DNA of 45,904 nt from Candidatus Nomurabacteria bacterium (GTDB taxonomy: Bacteria > Patescibacteriota > Minisyncoccia > Phycocordibacterales > Phycocordibacteraceae): positions 1-45,904 of the forward strand of contig CALRBA010000007.1 in NCBI GenBank assembly GCA_943353835.1. The letters run 5' to 3'. How positions within the stretch are numbered: position 1 is the stretch's first letter; the number at the start of each line of letters is the position of its first letter. A model generated the notes under the pieces. That model ran no database searches. It saw only the letters and a program-made list of their open reading frames with translations, and was not told where the DNA came from. The translations under genes and the position numbers were made by a program. Positions 1-45,904 of the stretch are shown piece after piece.

Positions 1-266
1 TCCTGCAGGTTGTGTCCCTCGCCAGGAATGTAAGCTGTTACTTCCATACCATTGGTGAGGCGCACGCGAGCGATCTTACGAATAGCAGAGTTCGGTTTAC
101 GAGGAGTCTTTGTCGTCACTTTCGTACACACGCCTCGCTTGAACGGAGATGGGTAAAATGTCGGTCGATTCTTGAGTGCATTAAAACCGCGAGCGAGCGC
201 AGGCTTACTCGTCTTAGACGATTTGTTCTTGCGTCCTCTCTTGGACAGCTGATTGATGGTGGACAT
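1..266 (-). CDS. rpsL: 30S ribosomal protein S12, N-terminal part (truncated by window edge)
   Basis: Reverse strand from 266 reads [88 protein letters not shown], classic S12. The frame is open past the edge and so is absent from the ORF track. Confidence 0.96.
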
Positions 267-333
267 TTAGATTTAGAAAACCCGCACGCGCGGGATGTCT
301 GCACTATATATAAGTACACGCCGAAATGCAAAC

Positions 334-1230
334 TTATTCAACCGGCTCACGGTACGGGTCGGCAGAATACGGAGTAATCGGAACAGATGGGACAACTGGT
401 TCCGGTTTTGGAGGAGGTGTCGGCAGAGGTGGTGGCATAGCACCCGGTAGATTTTCCGGCAGTATAGTTCGCAGTGCTTGTCGCAGAGGAGTTTCCGTAG
501 TAGGCGAACTTACACCCTGCACCTTATTAATTATATCTAAATGCGCCGCGCCCTCCGTAGCTTTCAGCGAAGGAGAGGGTTCTTCATGGTCCTCAAGTAA
601 CTTAGGACTTACGATAGTCTGACTTATAATTTGCGGTTTTGGTTGTACAGGGTTGATAGGAGGAGGAATCTTGTTCTGCAAATTAAAATATTTTTTTGGC
701 GGGACATATCTCGGCACCGAGGCTAGCGTCTGCGCCGGGCGCGGCCCCACTACGCCATAGGCTTCGACGGGGCGCGGTGGTAAATTCGGATTCGCTGGAA
801 TAATAGTGGTGAGCTGTGGTAAAACTGCCGGACGCGCCGTGCCCTGCGCCGTGCCCTGCGTAGTCCGCCAGCTGGCGGACGAAGCAGGGGCGGCTTGCGG
901 TTGCGGACCTTTCCTCATCTCCCCCCTTAGCGGCACAAAAATTTGGGCATTTACGTCCTGCACAATGCCGTTCACTGTTTGCTGGTCCAGTCGCGCCTCT
1001 TCAGCGAGAGTTTTTGTAAACTCTGTTGGGTCTTTAAGTCCGAGCAATAATAAAATTACCTCGCGCTCAACAATCGCGCCTTGGTCAACATGAAGCCGAT
1101 ACTTTTGCATCAAGTTCTTCGCAACAACTTCTACTTTCCCACTCGCGAAAAAAGCTCGTATTGGCGCAGGAACTTCTTTCATCAGTTCTTTGATGTCGTT
1201 CTCTAGTGTTGAATCAAAAGGTGTGTCCAT
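334..1230 (-). CDS. hypothetical protein with N-terminal helical domain and long Pro-rich tail
   Basis: 298 aa ORF; last gene of the minus-strand operon 334-6246; Pro-rich from about residue 110. Confidence 0.75.
   Translation of the reverse strand: MDTPFDSTLENDIKELMKEVPAPIRAFFASGKVEVVAKNLMQKYRLHVDQGAIVEREVILLLLGLKDPTEFTKTLAEEARLDQQTVNGIVQDVNAQIFVPLRGEMRKGPQPQAAPASSASWRTTQGTAQGTARPAVLPQLTTIIPANPNLPPRPVEAYGVVGPRPAQTLASVPRYVPPKKYFNLQNKIPPPINPVQPKPQIISQTIVSPKLLEDHEEPSPSLKATEGAAHLDIINKVQGVSSPTTETPLRQALRTILPENLPGAMPPPLPTPPPKPEPVVPSVPITPYSADPYREPVE
551..579. repeat. intragenic palindromic element, family A copy 1
   Basis: CCCTCCGTAGCTTTCAGCGAAGGAGAGGG; near-copy at 15743-15769. Confidence 0.7.
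854..889. repeat. intragenic palindromic element, family B copy 1
   Basis: CCCTGC-GTA-GTCCGCCAGCTGGCGGAC-GAA-GCAGGG; core palindrome recurs at 1254-1271. Confidence 0.75.
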
Positions 1231-1239
1231 AGGTGATTG

Positions 1240-3408
1240 TTATGGTGTTGTGGCTCCGCCAGCTGGCGGAGGCATCGGCGCTGGAGTTGGCGTTGTGCCT
1301 GAGGTAGCTGCATATTTTTTGGCAAGCTCCATTATATTTTCTACATCTTTTTGTTCCTTTGACTTTCCTGCGCTTTTCCTGATATTTTCCGCAGCTTTTG
1401 AATTTCTATACATTCCTCCCCACGGCATCTTTTCAAGCATTTCCGCATACTCAACCTGCGGAGCTTTTTTGGTGTCCGAAATGAATTTCTCCTTCCCCGC
1501 AATCTCTGTATTGTTTTCATTTACCTTTCTGTCGTGTTCTTTTTTCAGATCGTCGCGCTCTTTATTTTGTTTTTCGCGTATCTGCTGTCTATCAAGAAGT
1601 GAGTTGTTGAATGCGAGCTGTGCATCCCTAATTTTATTAGGATCTCCAGTGGCTTCAGCAGCCTTGAGATTTTTACGCTTTTGATCAATATCAGCATTAG
1701 TGGAGAGTAGATTTGGATCTGTTGAATGTTTTGTATTGAGTTCCTTCATTTCTTTATCATTTCCCGCCTTAATATCATCTCCTAATTTTTTCAATGCTTT
1801 TATTAGATCCTCCTCCGTCTTAATCTTTTTTTCGTCATCTTTCGATATTGTAAGGGTTGCGTCATAATCCTCGCGCCCCTTTATTGCATCTTTTTCCCAT
1901 TGGCGATATCCGCCCTTTTGCGCTTCTCCGGCATCAATACCAATTCCTTTCAAACCGCCAAATGCCTTGGCACCACGTATGTCAAAACTAGCTTTTGCTC
2001 CAACGCCAACAAGACCTTGGGCGGCACGCCCCAATATTGGCTTGTTTCTTGCCCACTTGCTGGATTCAATTTTTTGCGAAAGTCGTTGCATGCTCAAACC
2101 AGCTGTATTACGCATACCCCACGCGGTGGCACCAAAGGATAGTTTGCCGGCGAGGGCTGACGCGCCGGCGGCACCGACGGCGGACATTTTTTTAGAAATG
2201 ATGACGACGGCGAGTAGGAGCCCCATCGCGATAAGGAATGAGATAAGTGTCCTCGCGAACGAATCAATGTTATTAGAAAGAGTACCAGTCCAACTGATGG
2301 CGCCTAAGCCGGTAAGGAATTTGGTGTCTGTGATAACTCGGAGTGCTATATAGAGTAGGAGTAGTAGTACAGGCGCGGTGATGGTCTGCTCAAAAAGAGC
2401 TTTCCACCATTTATCCGCTGTTCCCTTAAGCTGTGGTACGGCGAGACCGGCAAAGCCGATAGGCGCGATAATTATTAAGAAAAGAAGAATAACGAAACGC
2501 GCGATAAGGATGAAGGCAAGCGCGAACAGCACGAACGCTGCCACGAGGAAGAGAATGATAGACATGAAACCGATTGTCCAGGAGTTCTCAAGTAAATCCT
2601 CTGCTCCTCCTTTAGCATTATTATTTTTTACATCTCCATAAATAGTCATTAGTCCTAAACTGGACATAATCTTGTTTGATATGCCTTCGTTGTTAATTCC
2701 GGTCAGCCTGCCTGCCGATATTTTCGTTCCTGCAGGCTGACCGCCGTTTATCTGCGTATAAAATTGCGTTGCGAATAAATTCCCTGTGTCTATCACCGCT
2801 TCTGATAAGAAGAGTGAGAAATTGAGAAAGACGGCGGCAACGAGAAGCATCGGAAGCATTTTCTTTCCATAACCCATTCGCTCGGTATTTAGAATGATAG
2901 AAATACCGATGGCGAGGAAACCGAAAATAATCACGATGTTGCCGATATCACGCATAATCTGCCAAGTTATGCCGACAGCGGATAGGTCTTTCACATAACT
3001 TCCCATAGTTACAACCGTGTAGAACACCGCATAGTCCAATGTAATAATTGCAACTCCGAGAAGCCACGCGAAGAGTTGCGCGATGTAGGCCATAATGCCG
3101 TTAAGGGTAGCTTTTGGCGTCGTTGGTGGTCCTAATTTGTCATTGTTTGTGGTTTTTTCTGCGGCTGGGTCGGCTACTGTAGTCGGGTCATAATTTGTTC
3201 CACTCCCCTGACAGACATAACCGCCAAACTCACTTGCTACGACACATGTTCCATACGAACCATCAGCGGTTGAACAAGGACTCCCTGCCACATCAGCAGC
3301 AGTCTCGTTGCAGGTCTGCGCATGCACGGCGGGCGCTGCGCCCGTCGCGCTTATGACGAGCACGAGAGTGATGAACAATGTTGAAAGAAATCGCCTCATA
3401 TTATTCAC
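1240..3408 (-). CDS. VirB6/TrbL-like polytopic membrane protein (T4SS-like) with charged coiled-coil C-terminus
   Basis: 722 aa; signal peptide, multiple TM segments (FGFLAIGISIILNTERMGYGKKMLPMLLVAAVFLNFSLFLSEAVIDTGN; FVILLFLIIIAPIGFAGLAVP), then a Lys/Glu-rich tail; resembles CPR TrbL/VirB6-type proteins. Confidence 0.75.
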   Translation of the reverse strand: MNNMRRFLSTLFITLVLVISATGAAPAVHAQTCNETAADVAGSPCSTADGSYGTCVVASEFGGYVCQGSGTNYDPTTVADPAAEKTTNNDKLGPPTTPKATLNGIMAYIAQLFAWLLGVAIITLDYAVFYTVVTMGSYVKDLSAVGITWQIMRDIGNIVIIFGFLAIGISIILNTERMGYGKKMLPMLLVAAVFLNFSLFLSEAVIDTGNLFATQFYTQINGGQPAGTKISAGRLTGINNEGISNKIMSSLGLMTIYGDVKNNNAKGGAEDLLENSWTIGFMSIILFLVAAFVLFALAFILIARFVILLFLIIIAPIGFAGLAVPQLKGTADKWWKALFEQTITAPVLLLLLYIALRVITDTKFLTGLGAISWTGTLSNNIDSFARTLISFLIAMGLLLAVVIISKKMSAVGAAGASALAGKLSFGATAWGMRNTAGLSMQRLSQKIESSKWARNKPILGRAAQGLVGVGAKASFDIRGAKAFGGLKGIGIDAGEAQKGGYRQWEKDAIKGREDYDATLTISKDDEKKIKTEEDLIKALKKLGDDIKAGNDKEMKELNTKHSTDPNLLSTNADIDQKRKNLKAAEATGDPNKIRDAQLAFNNSLLDRQQIREKQNKERDDLKKEHDRKVNENNTEIAGKEKFISDTKKAPQVEYAEMLEKMPWGGMYRNSKAAENIRKSAGKSKEQKDVENIMELAKKYAATSGTTPTPAPMPPPAGGATTP
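1254..1271. repeat. intragenic palindromic element, family B copy 2
   Basis: CTCCGCCAGCTGGCGGAG, perfect 18 bp palindrome sharing 16 bp with the copy at 863-880. Confidence 0.75.
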
Positions 3409-5206
3409 TTGCTGGCGCGGTACAGACCGAGCTCTTGAGCGCTACCGCGTTTGTAGCTATGAGCGACATCCGGTCTATGATTGACCCCCCGGCGACAGTG
3501 AGCGAGCCAGCGGGGATTGCTGTTGCCGTATTGAAGGATTCAATCTCTATTAGCACGTCACCAAAATCAGCGTCCGTAGGTGGCATAGTCTGGAGCGTCT
3601 GCAGATCAGCGAGATATACGCCACTCGACGTATCAATGCCTGAGTTCAAATTGCTTTGTATTTTTTGCACCATAGCGCGTGCGTTACTTATGGCGACTGC
3701 CGCGGCATCTGCTCTGACAAGTATTGGGGCGATTTGAGTGATAATCGCCGAACGTGCAGCGACGGCCTGTGCCGCACTCGCGCTCAAGAAGCTTGAGTTG
3801 TCCGTCTGTGTATTCGCGGCAAAAGTACAGAAGCTCGCGAGGCTCGCAACAGTCGTTGACGCTGAATTCGCCGCCGAACGAAGAGTATTCCACGATGATT
3901 CGTACCGAGCTACGCGATTCAACATATCCGGTCCAGACACTGAGAGTGTCGCCGCATTCTGATATACGGTAGACGGAGTAACGCCCAAATACCCAGGCGA
4001 CTGATACTGCAGGAGGCGAGAAGTTGGATTGGTAGCGGAGTTCTGCCCGACGCCGAATAAGCCTCCTGAGTTAGACCCGCCTAGGATGTCTGAAGCGAAC
4101 ATCACTGTACCAGCCACGGTCCCAACGTTACTTAGAATACCCCCGATACTGCCAAGAATGCCATTAACCTCCTTCGCCATCTGACCCATCTGGACCAGCT
4201 TGTCCTGCGTACCGCCGAGCACCTTATCGAGAGTCTCTTTAATCGTTGAGCCGGGAGTCTGGACCTTTCCCGGCGTGCCGTCTTTGTTGTAGCAGGCATC
4301 GCCGGGAGCTATACCCTTCGCAGATGATGCTGTTGGCGTCGCCCCTGTTACAATTCCGTCACTACTGCCGTAGCATTGGTTCGTGTCTGAACTTAAGGTC
4401 TGGCCACTCGGACATGACACACTGCTCGTGTCGACTGAGGTGTCACTCGCTCCACACCACGAGAGAAACCCCTGACCCCAGTCGAGCGCCGCCTTGCGCG
4501 CCGATTGTGCACCTTGGACAACAGAGGCGAGCTGGCTCTGCGAAGCCTGATAGAGCGTGTAGGGGTTATTCTGGGTCTGGGTCGTGAGCGCGAACCACGC
4601 GCCGACGCCTCCCTGCGACCAATTGCCAGCTAGAAACGAATTAACATTTGGTGAATACTGCGACAGGGTATTTCTATTCTGGGCGAAGAACCCTGCCGAG
4701 CTCGTATTCCAGAGATAATTAGTCCGGAGCGACGAGGTGATAGCAGAAGCGAATGGTGAATTAGAATTCTTGCCGAATTGAACAAAAAAAGCGTTCGCCT
4801 GCGTGTCTCCGACTTTCTGCATCATGCCGTTTACGTCCTGCACAAACTGCGGAGCGCCCGTGCCATTTGCCTTACCGATAATGAAATCCAGAACCTTTGC
4901 AGTCAATAATTTCATCAAATTTCCCGACATAATAAACGCGAGCGGTTGGAGCACGTAGGTGTTGATTTGTTGCGCGACGTTGGCGGCAGTATTTGTATAG
5001 GTAGATATCAAATTCAGCTCATCTTTAATTGCTGAGAACGTGCTTTCTACTGCCGTTATTATTGCATTAGGCCAACCTACAATATCCGCTACAACACTGA
5101 CAGGTATTGCATGTGCTCTCTGTGGTGCAATCAAAAAAGCCGATGGCGCGACTAGAGTGATTGTTAGAAGTATCGCCAGTGCTGAAGTGAAATGGCGTGT
5201 CTTCAT
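3401..5206 (-). CDS. secreted/exported hypothetical protein, T4SS-operon associated
   Basis: 601 aa; N-terminal signal peptide (MKTRHFTSALAILLTITLVAPSAFLIAPQRAHA); overlaps both neighbouring genes by 4-8 bp. Confidence 0.75.
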   Translation of the reverse strand: MKTRHFTSALAILLTITLVAPSAFLIAPQRAHAIPVSVVADIVGWPNAIITAVESTFSAIKDELNLISTYTNTAANVAQQINTYVLQPLAFIMSGNLMKLLTAKVLDFIIGKANGTGAPQFVQDVNGMMQKVGDTQANAFFVQFGKNSNSPFASAITSSLRTNYLWNTSSAGFFAQNRNTLSQYSPNVNSFLAGNWSQGGVGAWFALTTQTQNNPYTLYQASQSQLASVVQGAQSARKAALDWGQGFLSWCGASDTSVDTSSVSCPSGQTLSSDTNQCYGSSDGIVTGATPTASSAKGIAPGDACYNKDGTPGKVQTPGSTIKETLDKVLGGTQDKLVQMGQMAKEVNGILGSIGGILSNVGTVAGTVMFASDILGGSNSGGLFGVGQNSATNPTSRLLQYQSPGYLGVTPSTVYQNAATLSVSGPDMLNRVARYESSWNTLRSAANSASTTVASLASFCTFAANTQTDNSSFLSASAAQAVAARSAIITQIAPILVRADAAAVAISNARAMVQKIQSNLNSGIDTSSGVYLADLQTLQTMPPTDADFGDVLIEIESFNTATAIPAGSLTVAGGSIIDRMSLIATNAVALKSSVCTAPASE

Positions 5207-6246
5207 GGTTTTTTAGCAGCAGCCTGTTCGTTCGCTATATCCACAACAAGACTAACAAATGATGCTCCGGGAGTCCCGGCCTGCAAAGAAATTCCGGCTA
5301 TTCTGTATGTCTTGTTGATATTTATAAATGCATCACCCAGTTTAAATATCGCTTGTGGATATTGTTGGAGTGCGAGCATAGCCGCCAATGTGTCTTCATT
5401 AACGCGAGCGAAGTCTGAAGTAATCTGGCTTACGCGCATTATCGAGTTAACGAGTAGGAGGTGATCTGCGACAAGCTCCTGTGGAACGCTGAGTACTGAA
5501 AGGCCAGCAGCAGAGTCTCTATACGCCTTCGATAGAGAAACGATATGTGATAACGCAGTAACGTCGTTATTCTCTACTGCGCTCTTCAAGTAATTAATTA
5601 CACTTGTCGTAGCGGTGCTTGTATTTTTCATAAGCACCGCCTCGGCATGTACCGCATACAATTTAAAAGCTTCTGGGCTGGAGTTTGAAATGTTTATGTC
5701 TTTTATTGATTTAAAATCAGTAGCGGATGTTATCGCTGAAGAAAGCGAGTTTAATGCCTCGGTCGCGATATTCTGCATATCTGCCTCGGATAAATCAGCC
5801 CCGCCGTTCGTTTCTTTAACCGAGAGATAGAGCGTGAAAAAACTTTTTGCGAATGCGGCGGTGAGAGTGTCGTCCGCAGGAGGGGGTGGGAGAGAGCCGT
5901 CTTTTGGCATAAAAGATTGCGAGGATGTCGCTATTGAAATATCGGCAATTGCCTTCGGCACGATAAGACCATTGGTTACCGCCTCGCCGTCTGTCATACC
6001 TAAATTAAAGGTGTCTGTGATATTTGAAGACGTCCCATAGAGAGCCTCCTCCCAATCGGTTAGGCCGTCGCCATCAGAATCTTTAGTCGCGATGGCCTGT
6101 AGAAGCGCAGACTCGGTTGACGCCTGTGCAGAGTTCGGCGATTCAACACTGCGTGCTAGAAGAAATGCACCAACGATGAGCACAACAGACAGAGACGCCG
6201 ATACGAGAATTCGCCAGTTTTGCAGAATCTGCCTCATAATATACAA
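5203..6246 (-). CDS. membrane-anchored hypothetical protein with DxDxDG calcium-binding-like motif
   Basis: 347 aa; N-terminal TM; DSDGDGLTDWEEALYGTS resembles thrombospondin type-3/EF-hand-like repeats; 4 bp overlap with 3401-5206. Confidence 0.7.
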   Translation of the reverse strand: MYIMRQILQNWRILVSASLSVVLIVGAFLLARSVESPNSAQASTESALLQAIATKDSDGDGLTDWEEALYGTSSNITDTFNLGMTDGEAVTNGLIVPKAIADISIATSSQSFMPKDGSLPPPPADDTLTAAFAKSFFTLYLSVKETNGGADLSEADMQNIATEALNSLSSAITSATDFKSIKDINISNSSPEAFKLYAVHAEAVLMKNTSTATTSVINYLKSAVENNDVTALSHIVSLSKAYRDSAAGLSVLSVPQELVADHLLLVNSIMRVSQITSDFARVNEDTLAAMLALQQYPQAIFKLGDAFININKTYRIAGISLQAGTPGASFVSLVVDIANEQAAAKKP

Positions 6247-6360
6247 GAAGTATACCAGTAGCCCGCGCCCAAAAAGCGGTTATCTACATAATGCAAGCCA
6301 AGTCACAAGCGGTACATCCAGTGATTTCTTTGTTTATATAGCATTTGCTATGATGACCGT

Positions 6361-8451
6361 ATGCTTCGCAACTTCGCTATTTACTATGCGGCATTTGCGA
6401 GCGGTGCCGCTATTATGGCACTTGAGGTCATTGGTTTGGGGATTCTGGCGCCTTATTTTGGCACGGCGCTTTTAGTAAGCACTAATGTTATCGGTATTGT
6501 CTTGATAAGTTTAGCGATTGGATACCGTTTGGGTGGTATATGGGTAGACACACGTCCTCCTAAACTTTTTGAAAAAATATTGGCGGGCGAACGTGGTGTC
6601 GGCATGCTACTACTTATAAGCGCGCTCTGGATTGGTCTTGTTTTCCCTTGGCGAGGCATTATAAGCAGTACTATTGGTTGGGCGATTTCTACAAATTCGT
6701 TGGGATCTTTTTTTACAACAGCTATACTTTTTGGATTTCCTTGCATTACTTTGGGGATGGTATTGCCTTATCTTATTAAGTTCCGCATACGCGGTGTTAT
6801 GGTTTCAGGAAAGTTAAGCGGTATTCTCTATGGACTTTCTGCAATCGGAAGCATCTTCGGAACCTTTTTAATAGGATTTCTTATCCTCCCACAATTTCAG
6901 TATGGAGTGGCGCTCGCAAGCATCGTAGGAATGCTGATAGTCGGAGCGTTGCTGTTAAAAATACGCTGGCAATATAGCGTAGGCGCAGGAGCTCTTTCTC
7001 TTATCTTACTGTTTGGATTTACTCCTGTAGATTTTCTTTTTTATAAGACTCCCATTTTCTCTGACGGAAAAATTAGAAGCGATAAGACCGAATGGAAAAA
7101 GCTCGCGGATGAAACAAGCGTCTTTAGTCGTGTACAGGTGTACGAAGGAACTGAGCTCTCATCGCAAAAACCACTCCGATTTATGTCAGTAAACGGCGAG
7201 GTTCATTCGACATCCTATCTTGATAGCAACGATCTGGTGTTTAGCTATGCGCGCTATAACCGCCTCGGAGGACATTTTAACCCTGCGGCAAAAAGCGCTC
7301 TTTTAATTGGTGGCGGGGCGTATTCATATGCAAATTACTTCCTCACCGACACGCCGTTGTATGCTACTGAAAAGGTCTGGAAGCTCGATGGAAAACTGTA
7401 TCATAACAGCAAGACTATTACTCTACCTGTTTTATTTTCCTATGACCCACTAAAACTGAATGGTGGGCGCCAATTGGTTTATGAGTCACCTAGCGCGCCG
7501 GTTGGCAGGCAAATAGAGGGATTACATAATAATCTTGAAGCGGATAATCAAATACCAGGAAATCACGTTGTAGTGAGAGAAGCAGACATTTTAGACACAG
7601 GTTTTAGTGATCCTGCGGGCTATGTACACATCCATGAAACGAAAAATGATGGCACACCGGGTCGTGTAATAAGTCCTGACATACCTCTCAAGGGATATCC
7701 GCAACGCCCCCGCTCCATTATTGGAAAAAGTTCGCTTATTTCTGGAGAAAATAAAAATGTCATAGACCAGCTTAATCGTGCGACAAAAGAAGGAGAAGTA
7801 TTATTCCCGATGCTTCATCGCGATAATGGCAATGGAAAATTCGATGACTTTTTGATTGATGGTTATGAGCAACTTGAAGCACTCGATGTGGTGGAAATTG
7901 ACCAGCGTACCACTGCACTCGCGGAACAATATTTTCATTTAAATCGCCAGGACCCTCGGCTACGGATTTTCCATGAAGACGGACGAACATATATGAACCG
8001 CTCAAAAGACACGTACGATATTATTTATTTGGATGCATTTCGGAGTTTCTATGGCGTACCGTGGCAACTCACAACTATGGAAGCAACAAAAGAAATTTAT
8101 CGCATATTGAATGCCGACGGTGTTGTGGTCGCCAATGTTCCCGCGGCCTTGGATGGAGAATACAGCAAGTTTTTCCAGGCAGAGTTTAAAACATACCAGG
8201 CGGTATTTCCTGAAGTGCGCGCATATGCGGTTTTCTCTCCTGACAAAAAAACAATGGTCCAAAACATTATCCTGGTGGCGTTCAAAAATAAAGAGACAAT
8301 TCGTGAATCACCGAATGACGACCCAGAAATTAATGACCAATTGACACATCGATGGTTTGGAACGATTGATCCTAAGACTAAAATTTTGACTGATGATTTT
8401 GCTCCTACCGATTATTACACGAATACCTTTATGAATTTGCACTCGTTTTAG
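6361..8451 (+). CDS. fused polytopic membrane / spermidine-synthase-like methyltransferase-fold protein with internal insertion
   Basis: 696 aa; about 7 TM helices, then LLIGGGAYSYANYFL (motif I) and, far downstream, LDVVEIDQRTTALAEQYFHLNRQDPRLRIFHEDGRTYMNRSKDTYDIIYLDAF...P (spermidine synthase-like). Confidence 0.8.
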   Translation: MLRNFAIYYAAFASGAAIMALEVIGLGILAPYFGTALLVSTNVIGIVLISLAIGYRLGGIWVDTRPPKLFEKILAGERGVGMLLLISALWIGLVFPWRGIISSTIGWAISTNSLGSFFTTAILFGFPCITLGMVLPYLIKFRIRGVMVSGKLSGILYGLSAIGSIFGTFLIGFLILPQFQYGVALASIVGMLIVGALLLKIRWQYSVGAGALSLILLFGFTPVDFLFYKTPIFSDGKIRSDKTEWKKLADETSVFSRVQVYEGTELSSQKPLRFMSVNGEVHSTSYLDSNDLVFSYARYNRLGGHFNPAAKSALLIGGGAYSYANYFLTDTPLYATEKVWKLDGKLYHNSKTITLPVLFSYDPLKLNGGRQLVYESPSAPVGRQIEGLHNNLEADNQIPGNHVVVREADILDTGFSDPAGYVHIHETKNDGTPGRVISPDIPLKGYPQRPRSIIGKSSLISGENKNVIDQLNRATKEGEVLFPMLHRDNGNGKFDDFLIDGYEQLEALDVVEIDQRTTALAEQYFHLNRQDPRLRIFHEDGRTYMNRSKDTYDIIYLDAFRSFYGVPWQLTTMEATKEIYRILNADGVVVANVPAALDGEYSKFFQAEFKTYQAVFPEVRAYAVFSPDKKTMVQNIILVAFKNKETIRESPNDDPEINDQLTHRWFGTIDPKTKILTDDFAPTDYYTNTFMNLHSF

Positions 8452-9059
8452 GAGTGTACAATCCTCTTTATGAGAGAAGGAAAAGAGGCTGTAATACCAA
8501 ACAAAAGAATAGTTATGCCAAGACCGTAGAGAATGTGTGGGATAGTAAAAAGCGGTATAAGAATATAGCTCGTGCTAAAAACGCCAACGATACTTCCGAT
8601 GGTTGCAAGCGCATATAAATCACCATGGACCCGAGCAATCGTATCAAGGTTTCTTACAAAGACGCGAATAGAATAGGTAATAAGCGCGCTTAAGAACATC
8701 ACAGGCATAAAAAATAAAAACATGGAGCCAATGAGTGCGCCGATGCCATAAGAAGTATGAGGGACAACCATACTCAGTATGCTACGAAGTGTTGGGATGA
8801 GGATAATACATATACTTGCACTCGCCGTAATCCATAAAAATACCTCTTTTCTTTGAGTGCGGTCTGCAATCATTCCTCCTCCGTAGTACCCCACAGCGCT
8901 TCCAGCGAGTGTAACGCCAATCAGTGCGGCCCACACTGATGCAGTGGTTCCTACGTAGGGTCCTAGAATCCGAATTCCCAAAATTTCAAGGGAGAGAATC
9001 GTAAACCCAGAAATAAAAAGTAGTGTTTTTGTTACTGTAGTTTGTTCATAAGACATCAT
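8448..9059 (-). CDS. membrane protein homologous to the TM half of fused spermidine synthase-like proteins
   Basis: 203 aa; SLEILGIRILGPYVGTTASVWAALIGVTLAGSAVGYYGGGMIADR aligns with the N-terminus of the 6361-8451 product (ALEVIGLGILAPYFGTALLVSTNVIGIVLISLAIGYRLGGIWVDTR). Confidence 0.75.
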   Translation of the reverse strand: MMSYEQTTVTKTLLFISGFTILSLEILGIRILGPYVGTTASVWAALIGVTLAGSAVGYYGGGMIADRTQRKEVFLWITASASICIILIPTLRSILSMVVPHTSYGIGALIGSMFLFFMPVMFLSALITYSIRVFVRNLDTIARVHGDLYALATIGSIVGVFSTSYILIPLFTIPHILYGLGITILLFGITASFPSLIKRIVHS

Positions 9060-9135
9060 AGATACTTATTATACACGCATACGACATTCGCTACGCTTCG
9101 ATAATCGGTTCTCGCCAACACCGAGTGTTGGCTGG

Positions 9136-9939
9136 TTATTTGGTCCTACTCAATACAAGCCACTCTTCAAGTGACAGATCTTCTGCCCGGGCTTTTTCGG
9201 AGATATTATACCCCTTCGGGTACGACGATGCGCCGCCTGCGAGAAGTCCGGCTTCTGCTAGATTCTTTCGCACATATTTACGTTTGTGGGCGAAGCCCGC
9301 GTGGATAAGTTTGAAAAATAATTCTTCCTCAGCACGTGTCTTAAAATTATTTCGGGAGATGTCGCGGATAGTGAGCACCGCCGAATCTACATTGGGCGCT
9401 GGCCTGAAGGCTCCACGCGGGACGCTAAATTCGCGTTTTGGTGTGCCGTACGCTTTTACAGAAAGAGATAAAATACTCTCTTTTCCGTCACGCGCAATGA
9501 TTCTATCGGCGACTTCTTTTTGTACTAATAACGTCATGGAGCTCGGCTGATGCTCTGCTTCCAAAAACATTCTGAATACTTCTCCCGTGAGATAGTACGG
9601 GATATTCGCGACGAGCGCATACCCTTTAGGTAGTTTAGAGATAGTAAAAGTGCGGATATCGCTGTGAATGAGTTCGAGCCGAGCGTCGGCTATTTCTTTT
9701 GCAAAATCTGATTGCAGTTTTTCAAAAAGCTCTCCGTCGGCTTCAACAGCAACAACCCTCAAAGCCAGTTTCAAGAGTTCACGCGTGAGCATCCCAGTCC
9801 CTGGACCGACCTCGAGCACAACAGAATTTTTGTCCACACCAGACACAAGCACAATCCTCTCCGCGATGCGTGCATGCATCAAGAAGTTCTGTCCTAGTGA
9901 TTTCCTTGCCCTGAATGAAGTTGAAGGGTTAGCATGCAT
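9136..9939 (-). CDS. rsmA: 16S rRNA dimethyladenosine transferase RsmA/KsgA
   Basis: KSLGQNFLMHARIAERIV...VLEVGPGTGMLTRELL...LVANIPYYLTGEV motifs. Confidence 0.93.
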   Translation of the reverse strand: MHANPSTSFRARKSLGQNFLMHARIAERIVLVSGVDKNSVVLEVGPGTGMLTRELLKLALRVVAVEADGELFEKLQSDFAKEIADARLELIHSDIRTFTISKLPKGYALVANIPYYLTGEVFRMFLEAEHQPSSMTLLVQKEVADRIIARDGKESILSLSVKAYGTPKREFSVPRGAFRPAPNVDSAVLTIRDISRNNFKTRAEEELFFKLIHAGFAHKRKYVRKNLAEAGLLAGGASSYPKGYNISEKARAEDLSLEEWLVLSRTK

Positions 9940-9942
9940 ATT

Positions 9943-10209
9943 TTATCGATACAAATCGTGATCGTCTATATCCAAAAACGTGACTTCATCATTGTTCTCA
10001 AAAACAAAAAGGATTCTGTATTTCTGTGTAATAGAGAACGCCCAATAACCTTTTAACTTGCCGCCCAATTTGTGAGTTTCAAGACGCGAATCAAAACAGT
10101 CGGCACGAAACAGCGCTTCTCGTTCTCGCACCTGTTGTTTTATATTTTTTGAAAACTTTTTATATGCCCGATTGAAGTGCTTTGTATAATAGACTCGCGA
10201 GATTCGCAT
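9943..10209 (-). CDS. RelE/YafQ-family toxin
   Basis: 88 aa; YYTKHFNRAYKKFSKNIKQQVREREALF...HKLGGKLKGYWAFSITQKYRILFVFENNDEVTFLDIDDHDLYR, typical RelE superfamily pattern. Confidence 0.85.
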   Translation of the reverse strand: MRISRVYYTKHFNRAYKKFSKNIKQQVREREALFRADCFDSRLETHKLGGKLKGYWAFSITQKYRILFVFENNDEVTFLDIDDHDLYR

Positions 10210-10212
10210 ACG

Positions 10213-10473
10213 TTATGTCAAATTTGAGAGGCTTCCGTCGAGTTCCTGTATAGTCCCAGCACGCCGTTCGCGCTCATATGCCAGTACCGCACGCAAGGCA
10301 CGTGCTTCTCCTGTAGGAGATAGGGTAAGAGTTGGTACGTCTAAAAGACCTATCTCAACAAACTGCGCAGCTATAGTGGCGCGCGGTGTCTGTTCACGCT
10401 TGGCGCGGGCGCGGAGCGCCCGCGCCGTTGATGGCGCGAGAGTTATCAAGATGCGTTCCTTAGTTGTAGCCAT
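10213..10473 (-). CDS. putative RHH-type antitoxin of the adjacent RelE toxin
   Basis: 86 aa immediately upstream of the toxin; ILITLAPSTARALRARAKREQTPRATIAAQFVEIGL fits ribbon-helix-helix. Confidence 0.7.
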   Translation of the reverse strand: MATTKERILITLAPSTARALRARAKREQTPRATIAAQFVEIGLLDVPTLTLSPTGEARALRAVLAYERERRAGTIQELDGSLSNLT

Positions 10474-10476
10474 ATA

Positions 10477-12408
10477 TCAAAAGTGTATCACCTTCTGCTC
10501 GTGATGCAACTCAGTCTCATCATAGAGCATTAGCGAGCCGTCTATATCGGCGAGAAACGAGGATGGGATTGCAACGGAGTCACTACCGTAAATCTTACGT
10601 ATGCGCGCGAGTGTCAAATACAGCCTATCTTTCGCGCGGGTCATCGCTACATAAAAAAGTCTTCTCTCCTCCTCTTCGTCTCTATCTTTTTCATTCATAT
10701 TTGCATGCGGAAAGAGACCTTCCTCCATACCGCTGACAAAAACAGTGTTGAATTCTAACCCTTTCGCCGCGTGCACGGTCATCAGCGTAACGCCTGTCTT
10801 TTCTCCTTGGTCCATCTCGTCCTGGTCGCTGGCGAGAGCCGCTTCAGCGAGAAATAGGGCTATACTTTCTTTGCCGATGAGATGGTCATATCGAGCAGCA
10901 ACTGATGCGAGTTCCTCAATGTTTTCAAATCGTTCTCTGTCCTCTTCACTCCCATCGTCAAAAAGCACTTTCTTCATACCACTCTTTTCTATAACGAGCT
11001 TCACGAATTCAGACGGTTTAAGAGCGAGTGCAGACTGCGAGAGTTCTTGAATCACTCGTTCAAAAGCCTCAACTTTAGCGAGTTCGCCGGCGCGCAGATG
11101 TGCGCGCCCTCCTGCAACGAGCTTACCGAGCGTTACCTTACCGATACCACGAGGCGGTGAGGATGCTGCGCGCATTTTATCCGCTTCCCTTGATGAGTCC
11201 ATCGCGAGTCGCATCCATGCGAGCGCGTCCTTAACCTCCTTACGAGCGAAGAACCGCGTGCCGAGAACTTTGTGCGGCACACCCGCGCGGAGCATTCCTT
11301 CTTCCAGAGCACGCGATTGGAAATTGGTACGGAAAAGAATCGCAATTCCCTCTGGTTTCTGTCCCTCGGACATCTGTTGCTTTATCCTGTTTGCAATCCA
11401 TCGTGCTTCGTCTTCTGCATTCAATGCAATATGCACAACGATTGGTTCACCTTCGGCCTTTTCAGTAGTTGAATACTTTTCTTTACGATTTTTGTTCTTC
11501 TCAATGACGGCATTAGCCGCGTCCACCAGATTCTTCGTGGAGCGATAGTTGCGTTCCAGAATGATAGTCTGCGACTTCGGATATCTCTTTTCAAAATTCA
11601 AAATGTTTTCCATCTTCGCTCCTCGCCACCCGTATATCGCCTGATCGCCGTCTCCGACTACAAATAAATTCTTATGTTTCTCCGCAAGTATTCCTGCTAA
11701 CCGCTCCTGCAAACTATTTGTATCTTGATACTCATCTATGTGAATATGACTCCAGCGATTTTGTGCGAGCTCACGTACGTCGCTATGCTCTTCAAACATC
11801 CTCACAGGCAGAGCGATTAAATCGTCAAAGTCTAACGCTTTTTCCGCCGCGAGTGTTTTCTCATATCTCTGCCACACCTCCGATACAATTCTGTTACCGA
11901 AGTTTGAGCGACCGTGTTTTTCTTTAAACTCGCTCGCACGCACTCCCTCTCCCTTCTGGCGCGATATCCTGCCGAGTACTGCGCGCGGAGAGAGTTCCTT
12001 AGTTTCTATATCAAGCGCTTTAAGCGCCACTCCAATCGCCTTCTCGGAGTCATCTCTATCATAGATGCTGAAAAAACGCTGAATACCAATGGCCTTCCCG
12101 TAACTCTGTAGAAGCTCGCGCCCGAGCCCGTGGAAGGTAGCAACAAACGGAATTTGTCTGTCTTCTCCGAGCATTACTCGGACTCTCTCCCGCATCTCTC
12201 TGGCCGCTTTATTGGTAAATGTGACGGCGAGAATCTTGTCTGCTGGAACACCTTCGCGAATAAGGTGATAGATACGCGTGGTTAATACCCGCGTTTTACC
12301 GCTACCGGCGCCGGCCAGAACAGAAATGGGACCATCAGTCGCTAGCACGGCGCGCTTCTGCGCGTCATTAAGTCCATCCAGATACTTCATTAACAGAATA
12401 TAGCGCAT
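10477..12408 (-). CDS. UvrD/PcrA-family ATP-dependent DNA helicase
   Basis: LNDAQKRAVLATDGPISVLAGAGSGKTRVLTTRI (Walker A), DEYQDTN, GDGDQAIYGWRGA, TVHAAKGLEF, YVAMTRAKDRL. Confidence 0.95.
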   Translation of the reverse strand: MRYILLMKYLDGLNDAQKRAVLATDGPISVLAGAGSGKTRVLTTRIYHLIREGVPADKILAVTFTNKAAREMRERVRVMLGEDRQIPFVATFHGLGRELLQSYGKAIGIQRFFSIYDRDDSEKAIGVALKALDIETKELSPRAVLGRISRQKGEGVRASEFKEKHGRSNFGNRIVSEVWQRYEKTLAAEKALDFDDLIALPVRMFEEHSDVRELAQNRWSHIHIDEYQDTNSLQERLAGILAEKHKNLFVVGDGDQAIYGWRGAKMENILNFEKRYPKSQTIILERNYRSTKNLVDAANAVIEKNKNRKEKYSTTEKAEGEPIVVHIALNAEDEARWIANRIKQQMSEGQKPEGIAILFRTNFQSRALEEGMLRAGVPHKVLGTRFFARKEVKDALAWMRLAMDSSREADKMRAASSPPRGIGKVTLGKLVAGGRAHLRAGELAKVEAFERVIQELSQSALALKPSEFVKLVIEKSGMKKVLFDDGSEEDRERFENIEELASVAARYDHLIGKESIALFLAEAALASDQDEMDQGEKTGVTLMTVHAAKGLEFNTVFVSGMEEGLFPHANMNEKDRDEEEERRLFYVAMTRAKDRLYLTLARIRKIYGSDSVAIPSSFLADIDGSLMLYDETELHHEQKVIHF

Positions 12409-12427
12409 AAACCGCTCTCCACAGGCA

Positions 12428-13615
12428 TTGATGAAGCCTGTTGACTACATATCCTACTCAGCTATACTCGCTGTACAGCTGATAAGGAAGTACTCAAGGA
12501 ATGGCTTATATACGAAGTGTGTAGGCCATTCTTGTATTCACAGACACACCGAACCGCCTTTGTCTCCCATTAAACTCAACCAACATTTTCTCATATCAGT
12601 ATTAGTAGGTCTGGTGTTCGCTACAGCCACCTTTCCAAACTATGCGAACGCATTTTGGCCGTTTTCTACAAACGCAGACGCGGCGGTGAATACGTTCACT
12701 CCAAATTCAGGAACATATATGTTAAGTGCGGCAACTAATTCAGACCCGAATCCTAATAAAGGGCTCGGCGGCGACATCCAGACGAGCGGTGGCAAAGCTC
12801 TTCTGGCATATGCAGGACCTTCAGGCACGATGACTGATGTTGAAAATTCCGCATCATCTGACCGCATTTCTGTCTATGTCGTACGCAAGAAAGATACACT
12901 GTCTGATATCGCAAAAATGTTTGACGTTTCAGTAAATACAATTATCTGGGCGAATAATCTTAAAAATGCAAATGACGTGCGTCCCGGCGATACTCTCGTC
13001 ATTCTTCCAATTTCAGGCATTGAACGCACAATAGTAAAAAGCGATACTCTTAAGTCCCTTGCGAAGAAATACGGCGCAGATGCAAATGAGATCGCGCAGT
13101 ACAACGGTCTTGAACCGACGGACATTCTTGTAGTCGGCACAACTATCATCATCCCAGGCGGAGAAATTGTAGCGCCTGCTCCGCGTCCACAGTCATCGCC
13201 TATTGTGCTCGGTGGTAGCGGTTCATTCTTGGCCGGCTACTACACCAATCCAGTACCAGGCGGTGCTATCACACAAGGTCTTCATGGTTGGAGCGGTATT
13301 GATATCGGTGCCGCGCGAGGTACGCCGATTTATTCGTCAGCCGACGGAATGGTTATAATCGCCAGAGGTGGTGGCGCATGGAACGGCGGATACGGAAACT
13401 ACGTTGTTATCACTCACAATAACGGGACCCAAACCCTCTACTCACATATGAAGAGTACGGCAGTTTCTCCTGGACAGACTGTCTCTCAAGGTCAGACAAT
13501 AGGATATGTCGGCGCGACAGGTCGCGCTACAGGTTCGCATCTCCACTTTGAAGTGCGTGGAGCACAGAATCCACTTAGCAACTGTAGAGTCGGTTCCGTC
13601 TGTTCTCCTCAGTAA
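12428..13615 (+). CDS. LysM-LysM-peptidase M23 (LytM-like) cell-wall endopeptidase; true start uncertain (possible TTG at 12560)
   Basis: Two LysM repeats (YVVRKKDTLSDIAKMFDVSVNTIIWANNL; IVKSDTLKSLAKKYGADANEIAQYNGL) and an M23 domain (GLHGWSGIDIGAARGTPIYSSADG...GSHLHFEVRG). Confidence 0.88.
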   Translation: MMKPVDYISYSAILAVQLIRKYSRNGLYTKCVGHSCIHRHTEPPLSPIKLNQHFLISVLVGLVFATATFPNYANAFWPFSTNADAAVNTFTPNSGTYMLSAATNSDPNPNKGLGGDIQTSGGKALLAYAGPSGTMTDVENSASSDRISVYVVRKKDTLSDIAKMFDVSVNTIIWANNLKNANDVRPGDTLVILPISGIERTIVKSDTLKSLAKKYGADANEIAQYNGLEPTDILVVGTTIIIPGGEIVAPAPRPQSSPIVLGGSGSFLAGYYTNPVPGGAITQGLHGWSGIDIGAARGTPIYSSADGMVIIARGGGAWNGGYGNYVVITHNNGTQTLYSHMKSTAVSPGQTVSQGQTIGYVGATGRATGSHLHFEVRGAQNPLSNCRVGSVCSPQ

Positions 13616-13617
13616 TT

Positions 13618-15144
13618 TTACTCAAATCCAAATAGCCCACGGGGGCGGTACTGGAGCGCTTCGTGGACGAAGGCGGGCGTGACGGAGTCGGCTCCTGCGA
13701 GGTCGGCGATGGTGCGCGCAACGCGCATGGTGCGATGAAAACTTCTTGGAGAAAGGTTGAGTCTGGAAGCGGCGCTCATCAGAGTTTCTTTCGCCATAGC
13801 GCTGAAACCGCTCTTCTCGTCCAATTCGCGGCCGGATAGCGCGGCATTTGTAGCACCTTTCTTACCTGTACGTTTAGTCGCTCGCGCACGCGCAGAAACA
13901 ACGCGCTCACGAACTGCGACTGAAGACTCTCCGCTAGATATTTTTGCGAGCGTATCGTGTGGGACGAGCGGGACTTCTATCCAGAGGTCAAGCCTGTCTA
14001 CGATTGGGCGCGAGATCCTCCGCGCCTGCTTCGCAGCGGCTCTCTGTGATTCGCGTGCGTTCGTTGAGAGAGTGTCCGCAGGATTCATAGCGGCGACTAT
14101 CATACAGTCGGCCGGAAAGGTTATGGTCGCTCGCGCGCGCGAGACGGTAACGATGCGGTCTTCAAGAGGCTGTCGCAGAGCCTCCAGCGCGCGCGATTCA
14201 AACTCCGGAAATTCGTCAAGAAACAAAACACCTTTGTGTGCGAGCGTTACTTCGCCGGCTTTCGGGAATGTTCCGCCTCCAACCATAGCAACATGAGAAA
14301 GGGAGTGGTGCGGTGCGCGGAACGGCGGCCAATACACTGCTTCACCGTCTTTGAGTAAACCGGCAGTTGAATGTATCGCCGTTACTTCCAGCATGTCGTC
14401 GTCGGTCAATGGCGGGAGAATACCGGCGAGAGCTCTCGCGAGCATAGTCTTACCTGTCCCCGGTGGTCCGTAAAAAACTATGTTGTGACGACCGGCTGCG
14501 GCTATCTCCAGAGCTCGCTTTGCACTCTCCTGTCCTTTTATATCAGCTAAATCCAGAGCGAGGGGCGGTTCCGCGATTCGTCGGTCGCGCACAAGTGGCG
14601 GAAGCGGTTTTTCTCCATTTAAATGCTGGAGAAGTTCTGAAAGGGATTCTGGCGCGTAGACTGCGACATCATCGGCGAGTAGCGCCTCGCGAGAGTTGCC
14701 CTGCGGTACGAAAATTGTTTTCACACCTTTTCTCTTGGCTGCGAGCACTTGAGGGAGAACTCCCTTCACAGCGCGTAGCGTCCCGTCTAGCGCGAGCTCT
14801 CCGACTAGCAATACTTTTTCTTCAAGAGGCTCAGCATCGCCTGCGGCAATGAGATATACGAGTGCGAGCGCGAGGTCGTAATGTGAACCTTCTTTCTTCA
14901 AATCCGCCGGCGAGAGCGAGATTACTATGCGCTTGTTCTGCTGTTTGGGTGATTTGTAGCCGGAATGCCGTATCGCAGCGCTTATTCTGTCGCGCGATTC
15001 TTCCACCGCCTTATCGGCGAGCCCGACAACGGAGAAATTGTGGAGCCCGCGCGTCAGGTCGGCTTCAACACTGACTAATTCCGCACCGGACCCGACAGGC
15101 TGTGCAGCAAGCGTCTTAGCATATCCGTGTTTTGGCACAGCCAT
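13618..15144 (-). CDS. comM: YifB/ComM-family Mg-chelatase-like AAA ATPase
   Basis: [76 protein letters not shown]. Confidence 0.94.
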
Positions 15145-15146
15145 TA

Positions 15147-15494
15147 TTACAAATGTTTGATGCAGGTCGTTGCAGACGGGTCGGCTTCTAGTCTGGCATC
15201 TTCTATCTTATCTCTGCATACTTCACACTTTCCATATACGCCTTTGTCAATTCTTTTTAAGGCAGAAACTACCGTGTCGTATCGCGCCTCCAAGTCTGCG
15301 AGAATGGCCGTGTTGCTTTCACGGCTCATAACAATGTCCGCCTGGTCGGCAAGGTCAGACTCCATTCCAATCTCCGACGGTACTGACTCCCAGTCGCCTG
15401 GAACGCTTGGATTCCTACGACCGATACTCCCCATCTCAGACTCAAGTTTCTCTTTATCAGCCTCCAATTTCTGTTTAAAATGTTTCAGTCTCAT
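15147..15494 (-). CDS. DksA/TraR-type zinc-finger protein
   Basis: Start likely ATG at 15494 ([17 protein letters not shown]); ends [29 protein letters not shown]. Confidence 0.8.
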
Positions 15495-15517
15495 GCGTGA
15501 ATGATAGCAGATTCCGT

Positions 15518-16513
15518 CTATTGTGCGCGTGTTGTCGCTAGTCGTCCGATTATCTCTGTAAATGCGGAGCGGTCGCGCGCTATAACTAATGTTGTTTGAT
15601 TCCAATAGCCGTATAGCAGGATACTTCGCCCTTCAGCATCGTAGTACACGCGCGTATCGTGATTGCTTACGACTTCATCACGAAAAGAGGCGATGAGAAT
15701 CGGAGTTGACGTCGCTATTGTTGAAGTGGCCGATGCGGCTTGCCCTCCGTAGCCTTCGGCGAAGGAGGGAAACAGCGTGCTTAAATCTCGTACCATAGTC
15801 GGCTCCCACGAGAGCATACCGGCGAATGTATCTCCGTATGAAGCGACAGAAAGTACGAAGAATGGACTTTGACCACCGCCAGAATTGACGATGCCAGCCA
15901 TACTGCGAGTAACATTAATATTGCGAAGAAGAACGTCTGGAGCCAGTGGTTTCAATGAAGAGAACACGCTATTGTCAGTTGTTGTCGCAAAGTCCGTGTA
16001 TAAAAACCTGACTGTGTTTGGAGCGAGTGGTCGTGTTACCGACTGTTCAATCGCCTGCAACATTTCTTTAGAATTTGTTCCTGATATTTTTTCTGTATCA
16101 TCAACAAATATCGGCGCAGAGACTGTCGGCGCGAGAATAATCGGTTCTGCATTGGTCAGATAGCGGGTGTATGCGATATAAGAACCGGAGATTCCGAGTA
16201 AAACAAGTACAGCGCCGATGATTATATAGATGATATTACTTTTAGGAGACTTTTCTGGTTGGTCCTGCGGAACGCCGGAGGTGGACGCATCCTGTTCGGC
16301 CGCGAGCACAGTCGCAGTTGACGCGTGAGTATCCTTCATTCTCTGTAAAAAATCGCCCGAGTATGTCTTTATCGGAGATGGTTTAAGCGGTTCTGCTTCT
16401 GGTATCGGAGGCGACTTAATAAGGGGAGACAGATTGGGTATTATCCCTTTCTTAACGGCCTCAATATCGCCTTCAAGAGTACGAATATATTTCTTCGGAG
16501 TATCCATCACCAC
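15518..16513 (-). CDS. hypothetical single-pass membrane protein
   Basis: 331 aa; one TM (NIIYIIIGAVLVLLGISGSYIAY); operon-like with its neighbours. Confidence 0.7.
   Translation of the reverse strand: MVMDTPKKYIRTLEGDIEAVKKGIIPNLSPLIKSPPIPEAEPLKPSPIKTYSGDFLQRMKDTHASTATVLAAEQDASTSGVPQDQPEKSPKSNIIYIIIGAVLVLLGISGSYIAYTRYLTNAEPIILAPTVSAPIFVDDTEKISGTNSKEMLQAIEQSVTRPLAPNTVRFLYTDFATTTDNSVFSSLKPLAPDVLLRNINVTRSMAGIVNSGGGQSPFFVLSVASYGDTFAGMLSWEPTMVRDLSTLFPSFAEGYGGQAASATSTIATSTPILIASFRDEVVSNHDTRVYYDAEGRSILLYGYWNQTTLVIARDRSAFTEIIGRLATTRAQ
15743..15769. repeat. intragenic palindromic element, family A copy 2
   Basis: CCCTCCGTAGCCTTCGGCGAAGGAGGG. Confidence 0.75.
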
Positions 16514-16526
16514 TTATTGTAGCGTA

Positions 16527-17042
16527 TTAACTGCGAGAAGTAATAGTGAACTTGTGCGAATCGTCGCACATATCTGTGAAGGCGTGCGCCGCCTCTTTTA
16601 ATTTCGCTGATGAGGATTTGCCGAATGAGATAACCTCCACCTGACAGCCTTCGTTCATGTCCAAATATTGAATGAGTGGAACAAAGTCTCCGTCGCCAGT
16701 AACGAGAACTACCGTGTCCAGTTTAGGAGCGAGCTTCACTGCGTCTATAGCGAGCCCGACATCCCAGTCGGCTTTCTTCGCACCATCGGCGAATACCTGA
16801 AGGTCCTTAACCTTCGTTTCTATGCCCATCTTGGTGAGCGCTTCAAAGAAGTTCTTCTCTTCTCCGCTCTCTGTCTTAATCACGTAGGCGATAGCGCGCA
16901 CGAGGATGCGGCCGCCGACTGCCTCATCCAAGATGGCGCCGAAGTTGACGCGCGCCTTGTAGAGGTGTTTGGCGCTGTGATATAGATTCTGCGTGTCAAT
17001 GAATACGCCGACACGCTGGGCTGGATGTTTGATAACTGCCAT
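16527..17042 (-). CDS. NYN/LabA-like (DUF88) PIN-fold protein
   Basis: RVGVFIDTQNLYHSAKHLY...KADWDVGLAIDAVKLAPKLDTVVLVTGDGDFVPLIQYL. Confidence 0.88.
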   Translation of the reverse strand: MAVIKHPAQRVGVFIDTQNLYHSAKHLYKARVNFGAILDEAVGGRILVRAIAYVIKTESGEEKNFFEALTKMGIETKVKDLQVFADGAKKADWDVGLAIDAVKLAPKLDTVVLVTGDGDFVPLIQYLDMNEGCQVEVISFGKSSSAKLKEAAHAFTDMCDDSHKFTITSRS

Positions 17043-17070
17043 AAAAATAATTGCTTATATAAAACGAAAT

Positions 17071-17095
17071 AATAAAAGTCAGTGGATTAACCACT
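17071..17095 (-). terminator. putative weak terminator downstream of rpsO
   Basis: On the minus strand AGTGG-TTAAT-CCACT followed by GACTTTTATTATTT. Confidence 0.35.
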
Positions 17096-17120
17096 ACTCA
17101 CATCTTACCACTTAAAAAAC

Positions 17121-17387
17121 TTACTTATTAAGTCCGAGCTTCTTGATAAGCGCATTGTAACGGCGCTTGTTTGAAGTTTCCAAATAACGTAGATGCGAAC
17201 GTCGGTCGGCAACCATCTGGAGAAGTCCTCTGCGAGAATGAAAATCCTTGGGGTTTTTCTTCAAGTGCTTGGCGAGCTCGTCAATCTGCCGCGAGAGAAG
17301 CGCGATCTGCACATCGGCTGAACCGGTGTCTGTGTCGTGCATGGCGGTTCCTTTAATAACCGCTATCTTTTTCTTAGTGGTAAGCAT
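17121..17387 (-). CDS. rpsO: 30S ribosomal protein S15
   Basis: GTAMHDTDTGSADVQIALLSRQIDELAKHLKKNPKDFHSRRGLLQMVADRRSHLRYLE. Confidence 0.96.
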   Translation of the reverse strand: MLTTKKKIAVIKGTAMHDTDTGSADVQIALLSRQIDELAKHLKKNPKDFHSRRGLLQMVADRRSHLRYLETSNKRRYNALIKKLGLNK

Positions 17388-17526
17388 GTATTGCTACCCT
17401 ACCACGCCTTGTGAAATCGCGCAAGTGTTGCAGAATACTTATTCTAATATTGTGCGCACATCACCGACTCCCACCTTCGCGACATCCATAAAAAATATCA
17501 CGGCCAGAATCGTAGTTAAAAAAATG

Positions 17527-17549
17527 GCGGCGCTCGCTACGAGCGCCGC
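17527..17549 (-). terminator. intrinsic terminator of the 17556-17915 gene
   Basis: Perfect stem GCGGCGCTCG-CTA-CGAGCGCCGC; on the minus strand followed by CCATTTTTTT. Confidence 0.75.
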
Positions 17550-17555
17550 AGAGGT

Positions 17556-17915
17556 TCATGAGAAACTCGTTGGTTGGATTTGATTCCTCTCATTGAGTTC
17601 TTCAAAGTTGAGAAGGGTCCATCTAAATTTGCCGGACCATTTATCAAGGCCGAAAACCACATAGACCTCTTCATCTCCCCAATCAGAGTATTCGCTATTT
17701 CTTTTCTCCAGTGCATCAAGAGCGGACACTCTGAGAATATCCCTTCCTTCGCCGAGACCGTGACGCCCTACCCAGTAGTAACCGTCACATTCACACACGC
17801 CCCACTCAGCAAAGTTTATTTCTCTTCTTCTTGCCGGACCAGTCAAACGGTCAAGTGGAACGAAGATGAAGGTCCCTGGGTCTGCCTGCACAGTCCCAGC
17901 TTTTAGTTTAGGCAT
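17556..17915 (-). CDS. small hypothetical protein
   Basis: ATG at 17915 preceded by CAGGGAGAGAAAG (SD-like); product MPKLKAGTVQADPGTFIFVPLDRLTG...; the longer upstream ORF start overlaps the divergent exonuclease gene and is unlikely. Confidence 0.7.
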   Translation of the reverse strand: MPKLKAGTVQADPGTFIFVPLDRLTGPARRREINFAEWGVCECDGYYWVGRHGLGEGRDILRVSALDALEKRNSEYSDWGDEEVYVVFGLDKWSGKFRWTLLNFEELNERNQIQPTSFS

Positions 17916-17975
17916 CTTTCTCTCCCTGGTGAAAGGACAGTATGAGGTGCAACCCACCGTGATACTATCATTTTT

Positions 17976-18740
17976 ATGCGCATTGTCTCCTGGAACGTGA
18001 ATGGACTGCGGTCGCTCGCGAAGAATGAGTATTGGGAATCTTTCTTGCGGGGGGTGAAACCCGATATCTTCTGTCTCCAAGAGACCAAGGCCAATCCGGA
18101 CCAGCTTTCTCCCGCGCTCCTCTCCCCTGATGGCTATTCGGCATTCTTCTCTTCCTGCCAGATTAAGAAAGGTTATAGCGGCGTCGCCCTCTATTCAAAA
18201 ATAGAGCCCCTCAAGGTTATTTACGGCATGGGTATCAAAGAATTCGACCAAGAAGGCCGCCTCATCGGTGCAGAATATGACGACTTCTGGCTGATTAACG
18301 CCTACTTCCCCAACGGCGGACAGGGCCACGCGCGGTTGGATTATAAAATGCGTTTCTATGATGCTTTTCTCACTTTTATTGAGAAATTACGCAAACAGAA
18401 GCCAGTCATATTCTGTGGCGATGTAAACACGGCACATGAAGAAATAGACTTGGCGCGGCCAAAAGAAAATGAAGGAGGTACGGGCTTTCTCCCCGAGGAA
18501 CGCGCGTGGATAGACGAGGTAGTAGCCGCTGGATATATTGATACATTCCGCCATCTCCATCCTCACACCAAAGACGCCTATACCTACTGGGACCAGATTA
18601 CTCACTCGCGCGACCGCAATGTCGGCTGGCGCATTGATTACTTCTTCGTCGCAAGCGAATTCATAAAACGGATAAAAAAGGCAGACATCCACCCCCTAAT
18701 CTACGGCTCCGACCACTGCCCTGTTTCCATAGTGTTGTAG
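17976..18740 (+). CDS. xth: exodeoxyribonuclease III / AP endonuclease
   Basis: MRIVSWNVNGLRSL...DIFCLQETKA...LINAYFPNGG...FCGDVNTAHEEIDLARPKEN...RIDYFF...GSDHCPVSIVL. Confidence 0.95.
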   Translation: MRIVSWNVNGLRSLAKNEYWESFLRGVKPDIFCLQETKANPDQLSPALLSPDGYSAFFSSCQIKKGYSGVALYSKIEPLKVIYGMGIKEFDQEGRLIGAEYDDFWLINAYFPNGGQGHARLDYKMRFYDAFLTFIEKLRKQKPVIFCGDVNTAHEEIDLARPKENEGGTGFLPEERAWIDEVVAAGYIDTFRHLHPHTKDAYTYWDQITHSRDRNVGWRIDYFFVASEFIKRIKKADIHPLIYGSDHCPVSIVL

Positions 18741-18917
18741 AAAAAGAGCAACATCAAGGTTAATCTCATCGACGAAAACCGCATTGCGGCGAACCGTTGA
18801 GTATGTCCGCTATTCCGATTCTAGAGTCGTTTTGATTTCAAGTGCTCGTTGCATAATATGGTCGCAAAGAACACTTCCCTCTCATAAAGGACATTTCGAC
18901 TTACTCAGTGCAGGCAG

Positions 18918-18926
18918 TTATCCACA
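18918..18926 (+). promoter_or_regulatory. DnaA-box consensus match (TTATCCACA)
   Basis: Exact TTATCCACA in the largest intergenic gap of the window. Confidence 0.4.
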
Positions 18927-19183
18927 GGGTGTCCTTTACAATGTCCTTTACTAGAATATGATTGCAAATGAAGCGGATGTTCTTTACATAGTTCCTTCAT
19001 CGGCGTCAGAGTGCTATCGACGAGAGTTCCTGCCCACGCTCGCGGCGTACCCGCTACACAAGCCCATCGGCACGGCTCCCCTTGGAGAGAAGCGCCAGAC
19101 GCACATCAGTAATCTAAACAAAAGCTGCCCACATTTCTCGGGCCGTAAGCACCATTTAACGCCCCTGCTCCTTTACGCTAACG

Positions 19184-19210
19184 GCCACCACTTGGGTGGC
19201 TTTGTTGTTT
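19184..19210 (+). terminator. intrinsic terminator-like hairpin
   Basis: GCCACC-ACTTG-GGTGGC followed by TTTGTTGTTT. Confidence 0.65.
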
Positions 19211-19228
19211 AAGTCAGACTTAAACAGA

Positions 19229-19244
19229 TGTTACACGTGGAACG
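19229..19244. promoter_or_regulatory. parS-like site 1
   Basis: TGTTACACGTGGAACG; near the TGTTNCACGTGAAACA parS consensus (14/16). Confidence 0.6.
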
Positions 19245-19247
19245 CGA

Positions 19248-19315
19248 GGGAATAAGGTTTTTTGAGAGTGTGCCAAGTGCAGCGAAGCGAAACGCTCTCA
19301 AAAAATATTATTCCC
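19248..19315. repeat. long imperfect inverted repeat / stem-loop
   Basis: GGGAATAAGGTTTTTTGAGAG (19248-19268) versus CTCTCAAAAAATATTATTCCC (19295-19315); 19/21 complementary. Confidence 0.75.
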
Positions 19316-19325
19316 GAGCGGTACT

Positions 19326-20795
19326 TTAGCAAACGTGATGTTTTTCCATTATATGTTTTATTTCCTCATCTTCTGCCTCTTCCCTCCTCTTTTTCCCAGC
19401 TTCTCCAAGTTTTTTTAGCTCATCTTCGGGTAATTTAAGTAGCTCTTCGATGCGCTTATCTAGATATTCTTCTGTATTTAAATCCACATTGTCTAGCACC
19501 TCCTCTAGGAGCGCATTTAGTGCCCAACCAATTACAGGACCCGCTTTCACGTGGAACTTCTCCATAATGCGACCCCCATCGATATTAAGCATCGTTACTG
19601 AAATCGGGTCTCGGAGCGCCTGGTCCACCATAGCCTTATACTTACGGAACCTAAAAGGCTGTTCCTTAGGCCTGCCAGTGCCTATACGGTCGCAGATGCG
19701 TAGATTAAGCAGATCTTGTATGTTCTCTTCTCCTACATTCACAATCATACGCCTCACAGCCGAGAGAGTAATCTGTTCGGGGTCAGAGAAGAACATATGC
19801 CACCTCACTAATTTTACGACTTTCTCTATTGTTTCACGTGAAAAATGGAGGTCCTCTAAAGCCTTTTTTGTTACACGTGAACCAACTACGTCGTGTCCAT
19901 GGAATGTCCAATCATCTTTTTCATCGGAGCGACGACGCGTTTCAGGCTTAGCTATATCGTGATAGAGTCCGGCGAGACGGATATCAAAACTCCATCCCTT
20001 ATCGGCAGCATGTTGCATAGTGCGGAGATTATGACCGAAAACATCATAAGAGTGCGCCTGATTCTGTTCTATACCGATACCTCGAATGAGATCCGGTACG
20101 ATATATTCAAGGATACCGAGTTGTTGGGCGAGGACGAGAGCATTCATCGGCTGGTTTGAATTCAGTATGCGCATAAACTCATCGCGAACCCTTTCACGTG
20201 AAACAAGGCCTAAATGCTTACCATTTTCACTTATTGCAGTTGCTGTATTGCCATCAATACCGAAGCCGAGCTCGGCGACAAAACGTACTGCACGCAACAT
20301 TCGTAGAGCGTCCTCGTTGAAGCGCAGAGAGGCGTCGCCCACGGCCCGTACCAATTTATCCTTTATGTCCTTTTGACCGTCATATGGGTCAATTAAATGT
20401 CCTTTAGACTCATCCATGGCGATAGCATTGATTGTGAAGTCGCGTCGCGCTAGGTCGCCGAGCAGGGAAGTGCCGAACTCTACTTTATCCGGTCGACGCT
20501 TATCAGAATATTCTGATTCAGTGCGATACGGAGTCACTTCAATAATCGCGAGACGCGAATCCTCTGAACCTGTCTTCACACCGACAGTGCCATAATCGTT
20601 CTCGTAGAAGGAGTCGGGGGAGACGGCCTGAATATGCTCCGGAGAGGCGTTGGTTGTGATGTCCCAATCCTTAGGTTCTAGGCCGATTATAAGGTCACGC
20701 ACGCACCCTCCGACGAGATACGCTTCAAAGCCCGCTTCTCGCAGGCCACTGCTAACTTTAGCGACTTCATTCGGAATGCGATATTGCATTTCCAA
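19326..20795 (-). CDS. cca: CCA tRNA nucleotidyltransferase / poly(A) polymerase family with HD domain
   Basis: AYLVGGCVRDLIIGLEPKDWDITTNASPEHI; RRDFTINAIAM; EDALRMLRAVRF; LAGLYHDIAKPETR...FHGHDVVGS. Confidence 0.95.
   Translation of the reverse strand: MEMQYRIPNEVAKVSSGLREAGFEAYLVGGCVRDLIIGLEPKDWDITTNASPEHIQAVSPDSFYENDYGTVGVKTGSEDSRLAIIEVTPYRTESEYSDKRRPDKVEFGTSLLGDLARRDFTINAIAMDESKGHLIDPYDGQKDIKDKLVRAVGDASLRFNEDALRMLRAVRFVAELGFGIDGNTATAISENGKHLGLVSRERVRDEFMRILNSNQPMNALVLAQQLGILEYIVPDLIRGIGIEQNQAHSYDVFGHNLRTMQHAADKGWSFDIRLAGLYHDIAKPETRRRSDEKDDWTFHGHDVVGSRVTKKALEDLHFSRETIEKVVKLVRWHMFFSDPEQITLSAVRRMIVNVGEENIQDLLNLRICDRIGTGRPKEQPFRFRKYKAMVDQALRDPISVTMLNIDGGRIMEKFHVKAGPVIGWALNALLEEVLDNVDLNTEEYLDKRIEELLKLPEDELKKLGEAGKKRREEAEDEEIKHIMEKHHVC
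19543..19558. promoter_or_regulatory. parS-like site 2 (weaker)
   Basis: GCTTTCACGTGGAACT, inside cca. Confidence 0.4.
19830..19845. promoter_or_regulatory. parS-like site 3
   Basis: TGTTTCACGTGAAAAA, 15/16 to TGTTNCACGTGAAACA, inside cca. Confidence 0.65.
19869..19884. promoter_or_regulatory. parS-like site 4
   Basis: TGTTACACGTGAACCA, 15/16 to TGTTNCACGTGAAACA, inside cca. Confidence 0.65.
20190..20205. promoter_or_regulatory. parS-like site 5
   Basis: CCTTTCACGTGAAACA, 14/16 to TGTTNCACGTGAAACA, inside cca. Confidence 0.6.
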
Positions 20796-20826
20796 ATCGT
20801 AGCACAGTGCCGTACTATATTGACAC

Positions 20827-20898
20827 GCCCTCGTGGTGAAACGGATATCACACCTGACTTCGGATCAGGCAGTCCGGGTTCGATTCCTGGCGAGGGCA
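20827..20898 (+). tRNA. tRNA-Arg (anticodon TCG)
   Basis: Cloverleaf: acceptor GCCCTCG/CGAGGGC; anticodon loop CTTCGGA; T-arm CGGGTTCGATTCCTG; no encoded CCA. Confidence 0.93.
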
Positions 20899-21030
20899 CA
20901 AGAGAGCGAATAGCGAGCTTGTGCTGAACGGATCGCGACGGCGCGAGCTGGTGTCGCGGAAATTTCTAGCAAGAAATTATCTGTGACCACTGGAAAGATA
21001 AATGTGGCGCATGGTATCATTCGCAGCGAA

Positions 21031-21101
21031 GCGGGCATGGTTCAGTGGTAGAACACGTCCTTGCCAAGGATGAGACGGGATTTCGATTATCCCTGCCCGC
21101 A
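21031..21101 (+). tRNA. tRNA-Gly (anticodon GCC)
   Basis: Acceptor GCGGGCA/TGCCCGC; anticodon loop TTGCCAA; T-arm GGGAT-TTCGATT-ATCCC. Confidence 0.92.
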
Positions 21102-21277
21102 CACGATTTTTTCGATGGTACTCCAGCGAGCAAAAATCGCGTCGGAAATAGCACATTTCCGACGTCGCTCGATAAAAATCAGCTGTGGACAAAATGGGGG
21201 ATACTGGGGATAAAGGACATGTGACATTTTATGAAGTCCGTGAAATACTGAGTAAATGAGCCATATTTATAAAAGCC

Positions 21278-21676
21278 GTGGATATTTCGTCTCTGACAAC
21301 TAAGGAGGTAGGCAACTTGGGCGAGAGTGTCGCATGTGAATACCTGCGTCGACACGGCTTCACTATCCGTGACCGCAACTATGTAAAGAAAACAGGTGAG
21401 TTGGATATCATCGCGGAGAAAGAAGATACCCTGCATTTTGTTGAAGTTAAGACCGTACTAGCCGAAGAATTTCCTCTAGCAGAATGTAAAGGCGAAGATG
21501 TGTATGACCCATCGCTTAACTTACATCAGGCCAAGGTGAGAAAAGTCGCGCGGACAGGAGAATGGTATGTCCTTGAGAAAAAGTGGGAGGGGGAGTGGCA
21601 GGTAGACGGATGCCTCGTCTGGCTCCGACGCCGAGACGGCATAGCGCGCGTCTCCTATCTCCCGCAAATCGTCTAA
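21278..21676 (+). CDS. yraN: YraN family (UPF0102) endonuclease-like protein
   Basis: GNLGESVACEYLRRHGFTIRDRNYVKKTGELDIIAEKEDTLHFVEVKT. Confidence 0.9.
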   Translation: MDISSLTTKEVGNLGESVACEYLRRHGFTIRDRNYVKKTGELDIIAEKEDTLHFVEVKTVLAEEFPLAECKGEDVYDPSLNLHQAKVRKVARTGEWYVLEKKWEGEWQVDGCLVWLRRRDGIARVSYLPQIV

Positions 21677-21699
21677 ACCTGATAATATGGGTAAACAAC

Positions 21700-21770
21700 C
21701 GGGGCGTAGTATACCGGTAGTACGTCTGCTTTGGGAGCAGATAGACCGGGTCCGATTCCCGGCGCCCCGA
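21700..21770 (+). tRNA. tRNA-Pro (anticodon TGG)
   Basis: Acceptor CGGGGCG/CGCCCCG; anticodon loop TTTGGGA flanked by TCTGC/GCAGA; T-loop TCCGATT. Confidence 0.93.
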
Positions 21771-21773
21771 TGA

Positions 21774-22904
21774 TTAGAGATTGGCGGTCAGGATTGATTC
21801 AAGAGCATACATCTTGGGTGCGAAGTCGGCGATAGAAGCAGAAGTTTGTTTAGAGAGAAGGAGGTCGAGCGCGCTGCCCGTCTCGTTCGCGTACGCGGCG
21901 CGGATGTAGGACGCGGTGATGGCGTCCAGCTTACGGGTGTCGGTGGTGCCCTTTGTCGTGCTGGTGGTAATGGTGCCCACGAGCTTGCCTGAGGCATCTG
22001 CGACACCTCCACCCGAGGAACCTTCTTGCGCCGCGGCCGAGCCGCCGAGCGCGAGTACGTCAATGGTGTTGGTCACGAAGGTGAGCACTTCCTTCACCGA
22101 GCCGAAAACAATGGTGGGGAAGAGGGACGATTGTATCTGGCTTGATTCAAGAAACTGCGCGCCGTACGAGGCTATAACGACCGGTGTGCCAGTGTTTGGC
22201 GGAGAAATAGCGAGCGGAATGAATGGAAAGGAATTTGGAAGAGCATCTCTAGTCACAGACTTCGTAACAGCAAGAAAAGCGAAATCATATTCGCCGGTCC
22301 CGCTCGGATTCGCTTCTGTGAGAATCTTCGCATTCGCGTTAATCCATTCTGACGGAATGTAGATGAGAGAGGCTTCATATTTATCAATGGCCGGACTACC
22401 TGCGCGAATAGTGCAGGAGACGTTTCGGTCTGCGAGAAGGAAGTTCTGTGCGATGTGCGCGTTAGTGAGAATGATACCTTTAGAATCAACAATAACCCCG
22501 CTACCGCTTATGGAGCGGAGGCGGCTACCGGCGGGAGCATAGCAAATAATGTTCACGAGCGCGGTGCGGAGCGTTGATGCTGAAACGTCAAGTGAAGAAC
22601 TTTCTCTAGGAGAAATCGCGGTCTGAATTGAAGTCGTAATTTCTTCAAGAGGAGAGAGAACGATTGGAGCAGGAGCAGGCGGAGCAGATTTCTTTTTAGG
22701 AACTGAAGTTGATTGCACCTGTATGGAAGTTGTCGCTTCAATCTCTTTTAATTCAGTAACCTGTAGTACAGAAACAGTTGAGGATGCGACAGGAACAACT
22801 GTAGGCGGAGTTTGAAAAGTTGTTACGTTGTAAGAAATGGCGATTACAAAAATGCCTACGACGAGCGCCGTGACTGCACCGAGATATGATACGAAGCGCG
22901 ACAT
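21774..22904 (-). CDS. membrane-anchored trypsin-like serine protease
   Basis: N-terminal TM, Pro-rich linker, then GSGVIVDSKGIILTNAHIAQNF (His), YDFAFLAV (Asp), EGSSGGGVADASGKLVGT (Ser). Confidence 0.85.
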   Translation of the reverse strand: MSRFVSYLGAVTALVVGIFVIAISYNVTTFQTPPTVVPVASSTVSVLQVTELKEIEATTSIQVQSTSVPKKKSAPPAPAPIVLSPLEEITTSIQTAISPRESSSLDVSASTLRTALVNIICYAPAGSRLRSISGSGVIVDSKGIILTNAHIAQNFLLADRNVSCTIRAGSPAIDKYEASLIYIPSEWINANAKILTEANPSGTGEYDFAFLAVTKSVTRDALPNSFPFIPLAISPPNTGTPVVIASYGAQFLESSQIQSSLFPTIVFGSVKEVLTFVTNTIDVLALGGSAAAQEGSSGGGVADASGKLVGTITTSTTKGTTDTRKLDAITASYIRAAYANETGSALDLLLSKQTSASIADFAPKMYALESILTANL

Positions 22905-22943
22905 ATGTATACGCTAACCTAAAAATGGTATTCTCGCACCATA

Positions 22944-23014
22944 GCGGGATTAGTTTAATGGTAAAACTGCAGATTTCCAATCTGCTGACAGGAGTTCGAT
23001 TCTCCTATCCCGCA
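22944..23014 (+). tRNA. tRNA-Gly (anticodon TCC)
   Basis: Acceptor GCGGGAT/ATCCCGC; anticodon loop TTTCCAA; T-arm GGAGTTCGATTCTCC. Confidence 0.94.
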
Positions 23015-23026
23015 GAGTATAGAAAC

Positions 23027-23053
23027 AAACGCGGCGCCGGAGGCGCCGCGTTT
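23027..23053. terminator. bidirectional hairpin between tRNA-Gly and the convergent HU gene
   Basis: Perfect AAACGCGGCGCC-GGA-GGCGCCGCGTTT. Confidence 0.75.
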
Positions 23054-23082
23054 CCTGCCTACTACAAACTGCTTTCTGCTTA

Positions 23083-23355
23083 CTATTTAACAGCGTCCTT
23101 CAACGCCTTGGCGGCGCGAAACTTCGCCGTACGAGAAGCCGCGATATGAATTGACTCGCCCGTACGAGGATTGCGCCCTTGACGCGCCTGGCGAGCCTTA
23201 GTCGCGAAGATGCCGAGGCCAGAGATTGACACTTCGTCACCGCCCTTAAGACCGGAAACGATGCAGTCAACCATGCACTCAACTGCACGCTCGGCGTCGG
23301 CCTTCGTTGACCCGAGAACGCCGTGCACCTTGTCTACGATATCTGCTTTGTTCAT
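23083..23355 (-). CDS. hup: HU-family DNA-binding protein
   Basis: MNKADIVDKVHGVLGSTKADAERAVECMVDCIVSGLKGGDEVSISGLGIFATKARQARQGRNPRTGESIHIAASRTAKFRAAKALKDAV. Confidence 0.96.
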   Translation of the reverse strand: MNKADIVDKVHGVLGSTKADAERAVECMVDCIVSGLKGGDEVSISGLGIFATKARQARQGRNPRTGESIHIAASRTAKFRAAKALKDAVK

Positions 23356-23469
23356 GAGAATTTGCTAATTGCTAATCCCCACGACCGCTCTGGAGTGGGA
23401 TGCGCATAAGTATAGGAAATGCGCCGTTTTATGCAATACCCTCGACAAGTGGCCGTGGATAATGCCTAA

Positions 23470-24978
23470 TCAGCGTGCAAATTCAACTACTCTATTCTCG
23501 CGGATGATATTGACCTTGATTTCGCCCGGATATTTGAGCTCTTCTTGGATGCGCTTGGCGATATCGCGGGCGAGCGTGTGCATCGCGATGTCTGTCACCT
23601 TACCTGGGTTTACAAAGACACGTATCTCGCGCCCAGCCGCGATAGCATACACCTTCTCCACGCCCGCGAAGGTGCCGGCGATGAGCTCCAAGTCGCCGAG
23701 ACGCTCCAAATAGCGGTCAACCGTGTCTCGGCGAGCCCCCGGGCGACCTCCCGATATCGCATCAGCAACTTGGACGATGATTGACTCTGGCGTCTCGTAC
23801 GGATACTCCTCGTGGTGCGACTGCATGGCGAGAATGACTCGTTTATCAATTCCGAATTTTTCCAGAATTCTACGACCTATCTCAACGTGCGTGCCCTGCA
23901 CCTCGTGGTCAACGGCCTTACCAATGTCGTGGAGGAGTGCACCAGTACGCGCGACCGAGACGTCAGCGTCGAGCTCCGAGGCGAGCATGCCGGCGAGGTG
24001 CGCCATCTCAATAGAATGCTGGAGAATATTCTGACCGTAACTGGTACGGAAGTGGAGACGCCCGAGAAGGGCAGTGAGCTTTGGAGGGAGACCTATGACT
24101 CCAACCTCATACGCAGCGGCCTCACCCTTCTGCTTCGTAATCTCGGCGACTTCTGCGCGAGTCTTCTCCACAGTTTCTTCTATCTTTGCAGGCTGAATTC
24201 GCCCGTCGGCAATAAGCTTTTCCAGCGCAATCTTCGCTATGTGCCGACGTAGAGGGTCAAAAGAAGAAAGTGTTATTTTGTCCGGCGAATCATCAATAAG
24301 AACGTCTACGCCGGTAGCGCGTTCAAATGCCTTAATATTGCGCCCTTCTTTGCCGATTATTTTACCTTTCACATCTTCCGACGGAAGTACGACCGAGAGA
24401 GACATTGTCTCTGCATTCACGGCGTTTCCTAGACGATGAATACTCGTCGTGAGGATAGTACGCGCTTTATCTTCAAGACGTTCGCGACCATTCGCTTCTA
24501 ATTTCTGCAGACGCAGAAGAATTGCTTCTTCATACGCGCGCTCTATTTGCGCAAAGAGCTCCTCGCGCGCCTTCTCTTCAGATAGATTGGCTACTTTGGA
24601 AAGTTCTTTTGAACGCTCTTTTGCGAGATCCTCTGCGATATCTTTCACACGCACGGCCTCTTGTTCGCGCGCACGCACTTCATTTTCTTTTTCATCAAGA
24701 AATTCCTCGCGTGAGGCGACACGCTCCTCTCGTGAAGCGACCTTCTCCTCGCGCTCTTCAATCGGTGCGAGACGTTCTGTCTCTACGACCTCTCCGCGGA
24801 ATTGCGCCTCGGCGATAATCTTCGCCGCCTGCTCCTGCGCGTGGAGTAATTTCTGTTTAATATCCAGCTCTACAGAACCGCGGCTCGCGAGGCCGATAAG
24901 CACGCGCAGAACATAGCCGAGCACAATACCACCCACGCCAGAGAGTGCGAGCATGATTAATATGATTTTGAGTGACAT
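23470..24978 (-). CDS. rny: ribonuclease Y
   Basis: N-terminal TM, coiled coil, KH (VVLPSEDVKGKIIGKEGRNIKAFERATGVDVLIDDSPDKITLSSFDP), HD (TGALLHDIGKAVDHEVQGTHVEIG). Confidence 0.95.
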   Translation of the reverse strand: MSLKIILIMLALSGVGGIVLGYVLRVLIGLASRGSVELDIKQKLLHAQEQAAKIIAEAQFRGEVVETERLAPIEEREEKVASREERVASREEFLDEKENEVRAREQEAVRVKDIAEDLAKERSKELSKVANLSEEKAREELFAQIERAYEEAILLRLQKLEANGRERLEDKARTILTTSIHRLGNAVNAETMSLSVVLPSEDVKGKIIGKEGRNIKAFERATGVDVLIDDSPDKITLSSFDPLRRHIAKIALEKLIADGRIQPAKIEETVEKTRAEVAEITKQKGEAAAYEVGVIGLPPKLTALLGRLHFRTSYGQNILQHSIEMAHLAGMLASELDADVSVARTGALLHDIGKAVDHEVQGTHVEIGRRILEKFGIDKRVILAMQSHHEEYPYETPESIIVQVADAISGGRPGARRDTVDRYLERLGDLELIAGTFAGVEKVYAIAAGREIRVFVNPGKVTDIAMHTLARDIAKRIQEELKYPGEIKVNIIRENRVVEFAR

Positions 24979-24995
24979 AGCACTTTATGTTATCT

Positions 24996-25014
24996 ACATA
25001 GGACTGTCCTATGT
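24996..25014. promoter_or_regulatory. perfect 9-1-9 dyad upstream of rny (operator-like)
   Basis: ACATAGGAC-T-GTCCTATGT. Confidence 0.5.
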
Positions 25015-25102
25015 ATGTATAAATCTAAGTTGGGGAGGGTCAGTTGATCTTTCGTATCAGTCAATCAGCGAAGCAGTATGAAGGGACTCTAGCACTATTT
25101 GA

Positions 25103-25705
25103 TTAGGAAAACACCTTATCTACTAGCCCGTACTTCTTGGCTTCCTCTGCGGTCATAAAGAAGTCACGCTCCACATCTTTCTCAATCTTCGCGAGTGCTT
25201 GACCAGTATTCTTGGCGAGAATGCGGTTTAAATTTGCACGCAGTTTTAATATCTGCTTCGCGGTAATCTCAATGTCAGTCGCCTGGCCCTCGGCCCCGCC
25301 GTGCGGTTGATGAATCATCACTTCGGCGTTCGGGAGCGCGAAGCGCTTGCCCTTGGCTCCGGCCGAGAGGAGAATAGCGGCGCCAGATGCCGCCATTCCG
25401 ATACAAATAGTGGATACTGACGGCTTTACATGGTTCATAGTGTCTACCATCGCGAGAGTCGCCGTAACCGAGCCGCCAGGAGAGTTGATATAGAGTGAAA
25501 TGTCCTTCTTTGGGTCTTCTGCTTCTAGAAATAGGAGTTGGGCGATAACCAGATTGGCAGTATCGTCGTCTATATGACCTCCAAGAAAAACAATTCTGTC
25601 TTTGAGAAGGCGCGAGTAGATGTCATAAGCGCGCTCGCCGAACTGGCTCTTCTCTATCACCATCGGGATTAGCATTGATGAACGTGTTTGTTTTTGTATA
25701 TTCAT
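25103..25705 (-). CDS. clpP: ATP-dependent Clp protease proteolytic subunit
   Basis: [86 protein letters not shown]. Confidence 0.96.
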
Positions 25706-25712
25706 AAATAAA

Positions 25713-25886
25713 TTATTCTGAGACTGGTGCTGTAATCAGAGCTTTTTCTTCAGAGATTCTCTTCCCCCACGAGTAGAACGCGCCTATGACTATCATAAGC
25801 ACAATAATAACTATGGAGATAACGACACCCCACTGTTGCGCCTTGGGCGACGGTATTCCTGGTGAAATAGTTTTTTCAGGTTCCAT
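25713..25886 (-). CDS. 57 aa single-pass membrane microprotein (not in ORF track)
   Basis: Minus-strand translation [57 protein letters not shown]; fits exactly between clpP and ppa. Confidence 0.65.
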
Positions 25887-25887
25887 A

Positions 25888-26409
25888 CTATTTTTTTGAG
25901 TCGGTATACAATTGTCGTGCGCGAGTAAAGGCAGACTCTGCCGAGGCCTTGTTCTCGAAGCCGTGTATCACCACCTCTTTGTTCTGCAATTTCTTGTAGG
26001 TCGTGAAGAAGTGCTCGATTTCTTTGAGTGTGTGTTTGTTCACATCCTCAAGATCATTTACTTCCTTCCATCGTGGGTCGTCAACCGGAACAGCGATGAC
26101 CTTGTCGTCGGCATCGCCTCCATCAACCATTTTGGTAAGTGCCACAGGGCGAGCACGTACCAAGATGCCTGGGAGGAGTGGGTAGGTCGTAAGTAGTATC
26201 ACATCGAGCGCATCACCATCGTCCCAGAGCGTTTGTGGCACAAAGCCGTAATCAAACGGAAAACTCTGTGCTGTATGCGCGACTCGGTCGAGCGCGATAA
26301 GCCCCGTCTTTTTATCTATCTCGTACTTGTTGTGTGAGCCTTTGTTAATCTCAATAATTACGTTCATCTCACTCGAATTCCCAGGTTCTACATCGTGAAG
26401 TAAGTTCAT
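25888..26409 (-). CDS. ppa: inorganic pyrophosphatase
   Basis: VIIEINKGSHNKYEIDKKTGLIALDRV...FPFDYGFVPQTLWDDGDALDVILL...DDKVIAVPVDDPR. Confidence 0.95.
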   Translation of the reverse strand: MNLLHDVEPGNSSEMNVIIEINKGSHNKYEIDKKTGLIALDRVAHTAQSFPFDYGFVPQTLWDDGDALDVILLTTYPLLPGILVRARPVALTKMVDGGDADDKVIAVPVDDPRWKEVNDLEDVNKHTLKEIEHFFTTYKKLQNKEVVIHGFENKASAESAFTRARQLYTDSKK

Positions 26410-26436
26410 ATTTTTCTATTATACATTACTCGTTAT

Positions 26437-27798
26437 TTATTCATCCTTAGCTTTATCTCTGTCTTCTTCTTTATCAGCGGCGGTCTCGTCCGAAGCGGGG
26501 AGTGGGGTTAGCTCTTCTTCAGCCGGCAGAATGGTCACTTGTTCTGCTTCTTCAGTGATAACTTCAGCGCTCTCAGTCGGCATAACTTCTGCTTCAATAG
26601 CGGGGTCCTCTTCCCCGACGCTTGCGGTCGGGGTCCCGACCCCTTCGGGCGTCGGGACTGTTCCTCCGGCAGAGATAATATCTATGTTCCAGCCGGTCAG
26701 CTTAGCGGCGAGACGGACGTTCTGCCCTCCACGACCGATAGCGAGAGACTGTTCATCCTCAGAGACCGTTACCGTCGCGCGATGACCACCTTCGTCCAGC
26801 ACCACATCAATCGGTGTGGCGGGGGAGAGAGCTTCTTTAATAAATTCTTTCGCGTCATCGTTCCATTCAATGATGTCAATGCGCTCGCCTCCGATCTCGC
26901 TCATAACCGTAGAAACGCGCACTCCTCTCTGACCGACTAGAGAGCCAACTGGGTCAACGTGCGGGTCAAGCGAGGCGAGAGCAATCTTGGTACGGCTCCC
27001 CGGCTCGCGCGCCAGTGCCTTAACCTCTATAGAGCCGGCCGCTAATTCCGGCGCCTCCATTTCAAAAAGCTTCACAACGAACTTCGGATGCGCACGCGAG
27101 AGCCGTAGATACACACCGCGGAAGCCTTCGTCCACTGCGTAGAGATACGCGCGAATACGCTCGCCCATACGATAGCGCTCGCCTGGAATCTGCTCTTCGT
27201 AGGGGATAATACCGGTCGTGCGACCGAGATCTACAAATATCGCTCCGCGCTCCATCCTCTGGACAATGCCAGACACTATCTGACCCTTCTTCTCGCTGAA
27301 CTCCTCCATCATTGAGAGCTTCTCCGCCTCGCGCACTTTTTGTATCACAACCTGTTTCGCCGTCTGCGCAGCGATACGACCGAATTCGTCCTGCGGCTCA
27401 AGAGGGAAAATTATTTCTTCAGCAACCGCGACACCTCGCTTCATCAACCGCGCATCAGTTAGGAGAATGTGCTTCTCGGAATCAAAGCGAGGCAATTCGC
27501 CATCGGCGAGATGTTCTTCTTCACCATGGAACGAGTGATGATGTTCATGTTCTTCAACTTTTTCATCAGGCGCAGGAAAACGCACCGTCGTGTCATCAAC
27601 TACGGTTTTAACTTGTTCAAATGCGATGGTGCCAGTGTTGAGGTCCAGATGGGAACGTACGACCTGTCCGCGCTTGCCGTATTCGCGCTTATAGGCGGTC
27701 GCCATCGCACTCTCAATGGCTTCAACCATCGTCGCGCGACTTATGCCTCTATCCTCAAACTCTCCGAGCACTGCGTTGATGGTCTTTAAGTCAATCAT
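26437..27798 (-). CDS. nusA: transcription termination/antitermination factor NusA with acidic C-terminal tail
   Basis: Likely start 27798 (MIDLKTINAVLGEFEDRGISRATMVEAIESAMATAYKREYG); S1/KH motifs (LVGQRGVRVSTVMSEIGGERIDIIEW; AIGRGGQNVRLAAKLTGWNIDI). Confidence 0.93.
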   Translation of the reverse strand: MIDLKTINAVLGEFEDRGISRATMVEAIESAMATAYKREYGKRGQVVRSHLDLNTGTIAFEQVKTVVDDTTVRFPAPDEKVEEHEHHHSFHGEEEHLADGELPRFDSEKHILLTDARLMKRGVAVAEEIIFPLEPQDEFGRIAAQTAKQVVIQKVREAEKLSMMEEFSEKKGQIVSGIVQRMERGAIFVDLGRTTGIIPYEEQIPGERYRMGERIRAYLYAVDEGFRGVYLRLSRAHPKFVVKLFEMEAPELAAGSIEVKALAREPGSRTKIALASLDPHVDPVGSLVGQRGVRVSTVMSEIGGERIDIIEWNDDAKEFIKEALSPATPIDVVLDEGGHRATVTVSEDEQSLAIGRGGQNVRLAAKLTGWNIDIISAGGTVPTPEGVGTPTASVGEEDPAIEAEVMPTESAEVITEEAEQVTILPAEEELTPLPASDETAADKEEDRDKAKDE

Positions 27799-27952
27799 AT
27801 GGAATATGTATGTATGTCGCACTCTTCTAAAAAGAAAGTCCGCATTGCGGACATTTCAGTTAATGACAAGTATACCAGATGCGCTCTGCTCGTCAACAGC
27901 CGATGTATAGAAATAAAACGCCGCCCCTTTTTTATGTTGTTGGAGCGGCATG

Positions 27953-28327
27953 TCAAGTAAGTTCTCTCGTTTTGTTTTTTCTGGTGCTCTCGATGAGCTT
28001 GATGGTCTGTTTTTTTGAGTACTCGCAGAGCTCGTCAAGTTCATCGTAAACGACGAGCAACGCTTCGTCTACCGAGAGAGCACCGTCCCCGCGTCTGCCG
28101 AGATCCCTGATTACGTCTAGTACGAGCTCATTGCTGAGTGAGACAAGAAGCAAGAAACAAAGCAACTGACCTTGCGGAGCTTCATTCTTAAAGAGCTCTT
28201 CGGCGGCCTCTCTTGGCGAGATGCGCGCCTTGCCGTCGCTTCCTTTCTTAACTTTCTCCAGACAGTCCAGACAACGCTTTTCCTGCCTGTAGACGAGCGA
28301 GAACATTCTTTCAAGCTGTGAGCGCAT
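27953..28327 (-). CDS. hypothetical protein
   Basis: 124 aa ORF preceded by a strong SD (GAAAGGAGGTTCGT-ATG). Confidence 0.65.
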   Translation of the reverse strand: MRSQLERMFSLVYRQEKRCLDCLEKVKKGSDGKARISPREAAEELFKNEAPQGQLLCFLLLVSLSNELVLDVIRDLGRRGDGALSVDEALLVVYDELDELCEYSKKQTIKLIESTRKNKTRELT

Positions 28328-28399
28328 ACGAACCTCCTTTCAAAGAACTGCGTGGACCAATATAGTACCATAGAATCTACAAAACTATCGGTGGCTGTG

Positions 28400-28443
28400 A
28401 AGTCTGAACACAGACTTGACAATAAAATCAATGATAGTATATT
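28400..28443 (+). promoter_or_regulatory. sigma70-like promoter with overlapping dyad
   Basis: TTGACA (28416-28421), 16 bp spacer, TATATT (28438-28443); dyad AAGTCTG-AACA-CAGACTT (28400-28417) overlaps the -35. Confidence 0.6.
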
Positions 28444-28504
28444 GTCATTCTCGACTATGTGGCATTCTGCCATCGTGTCGCTGTACATTCAAAGGGGAGT
28501 CGTT

Positions 28505-28675
28505 ATGGGAAAGAACCGAGCACCGCCGGCTCCAAAAGAGTTTGGCAATCGAAATTTTACGCCACGAACGCTCTCGAAAAGGCAGCGAATGATTGCCCAA
28601 GCATATCGCAATCTCCGGCGTGAAATCGGGAATGCGGTACTCCGTGCCAACAGGTGTATCACGAAAATACACTAA
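28505..28675 (+). CDS. 56 aa very basic hypothetical protein
   Basis: SD AAAGGGGAG, ATG at 28505: MGKNRAPPAPKEFGNRNFTPRTLSKRQRMIAQAYRNLRREIGNAVLRANRCITKIH*; bracketed by promoter and terminator. Confidence 0.6.
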   Translation: MGKNRAPPAPKEFGNRNFTPRTLSKRQRMIAQAYRNLRREIGNAVLRANRCITKIH

Positions 28676-28689
28676 AGAAGTATGCGCGA

Positions 28690-28723
28690 CGAGGCCGACC
28701 TGTTTCTGGGTCGGCCTGTTTTA
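28690..28723 (+). terminator. intrinsic terminator
   Basis: AGGCCGACC-TGTTTCTG-GGTCGGCCT followed by GTTTTATT. Confidence 0.8.
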
Positions 28724-28739
28724 TTATTTGTCCGATGAC

Positions 28740-29270
28740 TTATACCTGTTCTCCTCGTTCTTTCCGTGCGTTGCGCATTGCCTCTTCTGGCGAGGTCCCT
28801 CTTGCAATGACCGCATCTTCATTCACTGCGACATCAAATTCGCCACCAATTTTATTCTTTGCGACAGATCGTTCCTCCGTCCACTCTTCAAGGTTAAAAT
28901 CACCTCTTCTAAGTCCAACTAATTCTTCGTTGCTTAATTTGTAGCCCGTTTTAATATACATAATTTTCCGTAATGCTTCGTCCGGAATATTTTTTATCGT
29001 TTCATCGCTCAACTGTTCAACAAATCTCATACGGTCGGAAAAAGAAGCGAGGAGAAGCGCTTCTGCAGAAGCGGAAAATTTGATTTCTCGTGCGAGGACT
29101 ATGGCATGGCTTTTCGTCGCCTCGTAGTCATCAGCACTAATGGCGTCACCTGGTTTTACTATGCCTGCCTCTTCGAGCATGCTGCGAATGGTGGCATTTT
29201 CATAATCTTGTATTTCCTCAATAGCAGGTCCGTTGATTGATGTGTTTGGTCTCCCTTCAGATGTATTCAT
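28740..29270 (-). CDS. hypothetical protein
   Basis: 176 aa ORF with plausible amino-acid composition; no recognised family. Confidence 0.6.
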   Translation of the reverse strand: MNTSEGRPNTSINGPAIEEIQDYENATIRSMLEEAGIVKPGDAISADDYEATKSHAIVLAREIKFSASAEALLLASFSDRMRFVEQLSDETIKNIPDEALRKIMYIKTGYKLSNEELVGLRRGDFNLEEWTEERSVAKNKIGGEFDVAVNEDAVIARGTSPEEAMRNARKERGEQV

Positions 29271-29365
29271 AATTCTAGCCTAACATTAACAGCGAGGTGA
29301 AATCAATGCTCGAGGTGTGAAAAACGCACGGATATGTCGCGGATGTGCGCTATACTTTACTGCAT

Positions 29366-31114
29366 ATGCACGTTTCGGAAGGGGAGCTGAAAGAGTTCAT
29401 TATTGATTCTGGCCTCGTCGCCAAGAAGGAAATTGACGCTGCCTCTGAAGAGGCGAAGAAGAGGGAACAATCGCTTGGCGACATTCTAGTGTCGCGCGGG
29501 TCTCTGACGGAGGACGCGCTCCGACGTATTCAGGCGTACGTTCTCGGCATACCGTTTGTAAATTTGAAAGAACATAGAATCGCGACCGATGTTCTAGCAT
29601 TTATACCTGAGCCGATCGCACGCACACACAACATAGTCGCATATAAAAAAGACGGGGATTCGCTTGAGGTGGCGATGTTAAATGTGGGAGACCTCGCGTC
29701 AATTGACTCGGTAAGGAAGAATACTGGATTTAAAATATTGTCGAGACTCACAGACACAGAGAGCATCAAACACGCCCTTCTACAATATCAGAAGTCGTTG
29801 AAGGACGAGTTCGGCGACATCATCTCTACGGAGGCTGGGAAGATTCGCGTAGTCGCAGAAGGGAATAAGGATATTTCCGGCGAAGACCTTAAAAAGATGG
29901 CGGAGGACCTACCGATAGTACGCATTGTGGACACACTGCTCCGGCACGCCATCGTGCAGGGCGCGTCAGACATACACATAGAACCGATGGAGACCGAGGT
30001 ACTGGTCCGCTATCGGATTGACGGCATTCTCCATGACGCAATGACATTGCCAAAAAATGCAGCTGCCGGAATTGTCGCGAGAATAAAAGTGCTCTCTAAT
30101 CTGAAGCTGGACGAGAAGCGTCTACCGCAGGATGGCAGATTCAAGATGGAGACCGAGGCCGACAAAGTTTCTTTCCGCGTCTCTATTCTACCGACATTTT
30201 TTGGAGAAAAAACCGTCATGCGACTCTTAAGAGAGACTGGGGAGGGCTTCACTCTTGAAGTACTCGGACTCCACGGGGAGAGTATGGAACTCATACATAA
30301 AGCGCTTACGCAGACAACAGGCATCATTCTCATCAGCGGACCTACTGGGAGCGGTAAGACAACGACGCTCTATACGATGCTGGATATTCTGAATCAGCCG
30401 GACGTAAATATCTCTACGATTGAAGACCCTATTGAATATCAGATGAAACGCGTGAATCAGACGCAGGTGGCTCCGCAGATAGGCTTCACATTCGCCAATG
30501 GGCTTCGTTCACTCGTGCGACAGGACCCGGATATCATAATGGTCGGCGAGATACGCGACGGCGAGACCGCCTCGCTCGCTATTAATGCCGCACTAACCGG
30601 CCATCTCGTGCTCTCCACCATTCACACAAACAGCGCCGCAGGCGCTATCCCACGCCTAATAGATATGGGCGTTGAGCCGTTCCTACTTACATCCACCGTT
30701 CGCGTCATCATCGGACAGAGATTGGTGAGAAAGCTCTGCAACAATAAAGAGGAATATGCGATGGATAAAGCAATGCGTGCGAAGGTCGCCAACGACGAAG
30801 AATTCAATAATGCGTTCAAGGCGCTTCAAGCTGAGAAATTGGTGAAGGCCGGCACGACGCTAGACGACCTACCTTTCTATCGGCCTGTACCATCGACGGA
30901 ATGCGAGGACGGATACAAAAGTCGTATCGGCGTCCATGAGGTTATGTCCATCTCGCCGGCTATCCGCGACATAATCCTGCATTCAAGCACAAGCGACGCT
31001 CTTGAGGCGCAGGCGAAGAAAGAGGGTATGCTCACCATGCTCGAAGACGGTCTCTACAAATCTGCCCGTGGCATCACGAGCATTGAAGAAGTTCTCCGCA
31101 CGGTGACCGAATAG
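29366..31114 (+). CDS. pilB: type IV pilus assembly ATPase PilB/GspE
   Basis: ISGPTGSGKTTTLYTMLDILN; ASDIHIEPME; RQDPDIIMVGEIRDGETASLAINAALTGHLVLSTIHTNSA. Confidence 0.95.
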   Translation: MHVSEGELKEFIIDSGLVAKKEIDAASEEAKKREQSLGDILVSRGSLTEDALRRIQAYVLGIPFVNLKEHRIATDVLAFIPEPIARTHNIVAYKKDGDSLEVAMLNVGDLASIDSVRKNTGFKILSRLTDTESIKHALLQYQKSLKDEFGDIISTEAGKIRVVAEGNKDISGEDLKKMAEDLPIVRIVDTLLRHAIVQGASDIHIEPMETEVLVRYRIDGILHDAMTLPKNAAAGIVARIKVLSNLKLDEKRLPQDGRFKMETEADKVSFRVSILPTFFGEKTVMRLLRETGEGFTLEVLGLHGESMELIHKALTQTTGIILISGPTGSGKTTTLYTMLDILNQPDVNISTIEDPIEYQMKRVNQTQVAPQIGFTFANGLRSLVRQDPDIIMVGEIRDGETASLAINAALTGHLVLSTIHTNSAAGAIPRLIDMGVEPFLLTSTVRVIIGQRLVRKLCNNKEEYAMDKAMRAKVANDEEFNNAFKALQAEKLVKAGTTLDDLPFYRPVPSTECEDGYKSRIGVHEVMSISPAIRDIILHSSTSDALEAQAKKEGMLTMLEDGLYKSARGITSIEEVLRTVTE

Positions 31115-31116
31115 CA

Positions 31117-32334
31117 ATGAAATTTCGTATACAGATAAGAAAAGATGGTTCACAAAACGAAACGCGCGTTGTTGAGGCACCTTCGCGCTTTGACGTATAT
31201 AACCAAATAAAAAACGAGGGCGGTTCCGTCGTATCAATTGAAGAACAGACGGGGTTTAGTCTGGGGGCGTTATCGCGTTTCAATATATCCATCGGAACGG
31301 GCATAAAGCGTATTGAGATAATACGAACAGCCAAAAATCTCTCCGCAATGCTCGGAGCCGGACTCTCCATATCGCGCGCGCTCTCGGTTATTGAGCGTCA
31401 GTCAAGCAATAAAAGTTTTAAGAAAGTTTCTACCGGACTCTCAGACGCCGTTAAAAAAGGCTCATCATTCAATGAGGCTTTAGCAGCATATCCGAAGGTT
31501 TTCCCAGAAATATTCGTCGCGATGGTGCGCGCCGGTGAAGAGTCCGGCTCACTGACTTCTTCTCTTAATGTGGTCGCCCTGCAGATGGAACGTTCAGAAG
31601 AACTGATACGCAAGGTTCGCGGTGCGATGATTTATCCCGCAATAGTTATCACCGCAGTCATTATAGTCGGCATTCTTATGCTTATGTATGTTGTGCCGAC
31701 ACTGACCAGCACATTTGAATCTCTCGGTGCTAAGGTGCCTCTCGCTACGCGGATTATCGTTGCCTTGTCTAATTTCATTGTGGCGCATTCTTTAATAGTT
31801 CTCATGATGATTATCGGGCTAGTCGTTGGGAGTATTGTATTCGTAAGGTCAAAGTTCGGCAGTAGAATTGTTCTTTCTGTCGCTCTGCATTTTCCGGTTA
31901 TCGGAGAACTTGTTCGCGAGACATACACTGCGCGCGCTTCTAGAACATTATCTTCGCTTCTTTCTTCTGGAGTGCCAGTACTCAACGCTCTATCTATAAC
32001 AAAAGCCGTCGTGCATGCAGAAATTTTTGCCGATGTTATAGAAGAAGCAGAGAAACACGTCAAGAAAGGGGGACTCTTATCAACTTCGTTTGCGGAGCAC
32101 ACGAAACTGTATCCTGTCCTCATGAGCGAGATGCTCTTTGTAGGCGAGGAGACCGGCAAGGTCGCCGAGATGCTGAAACAAATTGCAGAATTCTACGAAA
32201 CTGATGTTGCGGAGAAAACGAAGGACCTCTCAACAATCATTGAGCCTGTTCTAATGATTATAATAGGAATTGTGGTCGGTATTTTCGCAGTTTCTATGAT
32301 TGCGCCGATTTATCAACTCTCGTCGGCCATATAA
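31117..32334 (+). CDS. pilC: type IV pilus inner-membrane platform PilC/GspF
   Basis: TAKNLSAMLGAGLSISRAL...VAMVRAGEESGSL...RTLSSLLSSGVPVLNALSIT...SEMLFVGEETGKVAEML. Confidence 0.94.
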   Translation: MKFRIQIRKDGSQNETRVVEAPSRFDVYNQIKNEGGSVVSIEEQTGFSLGALSRFNISIGTGIKRIEIIRTAKNLSAMLGAGLSISRALSVIERQSSNKSFKKVSTGLSDAVKKGSSFNEALAAYPKVFPEIFVAMVRAGEESGSLTSSLNVVALQMERSEELIRKVRGAMIYPAIVITAVIIVGILMLMYVVPTLTSTFESLGAKVPLATRIIVALSNFIVAHSLIVLMMIIGLVVGSIVFVRSKFGSRIVLSVALHFPVIGELVRETYTARASRTLSSLLSSGVPVLNALSITKAVVHAEIFADVIEEAEKHVKKGGLLSTSFAEHTKLYPVLMSEMLFVGEETGKVAEMLKQIAEFYETDVAEKTKDLSTIIEPVLMIIIGIVVGIFAVSMIAPIYQLSSAI

Positions 32335-32335
32335 T

Positions 32336-32722
32336 ATGAAGGTCTTTCGCGGATTCTCGTTTATTGAAGTCATCGTCTCAATCTTTATCATGAGCGTCAT
32401 ACTGATTCTATTGCAAGCAGTCATACAAAGTAGCATTCTTATACGGACTTCAAAGAGTCAAGGTATTGCGCTCTCAATCGCCCGAAATAAGCTTGAGGAT
32501 CTGCGTACAAGCGGATACGTAACTCTCCCGGGAAACGGCTCATTCTCGGACAGCCTACTCGGCACTCTGCCGACAGCCGCCACAACTACGCTCACCGTGA
32601 GTGTCTACAACGCGAAAACGAAGCAGGTCTTGGTAAGCGTCATATGGCTTGAGCCGGGTTCAACAGCCTCTAGTACGGTCTCTCTCTCAACTCTTATAAC
32701 CCAAACTGGTGGACTGCCATGA
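32336..32722 (+). CDS. type IV prepilin-like protein (PilV-type)
   Basis: MKVFRGFSFIEVIVSIFIMSVILILLQAVIQ: prepilin cleavage/methylation motif G-FSFIE. Confidence 0.85.
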   Translation: MKVFRGFSFIEVIVSIFIMSVILILLQAVIQSSILIRTSKSQGIALSIARNKLEDLRTSGYVTLPGNGSFSDSLLGTLPTAATTTLTVSVYNAKTKQVLVSVIWLEPGSTASSTVSLSTLITQTGGLP

Positions 32723-33291
32723 CACTCTTTCCACTTCCTCATAAGCATGGATTCACCCTTATTGAGACAGTGATTGTTATTGCTCTCAGTATCAGCGTCA
32801 TGACCGCTCTCACACTTTTAATTTATAATTTCAATAAAATTTCAGTATATAACGAGACCTTCGCGAAATCGTCCGGTTCAGCGAGCGCCATTATGCGCGA
32901 GATAGGATCACTCATCCTCCCCGCCAATGCCATACTCCAAACACACACATTCTCAAATGGAACGTATATTTCTACCTCTACCTCGCTCGTTCTTGAAATA
33001 CCGTCTATTGACAGCGCCGGAAATACCATCGCGAACACGTACGACTATGCGGCGTTTTACCTTGTCGGAACGACGAGGGCATATCGGCTTCTCCAACCAG
33101 ATGCTTTGAGTGCGCGTGCATCTAGTACGAAACAGTTGAGTACGACCATGAGCTCGTTAACATTCACCTACGGCGACACCGATTTTACTAAAGTGAACAC
33201 CACGACCGTTGATGTGCAAACGCAAGCACTCGTGAAGCAAGAAGTCCTGTCTGACCACAGGCGCGAACAATTCCGATTGCGTAATTATTAA
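32719..33291 (+). CDS. type IV prepilin-like protein
   Basis: HKHGFTLIETVIVIALSISVMTALTLLIYNF; overlaps the preceding stop by 4 bp. Confidence 0.87.
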   Translation: MTLFPLPHKHGFTLIETVIVIALSISVMTALTLLIYNFNKISVYNETFAKSSGSASAIMREIGSLILPANAILQTHTFSNGTYISTSTSLVLEIPSIDSAGNTIANTYDYAAFYLVGTTRAYRLLQPDALSARASSTKQLSTTMSSLTFTYGDTDFTKVNTTTVDVQTQALVKQEVLSDHRREQFRLRNY

Positions 33292-33301
33292 CTCCTTTCA
33301 T

Positions 33302-34669
33302 ATGCACTTACAACCCACTGCGTTTGCGCCCCGCCTAGGACTTGCCCCGCCGAAGCGGAGCGGCGGCGGGTATATACTCGTTCTCGCACTTGTGTTCCTC
33401 GGTATTTTCTTCACGATCGCTACCGCATACCTAAGCTTCATTACAACATCCACGCGAAGCGCACAGTACGACGTTGCGAGCGCGCAGGCGCTCGCGCTCG
33501 CCGAGGCGGGCGTAGATGAAGCGGTGTATCAGTTGAACCAAAACGCAAGTTACGCCGGGGAGACGGGCACGCCGCTTGGCGCAGGGACATTTACCCTAGT
33601 GGTTGAGAATATTGATTCAAATACGAAGCGCGTTACCGCGACCGGTTTTGTCCCCAACAGCCAGAATCCTATAGCAACAAAAATAATAAAAGCTAATATC
33701 GGTCTTAACAATTCCATCATTTCATTCCACTACGGTATTCAGGCGGGGAATGGCGGATTCACGCTCAATAACACTTCAAGTATAACAGGCAATGTATTCT
33801 CAAGCGGTCCTGTCATCGGGAGCAACACCAATATGATACTCGGGAGCGTCGTCTCCTCAGGAGCGACCGGGCTCGTCTACGGAGTTCACGCGACAAGCTC
33901 GGTCTATGCACGCACTATTGGCGAAGCAAGCCAAGCGACCATCATCGATAAAGATGCGTATTATGTTACCAAGACCAACACCACGGTAACCGGCACTTCA
34001 TATCCAAACAGTCCCGACCAACCGTCTGTTTCTCTGCCTATCACCGACGCACAGATAAACGAGTGGGAGACGATTGCCGCTTCTGGAGGCACGATTACCT
34101 CGTGCAATGCACAGGGCAACTATGAAATAACTACGAGTATATCGCTTGGCCCGAAGAAGATTGCCTGCAATCTTGTTATCAAAAGTTCTTCGGCAGTGCT
34201 CATGGTCACAGGTCCTCTCTGGGTCACCGGCAATATCACGACGCAGACGGGCCCCACGATACGCATCGACCCAGCGCTGGGGAGTCAGAACGTGGCGATT
34301 ATTGCAGATAATCCTACAAACCAGTCTGGAAGTGGCATTATCACTATTGGGCAGACAACCGTATTCCAAGGATCTGGATCTACCGGTTCATTCGTCTTCC
34401 TTATCTCACAAAACAACAGTGCTGAGAACGGTGGTTCCACGGTTGCGATCGGTATGGGACAGGGCTCCTCAGCGCTGGTCGCCTACGCAAGCCACGGGCT
34501 CCTCACGCTGAGTCAGAGCGTGGGTGTGAAGGCGGCAACGGGTTATAAAATCGTTCTGTCGCAATCCGCAAATGTGGTCTATGACACCGGTCTCCAGAGC
34601 ACTGTGTTCCAGAGCGGTCCAGGCGGGAGCTGGGTCTTTATTCCAGGCACCTACGGTATCACTCGCTAG
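33302..34669 (+). CDS. PilX-like / pilus-associated exported protein
   Basis: YILVLALVFLGIFFTIATAYLSFITTSTRSAQYDVASAQALALAEAGVDEAVYQLNQ: PilX-like N-terminus, then a Ser/Thr/Gly-rich repetitive region. Confidence 0.78.
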   Translation: MHLQPTAFAPRLGLAPPKRSGGGYILVLALVFLGIFFTIATAYLSFITTSTRSAQYDVASAQALALAEAGVDEAVYQLNQNASYAGETGTPLGAGTFTLVVENIDSNTKRVTATGFVPNSQNPIATKIIKANIGLNNSIISFHYGIQAGNGGFTLNNTSSITGNVFSSGPVIGSNTNMILGSVVSSGATGLVYGVHATSSVYARTIGEASQATIIDKDAYYVTKTNTTVTGTSYPNSPDQPSVSLPITDAQINEWETIAASGGTITSCNAQGNYEITTSISLGPKKIACNLVIKSSSAVLMVTGPLWVTGNITTQTGPTIRIDPALGSQNVAIIADNPTNQSGSGIITIGQTTVFQGSGSTGSFVFLISQNNSAENGGSTVAIGMGQGSSALVAYASHGLLTLSQSVGVKAATGYKIVLSQSANVVYDTGLQSTVFQSGPGGSWVFIPGTYGITR

Positions 34670-34692
34670 CAGAGTCGGAGTATACTGTAGCT

Positions 34693-35436
34693 ATGCTTAT
34701 TGTCGCCAACTGGAAAGCGTATGTAGAAGAACTTGCGAAAGCGAAAAAACTTTTTGCAACAAGTAAGAGACTCGCGAAGGCGACTCGCACGACCATCGTG
34801 CTCGCGCCGCCCGCTCCCTTGCTCGGCGCGCTCGCCTTGAGGAATAAATCAAAAGTCGCATTTTCTGCGCAGGATGTATCCGTCACAGACGGCGGTGCAC
34901 GAACTGGTGAAATAATCGCACAGGTGTACTCCGCGGCGGGCGCGACGTATGCGATTATCGGACACTCTGAGCGACGAGCCGTCGGCGACACGGATACAAC
35001 AGTGGCGATTAAGCTTGCCCATTCCATTGCACAGGGACTCTCCCCGATACTATGCGTCGGAGAGAAAGAGCGTGATGTGGAAGGTCGCTATCTCGCTATA
35101 ATTAGAGAGGAATTGACACTAGCGATAGAACCTCTCGCACCGAAAGACCGCATGAAGGTCATAGTCGCATACGAACCGCTCTGGGCGATAGGAAAAGACG
35201 CTGAACACGCTATAGGTCAGAACGATTTAGCCGAGATGGTGCTCTATATTCGTAAGGTACTCGCAGAACTTCTGCCGGGGGAAAGCACACGGAATTCTCT
35301 CATACTTTATGGAGGTTCCGTTGAACCCGGTAATGTACGCGACCTCGCGGGCGCTTCAGGCGTGGATGGATTTCTAATCGGACATGCCTCTGTAGATTCC
35401 CGAATGTTCTCCCTTTTGGTAAAGCAACTTGCTTAA
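34693..35436 (+). CDS. tpiA: triosephosphate isomerase
   Basis: IVANWKAYVEEL; YAIIGHSERRAVGDTD; VIVAYEPLWAIGKD; ILYGGSVEPGNV. Confidence 0.95.
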   Translation: MLIVANWKAYVEELAKAKKLFATSKRLAKATRTTIVLAPPAPLLGALALRNKSKVAFSAQDVSVTDGGARTGEIIAQVYSAAGATYAIIGHSERRAVGDTDTTVAIKLAHSIAQGLSPILCVGEKERDVEGRYLAIIREELTLAIEPLAPKDRMKVIVAYEPLWAIGKDAEHAIGQNDLAEMVLYIRKVLAELLPGESTRNSLILYGGSVEPGNVRDLAGASGVDGFLIGHASVDSRMFSLLVKQLA

Positions 35437-35438
35437 CG

Positions 35439-36515
35439 ATGCGAAGCGTCCGCGACATAAAAGTATTTCAAAATATCCCGATACTGGTAAGGACGGCGCT
35501 GAATGTGCCTGTTGAAAACGGAAAAGTTACAAACGATTATCGCCTACGTCGAGCGCTCCCCACCATACGGTATCTCGCAGAACGAGGCGCTCGGGTCGTG
35601 CTGATAGGTCATCTTGGTGATAAAGGGACAGAAACTTTGAAACCGGTTGCGGAGGCGCTCGGCGTTTTAATAAGAGGAGTTTCTTTCTTTGACGAAACAA
35701 TAGGGGTACGTGCGCGCGGAGCTGTACGCGACATGGCTTCCGGAACTATATTAGTTATGGAAAATCTGCGCAGAAATAAGGGAGAGCGGGCGAACGACAC
35801 AGAATTTGCAAAAGAGCTCGCGGCTCTGGGAGATGTTTTCGTACAAGATTGTTTTGATACCTGCCACCGGCCACACGCTTCAATAATAGGCGTTCCTGAA
35901 ATTTTGCCGTCGTATGCAGGATTTCTTCTTGAAGAAGAAATCCTGGAGCTTATGCACGCACTCACTCCGAAGAGCCCTTCACTCGCCGTCATCGGCGGGG
36001 CGAAGTTCAGTACGAAGGAACCGGTACTCAACGCACTTTTGAAAACATACGACCATGTGTTTGTTGGCGGAGCGCTCGCGAACGACTTTCTTAAGGTCGC
36101 GGGAAGAGAAGTGGGGAAGTCTCTCGTTTCAGAAACAGACAAAGACCGTGTTAAGAAAATTCTTATGGACCCAAGACTCGTCATCCCGACTGATTCTGTT
36201 ATTAAAAACGAAATGATTCTGGACCACGGACCGAAGACGTCGGCCCTTCTCTCCGGACTAGCAAGTAAGGCAAAAACGATTCTTTGGAACGGTCCGCTGG
36301 GGAAGTACGAGGACGGCTTCAACGGTGCGACTGACGCCTTCGCCCGAGCGGTCACAGAATCAAAGGCTTATTCAATCATTGGCGGCGGCGACACTGTCGC
36401 CGCCATTGAAGGCCTCGGCCTCTTGCCACTCTTCTCCTTCGTCTCTACTGGGGGCGGCGCTATGCTCTCCTTTCTCGCGCGTGGCACACTCCCCGGCATT
36501 GAGGTCTTACATTAG
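35439..36515 (+). CDS. pgk: phosphoglycerate kinase (divergent)
   Basis: MENLRRNKGERANDTEFAKELAALGDVFVQDCFDTCHRPHASIIG; AVIGGAKFSTKEPVLNALL; ILWNGPLGKYE; IIGGGDTVAAIE...VSTGGGAMLSFLARGTLPGIEVL. Confidence 0.92.
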   Translation: MRSVRDIKVFQNIPILVRTALNVPVENGKVTNDYRLRRALPTIRYLAERGARVVLIGHLGDKGTETLKPVAEALGVLIRGVSFFDETIGVRARGAVRDMASGTILVMENLRRNKGERANDTEFAKELAALGDVFVQDCFDTCHRPHASIIGVPEILPSYAGFLLEEEILELMHALTPKSPSLAVIGGAKFSTKEPVLNALLKTYDHVFVGGALANDFLKVAGREVGKSLVSETDKDRVKKILMDPRLVIPTDSVIKNEMILDHGPKTSALLSGLASKAKTILWNGPLGKYEDGFNGATDAFARAVTESKAYSIIGGGDTVAAIEGLGLLPLFSFVSTGGGAMLSFLARGTLPGIEVLH

Positions 36516-36839
36516 GGATTGTGTATCGTCGAATTTCCGCGGTATGAGGTGTATGTGTACATGCGGCACATCTTTGCCCACAATAGAAAGTTGAATATAG
36601 TCGGCTACTGTTTTTTCTTTCAGCTCCCGTGCGAGCTTCCGTGCAACTTTAAATAGATCGTCTGCGATGTCATCTGGCAATTCCCAAAACCACTGGTGAT
36701 GCTTTGCGGGAACTACAAGCGTGTGACCAGGTCGTACGGGGTGATAGTCAGGAAACGAGACTATCGTATCGTTTTCGTGATGTGCTTTTTCGCTTGAGAT
36801 GTCACCTGCGATTATCTTGCAGAAGATACAGCTTTCCAT
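36507..36839 (-). CDS. HIT-family hydrolase
   Basis: MESCIFCKIIAGDISSEKAHHENDTIVSFPDYHPVRPGHTLVVPAKHHQ...VPHVHIHLIPRK (HxHxH). Confidence 0.94.
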   Translation of the reverse strand: MESCIFCKIIAGDISSEKAHHENDTIVSFPDYHPVRPGHTLVVPAKHHQWFWELPDDIADDLFKVARKLARELKEKTVADYIQLSIVGKDVPHVHIHLIPRKFDDTQSLM

Positions 36840-38594
36840 ATGCAGACAGTATACAATGTTCATCACATGTTTCCTCTGCACGATCCGCTGACTGATGCTC
36901 TGCGCAAAGAGTTGTCGGCGCATGACGACCTGACCGCCGCACTTTTGGTGCGGCGTGGCATTTTGACAAGAGAAGCTGCGGAAAAATTTCTCAATCCATC
37001 ATACGATTTGCATTTACACGACCCATTCCTGATGACGGATATGCACAAGGCCGCGCGACGATTCGCGAACGCAATTATATCCGGAGAAAAAATCGCGGTC
37101 TGGAGCGACTACGATTGCGACGGTATACCTGGCGGTGTATTGCTTCATGATTTTTTGAAAAAAGCCGGAGCGAATTTTGAGAATTATATTCCGCATCGCC
37201 ACGCGGAGGGCTACGGAATGAATGTTGACGGTATAGAAAAATTAGCAAGGAGTGGAGTGGGATTAATAGTGACAGTGGATTCTGGAATTACAGACATCGA
37301 GCCCGTTACGCGTGCAAACGCACTCGGTATGGAGGTGATTATTACGGATCATCACTTGCCTGGAGAGAAATTGCCAAATGCTTTCGCGATTCTAAATCCG
37401 AATGCGCGAGCTGAGGAGACATATCCGTTCAAGAGCCTCTGCGGTTCGGGCGTCGCGTGGAAATTGGTCTGTGCGACACTCGCGATAGAGCCAAAGATAC
37501 GTGAGAAAATACCGGAAGGCTGGGAGAAATGGTTTCTAGACATGGTTGGTCTCGCCACTATCGCAGACATGGTCCCGCTCACGGGCGAGAACCGTGTACT
37601 CGCGACGTACGGGCTTCTCGTTATGCGTAAGTCACCGCGCATCGGTCTACAAAAGATGTGTCGCGGGATGCGTGTAGACCAGCGCGCCATCACTGAAGAC
37701 GACGTCGGCTTCATGATCGCACCACGCGTCAACGCGGCGAGCCGGATGGGCGACGCACGTGATGCCTTTTGTCTCTTCACGACCACAAACGAAGACGAAG
37801 CGGATGCGCTCGCGAAAAAACTAGAGAAGGCGAATCGGTCAAGAAAAGCAGAAGCGGGCGCGATTACGCGCGCTGTGCACACGCGGATTAAAGAGCGCGG
37901 GAATGTGCGGAGTATTATCGCTCTTGGCGACCCCGAGTGGCGGCCAGCTCTGTTGGGCCTAGTCGCTGGAAATATTGCAGATGAGTTTGAACGGCCGGTA
38001 TTTCTCTGGGGAAGAGAAGGAAATATGAGTTTGAAAGGTTCGTTTAGGAGTGGCGGTTCAACACAAGTTATGGAGCTTATGCGCACGACTGAAAATATGT
38101 TCACACAATTTGGCGGGCACGCGGCGGCAGGAGGTTTCACCTTGATTGATACCGAAGTATTTTTTCTTGAAGACCGTCTTGTTGAAGCGTACGGGCGCAT
38201 CATTGTCGACAACGAACAGATTGGCCCGCTCCTCGCGCGCGCTGATTCAGTTATCACTCCTGAAGAGGCTACGCACGCCTTCTTAAAAAAAGTTGGACGT
38301 CTTGCCCCTTTTGGTATGAGTAATCCAAAACCGATGTTTCTATTTTGCGATGTTGTCGTTCGCGAGATTTCACGTTTTGGAAAAGGCGAAGAACATTTGA
38401 AATTAAAAATTGAGGCGAACGACGGGAAAGAAAATATTGATGCTGTTATATTTTTTGTAAAAGGTCCCGTCAAGCGCGTAGGGAGCACGCTCTCGCGTGG
38501 CAGTCGCGTAAATATCCTCGCGCACCTTGAACGCGACACTTTTTCTCGCAACAATCCTGTCCGCCTGCGCATCATTGACATACGACTGGTATGA
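36840..38594 (+). CDS. recJ: single-stranded-DNA-specific exonuclease RecJ
   Basis: WSDYDCDGIPGGVLLHDFLKKAG; VDSGIT; VIITDHHLPG; GSGVAWKLVCA; GGHAAAGGFTL. Confidence 0.94.
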   Translation: MQTVYNVHHMFPLHDPLTDALRKELSAHDDLTAALLVRRGILTREAAEKFLNPSYDLHLHDPFLMTDMHKAARRFANAIISGEKIAVWSDYDCDGIPGGVLLHDFLKKAGANFENYIPHRHAEGYGMNVDGIEKLARSGVGLIVTVDSGITDIEPVTRANALGMEVIITDHHLPGEKLPNAFAILNPNARAEETYPFKSLCGSGVAWKLVCATLAIEPKIREKIPEGWEKWFLDMVGLATIADMVPLTGENRVLATYGLLVMRKSPRIGLQKMCRGMRVDQRAITEDDVGFMIAPRVNAASRMGDARDAFCLFTTTNEDEADALAKKLEKANRSRKAEAGAITRAVHTRIKERGNVRSIIALGDPEWRPALLGLVAGNIADEFERPVFLWGREGNMSLKGSFRSGGSTQVMELMRTTENMFTQFGGHAAAGGFTLIDTEVFFLEDRLVEAYGRIIVDNEQIGPLLARADSVITPEEATHAFLKKVGRLAPFGMSNPKPMFLFCDVVVREISRFGKGEEHLKLKIEANDGKENIDAVIFFVKGPVKRVGSTLSRGSRVNILAHLERDTFSRNNPVRLRIIDIRLV

Positions 38595-39022
38595 TTAAAC
38601 GTATGCGGTTCACGATACATGCCGATGGGGGAGCGCGTGGGAATCCTGGACCGAGCGGGGCCGGTGCGATGATTCGCGACGAATTCGGTGTTTCTGTTGC
38701 GAGCGTCTCTAAATTTCTCGGGCATCAGACTAATAATTTCGCCGAATACGAAGCGGTGATTCTCGCTTTTGAAGCATTAACGAATCTCGTCCCGTCAGAA
38801 GAACGAGAAACAACGGAAGTCGCGGTGAAGCTGGACAGCGAGCTTATCGTGAAGCAGATGAATGGCTTATATAAAGTGCGTCATCCGGTCCTCAAAGAGC
38901 AAAAAGCGCGTCTCGCTCAGGTCGCGGCAGCCTTCGGCACCGTCACCTTCTTTCACGTCCCGCGTGAGCAGAATAGTGACGCTGACGCCCTCGCCAACGA
39001 GGCGATGGATAGAGGTATTTAA
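38591..39022 (+). CDS. ribonuclease HI-like protein
   Basis: FTIHADGGARGNPGPSGAGAMI...TNNFAEYEAVILAFEAL...VKLDSELIVKQMNGLYKV...HVPREQNSDADALANEAMD. Confidence 0.92.
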   Translation: MIKRMRFTIHADGGARGNPGPSGAGAMIRDEFGVSVASVSKFLGHQTNNFAEYEAVILAFEALTNLVPSEERETTEVAVKLDSELIVKQMNGLYKVRHPVLKEQKARLAQVAAAFGTVTFFHVPREQNSDADALANEAMDRGI

Positions 39023-39044
39023 TGTTTGTGGTACAATTCCTAGA

Positions 39045-39233
39045 ATGACCACCGCGCAGCTCAATAAGCAGATAGGCGAAATCGTCGAGCAGAAAATACT
39101 CGAGTTTTTTGGCGATCCTGATGAGGGTCTCAAGCTTAAACGGAGTTTTGTACTCAAGCTCCAGAAACGAATGGCAGGAAAAAGAAAAACCATACCGCTC
39201 TCAGTAGTGATGAAGAAGTATGGTCTCGATTGA
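39045..39233 (+). CDS. putative antitoxin
   Basis: 62 aa MTTAQLNKQIGEIVEQKILEFFGDPDEGLKLKRSFVLKLQKRMAGKRKTIPLSVVMKKYGLD; overlaps the downstream RelE-like ORF by 14 bp. Confidence 0.65.
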   Translation: MTTAQLNKQIGEIVEQKILEFFGDPDEGLKLKRSFVLKLQKRMAGKRKTIPLSVVMKKYGLD

Positions 39234-39471
39234 ATTCACTGTTCACGCCCTAAGAGATTTACAGAGATTAGACCCATCCATTAGTAAACGCGTTATAGAG
39301 AAAATATATTGGCTTCAACAGAATTTTGATGTCCTACTTCCGGCACATCTCCACCACGATCGTCGGGAACAATACAAGCTCCGCATTGGTAATTATCGAG
39401 CGGTCTATTCGATAAATGGAAACACCATAACAATCGAGACAGTAGACCATCGACGAGATGTTTATAAATGA
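39220..39471 (+). CDS. RelE/ParE-family toxin
   Basis: 83 aa; FTVHALRDLQRLDPSISKRVIEKIYWL...REQYKLRIGNYRAVYSINGNTITIETVDHRRDVYK. Confidence 0.85.
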   Translation: MVSIEFTVHALRDLQRLDPSISKRVIEKIYWLQQNFDVLLPAHLHHDRREQYKLRIGNYRAVYSINGNTITIETVDHRRDVYK

Positions 39472-41018
39472 ACATACTAGTCGTCGTTTCTGGGTTTGCG
39501 AGTGGGGTGTTTGTGAGGTCGTTATTTTTTAATGGTTCGACGTGGCTCACCACAGGTAGTTGGGCTCCGGTTTTGTTTGTAGTGATTCTGGCTGGATTAT
39601 GTGGAAGTTTTGCATTTCTTAATCCGCGGAGAGTGAATACGCTCGCCACGATATTTTTTATTTTTGTGGCGCTTGGAATGGCGCGCTCGGCGATTGCTGA
39701 TACGCCTTTGCCGAGCGAGTTCGCGGGCGACATCCGACATCGCGTGTCGTATGAGGGAATCGTCCTCACCGACCCGGACGTGCGCGACACGAACCAGCGT
39801 ATGAAAATCCGCGTAACAAAAAACGGAGAATCAATGAACGTTTTGGTAGTTACATCGCGCAATGCAGACATTGCAGTAGGGGACAGAGTGAATGTTTCCG
39901 GTACGCTTTTTATTCCTGAAGCATTCGCCGACGATAACGGCAGAACATTTCGCTACGACAAATATTTAGAGCGAGACGGAGTACGATTTATTATGAACTA
40001 TGCGTTTGTTCGCATTGAGTCGCATGCTCCGTGGTATTCAATATCTTCTATGCTCGCGCGCGTTAAGCATTCATTCATCAGTGGTATGAACGTCGCACTG
40101 CCGGAACCATACTCATCACTCGCGAACGGCATCGTTATCGGAGGCAAGTCTGGGCTCGGCAACGAACTTAAGGGCGCGTTCACTCGCTCAGGGCTCATCC
40201 ATATCGTCGTGCTCTCGGGCCACAATGTGATGATAGTCGCGAGCTGGGTGATCGCGTTCTTTGCTTTTGTTTTTGCCAGAGTTGAGTCGGTCTTAGGCAG
40301 ACGCGTCCCGCGCGGGACTAGCATCGTGGCTGGTGCAGTGGCGCTTATTCTCTTTGTAGGTATCGCTGGGTTTTCGGCGACCGCTATTCGCGCCGCGCTT
40401 ATGGCGCTAATTGCGCTCTACGCGAGAGCGACAGGTAAAACATACGTAGCCGGTCGTGCTCTTTTTGTCGTTATATTTCTCATGCTTCTCTGGAACCCTT
40501 TTTATCTTGTTTTTGACCCTGGGTTCAGTCTCTCGATAGTGGCAACTGCCGGACTCATTTGGCTCGCACCATTAATTGAATTGCGGCTCGTTCGTATCAA
40601 GAACGAGTTTTTACTAAATGCCGTTGCCACAACACTTTCCGCACAGATTGCTGTACTACCGCTCCTTCTCTATCAAACTGGAAATCTTTCTCTGGTCGCC
40701 ATTCCTGCAAATGTTGTCGCCGCGCTTTTAGTGCCATTTGCTATGGCATTCTCCTATCTTGCTGGATTCGGCGGAATGCTCTTTGGCTCTCTGATGCCGA
40801 TATTCTCTATCCTTATCGGCACACCTGCCTATCTTGCTACCGCCACCCTCATATGGCTCGCGGGGGCGAGCGCAACATTGCCGTTCGCAGCGTTCACTCT
40901 CCCACCATTCCCATTCTGGCTCGTACTCGCCGCGTATACCGGACTGATCTATATTGTTGCGTCAAAACGTTTTTCAACTACCAACCAATTCAAGTTTGCA
41001 AAGAAGGCATCAATATAA
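39468..41018 (+). CDS. comEC: ComEC/Rec2 DNA-uptake channel (without C-terminal MBL domain)
   Basis: SSLANGIVIGGKSGLGNELKGAFTRSGLIHIVVLSGHNVMIVASWV; GFSATAIRAALMALIALYARATGKTYVAGRALF; polytopic. Confidence 0.92.
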   Translation: MNILVVVSGFASGVFVRSLFFNGSTWLTTGSWAPVLFVVILAGLCGSFAFLNPRRVNTLATIFFIFVALGMARSAIADTPLPSEFAGDIRHRVSYEGIVLTDPDVRDTNQRMKIRVTKNGESMNVLVVTSRNADIAVGDRVNVSGTLFIPEAFADDNGRTFRYDKYLERDGVRFIMNYAFVRIESHAPWYSISSMLARVKHSFISGMNVALPEPYSSLANGIVIGGKSGLGNELKGAFTRSGLIHIVVLSGHNVMIVASWVIAFFAFVFARVESVLGRRVPRGTSIVAGAVALILFVGIAGFSATAIRAALMALIALYARATGKTYVAGRALFVVIFLMLLWNPFYLVFDPGFSLSIVATAGLIWLAPLIELRLVRIKNEFLLNAVATTLSAQIAVLPLLLYQTGNLSLVAIPANVVAALLVPFAMAFSYLAGFGGMLFGSLMPIFSILIGTPAYLATATLIWLAGASATLPFAAFTLPPFPFWLVLAAYTGLIYIVASKRFSTTNQFKFAKKASI

Positions 41019-41542
41019 TTCTTCTTCTCGGCTGGCACATAGTCCACCATGTAGGCATGCTCCCAAAGGTCAAGTGCGAGCAATATCGGCAACCCGGCGA
41101 GTTGCCCTATTTCGTGGTCACCAACAAATGTTGTGTGAATTGTATTCGCGACCGTATCTTTATAGACGACGACCCAGCCGATACCCCTTGTCCCCGCGAC
41201 TTCGCGAATGTGCTTAATAAAATTCTCACTATTTCCATATTTCGCGCTCGCCGCTTCGGCGAGCGCGCTGTTTATGGTGAGCGAAGTCGAACCACTCTCA
41301 AATTGCTCGAAGTAGTACTCGTGCATGCGCATGCCGTCAAATTCAAATGCGAATCTCCGACGGAGCTCAGCGATCGCATACTTTCCGCCCTCATCGTCCG
41401 TCTGCCCATATGCGGCGATGGTCGCCATAACGAGATTTGTATGCTTCACGTAGCCCTCGTAGAGCGCGAGATGTACTTTAATTTGTTTCTCCGAAATCCC
41501 TTTCAGCGTTGGTAGATTGAATGTTTTGGGTGAGTAGGTCAT
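40949..41542 (-). CDS. sodB: Fe/Mn superoxide dismutase family protein
   Basis: Likely start 41542 (MTYSPKTFNLPTLKGISEKQIKVHLALYEGYVKHTN); DLWEHAYMVDYVPAEKKNYIDAFFANLNW with D-x-W-E-H ligands. Confidence 0.88.
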   Translation of the reverse strand: MTYSPKTFNLPTLKGISEKQIKVHLALYEGYVKHTNLVMATIAAYGQTDDEGGKYAIAELRRRFAFEFDGMRMHEYYFEQFESGSTSLTINSALAEAASAKYGNSENFIKHIREVAGTRGIGWVVVYKDTVANTIHTTFVGDHEIGQLAGLPILLALDLWEHAYMVDYVPAEKKNYIDAFFANLNWLVVEKRFDATI

Positions 41543-41559
41543 AGAGGTAAACTTACCAC

Positions 41560-42045
41560 ATGCCGTACACATTGCCGAGAGGTTTCTATTGGATTCTTTT
41601 TGCTTTGTTTATTGTCGCGAATGTAAATGTGTATCGCGCGATATTCGCACCGCAGGTGCTCGCGGTGACAGTATTAGAAGTAGGGAAGGGTGACGCGACA
41701 CTTTTACAAACGCAGACCGGCAAAACTATTCTCATAGACACCGGCCCCGACGCGAGCATCCTCCGCGCGCTCGGCTCAGCGCTCCCGATGTGGCAGAGAA
41801 AGATTGATGCGGTCATTCTCACGAGCTCTGGCGCGCGCTCGGCTGGCGGTCTGCCCTCGCTCCAATCTCGCTATCACATCTCAAAAATTATCCGTATCGG
41901 CAACGCTGTCACTCCCTACGGCTCCTATTTTCTATTTGATACCTCCCGTATTGAAATCCTTGCCCCCTCCACATTCACCATCTCCTACGGTACTTCTGTT
42001 TTCAAAATATCCTCCTCCACCCCCAAGGGGGTTTATACTTTTTAG
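41560..42045 (+). CDS. degenerate ComEC-type metallo-beta-lactamase-fold protein
   Basis: VTVLEVGKGDATLLQTQTGKTILIDTGPD...DAVILTSSGARSAGGLPSLQSRYHISKII; HxHxDH region replaced by SSGARS. Confidence 0.75.
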   Translation: MPYTLPRGFYWILFALFIVANVNVYRAIFAPQVLAVTVLEVGKGDATLLQTQTGKTILIDTGPDASILRALGSALPMWQRKIDAVILTSSGARSAGGLPSLQSRYHISKIIRIGNAVTPYGSYFLFDTSRIEILAPSTFTISYGTSVFKISSSTPKGVYTF

Positions 42046-42284
42046 ATAGCCCCAACTTTTTTGAGTGCAGAGAATGCTCCGTTCTTCTTGATGGTTTTAA
42101 GGCCTTTGACAGAGACGTCTACGATGATGGTCTTACCGAGCTCGCTTACATAGATACGACGCTTGTGGAGATTGGCCTTACGACGGACCTTGCCGGTCGG
42201 GTTATATTGCGTAGCGCGAGTACGATTAGAATACCGCCCGCCGATTTGCGTACTCTTACCGGTGATTGCGCAGGCGCGTGCCAT
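42042..42284 (-). CDS. rpmB: 50S ribosomal protein L28
   Basis: MARACAITGKSTQIGGRYSNRTRATQYNPTGKVRRKANLHKRRIYV. Confidence 0.94.
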   Translation of the reverse strand: MARACAITGKSTQIGGRYSNRTRATQYNPTGKVRRKANLHKRRIYVSELGKTIIVDVSVKGLKTIKKNGAFSALKKVGAI

Positions 42285-42323
42285 AATGGTCGCATGGTAG
42301 CATAGGTTACGAATCCGGCAAAC

Positions 42324-42959
42324 ATGGAAATCTTCCTATCCCTCGTCATACTTGTTCTCTCCGTCATTGCGCACGAAGTGGCGCACGGCTACGCCGCCAA
42401 CTCGCTTGGCGACCCAACGGCGCGTCTCGCCGGACGTCTGACGCTCAATCCACTCCCGCACATAGACCTTATGGGCTCCATCGTCCTGCCGGCCCTCCTC
42501 GTCTTCACAAGCTCGCCAATACTTTTTGGTTGGGCGAAGCCGGTGCCCTATAACCCGTTTAATCTTAAGAATCACCGATGGGGCGAGACTCTGGTCGCAG
42601 TCGCCGGTAGCACAACAAACATCCTGCTCGCGATTATCTTCGGACTAATAGTGCGTTTTTCTCCGATTATCGGGCTAGACGCGACTGCGGTTTCTCTCGC
42701 GACGACAATCGCATTTATTAATCTATTTTTAGGACTTTTCAATCTCATTCCGTTCCCACCGCTTGACGGATTCACCGTTCTTCGCTCTGCACTCCCATGG
42801 CATCTCTCGTCAAGCTTGAACCGTCTGGAACAAAAAATTAGAGCAGCAGGAGTAATGTCGCTAATTCTTTTTCTTATAATATTCTTATATATTTTCGCCA
42901 CACCGTTTTTCAATCTCGTCCTTTGGTTTTTTAGTATTCTCACAGGTAGCACTCTGTAA
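42324..42959 (+). CDS. site-2 protease (peptidase M50) family protein
   Basis: IAHEVAHGYAANSLGDPTARLAGRLTLNPLPHIDLMGSIVLPALL; NLIPFPPLDGF. Confidence 0.93.
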   Translation: MEIFLSLVILVLSVIAHEVAHGYAANSLGDPTARLAGRLTLNPLPHIDLMGSIVLPALLVFTSSPILFGWAKPVPYNPFNLKNHRWGETLVAVAGSTTNILLAIIFGLIVRFSPIIGLDATAVSLATTIAFINLFLGLFNLIPFPPLDGFTVLRSALPWHLSSSLNRLEQKIRAAGVMSLILFLIIFLYIFATPFFNLVLWFFSILTGSTL

Positions 42960-42988
42960 GAGGGGAAACGACTGGTATACTATAAAGA

Positions 42989-43435
42989 ATGGAATACCAG
43001 GTTCCGCAGTTCATAGAGGTTGAAGACAAGATTATCGGGACTTTGACCTTAAAACAATTTATTTACATCGCGGGTGCGGGAGGGCTCTGCGTTGTATTCT
43101 TCGTCTATTTGCCGATAGTTCTTGCTTTCTTGTTCTCTGCACCGACAGTCGGGCTCGCCGTGGCGCTCGCATTCTATAAAGTGAACGGAAAATCGTTTAT
43201 TGAGATGCTGGAGGCCGGTTTTAATTATTACACTGGAGCTAAACTGTTCATCTGGAAGCATAAGGACCCGAGCGCGAAGGAGCAGAATGTAGCGGCCGCC
43301 GCTGCGGCGGCCGCCACGGAGGCTGCGCGACCGGTTCGCGGTGCGCCGAAGCTGACCCGCGGAAAGTTATCAGAACTTGCATGGTCGCTAGACGTAAACC
43401 CTGTCGGTGGTAACTCATCCAATCTAGAATCATAG
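42989..43435 (+). CDS. PrgI family protein (T4SS-like)
   Basis: MEYQVPQFIEVEDKIIGTLTLKQFIYIAGAGGLCVVFFVYLPIVLAFLFSAPTVGLAVALAFYKVNGKSFIEML. Confidence 0.88.
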   Translation: MEYQVPQFIEVEDKIIGTLTLKQFIYIAGAGGLCVVFFVYLPIVLAFLFSAPTVGLAVALAFYKVNGKSFIEMLEAGFNYYTGAKLFIWKHKDPSAKEQNVAAAAAAAATEAARPVRGAPKLTRGKLSELAWSLDVNPVGGNSSNLES

Positions 43436-43436
43436 T

Positions 43437-44093
43437 ATGGCAACTAAACCCGCAGGAGCGACACAGCAGTTCGTACCGGTTAAAGAGATCCGGAATGGAA
43501 CGATTATTCTTAAAGACGGCGGGTACCGAGGAGTGCTCATTTGTTCTTCCATAAATTTTGGTCTTAAATCTGCCGATGAACAGCATGCAATCACTCTCGG
43601 CTTCCAGAACTTCCTGAATATTCTTGATTTTTCAATTCAAATCGTCATCAACTCACGGAAAATGGACCTACGTCCGTATCTAGCACTACTTGAAGAAAAA
43701 GCACCTGAACAGAAAACCGAGCTTATGCGTATCCAATTGCATGAATACGTTGAATTCGTACGCTCATTCACAGACCAGGCGAACATAATGACCAAATCAT
43801 TCTATATAATAGTACCTTATTCGCCTCATGTTTCTGCCGTAGATACTTTAAACTTTTTGAAACGTCTGCCTGGCGGCAAGGCAGGCGAGAATGCCGCGGC
43901 GAAGAACGTAGCCACCGAGACCTCATTTGAAGAGGACCGCGCGCAGCTGGAACAGAGGCTCTCCCTCGTCGCAGGAGGCCTATCAGGCACTGGTGTTCGC
44001 GCGGTCCCTCTCGGAACAGAGGAAATTATAGAACTTCTCTATCGTTCTTTTAATCCTGGGGAGTTGGAAAATCCAATCCGCTTGGACAATTAA
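43437..44093 (+). CDS. TraC-like N-terminal-domain protein (T4SS-like)
   Basis: FVPVKEIRNGTIILKDGGYRGVLICSSINFGLKSADEQHAITLGFQNFLNILDFSIQIVINSRKMDLRPYL; sits between PrgI and VirB4. Confidence 0.8.
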   Translation: MATKPAGATQQFVPVKEIRNGTIILKDGGYRGVLICSSINFGLKSADEQHAITLGFQNFLNILDFSIQIVINSRKMDLRPYLALLEEKAPEQKTELMRIQLHEYVEFVRSFTDQANIMTKSFYIIVPYSPHVSAVDTLNFLKRLPGGKAGENAAAKNVATETSFEEDRAQLEQRLSLVAGGLSGTGVRAVPLGTEEIIELLYRSFNPGELENPIRLDN

Positions 44094-44099
44094 ACTAAT

Positions 44100-45904
44100 A
44101 TGTCACTACTTGATTTCTTAAATCGTAAAAATAAGGAGACACCGACGGTTGTTCCCGTATTACCTAAAGATATTTATAAACAGGGGTCATTGGACCTAGT
44201 TGATACCATCGCTCCGACTGCGCTTAAGATCGGCGCCAGAGAGATTGAACTTGGAGAAAAATTCGTTCGCTCTTTCTACACAATCTCCTACCCGCGATTC
44301 CTTTCAGACAGCTGGTTCTCTCCGGTTATTAATCTGGATAAGGTTCTTGATGTATCAATTTTCATCCACCCAATAGAAACCGCGAAGGCGCTCAGAGGAT
44401 TCCAAAAGAAAGTCGCGGAGGTTCAGAGCCAGATTAGTGAGAGGGAGGCGAAGGGTCTTGTGCGCGACCCTCTATTGGATACTGCGTATCAGGATTTGGA
44501 AAGCTTGCGCGGCAATCTCCAGCAGGCGCAGGAAAAGCTCTTTGACGTAGGTCTCTATCTCGCGCTCTATGGTGACTCTAAAGAAGAGATTGATAAGATC
44601 GAGGGCGATATTCGCGGAATCCTAGATGCCAAGCTCGTTTACACAAAGCCGGCCATCTTCCAGCAGGAACAGGGGTTCCGCTCTTGTCTCCCGCTCGGGA
44701 GCGACGAACTTCTCGTCAACTCAAAGTTGAATTCGTCTCCTCTCTCGTCAATCTTCCCATTCGTCTCATTTGACTTGACAAGTGACAGGGGAATTTTGTA
44801 TGGAATAAATAGACATAATTCTTCACTCATTCTTTTTGACCGTTTTAGTCTGGAGAACTATAATTCCGTAATTTTCGCTAAGTCCGGCTCCGGCAAGAGC
44901 TACGCGACAAAGCTTGAAATCTTACGCTCACTAATGTTCGGCACGGACGTCATCGTCATAGACCCGGAACGCGAGTACGAACAACTCGCGGAGGCTACGG
45001 GCGGACGCTCGTTTCACATATCGCTCTCTTCCGAACATCACATTAATCCATTTGACTTGCCACCAGTAAAAGAGGACGAGGACCCGAAGGACATTTTACG
45101 CTCCAACATCATCGCTCTAGTCGGGCTCTTCCGCATTATGCTCTCGGGGCTTAGTCCAGAAGAAGATGCAATCGTTGACCGCGCCATCAGCGAGACCTAC
45201 GCGCTTAAGGACATCACAGGAGACAGCGACTTTACCGGCGCGGAGCCACCTCTTTTATCAGACTTTGAACAAGTTCTCTCCGGAATGGAAGGTAGCGAGT
45301 CTCTGGTACAGCGCTTGTCCAAATATACTCACGGAACATGGGAGGGATTTATGAACCAACCTACCAACATTGATCTCAAACAGCAATTCGTCGTTTTCTC
45401 GGTACGCGATATGGAGGACGATATGAAGCCGGTGGCGATGTATATAATCACGCACTACATCTGGAACGCGGTGCGCCACGATATCAAAAAACGACTCCTC
45501 ATCATTGATGAAGCATGGTGGATGATGAAGAGCGAAGACACGGCATCATTTCTCTATTCTGTCGCCAAGCGCGGACGCAAATATTATCTTGGGGTCTGTA
45601 CTATAACGCAAGATGTTGAAGACTTCTTGAATAGCTCATACGGAAGACCGATTCTCACCAACTCTTCTCTCCAGCTTCTGCTCAAGCAGTCTCCAACAAC
45701 AATAGATGTACTGCAAAAGACCTTCAATCTCACAGACGAAGAGAAGTACCTACTGCTTGAAGCAGGCGTGGGCGAAGGTCTCTTCTTCGCAGGTCTGAAA
45801 CACGTCGCGATTAAGGTCGTCGCGAGCTACACCGAGGACCAGATTATCACCTCCGACCCGTCGCAACTCATCGCAATTAAGGCAGAGAAGGACCGTCATG
45901 CCAC
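44100..45904 (+). CDS. VirB4/TraC-family conjugation ATPase (truncated by window end)
   Basis: ATG at 44100 (MSLLDFLNRKNKETPTVVPVLPKDIYKQGSLDLVDTIAPTALKIGAREIELGEKFVRSFYTISYPRF...); Walker A AKSGSGKSYATK; ...LLIIDEAWWMMK; frame open to window end, hence not in ORF track. Confidence 0.93.
   Translation, partial: MSLLDFLNRKNKETPTVVPVLPKDIYKQGSLDLVDTIAPTALKIGAREIELGEKFVRSFYTISYPRFLSDSWFSPVINLDKVLDVSIFIHPIETAKALRGFQKKVAEVQSQISEREAKGLVRDPLLDTAYQDLESLRGNLQQAQEKLFDVGLYLALYGDSKEEIDKIEGDIRGILDAKLVYTKPAIFQQEQGFRSCLPLGSDELLVNSKLNSSPLSSIFPFVSFDLTSDRGILYGINRHNSSLILFDRFSLENYNSVIFAKSGSGKSYATKLEILRSLMFGTDVIVIDPEREYEQLAEATGGRSFHISLSSEHHINPFDLPPVKEDEDPKDILRSNIIALVGLFRIMLSGLSPEEDAIVDRAISETYALKDITGDSDFTGAEPPLLSDFEQVLSGMEGSESLVQRLSKYTHGTWEGFMNQPTNIDLKQQFVVFSVRDMEDDMKPVAMYIITHYIWNAVRHDIKKRLLIIDEAWWMMKSEDTASFLYSVAKRGRKYYLGVCTITQDVEDFLNSSYGRPILTNSSLQLLLKQSPTTIDVLQKTFNLTDEEKYLLLEAGVGEGLFFAGLKHVAIKVVASYTEDQIITSDPSQLIAIKAEKDRHA

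Follow-up and report, generated by a model that had tools for sequence, protein, structure and literature searches.

How can a domain of an extracytoplasmic type come to lie inside a methyltransferase-like enzyme fold, and what might the resulting protein do? The question is raised by a gene for a 696-aa membrane protein in the window, by which we mean the whole 45,904-nt stretch of Candidatus Nomurabacteria DNA analysed here. An earlier note, made from the sequence alone, had proposed that a DUF7282-like block is inserted into a spermidine-synthase-like Rossmann fold in this protein, that such nesting is unusual, and that it may mean a non-polyamine function. The nesting is real: the protein belongs to NCBIfam NF037959 (fused MFS/spermidine synthase) as a variant that carries a single, old and conserved domain insertion. 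The case for a role outside the cytoplasm and unrelated to polyamines is also a good one. The source genome is referred to as G000, and the other genomes that encode a nested protein as G016, G383 and G475.

Domain organization of the protein

The open reading frame is intact and is laid out in Table 1 together with two neighbouring genes. The protein matches NF037959 with 140 bits (curated cut-off 40 bits) in two separate stretches, and the match to Pfam PF01564 (Spermine_synth) begins only at residue 502 of the intact sequence. Strand 2, LDVVEIDQRTTAL, begins at residue 508 (position 7882), where it had been placed in the earlier note; motif I had been placed one codon too early (7297 rather than 7300). 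The separation of the two, estimated there at about 180 aa, is 179 aa, and un-nested relatives have a short loop at the same place, which rules out an ordinary spermidine-synthase loop.

Residues 395-495 match Pfam PF23951 (DUF7282; E 1e-8, gathering score 27) with 30.5 bits in the whole protein and 35.8 bits in the block alone. The recognition of a DUF7282-like insert was thus correct as far as this domain goes, and the block proved to be larger than the domain: its first ~62 aa (residues 333-394) matched no Pfam family.

Table 1. Features of the nested gene and of two adjacent genes, in window coordinates.
Feature	Positions	Strand	Basis or remark
CDS of 696 aa: 7-TM spermidine-synthase-like protein with nested DUF7282	6361..8451	+	intact ORF
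Seven TM helices, residues 11-227, MFS-half-like, predicted N-in/C-out	6391..7041	+	hydropathy, K+R counts, AlphaFold helices, N-terminal part of NF037959
Spermidine-synthase-like domain, first part, residues 228-332	7042..7356	+	
Motif I LLIGGGAYSYANYFL, residues 314-328, strand 1/helix A	7300..7344	+	no acidic residue after GGG
Nested block, outer limits residues 330-507	7348..7881	+	missing from un-nested relatives
N-terminal sub-block, residues 333-394	7357..7542	+	conserved W340, Y347, N349, P380, G382, IEG385-387
DUF7282, residues 395-497, with GYVHIHE and MLHRDNGNGxFD	7543..7851	+	PF23951; AlphaFold of block
Spermidine-synthase-like domain, second part: VVEID, HEDGR, YDIIYLDAF, LTDDFAPTD	7882..8448	+	PF01564
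Half-MFS protein, 203 aa, 6 TM, convergent, homologous to the TM part of the family	8448..9059	-	NF037959 profile 5-176
ksgA, rRNA adenine dimethyltransferase (SAM user)	9136..9939	-	PF00398; neighbour in G000, G016 and G383

The block interrupts an otherwise ordinary family member

The block was deleted in silico between residue 332 and residue 506 and the profiles were rescanned. Without it, the NF037959 match is continuous over profile positions 2-478 of 480 and rises to 164.4 bits, and that to PF01564 runs without a break over positions 11-174 with 44.5 bits, compared with positions 39-174 and 38.2 bits in the intact protein. Because the spermidine-synthase match becomes continuous and stronger, we conclude that the block was inserted into a protein otherwise typical of the family, and the host fold is the Rossmann fold that had been proposed. 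The presence of DUF7282 inside the spermidine-synthase-like domain is thus confirmed. In four nested proteins, including this one, the interruption falls at family-HMM position about 310-315, a region that is continuous in about 28 others.

The idea that the block forms a separate folded domain receives at most moderate support from structure prediction. Modelled alone with AlphaFold, it reaches a pTM of 0.65 and a mean pLDDT of 62 (70-90 in the core, low at the ends), is composed mostly of strands, and is fair in only one of five models; the full-length model, built like that of the block from four sequences, is poor (pTM 0.35). A Foldseek search with the block model returned no match at E<=0.001, and sequence comparison found no solved relative of the block. 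The best Foldseek matches to the poor full-length model are spermidine synthases and some MFS transporters, none at E<=0.001.

Origin and age of the insertion

The earlier note had suggested a survey of homologues for the same insertion. It is found in three other genomes and is missing in about 28 relatives from the same order, which align across the site without interruption. The block measures 178, 178, 178 and 174 aa in the four genomes and sits at an identical site; the four nested proteins score 30.5, 37.0, 28.8 and 37.9 bits against PF23951, all above the gathering score. The homologue in G016, which belongs to the same genus, is 75% identical to the protein in the window, and those in two genomes from other families of the order are 58 and 49% identical. 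Three nested loci were recovered in a scan of genome contigs, in a bacterial MAG (L081, which corresponds to G016), a Candidatus Kaiserbacteria MAG (L082) and a Candidatus Paceibacterota MAG (L083). In a maximum-likelihood tree computed with the block left out, the four nested proteins form one clade (support 100/100), and their nearest un-nested relative is that of G142.

The shared block and site, the single clade and the un-nested relatives indicate one old domain insertion rather than an artefact, and a single origin of the nesting is well supported. A chimeric contig, a misannotation or a recent and functionless gene-in-gene insertion has only the rarity of the arrangement to recommend it, and we give such explanations practically no weight, as block, site and length are repeated in four independent genomes at the identities listed above, the nested proteins are monophyletic, and the sequence shows signs of purifying selection. 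An assembly artefact or chimera in particular is refuted by the three independent homologues. Codon comparisons between G000 and G016 suggest purifying selection on the DUF7282 part (dN/dS about 0.085, a rough figure with a high dS), and the region 3' of the insertion evolves under strong constraint.

The spread of the insertion is patchy: of 49 genomes in the family of G383 a single one has the full block, and of 53 in that of G475 likewise a single one. The order of genes for the half-MFS protein, ksgA, a UvrD-type helicase, a LysM/M23 peptidase and a ComM-like protein is largely common to G000 and G383, which belong to different families, with ksgA displaced between them. Distribution and gene order fit inheritance with many losses, and they also fit transfer of a gene block. 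No viral relative was confirmed in scans of IMG/VR.

DUF7282 in other proteins

Stand-alone DUF7282 proteins were found in the sampled genomes of the order. An N-terminal TM helix is present in 43 of 44 of these, a second TM helix after the domain in none, and several are fused to a cupredoxin domain, in line with the extracytoplasmic character that the earlier note had ascribed to DUF7282. Proteins in which DUF7282 is followed by a plastocyanin/cupredoxin-type domain are encoded at L034, L040, L062 and L068, and one with a rhodanese domain at L058. DUF7282 is named in no paper of the literature searched.

In the DUF7282 alignment, the histidines of V-x-I-H-E and M-L-H-x-D tend to covary (H/H 29, R/Y 5, H/Y 5, Y/H 4), and the two positions may be in contact or share a ligand. 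A metal site built on the conserved histidines, including that of M-L-H-x-D, was considered and not upheld, as histidine is not kept in all members. A 24,163-aa open frame with a DUF7282 match (L128, contig G123:C7) was set aside as a product of masked stretches of N.

Membrane topology

Hydropathy predicts seven TM helices in all ten family members analysed, nested and un-nested. In the 696-aa protein, 12 lysine and arginine residues lie on even loops compared with one on odd loops (the tail after TM7 left out), and positive charge is on the even loops in each of the ten proteins. This distribution predicts that the N-terminus is inside the cell and that the large C-terminal domain is outside. 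Un-nested 7-TM members of 802-814 aa with a C-terminal peptidase M28 are encoded at L021:962-3397 (+), L102:616-3024 (-) and L107:580-3024 (-). Cupredoxin domains and many M28 domains are extracytoplasmic. From the charge bias of the 7-TM part and the nature of the partner domains (DUF7282, cupredoxin and M28), the catalytic domain is predicted to face the outside of the cell. This location is probably general to the 7-TM family and not due to the insertion; what is unusual is the nesting itself.

Cofactor pocket and the polyamine question

In spermidine synthases, the Asp or Glu that follows GGG/GGx (the GxG(D/E) motif) contacts decarboxylated SAM. The corresponding position is acidic in none of the 32 aligned family members, and is A, S or G in the four nested proteins. 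Compared with solved spermidine synthases, this acidic residue is lost and another residue stands in place of the second Asp of the DxxDP-type motif; the first Asp is kept. Largely retained across the 32 members are the acidic residue at the end of strand 2, D-(G/A)-R, YDxxxxD and a C-terminal T-D-(D/N)-type motif; residues on the ribose and adenine side of the cofactor are also kept. The cofactor-pocket motifs are equally conserved in nested and un-nested proteins. The family profile also matches METTL13 (59 bits), a spermidine-synthase-like methyltransferase.

Loss of the aminopropyltransferase signature is therefore well supported. The protein falls far below the cut-offs of the speE equivalogs (31 bits vs 249.55 for TIGR00417; 54.9 vs 260 for PRK00811), and no match to AdoMet decarboxylase (PF02675) was found in the G000 genome (0.53 Mb, 98.5% estimated completeness). 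Sequence kinship with spermidine synthases is what would favour a membrane-bound polyamine aminopropyltransferase, the reading that automatic annotation would give, with DUF7282 as an accessory. We consider this very unlikely, as the acidic residue that contacts the decarboxylated cofactor is missing in all 32 aligned members, the second active-site Asp is replaced, the speE cut-offs are missed widely, no AdoMet decarboxylase was found in the genome, and the predicted location is outside. The non-polyamine function suggested in the earlier note thus gains support from the alignment and from the gene content of the genome.

The adjacent half-MFS gene and the supply of SAM

The gene for the half-MFS protein adjoins the nested gene in all three genomes in which this could be examined (G000, G016 and G383); the G475 sequence ends just past the nested gene. 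Among 267 genomes of the order, the other listed matches to the TM half of NF037959 are in frames of ~500 aa or more, except for a single 224-aa frame close to a contig edge. Among these matches, stand-alone half-MFS genes thus occur only in nested genomes, apart from that single case. The 696-aa and 203-aa proteins are most simply read as a predicted MFS-like pair. In support of pairing, a 962-aa protein in G266 (L127:15-2903, -) has two TM halves, with a full-profile MFS_1 match, followed by a spermidine-synthase-like domain.

We did not identify a match to bacterial-type metK (TIGR01034) in the G000 genome (98.5% estimated completeness), in which ksgA is present. With no recognisable bacterial-type metK, the cells need to import SAM or to make it with an enzyme that escaped detection. 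A metK match is absent from all four nested genomes and present in three of five un-nested ones.

These observations bear on the possibility that the protein is a non-enzymatic capture or transport module, in which the outward domain would bind SAM or a nucleoside-type metabolite and feed an MFS-like pore formed by the 7-TM and 6-TM proteins; the cells would thereby import SAM that they cannot make, with DUF7282 as an anchor to the host or cell surface. The metK contrast, the half-MFS partner specific to nested genomes, the retained ribose- and adenine-side residues, and the SAM requirement of the adjacent ksgA product all agree with this. The contrast is small, however (four genomes vs five, for bacterial-type metK), and two un-nested genomes lack metK as well. 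Moreover, un-nested members occur in metK-bearing genomes, and no transporter precedent was found for the spermidine-synthase fold. We regard capture or transport as improbable, and give slightly less credence still to its most specific form, a two-part MFS-like importer that scavenges SAM or a related nucleoside with the spermidine-synthase fold as its binding domain, held at the cell or host surface by DUF7282.

On the other side of the nested gene, the window encodes a 722-aa protein (1240-3408, -) with weak TrbL/VirB6-like matches around the cut-off, adjoined by two secreted-type proteins (3401-5206 and 5203-6246). The three might make up a type IV secretion-like cluster next to the locus.

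A possible function for the nested protein

The reading that we favour, tentatively and at a little less than even confidence, is that of an outward-facing SAM-dependent methyltransferase-like enzyme with a spermidine-synthase fold, seven TM helices, a DUF7282 docking module and a half-MFS partner. Methyltransferase activity, the docking role and the substrate are only inferred. In this reading, an extracytoplasmic DUF7282, with about 62 aa ahead of it, was inserted once, long ago and in frame, into the loop between helix A and strand 2.

The cofactor of class I methyltransferase folds is bound at the C-terminal ends of strands 1 and 2, and the helix A-strand 2 loop is at the end opposite the cofactor pocket. 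An insertion in this loop should therefore leave the pocket undisturbed, in agreement with the intact motifs. This placement of DUF7282 relative to the pocket derives from the general fold rather than from a model, because the full-length AlphaFold prediction is poor. The SAM-binding elements would remain intact, with DUF7282 projecting from the back face of the enzyme, and a module in that position would serve more easily for docking or anchoring than as a lid. DUF7282 may thus dock the enzyme on its substrate or on the surface of the cell, which is our guess from position and domain type. The enzyme domain would modify a secreted or surface molecule, perhaps a protein by analogy with the fungal methyltransferase NHMT, and the TM half would pair with the adjacent solitary half-MFS protein. 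Counting against the methyltransferase reading is that it does not explain the source of SAM outside the membrane.

The same difficulty favours a catalytically dead scaffold, in which the fold would be a surface platform, anchored by seven TM helices, that displays DUF7282 for adhesion or a copper-related purpose. Such a role would also suit the recurrence of extracytoplasmic domains on the family (DUF7282, peptidase M28) and the occasional occurrence of DUF7282 beside cupredoxins. Against a dead enzyme speak the pocket motifs, which nested and un-nested proteins conserve equally well, and the strong constraint on the region after the insertion. We consider a scaffold unlikely, if less so than capture or transport, and retain the methyltransferase-like enzyme as the preferred reading.

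Significance

Seven-TM "spermidine synthases" are widespread and annotated as polyamine enzymes; the genes are poor evidence of polyamine synthesis in Patescibacteria, and caution is warranted. A domain that in this order lies almost always on the outer side of the membrane, nested in an enzyme fold, constitutes natural evidence of topology in an uncultured organism, and would place the enzyme domain outside with no need of an experiment. It also opens to testing the proposal that the family performs SAM-dependent chemistry outside the cytoplasm, as has been suggested for fungal NHMT, or else scavenges SAM. More generally, a class I methyltransferase fold can accommodate an entire extra domain in the loop that follows helix A.

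Comparison with known systems

The closest known system is NF037959 (MFS_SpdSyn), with which the protein shares the 7-TM half and the spermidine-synthase-like domain, and which it matches over its full length once the block is deleted. It differs in the 174-178-aa block nested between motif I and strand 2 and in the separate half-MFS neighbour. Stand-alone members of PF23951 have the GYVHIHE and MLHRDNGNG motifs in common with the nested version. Their usual place is behind an N-terminal TM helix rather than inside an enzyme fold, and the nested version has about 17 extra internal residues (around PGRVIS...PRS) and ~62 residues ahead of the domain.

In fungi, the ER-resident enzyme NHMT (AN4663) methylates the N-terminal histidine of secreted LPMOs; it has seven TM helices and a spermidine-synthase-like domain (Batth et al., 2023; PMC10349129). 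The missing acidic residue of GxG(D/E) was used to separate NHMT from spermidine synthases, and the 7-TM sequence of NHMT was reported only in filamentous fungi (PMC10349129). The protein in the window resembles NHMT in the order of seven TM helices and spermidine-synthase-like domain and in the loss of that acidic residue; NHMT is fungal, and no nested domain has been reported in it. The likeness may be one of analogy, not of descent.

The 7-TM SpeE homologues HVO_0255 and HVO_B0357 of Haloferax volcanii do not conserve the putrescine-binding residues (PMC5178350, PMC6267482); the organism lacks AdoMet decarboxylase, and their role was described as undetermined (PMC5178350). In common with the nested protein, they combine seven TM helices with a SpeE-like domain in an organism without AdoMet decarboxylase, whereas they are archaeal and have no described DUF7282 insertion.
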